Positions 1-25,631 of a stretch of 25,631 bases of DNA are shown in pieces. The DNA is taken from contig JAHBMJ010001775.1 of assembly GCA_018398765.1 (NCBI GenBank), forward strand, positions 1 through 25,631, read 5' to 3'. This DNA comes from Chromera velia. Its lineage: Eukaryota; Sar; Chromeraceae. A program made the translations under genes and the position numbers. The number at the start of each line of letters is the position of its first letter. Positions within the stretch are counted from its first letter, which is position 1. The notes beneath the pieces are model-generated. The model saw nothing but the letters and a program-made list of their open reading frames with translations, was not told the DNA's origin and ran no database searches.

Positions 1-702
1 TGCGCCCCCCCTTTTGGCTGCAGTGCGCCAATGAAAAACTCGATGCAAAAAAAAAAAACAGAAAAAAATCACAGAGCAAAACTGTGAAAAATGAACCCAA
101 AATTCCAAGGAAAAATGAAACGAAGAGTTCCAAGATACTCACTAGGATACTCATTCAATTGGATATCAAACCAAATGATAAATTAAACAAAGTGATGTAT
201 CAAAAAGCTGAATGTAATGCTAAAATACACACACATATATTTAGTGACCAAGTTTCATTAAAATTGATAGATTTTGATTTGATTTGATTTAATTTGAGGT
301 TAAACACCAAATTTGAGGTTAGATTTGAGATTAAACTTCATAGGTTCCCTAACACCATAGTAATATGCAAGCTCAACTGAGCTTGTCTAGCTTTTACTGA
401 GAACGAGTCATAATTTTAGGTTTTAGGGTGGAGATGCATTTGAGATATGTTCCTAGCATGTCCGCCTTACTTTTATTCTTCCATCCATCTGTTTTTGACT
501 GCCATTAAAGATATTTACTAGGATATTTATAGCTTCATATACTTTAGACAAATTCTAAGATAATATATTTATAAACAAATGATAGTTTTTCTAGTAGTTT
601 TTAATTCGTCAAAATGTGTTTAAGTTGCTATTGTAACGATTAAATTTTAACAGAGGGTCTGGGAGGGAAACCCGAGATTGGAAGCCCCATCAGATGTACA
701 AT

Positions 703-736
703 TTGATTTGAGGTTATAAACCTAACCTCAAATCAA
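703..736. repeat. Inverted repeat / hairpin, 13-bp arms
   Basis: TTGATTTGAGGTT at 703-715 is exactly complementary to AACCTCAAATCAA at 724-736, with an 8-nt loop. The same TTTGAGGTT motif recurs on the plus strand near 285-325. It may be a remnant of an AT-rich repeat family; no function can be assigned. Confidence 0.6.
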
Positions 737-836
737 TTTAATGAAATCAAATGATTCAAATCAAGTCAAACCTAGAGTCAAACCTGGTCACTACAATGAT
801 AGATATACTTACACACATATATACACATACACACAT

Positions 837-837
<1 letters not shown>

Positions 838-868
<31 letters not shown>
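838..868. repeat. (CA)n microsatellite
   Basis: An almost pure run of about 14-15 CA dinucleotides marks the border between the AT-rich island and the following moderate-GC sequence. Confidence 0.85.
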
Positions 869-869
<1 letters not shown>

Positions 870-872
<3 letters not shown>

Positions 873-2013
873 GAAACCAACTTAGGGTACTAAGTGTCAG
901 AAAAAATTGACAACTTTGAGAATTAACGACAGAGAACTAGCTGTCTTTGAATGCAAGCAGGAGTCAGATGTGCAGCCTGAGTGAAGGGAGAAATATATAT
1001 ATAACATATTCTTTGAAGTCGAAACACTTGCAGTCTGTCTGACACTCCTACACTGCCACCCACAGGCATGGAAACGTAAACACGCACACAATCCAAAATA
1101 CTGTTGGGGTCACGACTTCATTGTCACGTTCTGGAGCGATGGAAACCCAATTTGCCTACCGTTTCTTACCTTCCCCGCCCTTTCTCGAGCCTCTCCTCCC
1201 TTTTTGTTTTGGGCTGTCATGCAGTTGTTTTCTGTCGATATAGACACCGACCATGTGGCATGGCAGCAATGGATGGATAAAAACAAAAAGGTGCAAGAAA
1301 AGAGGGAAAGAAAGAGTGTCGATCGGGAGAAAACAAGGAGAGAAGCGTCATAGCGGATAGAGGTAGGCTCGCAGCATGAATCCACAGTTCGATGTTTGAG
1401 TCAGTCAAATGCACGCGCATGCACATGCCCACGCAAGCAGACACGCACTTGGGAATGACCTCACGGAATCAGCAACCTGCAATATCTCATCAAGAGATGA
1501 CTGCCATAACCACACAGCTTCCTTTAAATCAATCTTTCAACTTCGTCTGGTTCGCATCAATTGACCTTTTGCTGCTCAGCAAGCTCTTTTTTCCTTCATC
1601 CTTTTTTGAAGTGTCAGTCTCTTAGCTTATCGGGACTTGACTTCTCTCTCCCACTCGGGATCCTCCTGTTTCTTGGCAGTGCACGAGTGTTCGAGTTAAC
1701 TTCTCTCGTGTATTCGGATGCGTACGCGTCACGTGCATGCAGTGTGAAGCCATGCAGAGACCGGGACGTGTACTCGAGGTACGGGGAAAGAGAGAGAGAA
1801 GCAGAAAGAGACGGAGAGAGAGGTGCCTCCGCACAGAGACAGAGGGGCCCAACCGAGGAAAGGAAGCGGGGTGGGCAGTCGGGATACAATTAAGTCATTT
1901 GCACTCTGTCCTTCAGGCACGCACACACACAGACATATAGACATTTACACACATAGACACACTGCCACAGAATAGCAGAATGCAGAAGCAAACACGCAAA
2001 AGTACACGAACAC
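870..2013. other. Intergenic stretch without recognisable gene
   Basis: Moderate-GC sequence with many short overlapping open frames on both strands, none resembling a known family and all rich in biased residues (Arg/Glu or Ser/Leu from GAGA-type repeats around 1785-1830). It lies downstream of the stop codon of the minus-strand kinase gene and probably contains that gene's 3' untranslated region and terminator. No polyadenylation site can be pinned down. Confidence 0.4.
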
Positions 2014-5000
2014 CTAAAGGGCGGCACTCTGTCTGAACAGGGACGCCCACGGAATCACCATCCCGTTTTCTCGAAGCAGAGGCTCAAGTAAATTCCGAAT
2101 TTCTGCTCTTTCTTCCTGCCCCAGCCGATCGAGCACGCCTGCCACCTTCCGACCCTTCAGCTCTCGCTGTCGCCGTCCCCACTGGTCCTGTGTCGGGAAA
2201 AGGCCAATGCCCAGAGGACATCTGGACACATGCTCATGTGGATTACGGTCTTGACTACAGTCACGCAGACAGTACCCACAAAACTGGCAAGTGCAACGGC
2301 CACAGGTCAACTTCGCACAATTGTCGAAGTCTACAAAAGCTTGGCGGCACCCAGTCCGGGGGCACTTGAAGTAAGAATTTCTTCCGTGATCTCTCTCACC
2401 TTCCTCTGTGCCCCGTCTTCCCTCAGTGCCCTCCGCAACCTCTTTTTGAACGCTGTTTCCATCTCTGCCCGCACCCTCTCCTCCGCTGCCTCCAAACGGA
2501 CCCCCTCCCACTGCTGCAGGACCTCCGGGCGCAGAAGACGCGCAAGGTCGGCATGGGCAAACGGGTTGGAGGGACATCCGGGGGCAACGCATGACACTCC
2601 GCAGTCAATGGCCTTGAACCGGGCACGCACGTCGCTGTACTCTGGATCAACTGAGCTCTGTGCCTGCAGGTGTCCGTTCAGACAGTCAGTACACATAAAG
2701 TGCTGCAGCGAGGCATCTGGGGACTTGGACACACACATAATCCCCCTGTCCTGAAGGACAACCTCAAAGCACGTGACACACTGTGCAGTGTCTACGGCTA
2801 TCTGTGAAAAGAGAGGGTCTTGAAGAACCTGTGTAGCAGTAGGGCGGTCGGAGGGATTCTCTGCCCGCATGCGATCGAGAAGCTGCTCGAGCGCTGCCTG
2901 TCGTTCAGGCTGCTGTGCTAGTACCCCCCCTCCCAGCAGCTCAGCAAGGGTCATCCCCGCAGAGAATACGTCACTCTTGGGGGAAGCGGGCCCTCCCGCA
3001 CGCACCTCCGGGGCAAGATAGTGAGCAGTCACGTGCAGAATTGTCGTTGCACGCGGCTGTCCGTTCTCACTGACGTCCTTGATGCCATCAAAATCCCCCA
3101 ACACTCCCCGACCCCGCTCTGTGAGGAAAAGGTTTAGCGGTTTGACATCGCAGTGCACCTTTCCTTTGTTGTGAAGGAAGGAGAGAGCCGACAGAAGGTC
3201 TTCTGCAAGGCGCAGGCTGGCTGCTGCGTCTCTTCCACCCTCTGCTGGCCGATCCCTCATCCAACCCGCCAGGTCCCCCCCAGGGTAGAAGGGCATCTGC
3301 ACAAATCCGTACTCACCCTCCTGCCACACAGCAACAACAGGACACAGGTGGGGGTGCTGCAATTCGTGCAACATTGCCACCTGCCTGTAGAAGTGTCGGA
3401 CTGCAGCCGACCCCTCCCCTGTGGTCCCCAACTGAAATCTTTTCAACACCCACTTTCTGCTCTGCAGATCCATGCATGTCAACACCCTCGCAAGGCTGCC
3501 CGTCTGCGGAGAGGGTTCAGACAAGACCTCCTCGTTTCGGAAGTCCCGACGAGAGGACCGGCCTTGCAGAAGGACCCCGGCGGAGAGGAGGGCCCCCTGA
3601 TTCGCAACTGCCTCCACATCGTGCCGGGTGACACTAAGGAAGTCGCCCCCCTCCCACAAGAGCTCAGGGAAGTGGAGGGACGCTAGACTGAGCAGATGCG
3701 CCCGCTGACGGGCGATTGCTGCTGGGAAATTGTTTGTTGCTGCCTGCTTTTTGAGCTCTCGCAACTCTGCCTGCAGTCGTTCTACCTCTGTCTGCGACGT
3801 GTTTGAGGGGCTCTCATCACTGTCGACAGCATCTTCGATTCCTCTTTCTCTTTTGCGAATCTGCTTTTTTTCTTTTTTCTGAGCGTCGAGAAGACTCGAC
3901 AGCCTCTGCCTCCCCTCCTGCAATTTCTCCGGATTTGCCAATGCAATCCCTTCCCGGAACTCCACAGCTGCCGCCTCCACTTTCTGCAGAGATTCTTTCA
4001 GCTCTTTTTCAAGTACAGACACATCCATCACCTGCCGCCCCGCCGCTGTCACTTGTTTCACTACATCCTTCCCCCGCCAATCGCCGCCCCCGCCCCCTTC
4101 GAGAGACACGGAGTCCTCTAGTCTCCCCATCAGATCCCTGAGCTTCCCCTCTTCCCCCCCCACCCTCTCTAACTCCTCACAGGCAGAGGGAAACCCATCC
4201 ATGCGGAGGTCGAGTGCTTCTCTGACGCGTGCAATGGAGGCCTCTGTTGCTGCCCGTCTCCATACGACCTCCACCCCCCTCTGGCGCTGCCACTCTTCTG
4301 CGAGAATCACTGCAGACCGAGCTATGTCTGCGAGTGACAAGTTGTCTAGTGAAGTCGTAGCACCAACAACATCTCTTCCTAGGGCGGCCTGAATTCCCTC
4401 CAATGAGGCCTGCAGACGGTCAGCAAGGGTCGTTGTGTGAGGGGGAAGATTCGGGTTATCGTCCTTCACCCCCTCAGCTGCCAGCTCCGGAAGTTCCGCA
4501 GCCACCTGAGAGCCTTCTCTCAAACAGCTTTCGAGAAACTGAAGACAGCCTGTCCGTTGGTGGTCTCTGTCACGGACCTCCTCTTCTGACACGGGGCGTA
4601 CTTCTGTTGAAGCGGCCGCCGCTACTCTGTCTCGGAGCTCTTTCTGGCGGTCCCGGAAGGTGTCTGTGCGTTGGAGTGCTTCTTTGAGGGAAGTGACTGC
4701 AGTCCGAGCCCGTCCGAGCAAATCCGACAGGTTCACTTCCTGAGAAGAACAGAGAGATCGCAACACGGAGACGAAGTCGGTCCAATGAGGAAGGGGAAGA
4801 CCTGTCAACCCACCGTCTTCCGTTTTCCCCTCGCTGCCCACTCCGCGAAGGAAGAGAAAACGGGCCTTCAGATCGGCTGCCGTCTCCTGGAGAGGCCGCT
4901 TTTCGTTGGTTGTCTCTGTCTGGACTGCCGTCTCTTGAAGGGTGACTGTCTCACCAGCTGCCGTTGCTCCCCCCTCTCCATGAGTGATGGCATGAACGTT

Positions 5001-5111
5001 TTGAGGAAAGTTCTCACCTCTCACCCTGCCACACCAGTGAGGGTCCCTGAGTTTTGTGGCCACATCTCTGTTATCTCTCTGCTCAGCAATGTCAGCGGCA
5101 ATCTCAGAGTC
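2014..5111 (-). CDS. Terminal exon: ankyrin cap, coiled coil, kinase, RING/IBR-like
   Basis: One long exon. Its first residues ([20 protein letters not shown]) align in register with the starts of the upstream ankyrin exons and look like a C-terminal ankyrin cap. The acceptor is CCTCTGCAG, cut after 5112. The frame also stays open upstream to an ATG at 5153, which directly follows another acceptor-like TTCTCTCTTAG. The kinase has Lys in [16 protein letters not shown] and LAPEV. The RING-like part reads CVTC...HFMCTDCL...CGVSC...GC. The IBR-like part (CPRTGC...[15 protein letters not shown]...HEHVSRCP) is in a different frame. The first frame closes at 2331 and the second is open from 2592 to 2014. 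A 35-nt GT-AG intron at 2365-2399 would also restore the frame, but it would delete residues that the family normally keeps. Confidence 0.8.
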
Positions 5112-8100
5112 CTGCAGAGGTGATGCCGCACATACAAAAGATTCCGTAAACATCTAAGAGAGAAGAAGCCGTGCAGGATATGAAACACCGCATTATGAAG
5201 AAACGGTTTATGATTATAAAGAGGTCTGTCGAAGCTGGCGTTTACAGAGCAAAAGAGGTCTGCAGGGTTACGCAATCGAAAACAGAATGGAAGTACAGGG
5301 CTGACGCAGCCATAGGCAAACACACACTGCCGTACACGTATGAACTTTTTCTTCACGATCATCGAAGAGACCCATGTGTACCGCAGACCTGTCGATCAAA
5401 TCCTTAGCTAACGGATTCCGGCCAGCAAGAAACAAAAACTGCTGATTTTTTCCCGCTCACCCCAAACCTCTAACGAGTCCAGTGTTACAGAAAAATTGTG
5501 CTGTCAAATCAGCTAGATGGAAAACTCTTTGACCACACCGTGACTCACGTTATCCTTCACATGAACGTCTGCCCCCGCTCGCAGCAGAGCCTCAACCATC
5601 TCCAGGGTCCCATTCGTATTGGAAGCAGCCTGATGGAGAGGCGTCCATCTAAACTGCAGCCATACAGGCGTAGAGACAGAAGGAGAAAAAAGGGTGAGAG
5701 AGAGAACGTTCCCTTAAACTACAAGACGAGCGCTCTCGATTCACTTCGGGGAATCATTTTCGAGGCCTTCATGCACTGATTGCTGCTGCGACACTCGCAC
5801 ACTTGTTCACCTCAAGTCACTGACCACATCCACCCATTTATGCCGGAATTGCAGACTCGTGCAGCACATCAGGCCATCTTAGTCACGAAGAAAAGCCTTG
5901 AACACGACCCGAAAATAGGACCAGTACTGAACAGTCAGCCTTATTTAGCCTTGCATCCATAAGCAGGTGGATTGACGGAAAGAACTCGATCACACACAAG
6001 AGAAGAGAAACGCACGACCGTGAGGCAGAAAAATGATAACATTAAGCTCGGAGCTGAGGGCCAGCACTCACTACTCACTCACTCACTCACTCACTCTCAC
6101 TCACTCACTCACTCACTCACTCTCCCACTCACTCTCCCACTCACTCACTCACTCACTCACTCACTCTCCCACTCACTTTCCCACTCACTCACTCACTCAC
6201 TCTCCCACTCACTCTCCCACTCACTCACTCACTCACTCACTCACTCACTCTCCCACTCACTCTCCCACTCACTCACTCACTCACTCACTCACTCTCACTC
6301 ACTCACTCACTCACTCACTCTCCCACTCACTCTCCTACTCACTCACTCACTCACTCACTCACTCTCCCACTCACTCTCCCACTCACTCTCCCACTCACTC
6401 ACTCACTCACTCATTTGATTCCATGAAAGGGGGGCCTCTTGTGAGTCAGACCGAGAGAAGGAAGCAAAAAGGGCAAGGAGCAAAATCCCCCCAAAGGTAT
6501 GTGAGATAGAATTGGATTCCTCGTTGTTGAAAGGTGATCGTTATGCTTTCATGCACAGGTCAATTACGTAAGTGCGTCCCTTCACTTCGCCCCCCCGGCT
6601 CCGGGTGGGACGAATACTTTCAACGCAGAAGAATATGGGACTGACTGACCCATGCATTCCACCGAATCATTCAAATTAAGTCAAAAACAATTGCAACATG
6701 CTCCGACATGCTCGAAGCGCAACACAATAATATCTACCGATGGACATGTGTATGGGTCATTTGACCGCCGACCACTCCGAGGCAGACGGACAGACAGAGT
6801 CCCACATACCTGGCCCTCCTTCGCTTGAACGTCTGCCCCCGCCCGCACCAGAGTCTCGACCATTTCTGGGGTACCGTTTTCATTGGAAGCAACGCAATGG
6901 AGAGGCGTCATTCCGTTCTGCAGCCACACAAAATGACAGAGAAATGCCAAGCCTAGAATTGCATGCACAATCAGAGCAATCGTGGTTTCAATGAAACAGA
7001 TCGAGGCACGCTCCGGCAGTTCACGTCTGACGAATCTACTCACTCCGTGTCACTCAGCACGTCCAGCACTCCACGCATCCATCTATCCATCCATCCATGC
7101 ATGCATGCATGCATCCATCCATCCATCCATCCATTGATCCAAGTGTGCATCCAGAAAATGAAGATGCGTAGAGCAAAGCAGGCACTTTAAATTCAACATG
7201 AAGAAAACTCATCAGGACCCCAGATATACTCCAAACAAACTAAAGAACCAACAGAGTCAACTCACTCCACCGATCGCAGAAAGATGCCCTGGTGGATCGA
7301 TCAACAGAATCAGGCGATCGAGGCATTCACCAACGAGAGAAGAGAAGCAAAGCACACACATGCAGATGAAACGCTTAACCGACGAAGAAGAGAAGGGAAA
7401 AAGGCGAGGTTCAATAATGAAAAGCAGGTCCCACCCCTCGCGATTCCTCGTTGTCACAACTTCACCACGCATCCATCCGCAAATCGCATGAATTTCTCGG
7501 AATCACAAAGTACGCCTCAAATATGTAAAGGAGGTCTGTGCTGAGAAAAAAACAAATCTTTGAGAGGAAACGAAACAATTACCCTCATCCAAACAAACGC
7601 ATACAAAGGGCATGCAGAAAAGCCCCCTCCAAAGAAAGAAAAAATCATGCCCTCCCTGTCTCTGCACTATGACAACAGAAAGACTCACGCTTTCCTCTGC
7701 CCGGACGTCCGCCCCCGCGCGCACCAGAGCCTCAACCATCTTTGCGGTCCCGAAAATAGCAGTGTAATGAAGAGGCGTAACTCCATCCTGCAGCCATTTA
7801 AAGGGACAGGGAGAGGTCACACCCAAAATTAGACGGCTTCATAGCACGGCCCCATTTTTGATGCCTGCCTCAGTGCACCGATACCCGCGCAGTTACTTCC
7901 ATCACGTCCACTCGTCCAGCACATCAGGTCATCTTTGTGGCGAGAAAAACCTTCAACAGGGCCCAAAAATAGAATCAATACTCAACAGTCAGCCTCATTC
8001 ATGAGCAGGCGGATCGAGGGAAACCACCCGATCACAATGAAGAGAGGAGAAAGCTTTGCACGCTCATGGGGAAGAAAGGAGGAGAGGAGCTCGAAGCTCA

Positions 8101-8613
8101 AATTGCGAAAGACGAAAAGCACGCCGAGCCTCAACCGGTTTATCTCTCCCAAAGGACGTAGACACGTGCAGCAGCATCTCTTGTGCTCTGTTTACGTTAA
8201 GACATTACTAATCGTCCATCCACAGATCACTGCTGCCGTATGTCTTCACAAATCCCCCCCGTCTCCGGATCGATCGATCGGTGGTGAATTTCTTGAAATG
8301 ATACAGAGAAGAGTTCATGGCTGCGAACGGAAACTCCTCTGAAAATACATTATTCAAACAAACTCAAAAGCACCTGCTCACACCGGGCTCAAAGGCTTTT
8401 TTTTTCCTGAAGGAAAGTGAAGGAAAGTGCATATCATTTGACCACTGTGAGAAAGACGAAAGAAAGCCAATAGCGATGTGAGAAGACTCACATTGTTCTT
8501 CGCATGAACGTCTGCCCCCGCCCGCGCAAGAGTCTCAACTATCTCCGGGGTCCCGTTCCGAGCAGCCGCATGCAGAGGCGTCCATCCAGTCTGCAGCCAC
8601 ACCCACACACACC

Positions 8614-8677
<64 letters not shown>

Positions 8678-10024
8678 ATGTTCCTGCAAGGGCAGAGCAC
8701 TCTCTTCTGAATCATTGTACAACCGTGTCTGTGCTTCTCCATCATGCTTCGGCCCCTCATTGTACCAGCTGTTGCGGCGCTCGGTCTCATCCTGTCTCTC
8801 TGCTCGTGTCCATTCTGAAACACCAAAAATCAAATAGTCGCGGACAAAAGAAAGCTTCCAACAACAGATAGAAAGAACATATGGGAGTGGTTCGGACAAA
8901 TCAATCAATAAAGACTCCCGGCCCCAAATAATTGAGCGCTCTACTATCGGAAACACCAATCGAACGAAGACCACCCCAAGCAGAAAGGTATGCGCCAGGT
9001 GAAAACACGAAAAATTGGTACGGCGAAAAAAAAGCACACATTGGAAAACGCAAAGGGAAGAGGAATTTTCACAAACTCACAGCAGGATCTCTCCAGTTGA
9101 TTGGTGCCCCCTCGCGAAGGAGACGCCGCACTCCGGAAATATCCTTGTCGTGGGCAGCCTGTGCCAACTGCCGTCCTTTCCTCTGCAACAGCCGAACAGA
9201 GAAATTAAATCCGGCCGGAGAGAAATTTGGAGTGGGCGCTGACTAGGAAAGCGACACATTACATGTAGAACAGGAAGGGCATCACCTCTCCTCGTTTGTG
9301 TCCCTGTCTGTCTCTTCGATTTGGATTCCCTGAAGGTCTGTACAAAGCTCAACGTATGATCACATCCATGCAGACATGGACCACTTCGAGCAGATAAGGG
9401 TCCCAGAAACTGTTTTGGACAGTGTCGCAGACAATGCGGAATATTGCTCCCCGCAATTTGATTTCCAGGTCATGGAAGCATAGACAGACAGAGAGAGAGA
9501 CCTTGTAGAAAGATATCATCCATGCAGAACACATTTCCCAGGACAATTCGTGTCTGCGTCCACTGCTCCAATCCGAACAAAGGACAGGATCCAAAGGAAA
9601 AAAGACGAAGAGGGAGGAAGAGAACGAAGACAAGCACGTCCACAAATACAGTAGCATCACGCATCCGAAATGGCATCAGTGCATTCACCTGGAGTGCCAG
9701 GCGAGGAAAAGTAGAAAAAAAGATCTGTGAACGCTTCAAGCAAGGTTGAGAAAAAGAACACTGTCAATTGCATGGCTCAGACTCAGAAGGAACTCCATGA
9801 GGAAAAGAATTAAAGTTGAGAGCAAATGCCTGTCCTCTGAAGCCAAACAAACTTGTCCAGCGGCATAGCTCCCTTCATTGCTGCCTCTCTTTCCCCACAA
9901 TCGGTGAGGATCAGGGATAAAGGTCGGGATAAAGGTCAGACACTATACAGCTTATCGTCTCAATGAGAAAGAAAGACACGACGTTGGACCATAGACCACA
10001 TCTGGTTGCACTCACCTCAGCCAT
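2014..10024 (-). CDS. Ankyrin repeat - coiled coil - protein kinase - RING/IBR-like protein, 7 exons, frameshifted
   Basis: Predicted cytosolic signalling protein or RBR-like ubiquitin ligase of about 1206 residues. My exon model, in transcription order, is 10024-10016, 9182-9081, 8590-8492, 7787-7689, 6917-6810, 5653-5549 and 5111-2014. All six introns are phase 0. Donors are GTGAGT-like (GTATGT after the fifth exon) and acceptors end in CAG. Predicted order: MAE start; ankyrin repeats at about 4-195; Glu/Ala-rich helical and coiled-coil region at about 480-635; kinase at about 712-943 (Lys731, HCD 827-829, DFD 847-849, APE 874-876); RING-like Cys/His cluster from Cys952; an IBR-like CxxxxC...CxxC cluster; and a helical tail. 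One base appears to be missing at about 2367-2371, so the last domain lies in another frame. The chain is inferred from splice sites, phase and repeat register; no transcript was seen. The kinase exon could instead be predicted as a separate gene starting at the ATG at 5153. Confidence 0.72.
5549..9182 (-). CDS. Five ankyrin exons, one repeat per exon
   Basis: Transcription order: 9182-9081 (34 codons, [11 protein letters not shown]...[11 protein letters not shown], a typical N-terminal ankyrin cap); 8590-8492 (33 codons, [19 protein letters not shown]); 7787-7689 (33 codons, [13 protein letters not shown]); 6917-6810 (36 codons, [15 protein letters not shown]); 5653-5549 (35 codons, [15 protein letters not shown]). 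Each starts just after a GGCTGCAG or TTGCAG acceptor, and all but the first repeat end GADVxAK/E just before the donor. The 35- and 36-codon exons carry two extra residues in the turn of the repeat. All boundaries are phase 0, so exons can be added or skipped without shifting the frame. Ankyrin repeats serve as protein-binding scaffolds; the ligand is unknown. Confidence 0.85.
5755..6005. repeat. Intronic segment duplicated at 7848-8062
   Basis: This intron piece, upstream of the ankyrin exon at 5549-5653, is clearly related to 7848-8062, upstream of the ankyrin exon at 7689-7787. Shared landmarks in the same order are CAGCACATCAGG, GAACAGTCAGCC / CAACAGTCAGCC, GAGCAGGCGGATCGA / AAGCAGGTGGATTGA and CGATCACA. 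It shows that ankyrin exons were copied together with flanking intron. Confidence 0.7.
6066..6413. repeat. (ACTC)n minisatellite
   Basis: About 350 bases are built from CACT/ACTC tetramers with regularly placed CTCCCACT variants, all inside the intron between ankyrin exons 6810-6917 and 5549-5653. It gives open frames in several phases (Leu-Thr-His-Ser repeats), which are artefacts of the repeat. Nested higher-order units can be seen, since the CCCACTCA variants recur in pairs. Confidence 0.95.
7078..7135. repeat. (CCAT)n / (GCAT)n microsatellite
   Basis: A run of CATC tetramers with an internal GCAT block, within the intron upstream of the ankyrin exon at 6810-6917. Confidence 0.85.
7848..8062. 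repeat. Intronic segment duplicated at 5755-6005
   Basis: Second copy of the intron block described for 5755-6005, in the same orientation and on the same side of its ankyrin exon. A shorter and weaker related fragment (CAGGCGATCGAGGCATTCACC) may be present near 7312-7370, upstream of the ankyrin exon at 6810-6917. Confidence 0.65.
8598..8673. repeat. (CA)n(GA)n compound microsatellite next to a splice acceptor
   Basis: A CA run followed by a GA run. On the transcribed minus strand this reads (TC)n(TG)n and ends about 10 nt before the GGCTGCAG acceptor of the ankyrin exon 8492-8590, so it appears to supply that exon's polypyrimidine tract. Confidence 0.85.
9183..10015 (-). other. First intron of the ankyrin-kinase gene
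   Basis: It is bounded by GTGAGTGC (donor, high-coordinate side) and GGCTGTTGCAG (acceptor). Two minus-strand open frames cover 9349-9739, but they show no family signature and have no matched pair of splice sites that keeps phase 0. They are treated as non-coding. Confidence 0.5.
10016..10024 (-). CDS. Initial micro-exon ATG-GCT-GAG
   Basis: Nine coding bases (Met-Ala-Glu) are followed immediately by GTGAGTGC, a strong donor. Joined in phase 0 to the exon ending at 9182 this gives [13 protein letters not shown], a plausible N-terminus for an ankyrin cap. The intervening 833-nt intron (9183-10015) has no clear extra exon. The assignment is inferred from position and phase only. Confidence 0.55.
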
Positions 10025-10560
10025 TGTTCCCGATGCCCACACTCGGATGGCCGTCTATCAAGTGTAAGACGTAAACCCACCGTCTCGTCTGGAGACTCTT
10101 CTCTTTACTCCGAAAACTCTGTCCGATCCGATGCAGTCAACTTTCTTGCAGCCTTCCCGAAGTCGTGGTGACGTTGCTTTGACGGACGTACTTAATTCAT
10201 GACGAAGAGACTTGGTCCAACTTAATTGACAGTTAAGGGTTGTTGATGACTGCATGTTGCATGTTGCACGGATAAGAAATTCGGGTTTGCATATGGTTGC
10301 ATGCCGGGGCCCAGGGCCTCGCGGGTTTCTGTATAGATCTGTACAATTCTGTACAGCCCCGCGGTAGACGCACGGGCATGCCGGGGCCTTTCCGACACCG
10401 CCGCGCCGCCGCCCGCGCGAGAGCCAAATAAATTACGCCAGAGAACCACAATTAAAGGCACGAAAACACATAGAAAGGGGCGAATGCCATGAGATAGATC
10501 AGGCATGAACGGGCATGAATCGAGCGTGGAATCTTGATCTTAGAAAGAGGTGAATGCTAT
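10025..10560. promoter_or_regulatory. 5' flank of the ankyrin-kinase gene
   Basis: This is the sequence just upstream of the predicted ATG at 10024, so it should hold the promoter; no TATA-like or initiator element is convincing. It includes a GC-rich patch at about 10370-10430 and a 13-bp direct repeat GCATGCCGGGGCC at 10299-10311 and 10376-10388. The GC patch could be a CpG-type promoter feature or part of an old repeat. Confidence 0.25.
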
Positions 10561-11130
10561 ATCGGTTTTTTAGGCTTCGTGGCATATGCTCATTCAATGA
10601 GTATGTGCGACGAATGAACTCGGCTATGCTGAGAAGAGCTAACAAAAATGTTTTTATGCAGTTTTTTAAGTTTATAATGCCAAAGGCCTTTTAATTGGAC
10701 CCAAGTTATAATAAATGTTATATGTGTTACTTAAGCATGACTAGAACTAGGACTAGAAAGAAAATGAGAATTAAATAAATTGAATTAGTTCAAAGTAGTA
10801 CTAAGCGAAAAAAAATTGTACGTATCATTTGCTTTCATGACCTAATGATTAGAATACAACACTAAAAAGCAAAACATCATAGGTTCGATTCTCACTATCT
10901 TGTTTTTAAGCACTAAAGAAAGAAAGAAAGAAAGAAAGATTTGGAGATTAAAAAAAAAATGGAAATCATTGAGAGATTTACATACGATTTTTGATAGATA
11001 AGGAGGTATACTAGGTAATTTGGAAATGGGTTGGAGATTCAACATTCAAAGCCTTTTTTTTCAGCATTTTTTCTGCAAACAAATGTTTGTAACATCAATT
11101 GCGGCTAGCTACATCTTATTCAAGTTATTC
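10561..11130. other. AT-rich intergenic island with AAAG tail
   Basis: Low-GC block without a gene. It holds the tRNA-like segment at about 10838-10900 and an (AAAG)n run at about 10915-10938. The open frame at 10842-11045 on the minus strand is low-complexity Phe/Leu/Ser and is not credible as a gene. Confidence 0.5.
10838..10940 (+). mobile_element. Possible tRNA-derived SINE remnant
   Basis: CCTAATGATTAGAATA (about 10841-10856) resembles an RNA polymerase III A box, and AGGTTCGATTCTC (10881-10893) is a close match to a B box. They are spaced as in a tRNA and followed within 25 nt by an (AAAG)n tail. An intact cloverleaf cannot be formed: the T stem pairs poorly and I found no acceptor stem, so this is not a working tRNA gene. 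A tRNA-headed SINE is the best explanation but rests on one copy. Confidence 0.35.
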
Positions 11131-11793
11131 TGCGTTGCATAAGACATCGAGGTACGAAGGCAGGAAACCCACTCAAAGAAAAGAAACTCTCTGTTGAAGA
11201 CGACTTCTGCAGAAAACGTCCGTCACACACTGGCAGCCACATAAATCACTTTCCTGAGCCGTCTTGCTCCAACTGCCCCTCTTCCTTTTCTCCAAAGTAT
11301 TTTCTAATGGCTTTACTTCTCGCACAGAGACAGACATACACCAAATCTTCAGTAATGAACCGATCGTACCCCTTTCTTCCCTTGATCGCGAGAGGAAAGC
11401 GTCGATTTGAACAGCGGGTGCCTGTGAGCGTGCAAGGAAAAAAGCTCAACACTCACATAAAAGAACAAAAAAGCGCTTGCTTCTCTCCCCTTTCCTCCGT
11501 CCCTTCATTTCATTTCATCTGTTCAAGTTCAAATGCATCCATTCACTCAAATTAACACAGCGGGCATTTCTTGCATTGCATTCTATGCTCATGTAGCTTG
11601 TTCAACCTCGTTCATTGAACGAAGAGAAGATTCAAGATGGATACAATAATACAAAAGATATTGATAGATTGAGAGAATGGGAGTGAATGGAGATGACGGA
11701 CCAAGGATGCGTAAGATGACACTCTCTCCATCGATCTGTAGCACATCTGTTGAACGGCTCACACATCCACTGTTGCTTTACGGCATCCGTCCG
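11131..11793. other. Intergenic stretch, nothing recognised
   Basis: Moderate-GC sequence with short open frames on both strands (for example 11246-11452 minus, 11307-11555 plus). None has a domain, a signal peptide or a plausible splice context. Confidence 0.4.
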
Positions 11794-12098
11794 TCTATGC
11801 AGCAAGACGGTTGATCGAGCACTCTTCGCAGGCAAGTGAAGAATATTAATTTAGTCTATGCAGCAAGACGGTTGATCGAGCACTCTTCGCAGGCAAGTGA
11901 AGAATATTAATTTAGTCTATGCAGCAAGACGGTTGATCGAGCACTCTTCGCAGGCAAGTGAAGAATATTAATTTAGTCTATGCAGCAAGACGGTTGATCG
12001 AGCACTCTTCGCAGGCAAGTGAAGAATATTAATTTAGTCTATGCAGCAAGACGGTTGATCGAGCACTCTTCGCAGGCAAGTGAAAAATATTAATTTAG
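11794..12098. repeat. 61-bp tandem repeat, five copies
   Basis: Copies begin at 11794, 11855, 11916, 11977 and 12038, each starting TCTATGCAGCAAGACGG and ending AATATTAATTTAG. They are virtually identical; the last copy has GTGAAAAAT in place of GTGAAGAAT. The near identity points to recent expansion or homogenisation. Function unknown. Confidence 0.95.
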
Positions 12099-12269
12099 AC
12101 AACTATCTTTTTCATGAAATCCACGAAACACCCGCCTACTGCCTGACAATGCATAACCTCTTCGCATCCCTCCCAGGCAGGCCTGAAATTACGCTGCTGC
12201 CGATCGCTCTTCGGTGATTGCCTTCACAACTGTCTGGTTGTACGTCTGCAGTGCATCAGATAGTCTCGA

Positions 12270-12580
12270 GAAGAAAAAAGGGAAGAAAGAGGAGAAGATA
12301 GGAAACGGAAGGAAAGGAGGAGAAGGGGAAGAAAGGATGGAAGACAGGAACGAAGAAAGAACGGACGGAAGGAAGGAAGGAAGTAAGGAAGGAAGGAAGC
12401 AAGGAAGGAAGCAAGCAAGCAAGGAAGGGAGAAAGGCAGACACACAGACTTTATCATCCTTTCTTTCCTTCCTCTCTTCCTTTTTTTGCGTGACAGACTA
12501 TATGGTTTCTGCAACAGACAGTCAGACAGACAGATACACAGATACACAGAAAGAAAGAAAGAAAAAAAGAAAGAAAGAAA

Positions 12581-12612
<32 letters not shown>

Positions 12613-12650
12613 ACGGAAGGAAGGAAGGAAGGAAGGAAGAGCTAAAAGCG
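12270..12650. repeat. Purine-rich (GGAA/GAAA)n tracts
   Basis: Two strand-asymmetric purine blocks on the plus strand, at about 12270-12445 (GGAA-type) and 12545-12643 (GAAA-type), flank a short non-repetitive piece containing CAGACAGA repeats. They lie immediately 3' of the stop codon of the minus-strand acyltransferase gene, so the transcript would carry a long pyrimidine tract. The open frames across it are repeat artefacts. Confidence 0.85.
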
Positions 12651-12654
12651 CTGA

Positions 12655-13380
12655 TTACCATGTTGTGCGTCGGTCTGACTCCGACAGCACACGAGATCCT
12701 GCACTGACACCACGAGGAGGCACGAGGATGACAGGAACTGAGGCAACCCCACCCGTCAGAAGAGGAACAAGTGTCTGCTCACCGCAGCCCCAGTCACCAG
12801 AGAGCTGTAGGGTGAATTGTGGACGGAGGAACGGTGTCCCTCTCCTCTTCCTTCTTCCTACTGCAGCAACATCTTTACTTTCTTCCTCTTCCTCTGCGCT
12901 CTCTGCAACTGCTGTTTCGTTTTCATTGGTGGAAAATCGCCTGTGCGTGCCGTACAAACCGAAGAGGTGACCCAACCCGGGCACCCTCTCGCACACGAGA
13001 ACAAGACCAAAGGCGCATAGGACAGACAGGGATAGCGCGAGAACAATGAGACCACTCAGGGGCCATGTGGTCTTACTGGGCCATACACAGAACAAGACGA
13101 AGAACTGAAGAACCAGCCAGTGGGAGAGATAGAGGAGGAACCCTGTTTTGTTGATCAAATCCATCACTCGGGGCGTCAGAAATTGAGAAGCGCTGTAAGT
13201 CCACTGCGCTACCGCACACAGGAGATACACCCACACCCACGCAATCAACATGTCAAATGGTCTCTGTTCAGTTGAGTGACCTCCAGGAAAGTTGAGATAC
13301 ACCTGTTCTTTCTCAAGACTGTCGTCCGCAAAGCTCATGCACATTAGAGGTCCGATACACGCTTCCACAACCACGAGCAA
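12655..13380 (-). CDS. C-terminal part of the acyltransferase (frame after the shift)
   Basis: This frame contains SFGQALLVVVEACIGPLM, two further membrane segments, GFLLYLSHWLVLQFF, a final hydrophobic segment and a long hydrophilic tail with a Glu run (AEEEEES) and a basic RRKRR cluster. The frame before the shift runs 13956 to 13344 and ends shortly after QGFIDGEFRSENES. The overlap of the two frames and a TGA at 13441-13443 bound the shift site; the AAAA run read on the minus strand at 13423-13420 is a good candidate. Confidence 0.65.
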   Translation of the reverse strand: MLVVVEACIGPLMCMSFADDSLEKEQVYLNFPGGHSTEQRPFDMLIAWVWVYLLCAVAQWTYSASQFLTPRVMDLINKTGFLLYLSHWLVLQFFVLFCVWPSKTTWPLSGLIVLALSLSVLCAFGLVLVCERVPGLGHLFGLYGTHRRFSTNENETAVAESAEEEEESKDVAAVGRRKRRGTPFLRPQFTLQLSGDWGCGEQTLVPLLTGGVASVPVILVPPRGVSAGSRVLSESDRRTTW

Positions 13381-15581
13381 CGCTTGCCCAAAAGACTGCC
13401 GTCTCCAAACAAACTCTCGTTTTCTGAACGAAACTCGCCATCAATGAATCCCTGCATGTAGAATAAATTGAAGTTCGCAACCATGTGCAGCCACTGCACG
13501 CCAGGGAACCCCACGTTTGCCAGCCCTATGGACACGCCAACGTTGAGGACAAGCACAGCGGGAGAAAACCAATTAGGGACGGGCCTCTCCCTGATCCAAC
13601 ACTGTACCCACACACACCCCACCGTGCAGAAGTGAGGCAGTGCGAGGAGGAGCATTGCAGGCTCGTACCCGCACCCAGCCACTACCCCTACAGAGAAGAG
13701 AGAGACAAGGGTCAGCCCCGTGACGCCCCTCCCCACGGTTGCACATCTCTTTTCTGACCGCGGCGCTGAGTCTCCGACCTGCCGCCTTGAGACGAATCTG
13801 AAAAACGCGTGGTTCATCAGTCCGAAAACAAACAGGACGGCAAGAAAGCACAGGTGCAATGTGCCGCTCTGACCGATCACCTGGAAGAACTGTGAGAGAC
13901 CGGTCACGAAGTTCCACTCCCCCCCCCCCAGTGGCCTCCCTTCATTGTAGAACTCTCTGCAGATTGGATAGGACACAAATCACGCGTGCCGATCCTTAAT
14001 TCATGCAGAGCTCACGTCAGTCACACGAAGAGGATGCATCAGTGGCTGCCCCGTGCACCTTCCTTTTGTTGAACAGTCAAACGAGTCAATCTGACCGACG
14101 TGGGGAACGTGCAGAGGAGGCATGCAGGAAAAAGCAAGCAGACATTCATTTCCTCTGTCATTGCCTTGCCGGTGCCGTCGTGCCTGTCGAGAAACCGGCC
14201 GAGAGAGGCCAAACACATGCGAGAGATAAGGGAGGGGGGTGTATGCCACTAGGCGGGCCTGCAGATCCAGATCACAGGCCACACAAAGAGAATTGACGCA
14301 CGCACATGCCGACCTACCTGCAGATCCAGATCACAGGCCACACAAAGAGCAGCCACCCTGCGACGAGAGGGACGAGGAGTCGCCACGACCGTTGTGCAAC
14401 GAAGGAGAGGGAGGTGACACGAGGAACCACGAAGGACTCCGACAGTCCGGAGGCGTAAAAGAGGATCGCAAGTGCGAACTGCGCACCGAAGCTCCGGGCT
14501 CTCCGGAGACGATTCTTTTCGCTCTCTACGATCATCGGCTCACCCCCATTCTGCTGCATCAGCAAGCACGAATCGAATAAACCTATTTATTTATTCTTTT
14601 CGCTCTCTACGATCATCGGCTCACCCCCATTCTGCTGCAACAGAAAGCACGAATCGAATAAACCTATTTATTTATTCTTTTCGCTCTCCACGATCATCGG
14701 CTCACCCCCATTCTGCTGCAACAGAAAGCACGAATAGAATAAACCTATTTATTTATTCTTTTCGCTCTCTACGATCATCGGCTCACTCCCATTCTGCTGC
14801 AACAGCAAGCACGAATCGAATACCTATTTATTTATTCTTTTCGCTCTCTACGATCATCGGCTCACCCCCATTCTGCTGCAACAGAAAGGATCGCCAGGTA
14901 GGAACGGATTTGTTGGAAATATTGTAGGCAATTCGTTCCGTTTTTCTTCCGGTCTCGCTCCTTGTTTCTCCCTTTTTTTCTCTTTTTTCTCTTCTTTCCT
15001 TCCTTTCCTTCCTTCCTTTTTCTTTCTTTCTCGAGAAGAGACTTTGAGAGCAATCCATGCAGTGACACAAACACATTCACTTTTCTCCCCACGCACGCAG
15101 ACAAACGAAACACACAAATGAAAGACGGGGGAGCCTGGCACCGGAAGGAAGGAGGGAGGGGGGGAGGAAGAGAGAGACTGCAGAGTTATCTGTACGTGCG
15201 TCTCTGAGACAGTGAACTGACCCTTACGTGGTCCATACTGCGCTAGAGAATGTCGTCCAAGTGACCACACACGACCGTGACTACGGCAAAGAAGCGGACC
15301 AAGTCCAGCCAGTGGAGGTGGACGTGCTGCGTTCTCGTTCCCGTCTCCCCGACCTCTTCTTCTCCTTTCCTTCCCTCCCTCCACGTCTCCTGCTTTCCCG
15401 TCTCCGAGTCAAGGACTGATGGCCGCAGTGAGAGCGGAGCGACCCTGTCATCCCCCGTCTCGCCTTTGCGCAGCAGTCCTATTCCAGTTTCGATGTCTGG
15501 CACGGAGGGCTTCGTTGAAGGGAAATTCTTCTCAGAGAGCGACGGAACAACATTCGCAGTTGGAGAAACCGTACCTGCCAT
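12655..15581 (-). CDS. Acyltransferase-3 family membrane protein, 3 exons, in-frame TAG and frameshift
   Basis: Predicted multi-pass membrane O-acyltransferase (acyltransferase-3, OafA-like fold) of about 630 residues. Exons in transcription order are 15581-15228, 14553-14318 and 13956-12655. Exon 1 has a Ser/Glu/Lys-rich tail and a first membrane segment with RFFAVVTVVCGH, matching the R-X10-H motif of the family. Exon 2 carries membrane segments LAILFYASGL and LLVPLVAGWLLFVWPVIW. Exon 3 adds about eight more, including the typical late segment GFLLYLSHWLVLQFF, then a charged C-terminal tail. Junctions fit: exon 1 to 2 in phase 0 (GTAAGG donor), exon 2 to 3 in phase 2 (TGCAG/GTAGGT, then ATCTGCAG). 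Two defects are seen: a TAG at 15243-15245, five codons before the exon 1 donor, and a one-base shift between 13440 and 13345. Adding one base makes the spliced length an exact multiple of three. Substrate unknown. It may be a pseudogene or an assembly with errors. Confidence 0.7.
14252..14344. repeat. 33-bp direct repeat spanning the exon 2 donor
   Basis: The last 32 bases of acyltransferase exon 2 plus the first intron base (minus strand, about 14349-14317) recur inside the intron at about 14290-14257, ending CTGGATCTGCAGG. The first copy is followed by TAGGTC and forms the donor. The second ends in CAG and resembles an acceptor. Joining to the second copy would give a stop within three codons, so the acceptor at 13957 is preferred. 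Confidence 0.8.
14512..14889. repeat. 81-bp tandem repeat carrying a splice acceptor, about 4.7 copies
   Basis: Copies start at 14512, 14593, 14674, 14755 and 14834 (period 81, the last step 79). Read on the minus strand, each holds a TTGCAGCAG or ATGCAGCAG acceptor and the first 42-45 bases of acyltransferase exon 2 (CAGAATGGGGGTGAGCCG...). Only the copy nearest the exon (acceptor at 14554) continues into the coding frame; the others reach an in-frame TAA after GAAAAGAATAAA. The CAGCAG is also a tandem NAGNAG acceptor. Confidence 0.9.
14890..15227 (-). other. Intron 1 of the acyltransferase gene (5' portion)
   Basis: It is bounded by the GTAAGG donor at 15227 and the repeated acceptors below 14890. 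It contains a plus-strand pyrimidine tract at about 14955-15035 and a purine tract at about 15145-15180. The minus-strand open frames here are Arg/Lys/Glu repeats and are not coding. Confidence 0.5.
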
Positions 15582-16212
15582 CGTGCAGTAGAGAGAGTCA
15601 AAGCAGCGCTTCCCACCGTATGCAAGAGGATGGAAGTAGCTGAGGAAATCTTCTTGCGTGAGCCTGGCACTCGTCCTCTCTCCCCAGGGCCTCGGTTCTT
15701 GTACATGTCCAGCTAGCTCTGGCTGTGTTTTGCATGAGACACTGCATCGATCCCCTGCACGCGCTCATTAATTTGCAACCCTTTTTATTAAATTCCTTTT
15801 TTTGTCAACCGCATTTTGCAACACGCAAATGCAACATGCATCTCCTTGCAAGCACTCCGCGCGAATTACCCCGGAAAGCGAAATTCAGTATTTTACTCCG
15901 CGCTGAAATTTGTTTAGTGCCCTCTCAGCTTCTGCTTTCCGGGGCTTTTGCGTGCGTCAGGATCTTCAGTTTGATTAATTCTTACTCGCATGTCCCACAC
16001 AATTTGCTTCGACTGCATGTGGAATTCGGTTAAAGCGGCAGCTGAGTACTTCATTGCTCTAGAAGTTTGTTCTTTTCAACTCTTCAGGCGTCCGTCGCTG
16101 AAGCACAACGAGCACCTCAGCAGCCCCGCAAGTGTCTGCATGGCTGCAGTGGACCCGGCCTGTATCCTATCCTAAGTAAAGTACAACTGTCTCCTTTCTT
16201 GTGTTCCTCCCA
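15582..16212. promoter_or_regulatory. Shared upstream region of the divergent acyltransferase and secreted-protein genes
   Basis: About 630 bases separate the acyltransferase ATG (15581, minus) from the small secreted protein ATG (16213, plus), so divergent promoters are likely here. A minus-strand frame with an ATG at 15706 overlaps the acyltransferase start in a different phase; it could be an upstream exon or untranslated sequence, but no intron fits well. No core promoter element is clear. Confidence 0.3.
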
Positions 16213-16512
16213 ATGAAGTCTCTGTTGGCGTTCGTGTGCTCTGTCTTCATGACAGCAAGTGCTCAAGATCTTCTTCAAGGAGCTCCAGAGGCTGATTCCA
16301 TTGCGGATCTTACGTCACCGCCTTCGGTAGCAGTCTCTGGCTCTTCTCTCCCGTCTCGCTCAGAGACGGGGACTATTGAGGCGCAGCAGCAGGGTTCTTT
16401 CGCGCGGGACGTGGGCAGAAACTTTCGTGATGCCGTCCGTGACACTGCACGTGGGCGGGTTGACGACCGTGTCGCTGCCGGCCGTGACCGTCGCGATGAA
16501 CGACGAGGCTAG
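16213..16512 (+). CDS. Small predicted secreted Arg/Asp-rich protein
   Basis: 99 residues. The first 18 or so (MKSLLAFVCSVFMTASAQD) form a textbook signal peptide with a likely cleavage after TASA. The mature part has a Ser/Pro/Glu-rich segment and an Arg/Asp/Gly-rich end (RDVGRNFRDAVRDTARGR...). I chose the ATG at 16213 because the hydrophobic core starts directly after it; the frame is open four codons further upstream without an ATG. I recognise no family. The charged tail with RD spacing could be a disordered binding or mineral-associated segment, which is speculative. The protein may continue in other exons, since an acceptor-like TCCTTTCAG lies at about 16802-16810. Confidence 0.5.
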   Translation: MKSLLAFVCSVFMTASAQDLLQGAPEADSIADLTSPPSVAVSGSSLPSRSETGTIEAQQQGSFARDVGRNFRDAVRDTARGRVDDRVAAGRDRRDERRG

Positions 16513-16860
16513 CTGGCTGGCTGGCTGAGTGATCGCCTGCCGGGCGTCGGAAGGAAGAACGGAAGCTTCCTGACCTCTCTCTCTGCCGGGTGGAGGCAGC
16601 CACAAATGGTTCGAAGGAGGGATCATTCAATTGAGTCCATTACGTCCAAGCACCCTCGGCATCACTAATTGGAGTCATGTCCAAAAAGTGTGATCACCTC
16701 TGCGTGGATCCAGTAGTGTGCAAGGACCTTCAGCATCCCTCATTGAATGTAGTCAGGGACCCCAGAAGTCATTGAATGCAGCTACTGAATGAATTCTCTG
16801 CTCCTTTCAGGTTTCGTGCCGCCTGAAGATGTTCTATCAATCTTCCTCTTCCGCTTCCTC
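16513..16860. other. Downstream flank of the secreted-protein gene
   Basis: Begins with CTGG tandem tetramers just after the stop (16513-16526). Otherwise non-repetitive, without a recognisable gene; it probably includes 3' untranslated sequence. Confidence 0.3.
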
Positions 16861-16868
16861 TTGCTCTT

Positions 16869-16963
<95 letters not shown>

Positions 16964-16972
16964 TTCCCTCGC

Positions 16973-17010
<38 letters not shown>

Positions 17011-17270
17011 TTTCCTTCCTTCCTTCTTTCCTCCCTTTCCTTTTCTTTCCTGTCCTGCCCTTCCTTTCTTTCTTTTCCTCGGGCTTTTCCTTTCTTTCCT
17101 TTCCTTTAACGGTTTCCATCTCTTGCGTTCCCTGCCTTTTCCTTTCGTTTCCTTCTTTTCCTTCAAGTTTCCTTTCCTTCTTTTCATTCCTTTTTCTTCG
17201 ACAAATCTTTGTATTTCTTTTCTTTGTGTTTTCCCTTTCCAGGCTTTCCTTCATAGTAATCTGCTCCTTC
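16861..17270. repeat. Long polypyrimidine tract, (CT)n then (TTTC)n
   Basis: Roughly 400 bases of almost pure pyrimidine on the plus strand: (CT)n at about 16869-16960 with a few GTCT interruptions, then TTTC/TTCC tetramers to about 17110, then a degenerate tail. All open frames across it (Ser/Leu/Phe, or Arg/Glu/Lys on the other strand) are artefacts. Confidence 0.9.
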
Positions 17271-18198
17271 AATTTGTCACTCGGAATCCTGAAGTCTCAG
17301 AGCAAGTCTGCAGATAGTTGCCAGATACCCTATAGATATTTATCTATAATATCATATAACGACTACCCATGCAGTGGCACCTATCCTCGGTAACTCCGAC
17401 TCGCCTCTCTAGGTATAACCTGAAAGGCTAATTGTATGTAGCAGCATTGTAGTTTAGTGTAGTTAGTGTTCTGCCGCCGGCCGCCGGGGCGATCTGGACC
17501 GTCTGGTGCGTGCTCCTGTCGGCTAATGCGTGTATCATATAATGGTTCATATTATGTCATATTGATAGTCCCGGCCGGCTCTGACCGGTCTGGACCTATC
17601 CGGATCGGAACGCAAAGCGCCGTTAAAAGCGGGAGGGGCACTGCAATTAACTGCAATCGTTTATATTAATCATTTTTTTTATCACTTAATTTTCTATTAC
17701 TCTTAACATAGATGGTCTTTGTAAGTTTTTGCGTATGTATTGCTACTACCATGTAATTATTTTTTTATCTTTTAATTAAATTTGAGTATGCATTAGCATA
17801 ACATGGCATTGATGCTGCAAATTAGATATTCCAGATTCCGGAATTAATTGTTTCACATCCATGTATCTGACGTATATACGCACATGTGCGAATGCCCCGT
17901 GATAGAAAGTATAAAATCAATTATTCTCTTTACACCTCAACGGATAAGTGCCCCTTCAACTTTTCAGTACTTTTTTTGTGTGTCATGCATGTTCTTGCAC
18001 ATGGCAGTCCTCAGAGGCAGACAGAGGGTATGTAGTTCAGCAAAGGAAAATGTCTGCGATCGAAAGTGGTTCTAACTTATTTCCCTCTATCTAGCTTCCT
18101 CTATTACCCTCTATTAGCCTCGATTTCCCTCAAAAGTTTGGAATGTTTTCTCTCGGCCATAGATTTCAGGGCACTCACGTACAAAAGTTGAGTGTATC
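17271..18198. other. AT-rich intergenic stretch
   Basis: No gene recognised. A short GC-rich patch at about 17470-17640 with repeated CTGGACC and CCGG words sits inside a strongly AT-rich block (about 17650-17850). This patchwork resembles the other AT-rich islands of the window. Confidence 0.4.
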
Positions 18199-18423
18199 AT
18201 GAGAGTTTGCTGTATTGCGCATGGCACTTGTCTTGTCTTAACAATCTTGCCCATATTGAGTTTTGTAGTTACTCCCTGCTATGCTTTCCGGGGTCATGTA
18301 CGTCGTACGTACGTAACCGAAGGTGAACAAAAAATGGTGATTGAGGGTTTTGTTATGCGACCAAAAAAATGCTTTCTGGGTCCGTTAGCTTGCATGGAGA
18401 CGTTTGCGCGTGCGTCAGATTAA
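18199..18423 (+). CDS. Short hypothetical ORF with signal-peptide-like start
   Basis: 74 codons. The N-terminus (MRVCCIAHGTCLVLTILPI...CYAFRGH) has a hydrophobic core followed by a YAF motif. That superficially resembles an ER signal followed by a Phe-led transit peptide, as used for plastid import in algae with complex plastids. The rest is short and unlike any family I know. It may be a first exon, a tiny secreted protein or chance. Confidence 0.2.
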   Translation: MRVCCIAHGTCLVLTILPILSFVVTPCYAFRGHVRRTYVTEGEQKMVIEGFVMRPKKCFLGPLACMETFARASD

Positions 18424-18670
18424 TTCCGCCGCAATTCCCGCGTCTCCGCGTCTCCTTCAAATGCACAAAATTATTAATAAATCGTTTTTTGGCCGTGGTT
18501 AGCCGCGGTCTGGGTCATCATTGTTTCTCTTCCGGACCTTCAGCTTTGTGTGAACGTAGCACTGAAGACGTGCCCGTCATCTCATAGTTCCGACTGTTGT
18601 GAGATGAACAGGCAGTGCTGTCCCCGTCCGCTGTGAGGGCGCGTTTCGATCCGCACGCTGAACGAACAGG
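18424..18670 (+). promoter_or_regulatory. 5' flank of the large ankyrin gene
   Basis: Sequence leading to the ATG at 18671, probably holding the promoter and 5' untranslated region. GTTGTGAGATGAACAGGCAG contains an out-of-frame ATG at 18603 that could act as an upstream start. No clear core element. Confidence 0.25.
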
Positions 18671-21600
18671 ATGAAGTTCCAAAAAGGGTCAAAGGAAGTG
18701 ACCTATCTGGTCAGGAGTCAAGTTTTGGACCTTGGTTCTCTCTGGACATTTTCCGGGCTTTCGAAACAGCTCCTACCTTTGAGGAAAGACACGTCAGATG
18801 ACGGTCTCGGAAGTGTCTGTTTTGATGCCGTCTCCAATAGAGAAGACCTGTTCAAGCTTGTTTACCATTTTTTCAAAGTGACGGACAGGTCTTCTTCTCC
18901 TCCTCCTCCTCCTCCTTCTTCTTCTTCTTCTTCTTCTTCTGCTGCTGCTGCTGCTGCTGCTTCTTCTTCTTCTTCTTCTTCAATTTTGGGAACAGGAGGA
19001 ATGCCGGATCTGGAGGATTTGTGCAAAATGCTCCAAGGCCGTTACCCCTTTCTCCTCGTGCGCGTGTTGGAAAATTATCCCACAATGCTGAGAAAAGTCC
19101 AATGCATCCTGGGCGATAGAGACGAAGACAGCACTAGTGCGGGTCCCCTAAATGGCCTCCAGGAAGACTGTCTCTCGACTCTCTCGAGAGAGGAACCGGT
19201 GACGATCACAGTCGAGGGAACGAGCAGATCTGCCCCTCTGCTAGTTATTGTTCTGGCTCTGGAGAATTTGGACTCTGCAGAAGCGCTGCTCGACGCGTCC
19301 GCGCGGGTAGACGTGTGTGAGTGGTGGGGACAGTCTCCCCACATTAACATCGCGGGCAGGACTCCCCTGCATGCGTTGCTTGAATTTCTGCAGAGGGCCA
19401 AACAGGAAGGGGAGGGGGGGATTCAGAAGCGCGAGCGGGGTTTAGGTCTACTTCGTCGTCTTGCAAAGGCCTCCAGAGAAGCAAACTGTCTCCGTTGGGA
19501 GTTGCGGGTGGGGGGTGGGGGGAAAACGACGACAGCGCTCGGCTTAGCCTGCATTTACGGTGATGCAGAAGCCGTCAAGGTGCTCAGGGAGGAGGGGGGG
19601 GCAGCAGCGGTCAACGTGAGGAGCCTTGCTTTCCTTGCCATCGGAGGGTGGGAGGAATTCTTCGGAGACAGGAGATATCTCACTCCTCCTCCCTCTAGTA
19701 ATGAGCGGGCGGAGGTTGTGAGGGCCCTCGGAGAAATGGGGATGGTTGTGAATAGGGCAAGAAAGATTGACGGGCACACGCCCTTGTCCCTAGCCGTTGC
19801 TCGCACACGTGAGGCCATTGTAGAGACTCTCCTCGATCTCGGGGCTCTCTCTTTCCCCTCCTGCCCGCATATCATTGACCCTCCCGCGTCTCCTACAGAG
19901 ACTCAGAGTCTCTCTTCCTCCCCCAGTTCACCCCCCTTGTCTTCTTCCCATCCTCTGCCCACAGTCGATGAGGTGTCCCCTCTTCGACTAGCGTGTGAGA
20001 AACAAACCCCCTCACTCGTCCGTCTTCTCTGTGAGAAAGGAAAGGCAAACCCGAATGCCCCTGGGAAGAGGGAGAAGGGGGGGAGGGCCGCGCATCCCGT
20101 CATGGCTGCCGTCCGCTCATCGTCCCCCTCGTCCGATTCCTCCACCGCAGAGGTTGTGACGATCCTACACGAATTTAGAGCAGACATGAATTTCCCTCAA
20201 TCACTTGAAGACGACAACCACACACCCCTCACACTTGCCGTGTCCCGAGGTATGATCGAGACTTCCAAGGCTCTGGGATCCTCTGGGGTCCACAACGCCG
20301 CAGCTCGGCACACACTCCCGAGGAACCCCGTGATCGAGGCGATGGCTTCCTCCGAGAGCGCTACCGACCTGCTTTCCTTCTTGTTGGAGAGGGGAGCAGA
20401 TCCAAACCAGCTCGGTCTCCTTGAGATCTTCCGAAAGGGAGAGAAAGGAAGAGAGAGAATTCTCGTCTCCCCTCTGCAGGCGTCCCTGTTGACAGAACAA
20501 GAAGACCTCCTTGCAATTGTGAAGTTGTTGATCCATCACGGTGCGCGCTGCGTCCCCCCCCCAAGGACTCAGAGCCTCCGTTCCCCCGAACCCCCCGCCT
20601 CCTCAGAAGAGGTGTCCCGTCCCTCTCCCCCTCCTGTGTGTCAGGCCTCTGCCTTGCTCTTAGCAAGCTCTGACAAGAGGACTGGCCATCTTTCTGCAAA
20701 GATTCCCGATCTCATCCGTCTCCTTTGCAGTGAGGGAGGGGGGAACCCCAACCTGCCGGGGAAGGGTCGGGAGGGAGACACGCACGGTGAAGAGTTGCCT
20801 CTGCAGGCTGTCTTGCGCCTTGCGTCCGAATATGATGATGCTCTAGGCTCCCACTATGAAGAGCGCACGAAAGACCCGGCTCTTGTAGAAGACGTTGTTG
20901 TCCCTCGTCTGTTGGCGCTGTTGATTTGTGGTGCCAACCCGAACGCAGTTGCGGGAGACGGCCACTCTCCCCTGTCGCTTGCTTGCTCCCTCGGGCTGGA
21001 AGGGGCAGCTGAGCTCCTGCTCGAGAGAGGGGCGAAACCTCGGGGTGTGCGGGCGGCCGGGGCAAAACACCGAGTGCCCCTCGTGGAAGCCGCCAGACGT
21101 CTATGCTCCCCGGCTCTGCTGACTCGGCTGCTGGACAGAGGGGCCGACCCCAATGCGAGGGGGGTGGTGCGACTGAGTAAGGACCTAGAGGTCCTCGCGT
21201 CTCCTCTAGAGGTGGTCATGTACGAGTGTGACCAAAGAGTCATGGACGGGTATGTAGGGAATGTAGACGAAAAGAAAAGGAAGTGCACGGAGGAAGCTTC
21301 CCAGCTGTTGATCGACCGTGGAGCACGTGCAGATTTGCCTCCGGCTGCTGCAGCGACGGTCACCTCCCAGACAGCAGGGGGGGGCGGTGAAGAGATTGAC
21401 AGGGCAGTTGACGCGGTTCGTGTTCCATCAGCCAGAGAAAGACAGATCTCCCCCCTTGTGATCGCCTGCCAGGTACCTTTCTGTGACACTCTTGTCCGTC
21501 GACTCTGCAAAGAAGCGAAGGCGAATCCCAACGTCCGTGGAGACACGTTTTATGATCGCAGGAAGTTTCCCCTAGCCGTCGTGCTCGAACGCTACAATCT

Positions 21601-22204
21601 CAATAGGACTGTCCCCAAAGGGAGCGTCGAACTTCTGAAAGCGCTCATTGAGGTCTGTCGTGCATTTTGAAGGGAATGTTGCTAGCCGCATAGAGAGTGT
21701 GTCCCTGTTTGTTTGCAGAACAGAAACTCTTGTGGTCATTCTTCGCGACTTTCCTCTTTCATCCAGAAATGCAATCGGAACTGCATGCAAAGATCTTGCG
21801 CCCATGTCCTTGATTTTCTTCCATGATGAAGTGCCCACCCGTGCCCCTCTCTGTCTTTCCACTTCATAAGCAAATCTGAGGTCCGTCAGTGACTCCCGTC
21901 TTTCTTGTGTTCTTCTTCCTCCTGTACCCACTTGCAGGCGGGAGCAGACCTGTACAAACAAGAGAGCTGGCCTAGAAATTTGCCCCGCTGGTTGTCACGG
22001 ATCAGTGATCGCGACCTCCTTCTGCAACTGATCAGGGCAGCTCCCTTCGGGTTGATTGACTTCCGGGGACCGAACCTGCTTCATTATTTTCTCAACGAGA
22101 AGCCGCCGTGGAAGGAGGGCGTGGTCGCTCTGATTGAGAGGGGGGTCACTGTGCTTGAACGGCTGGAAGAAAAGGTTGCTGCACTGATGGAGGGGGAGAG
22201 TTGA
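18671..22204 (+). CDS. Large degenerate ankyrin-repeat protein, 2 exons
   Basis: Exons 18671-21652 and 21938-22204 give 1082 residues. The splice is phase 0: ALIE at the end of exon 1 joins AGADLYKQ, making a normal ankyrin ALIEAGADL. The donor is the weak GTCTGT and the acceptor CCACTTGCAG. Residues 1-73 are a non-repeat N-terminus; 74-104 are Ser/Pro/Ala homopolymer runs; from about 185 to the end there are ankyrin repeats (for example GRTPLHALLEFL at 229, GHTPLSLAVARTR at 368, HTPLTLAVSRG at 517, LLERGADPN at 571, GHSPLSLACSLG at 764, LLDRGADPN at 820). Long insertions separate the repeats, and blocks headed by SPLRLAC/ALLLAS/SPLVIAC followed by RLLC-EKGKANPN recur at about 434, 658 and 926. 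No enzymatic domain is seen; probably a protein-binding scaffold. No signal peptide or membrane segment. Confidence 0.85.
18886..18981 (+). repeat. Coding TCT/CCT/GCT trinucleotide repeat
   Basis: Consecutive runs of TCC/CCT, TCT, GCT and TCT codons encode Ser, Pro6, Ser8, Ala7 and Ser7 inside the ankyrin protein. The purity at DNA level indicates recent slippage, so length may vary between strains without changing frame. Confidence 0.9.
21653..21937 (+). other. Intron of the large ankyrin gene
   Basis: 285 nt, from GAG/GTCTGT to CTTGCAG/GCG. Reading through it instead adds only VCRAF before a stop and loses the second half of an ankyrin repeat. The donor is atypical compared with the GTGAGT consensus of the other genes. 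Confidence 0.75.
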
Positions 22205-22560
22205 GTGAGGTGCGTCAGTGAGTTTTCCAGTATCTTTCGGTAGTCAGGAGGACTCTGCTAGCTGGTCATTTTTCCGTTCTGCTCTTTCTTTCTTTCCTGC
22301 TGCTGGAAGGGAGGGAGGAAGGAGGAAAGGAAGCAAGGAAGGCAAGAAGGAAGGAAGTATGCAAGCAAGGAAGGAACAAAGAACGGGAGGGAGGAAGGAA
22401 GTAAGGGAAGGGAGGGAGGGAAGGAAGGAGGGAAGGGAAAGAGAGAGAGAGAGAGACTCTGAGGAAGCACGGAGGGAGGGAAGGAACGAACGAACGAAGC
22501 GAGGGAGCGAGGAAGGACCGGAAGGAAGAGAGCGCATGAATGTTGAAGCAAAACCTTAAA
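22205..22560. repeat. (GGAA)n purine tract downstream of the ankyrin gene
   Basis: Plus-strand purine-rich tetramers from about 22305 to 22535 (GGAA/GGGA/GCAA variants with a short GAGA run at 22440-22455). It probably lies in the 3' untranslated region or just beyond. The open frames on both strands here are low-complexity artefacts. Confidence 0.8.
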
Positions 22561-23640
22561 TTTATTGGAGGCTGCAGGGTCATTTGTGTGCAATTCCGTG
22601 AGGCGGATGACTACTGTTGGCTTAGGTGCTTGATTCAGTTCTTTTCAGTTTTCCATTTTTTTTCTCCTTTCATTTTGCCTTCTGTGTCGCTCTCTCTCCT
22701 GTTCACGCCGCCAAAAGGAAAATGTGTCTCTCTTGCTCCATCATGCAGGACGGTGGTTGTCATTGTGATTCGTCAGAAGCATCCGGGAAGCGGTGACGCA
22801 GAGCGACGTTTGGCGAGAGATCGACACAGGCAGGGAGGGAGGGAGGCAGTGGGGGGTCTGATGGCTGCCACACAAATTTTGTGTGGGCAGGTGAAAAGAC
22901 ACACAGATGCCCTTTGTGAGCGCAAATCTGCGAGCCTGCGATTTTTTTACATCTTTCTCATTTCACTTCTTTATTTGCCCCTTTTTCCTCTCTGCGCGTG
23001 AGAGGAGTGAACGAAAAGAGACCAGAGGAAAGAGGTTGCTGCACACTCCCCGATTTTTTGGCATTAATTCCCTTTTGCGTTGTCTTCCCGTCTCTTGTGA
23101 TCCGTGTCTCTTTGTTTGTGTGCTGCGTTTGTAAGTCTTTTCCGGTCTCTTCTCTTTTGCGTGTCTGTTCATTCAACGGACGCATCGATCAGGCCGGTTG
23201 GGTGTCAGTGCTCGGGAAGATCTCAAAAATTTAGTTTTTGCATCGCCCCATGAACCTTGTCTGGGGTGCTGTTCTGTTTTGGTGGCCATTCATCGCTTTT
23301 TTTTCTGGTCTGACCCATACAGGCAGCGCAGGCGAGCGCGCCTTTTGCTATACTTCAAGGAAGTCACCTATGCCAGTCAGCAGAAATCCTCTGTGTCGGG
23401 CATGCCTTGAGTAGAACCTTGTCGGTGCAAACACCTGTGACGTGCAATTGTGGGGTCCGTTGTGAGACACAGCCGTGACCTCATCAGAGTTGACTCTTAT
23501 GTACTGGTGACATCACAAGTATGTTTGAAGAGAATCAACAATGTAGACTCATTGATGGACAACTAGGCGGGAGCGGAATTTTGGGGGAGGAAGGCGTGGG
23601 ACTGCGGAACGGCATGAATGGGCGTGTGCATGTGGTCATT
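22561..23640. other. Intergenic stretch, nothing recognised
   Basis: Moderate-GC sequence with several short open frames (for example 22540-23001 and 22998-23234 plus), none with a domain or plausible splice context. Could include unrecognised untranslated sequence of the ankyrin gene. Confidence 0.35.
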
Positions 23641-23739
23641 TACAAACTGAAGGGAACTCCTTTTTGATTCTCCTCCCTCTCATTCTCTGTATTTCTCCGC
23701 CGCTCTTCCCTTCTCACCCTAGTTCTCACCCCCACCCCC

Positions 23740-23740
<1 letters not shown>

Positions 23741-23778
<38 letters not shown>

Positions 23779-23800
23779 CCCCAGTCTCTCTCTCTCTACG
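23741..23800. repeat. (CT)n microsatellite
   Basis: Two CT runs (about 23743-23774 and 23785-23798) separated by CCCTCCCCCAG, within a pyrimidine-rich stretch beginning at about 23665. Confidence 0.85.
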
Positions 23801-24070
23801 TGTGTGTTATGTTGACCCAATGGACACGCATCTACTATACTTAACCCAGCAAGCCTTTTTTTTTTTGTCACACGCGCCTGCATGCGTTTTTTTAGACACA
23901 CGCGCGGCGGCCCCGGAAAGCCACCGCCAAAAATAGTCCCGCAAGCGAAAAATTAACCAAACTCTACGGGTGACTCCCCCGGGGTGAGGGCCTTGCGCGC
24001 GCCGCGCCATATGACTCGCGCCCGCGAAAAAGATGAGTGCCTTGGAATTGAAATTATCCGGCTGGGAACA

Positions 24071-24310
24071 TTTGACGGGCCATAAATGTTTGACAGGCCA
24101 GGGATTTTTGGCGAGCCTGCCAGCCGAGCTCACTAACCAGCCTGCGCCAGGCTATTTTGACAGGCCATATACACACTGTTTTGACGGGACTAATGGCTGG
24201 TATACTGGGACGTGCTATGCATTCACGAATGCTTAAAAATTTTTTTGACAGGCCAGGGATATTTGACGGGCTTGGTGATCTTCACCGGCTCACTTTTTTG
24301 ACAGGCCAGG
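24071..24310 (+). repeat. Cluster of TTTGACRGGCC short repeats
   Basis: Seven copies of a TTTGAC[A/G]GG word on the same strand, at about 24071, 24089, 24155, 24179, 24244, 24262 and 24296, several extended to TTTGACAGGCCAGG. Spacing is irregular (roughly 18-66 nt), so it is not a simple tandem repeat and does not match CRISPR geometry. Confidence 0.75.
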
Positions 24311-24319
24311 CTAGTCAAA

Positions 24320-25040
24320 GTTCCAACTTAGTTTAGATAGAAGGTCTCCATGCTTCTGTGTCAGCTGTGGCTGACGCTCTTTTCATCATACGTTCTTGTT
24401 GATGAGACAGTTTGGTTCCACTGGAAGATTAATCATAATCCGAGTATTATCTTACTAGTAATCTTATATAAATCACATCTAGTAAACATATGATCATGAA
24501 AAAAAAAAAAAAACAATCAACTTTCAGTGACGATGCTAGTGGCGATGCTATGGCCTTGCGGCCATCCAAGTCATACCACGGATTTCAAATAATTAACTGT
24601 ATTGATTATTAATATGCATGTTTTAAAGGGATCAAACTAGCGTATTTCATAATAACTCTGAAGTAACCAATTGATGGGAGACTAATCTGATTTAGGTATG
24701 TAACATCCTACAACATCCAGCGATTTAGCTGGTCCTAGTCTGTGTATATATCTAGATTACTGGTATAAATTATGATGTATATATGTATAATGATAATAAC
24801 AATCTTAGTTACTAAGACTTAGTATTATCTTACTGATAATATATTGCTTGTAAGTGATTCTACGTAGTGATTCTATTAACCCGGGCCAACTTTTCCGATC
24901 GATGCATCAATGATCATATTATTCAATTGTTATTCAATTCATGGCAATTTAATGCAATATTCATGCAATTTATATCGATACATTTCAGCTCTAGCTTCAG
25001 CTCATGAATCGCCTGTGACAGGCTGGGCACATATCGATCA
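24320..25040. other. AT-rich intergenic island
   Basis: Strongly AT-rich, with an A15 run at about 24499 and many TATATA and TTACTAGTAAT-like words; TAGTATTATCTTACT recurs near 24442 and 24823. No gene. Similar in composition to 1-890 and 10561-11130. Confidence 0.5.
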
Positions 25041-25631
25041 TTCAGTCATGCGCTTGCATGGATGGCCTTTGTGCCTGAAACGAGGGAAAAGAGTATGCCA
25101 AATTAAGAGAATACAACTTAGAAAGAAACCAGGAAAGGGAGAAAGAAGAAAGAAAGAGAGAAATAGAAAGTGCACGACAAACCAAGGAAGCCAGGGTCCC
25201 CCCCCGCCTTTTGCTTTTCCTTTGACTCTGTGGCTCCCCTTTTCCCCTTTCATGTTGCGTCCCCCCCCCCCCTCTCTTTTTTGCTTATGCATCGCCCGTT
25301 TGTTTTCCTTTCATTCTGTCCCTCCCCCCACCCTCTCCTCTTCTTCTCCACAACAGAAAACACGCGCACCTCCGGAACCTCACCCTTCTCTCTGTCCTCC
25401 CACAAAGGAAAAGAAGAGGCAATGCGGGCACGGGGGCTTTTCCCCCCTTCCCCCCTCTTCTTTCCTCATTACCTCTCGCCTACCGATCTCATCGAGCAAT
25501 AAGTGATACAACATACATACACGCAGGCCGGCAGGCAGGTAACCAGGCACCCCCCCCCTTCTCCAATTCAAGGCCTTCCTTGCTCATGGTTCCTTTCGTA
25601 CGCGCGATCGAAAGAATCGAGTCGAGACTCC
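25041..25631. other. Low-complexity right edge
   Basis: A purine-rich patch (25120-25165) is followed by C-rich and pyrimidine-rich sequence with C9-C12 runs (25199, 25261). The long plus-strand frame 24910-25506 and its overlaps translate to Pro/Ser/Phe-biased sequence typical of such DNA. No gene supported. Confidence 0.45.

Follow-up and report, generated by a model that had tools for sequence, protein, structure and literature searches.

A probable ankyrin-kinase-RING1 gene of an expanded Chromera velia family, with its Rcat-like zinc half out of frame as assembled

Introduction

On the minus strand of contig JAHBMJ010001775.1 of Chromera velia (assembly GCA_018398765.1), small ankyrin-coding stretches precede a long frame that holds a protein kinase and a cysteine-rich region. 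Do these pieces form one gene, and does that gene carry a ubiquitin-ligase module to its end? The window, which is the whole stretch of 25,631 nt analysed here, had received an initial annotation that joined the pieces into a seven-exon gene at 2014-10024, read its last part as an RBR-like cysteine domain, and considered the combination unusual. Arabidopsis KEEP ON GOING (KEG) is described in a section of PMC11020294 as an E3 ligase with a RING-kinase-ankyrin-HERC2-like layout, whose ankyrin repeats are able to bind substrates; a section of PMC6118397 also lists it. Since KEG joins RING, kinase, and ankyrin repeats, the domain combination has precedent. In the following, we examine the splice structure, the family, and the zinc region of the Chromera gene.

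Materials and methods

The genome searched comprised 177.8 Mb in 4040 contigs. C-numbers denote contigs and L-numbers denote family loci; the window is contig C1772. Exon 7 was used as the query against the genome, and family loci were counted at 178 bits or more. Stretches farther upstream were read for C1022, C1613, and C575. For the evaluation of splice signals, the flanks of the repeat exons were redrawn under a first-order Markov model, and an in-phase AG and an in-phase GTRDGT were sought within 9 nt of the repeat ends. A profile built from 13 family tails was searched against PDB sequences. Domains were assigned with Pfam. The 16-row alignment includes one row (L020) that starts late and nevertheless covers the helix-C and DFG places.

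Exon structure of the ankyrin-kinase gene

The exons and the last intron end were placed as follows.

10016..10024, minus strand: exon 1, start micro-exon coding for MAE; donor GTGAGT; a counterpart is present in the sister locus L031
9081..9182, minus strand: exon 2, ankyrin N-terminal cap, 34 aa; Pfam Ank 12.5 bits, E 0.2, below the cut-off
8492..8590, minus strand: exon 3, single ankyrin repeat, 33 aa; Pfam Ank E 1.9e-10
7689..7787, minus strand: exon 4, single ankyrin repeat, 33 aa; Pfam Ank E 4e-06
6810..6917, minus strand: exon 5, single ankyrin repeat, 36 aa; Pfam Ank E 4.3e-08
5549..5653, minus strand: exon 6, single ankyrin repeat, 35 aa; Pfam Ank E 2.8e-09
5112..5153, minus strand: most likely the 3' portion of the last intron, but coding with an acceptor at 5153
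2331..5111, minus strand: exon 7, last ankyrin half-repeat, linker, kinase, and first zinc module; in-frame stop at 2331-2333

The lengths of exons 1-6 are all divisible by three. All six introns (437-1156 nt) are GT-AG, with CAG acceptors, five GTGAGT donors, and one GTATGT donor, and every junction is in phase 0. The six phase-0 donor/acceptor pairs of the initial annotation were thus borne out, on the minus strand, as was the MAE micro-exon at one end (10024-10016), which has a similar start exon in the sister locus on C1022. The seven-exon model stood in its layout and its six junctions; its last acceptor is most likely misplaced, and its last exon, drawn to 2014, is not a single open frame. 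The Pfam Ank cut-off was exceeded by four of the five repeat exons, and the tandem repeats of ~33 residues are those of an ankyrin repeat protein.

Under the redrawn flanks, the product probability of an in-phase acceptor and a consensus donor at all five repeat exons was ~2.6e-12 with the exons treated as independent, a value that overstates the splice case because the repeat exons are partly duplicates of one another. The DNA of exon 6 is ~80% identical to that of exons 3 and 5, and the intron 5' of exon 6 matches in part the intron 5' of exon 4 (82%), as tandem exon duplication would give. An 88-copy CACT array occupies 6065-6413, within the intron separating exons 5 and 6.

The last acceptor had been set at 5153 (TAG/ATG, the slash marking the junction), where an ATG opens the 940-codon frame, and the kinase exon had been said to open as an in-register ankyrin cap. 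The ankyrin register does run into exon 7, where the half-repeat starts at 5111, but the first 14 residues from 5153 are non-ankyrin. A CAG in the 5111 register (CTGCAG/GAC in the window) is common to the window and six relatives chosen by eye from the 16 loci (7/7). The acceptor of the kinase exon is most likely 5111 rather than 5153, which was set aside for this shared register; with 5111, the 14 non-ankyrin residues at 5153-5112 become intron.

Family evidence for a single gene

The exon 7 search returned at least 24 other loci besides the window, one of which (on C251) matches only the section before the kinase. The closest relative, C1022 (L031), shares 77% identity with the window over residues 73-937; the two group together in the tree of 16 rows (support 100/99). 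Leading up to the large exon of C1022 are a nine-base start exon first, next a cap exon, then an ankyrin exon, and finally a decayed ankyrin exon of 86 nt. The start micro-exon lies at 6028 of L031, and a 44-nt match of 81.8% runs across it. Two matches, the window and C1022, were obtained in the genome search with the cap exon (E up to 0.1); a short cap-like match at C1613 came from a separate upstream scan and was absent from that search, so weaker ones exist. No in-phase GTR donor was found for the cap exon of the sister, where a scan of 80-160 nt from the cap start gave one donor, out of phase. The second ankyrin exon of the sister (L031 8569-8654, 86 nt) no longer keeps the frame; skipping it would do so, because the neighbouring exons are in phase 0.

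Sense ankyrin matches were present upstream (up to 1.5 kb) in 14 of 29 family locus records, some of which are two pieces of the same gene, versus 0/29 for upstream antisense matches and 0/29 for a downstream control (1.2 kb). In a pattern scan run without a control, 9 of 27 records, the window among them, showed a single-repeat exon in phase 0. The exon order of the sister and the 14/29 versus 0/29 contrast agree with the earlier joining of the ankyrin pieces to the kinase frame. That the ankyrin exons and the kinase exon belong to one gene is well supported at the sequence level, the sister locus being the strongest evidence; the lack of an in-phase donor for the sister's cap exon counts against it.

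Copies seem to come and go within the family: stops interrupt the main match in 7 of the 24 other loci, or in 8 with the smaller C575 piece counted (L006, L014, L015, L017, L021, L023, L025, and L028), although some may lie in introns. Relatives were also sought in viral contigs, where 67 stretches fitted a pattern and none was confirmed by tblastn.

Kinase domain

The kinase, for which a Pfam run had been proposed, proved real by Pfam and maps as follows.

2814..3500, minus strand: protein kinase domain; Pfam Pkinase E 7.7e-30, residues 552-780 of the 940-codon frame

The Pkinase score is 104.6 bits against a cut-off of 31.7. Exon 7 matched kinase models alone in Pfam (E up to 1), with no HERC2-like match. 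The window kinase retains the catalytic Lys, the catalytic-loop Asp and Asn, and the metal-binding Asp (the first D of DFD). In the alignment as read by eye, HCD replaces HRD in 15/16 rows. The DFG place reads DFD in 11/16 rows, including the window, and DLD or DMD in the other 5/16, so that its Gly is Asp in 16/16 rows; the helix-C Glu place, its position set by eye, is Gln in 16/16. Kinase activity is doubtful because the helix-C Glu and the DFG Gly are absent from all 16 rows, and the domain could be either a pseudokinase or a kinase of low activity.

Zinc region

Three features follow the kinase, the last two in another frame than exon 7.

2574..2780, minus strand: RING1-like zinc module with C-x4-C at its end, by pattern
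2218..2367, minus strand: Rcat-like zinc module in the other frame, by family comparison and profile; candidate catalytic Cys codon at 2317-2319
2014..2217, minus strand: C-terminal tail in the same frame as the Rcat-like module, homologous to the end of the relatives

The first module of the window has the eight zinc ligands expected of a RING1, the last pair being C-x4-C. These ligands are largely conserved across the alignment, where two of the 16 rows (L002 and L007) have another residue in place of the third Cys. The modules are separated by ~70 residues without a conserved Cys in 13 tails, and the corresponding 68 residues of the window contain no Cys. The second module of the relatives is mostly C-x2-C-x9-C-x4-C-x2-C-x4-C-x2-C, followed by more Cys and His, with GC at the third Cys. 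In this spacing and in the GC, the module is similar to the Rcat of RBR enzymes. The second zinc module of a distant member, L024 (C2226, 35% identical), starts with C-x4-C and comes near the Pfam IBR cut-off (21.6/24.3 bits).

The profile search of PDB sequences yielded 27 matches with E of 1 or less, none of which reached 0.001. The top match was the Rcat of Cullin-9, at a weak E of 0.002, and the second was ribosomal eS27 (0.034). Further matches were HOIL-1 (0.045; named in the PDB as "RanBP-type and C3HC4-type zinc finger-containing protein 1"), parkin (0.066), and ARIH2 (0.082), with HOIP and Ariadne-1 lower and several ribosomal zinc proteins interspersed. The RING1-like module aligned to the Cullin-9 RING1 at -0.9 bits, which is no evidence by itself. 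Pfam IBR_1 scored 10.9-22.2 bits, below the cut-off of 27, in all six tails; it was also below the cut-off in one of two full frames and was not reported for the other (L008). The Pfam IBR model scored 18.4 and 21.6 bits (cut-off 24.3) in the two tails where it was reported, and it had no match in the window tail. The structure prediction suggested with the initial annotation was run on single sequences and gave models of too low confidence to be used (mean pLDDT 47.4 for the window tail and 39.1 for the kinase and RING1 part).

No BRcat (IBR) domain separates the RING1-like module from the Rcat-like one; the family, though RBR-like, therefore lacks a defining RBR feature. The RBR-like domain claimed earlier is weakly supported for the family, through the Cullin-9 and parkin matches. 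In the window as assembled, there is no in-frame Rcat with a catalytic Cys; the Rcat-like module occurs in the relatives.

Frame break between the zinc modules

2367..2370, minus strand: reading-frame change; 22 of the 24 other family loci cross this place in a single frame

The claim that the last exon runs to 2014 failed here: the 940-codon frame stops at 2331, and 2367-2014 is in a different frame, a change that had gone unreported. Several of the 22 frame-continuous loci bear stops or frame changes elsewhere. As for the remaining two, the motif was not found in C2025, and the C251 match falls short of the place.

We lean, with modest confidence, towards one minus-strand ankyrin-kinase-RING1 gene of an expanded family, the window copy having its Rcat-like half displaced into another reading frame. 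With that half out of frame, the window product most likely ends soon after the RING1-like module. It would be ~1100 residues long, with the ankyrin, kinase, and RING1 parts kept and the transfer module absent.

A serious competitor, quite possible although we rate it lower, is an assembly or sequencing error at the frame change, in which case the gene is intact and encodes the full ankyrin-kinase-RING1-Rcat protein, its tail possibly evolving somewhat faster than that of the sister. The window tail keeps 11/11 conserved Cys and His, carries two insertions in multiples of three, which keep the frame, and has no stop in 117 codons. The chance of all 11 sites escaping change is 0.06 at 22 changes and 0.20 at 13. 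On these features, the tail looks unlike long neutral decay. Pairwise dN/dS is 0.28 after the break, as before it (0.27 overall, 0.14-0.18 in the second half of the exon). dS is likewise higher after the break (0.78 versus 0.37 in the 110 codons before), a further point against a loss of constraint.

The distribution of unique changes speaks against such an error. With C575, C1613, and C884 as outgroups, the unique residues of window and sister number 22:5, 13:3, and 15:2 after the break versus 41:36, 41:45, and 51:46 before it. At the codon level, the part after the break differs from the whole exon before it (Fisher p 0.020, 0.027, and 0.007, in three tests that share data). When only the nearest 390 codons preceding the break serve as the reference (21:12, 14:13, and 16:8), however, the asymmetry is not significant (p 0.16, 0.10, and 0.15), nor is it when set against the synonymous changes after the break (9:6, 9:6, and 9:4; p 0.16, 0.25, and 0.36). 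A loss of constraint after the break is therefore suggested, not established, and the window copy may have lost its second zinc half.

That the entire copy is a pseudogene is unlikely. The frame change would suit this explanation, as would the stops in 7 of the 24 other family loci (8 with the smaller C575 piece, some perhaps in introns), but changes before the break are balanced with those of the sister across the whole exon, dN/dS in that part is 0.27 overall and 0.14-0.18 in the second half, and the six splice junctions are intact.

We consider it very improbable that a 35-nt phase-0 intron (GTGAGA to AAG) lies between the RING1-like and Rcat-like modules and preserves the frame at the cost of ~12 residues. 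A good donor is present, removal keeps the frame (counted by eye), and L013 seems by eye to carry an intron at the same place; against this, the six other introns of the gene measure 437-1156 nt, the acceptor is AAG instead of CAG, and the residues removed are conserved across the family.

Two genes, a small-exon ankyrin gene and a separate kinase gene from the ATG at 5153 that opens the 940-codon frame, are hardly credible and were rejected, as the sister shows the same exon order, the cap exon was matched at these two places only (E up to 0.1), and the ankyrin register continues into exon 7 with the CAG of the seven exons chosen by eye.

Proposed mechanism and comparison with known systems

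In the preferred reading of a single gene with a displaced Rcat-like half, phase-0 exons with one ankyrin repeat each would be spliced to a large exon with the half-repeat, the linker, and the kinase. The large exon of the relatives adds a two-module zinc region, namely a RING1-like module, a linker without conserved Cys, and an Rcat-like module, with no BRcat. In intact relatives, the ankyrin array would bind a partner, the kinase or pseudokinase would modify or gate it, the RING1 would take a ubiquitin-loaded E2, and the Cys of the Rcat-like module would accept the ubiquitin and pass it on. We regard these relatives as candidate fusions of a kinase with a ubiquitin ligase. Since both ends of every ankyrin exon are in phase 0, single repeats could be gained or lost without a frameshift, and the exon-per-repeat layout would offer the family a simple route to swap binding repeats.

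We offer as speculation, and rather doubt, a wider proposal: some two dozen family proteins act as kinase/ubiquitin ligases through compact, BRcat-less RING1-Rcat thioester transfer, interchangeable ankyrin exons retarget the copies, and some copies, perhaps that of the window, have dropped the Rcat half and serve as decoys or as kinases alone. Should the relatives work as outlined, target binding, a kinase, and RING/HECT-hybrid ubiquitin transfer would be combined in a single polypeptide without the RBR-defining BRcat, and the need for BRcat could be tested on them. A genuine frame break would make the window copy a natural example of the two activities being separated.

The likeness to KEG lies in RING, kinase, and ankyrin repeats in a single chain. 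The order differs from the KEG type, being reversed in the Chromera gene (ankyrin first, zinc last); the relatives of the window gene add an Rcat-like module after the RING, and exon 7 has no HERC2-like Pfam match. Known ankyrin-repeat RBR proteins share the ankyrin repeats and differ by a complete RBR and no kinase. The ankyrin kinases RIPK4, ANKK1, and ILK have ankyrin repeats and a kinase in common with the Chromera gene and are without a zinc ligase-like region. In the Chromera family, as in the RBR E3 ligases covered in a section of PMC3940038 (Cullin-9, parkin, ARIH2, and HOIP), a RING1-like module closing with C-x4-C is joined by a linker to an Rcat-like module, in which GC occupies the catalytic Cys position; unlike these ligases, the family is without BRcat, is fused to a kinase, and stays below the Pfam cut-offs, with the Rcat-like half out of frame in the window. 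No paper on the family or on an ankyrin-kinase-zinc architecture was found among open-licence PMC papers.

Other features of the window and genome

Pfam at 1e-3 gave no hit in five further frames (12655-13437, 13347-13979, 15246-15764, 16180-16509, and 21893-22201), and Rfam and tRNA searches of the window gave none. By eye, the minus-strand frames at 12655-13979 and 15243-15764 resemble parts of an acyltransferase with multiple membrane spans. On the plus strand, an open frame of 1002 codons at 18662-21670 encodes ankyrin repeats (Ank_2 E 1.4e-26) and is apparently a separate gene. Two tandem arrays are present, at 11793-12098 (61-nt unit, 5.0 copies, 99% match) and 14512-14888 (81-nt unit, 4.7 copies, 95%). 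As befits a photosynthetic alveolate, the genome contains 11 alveolin (PF12314) and 58 chlorophyll-binding (PF00504) matches; each family was also found in 1 of 14 control genomes.
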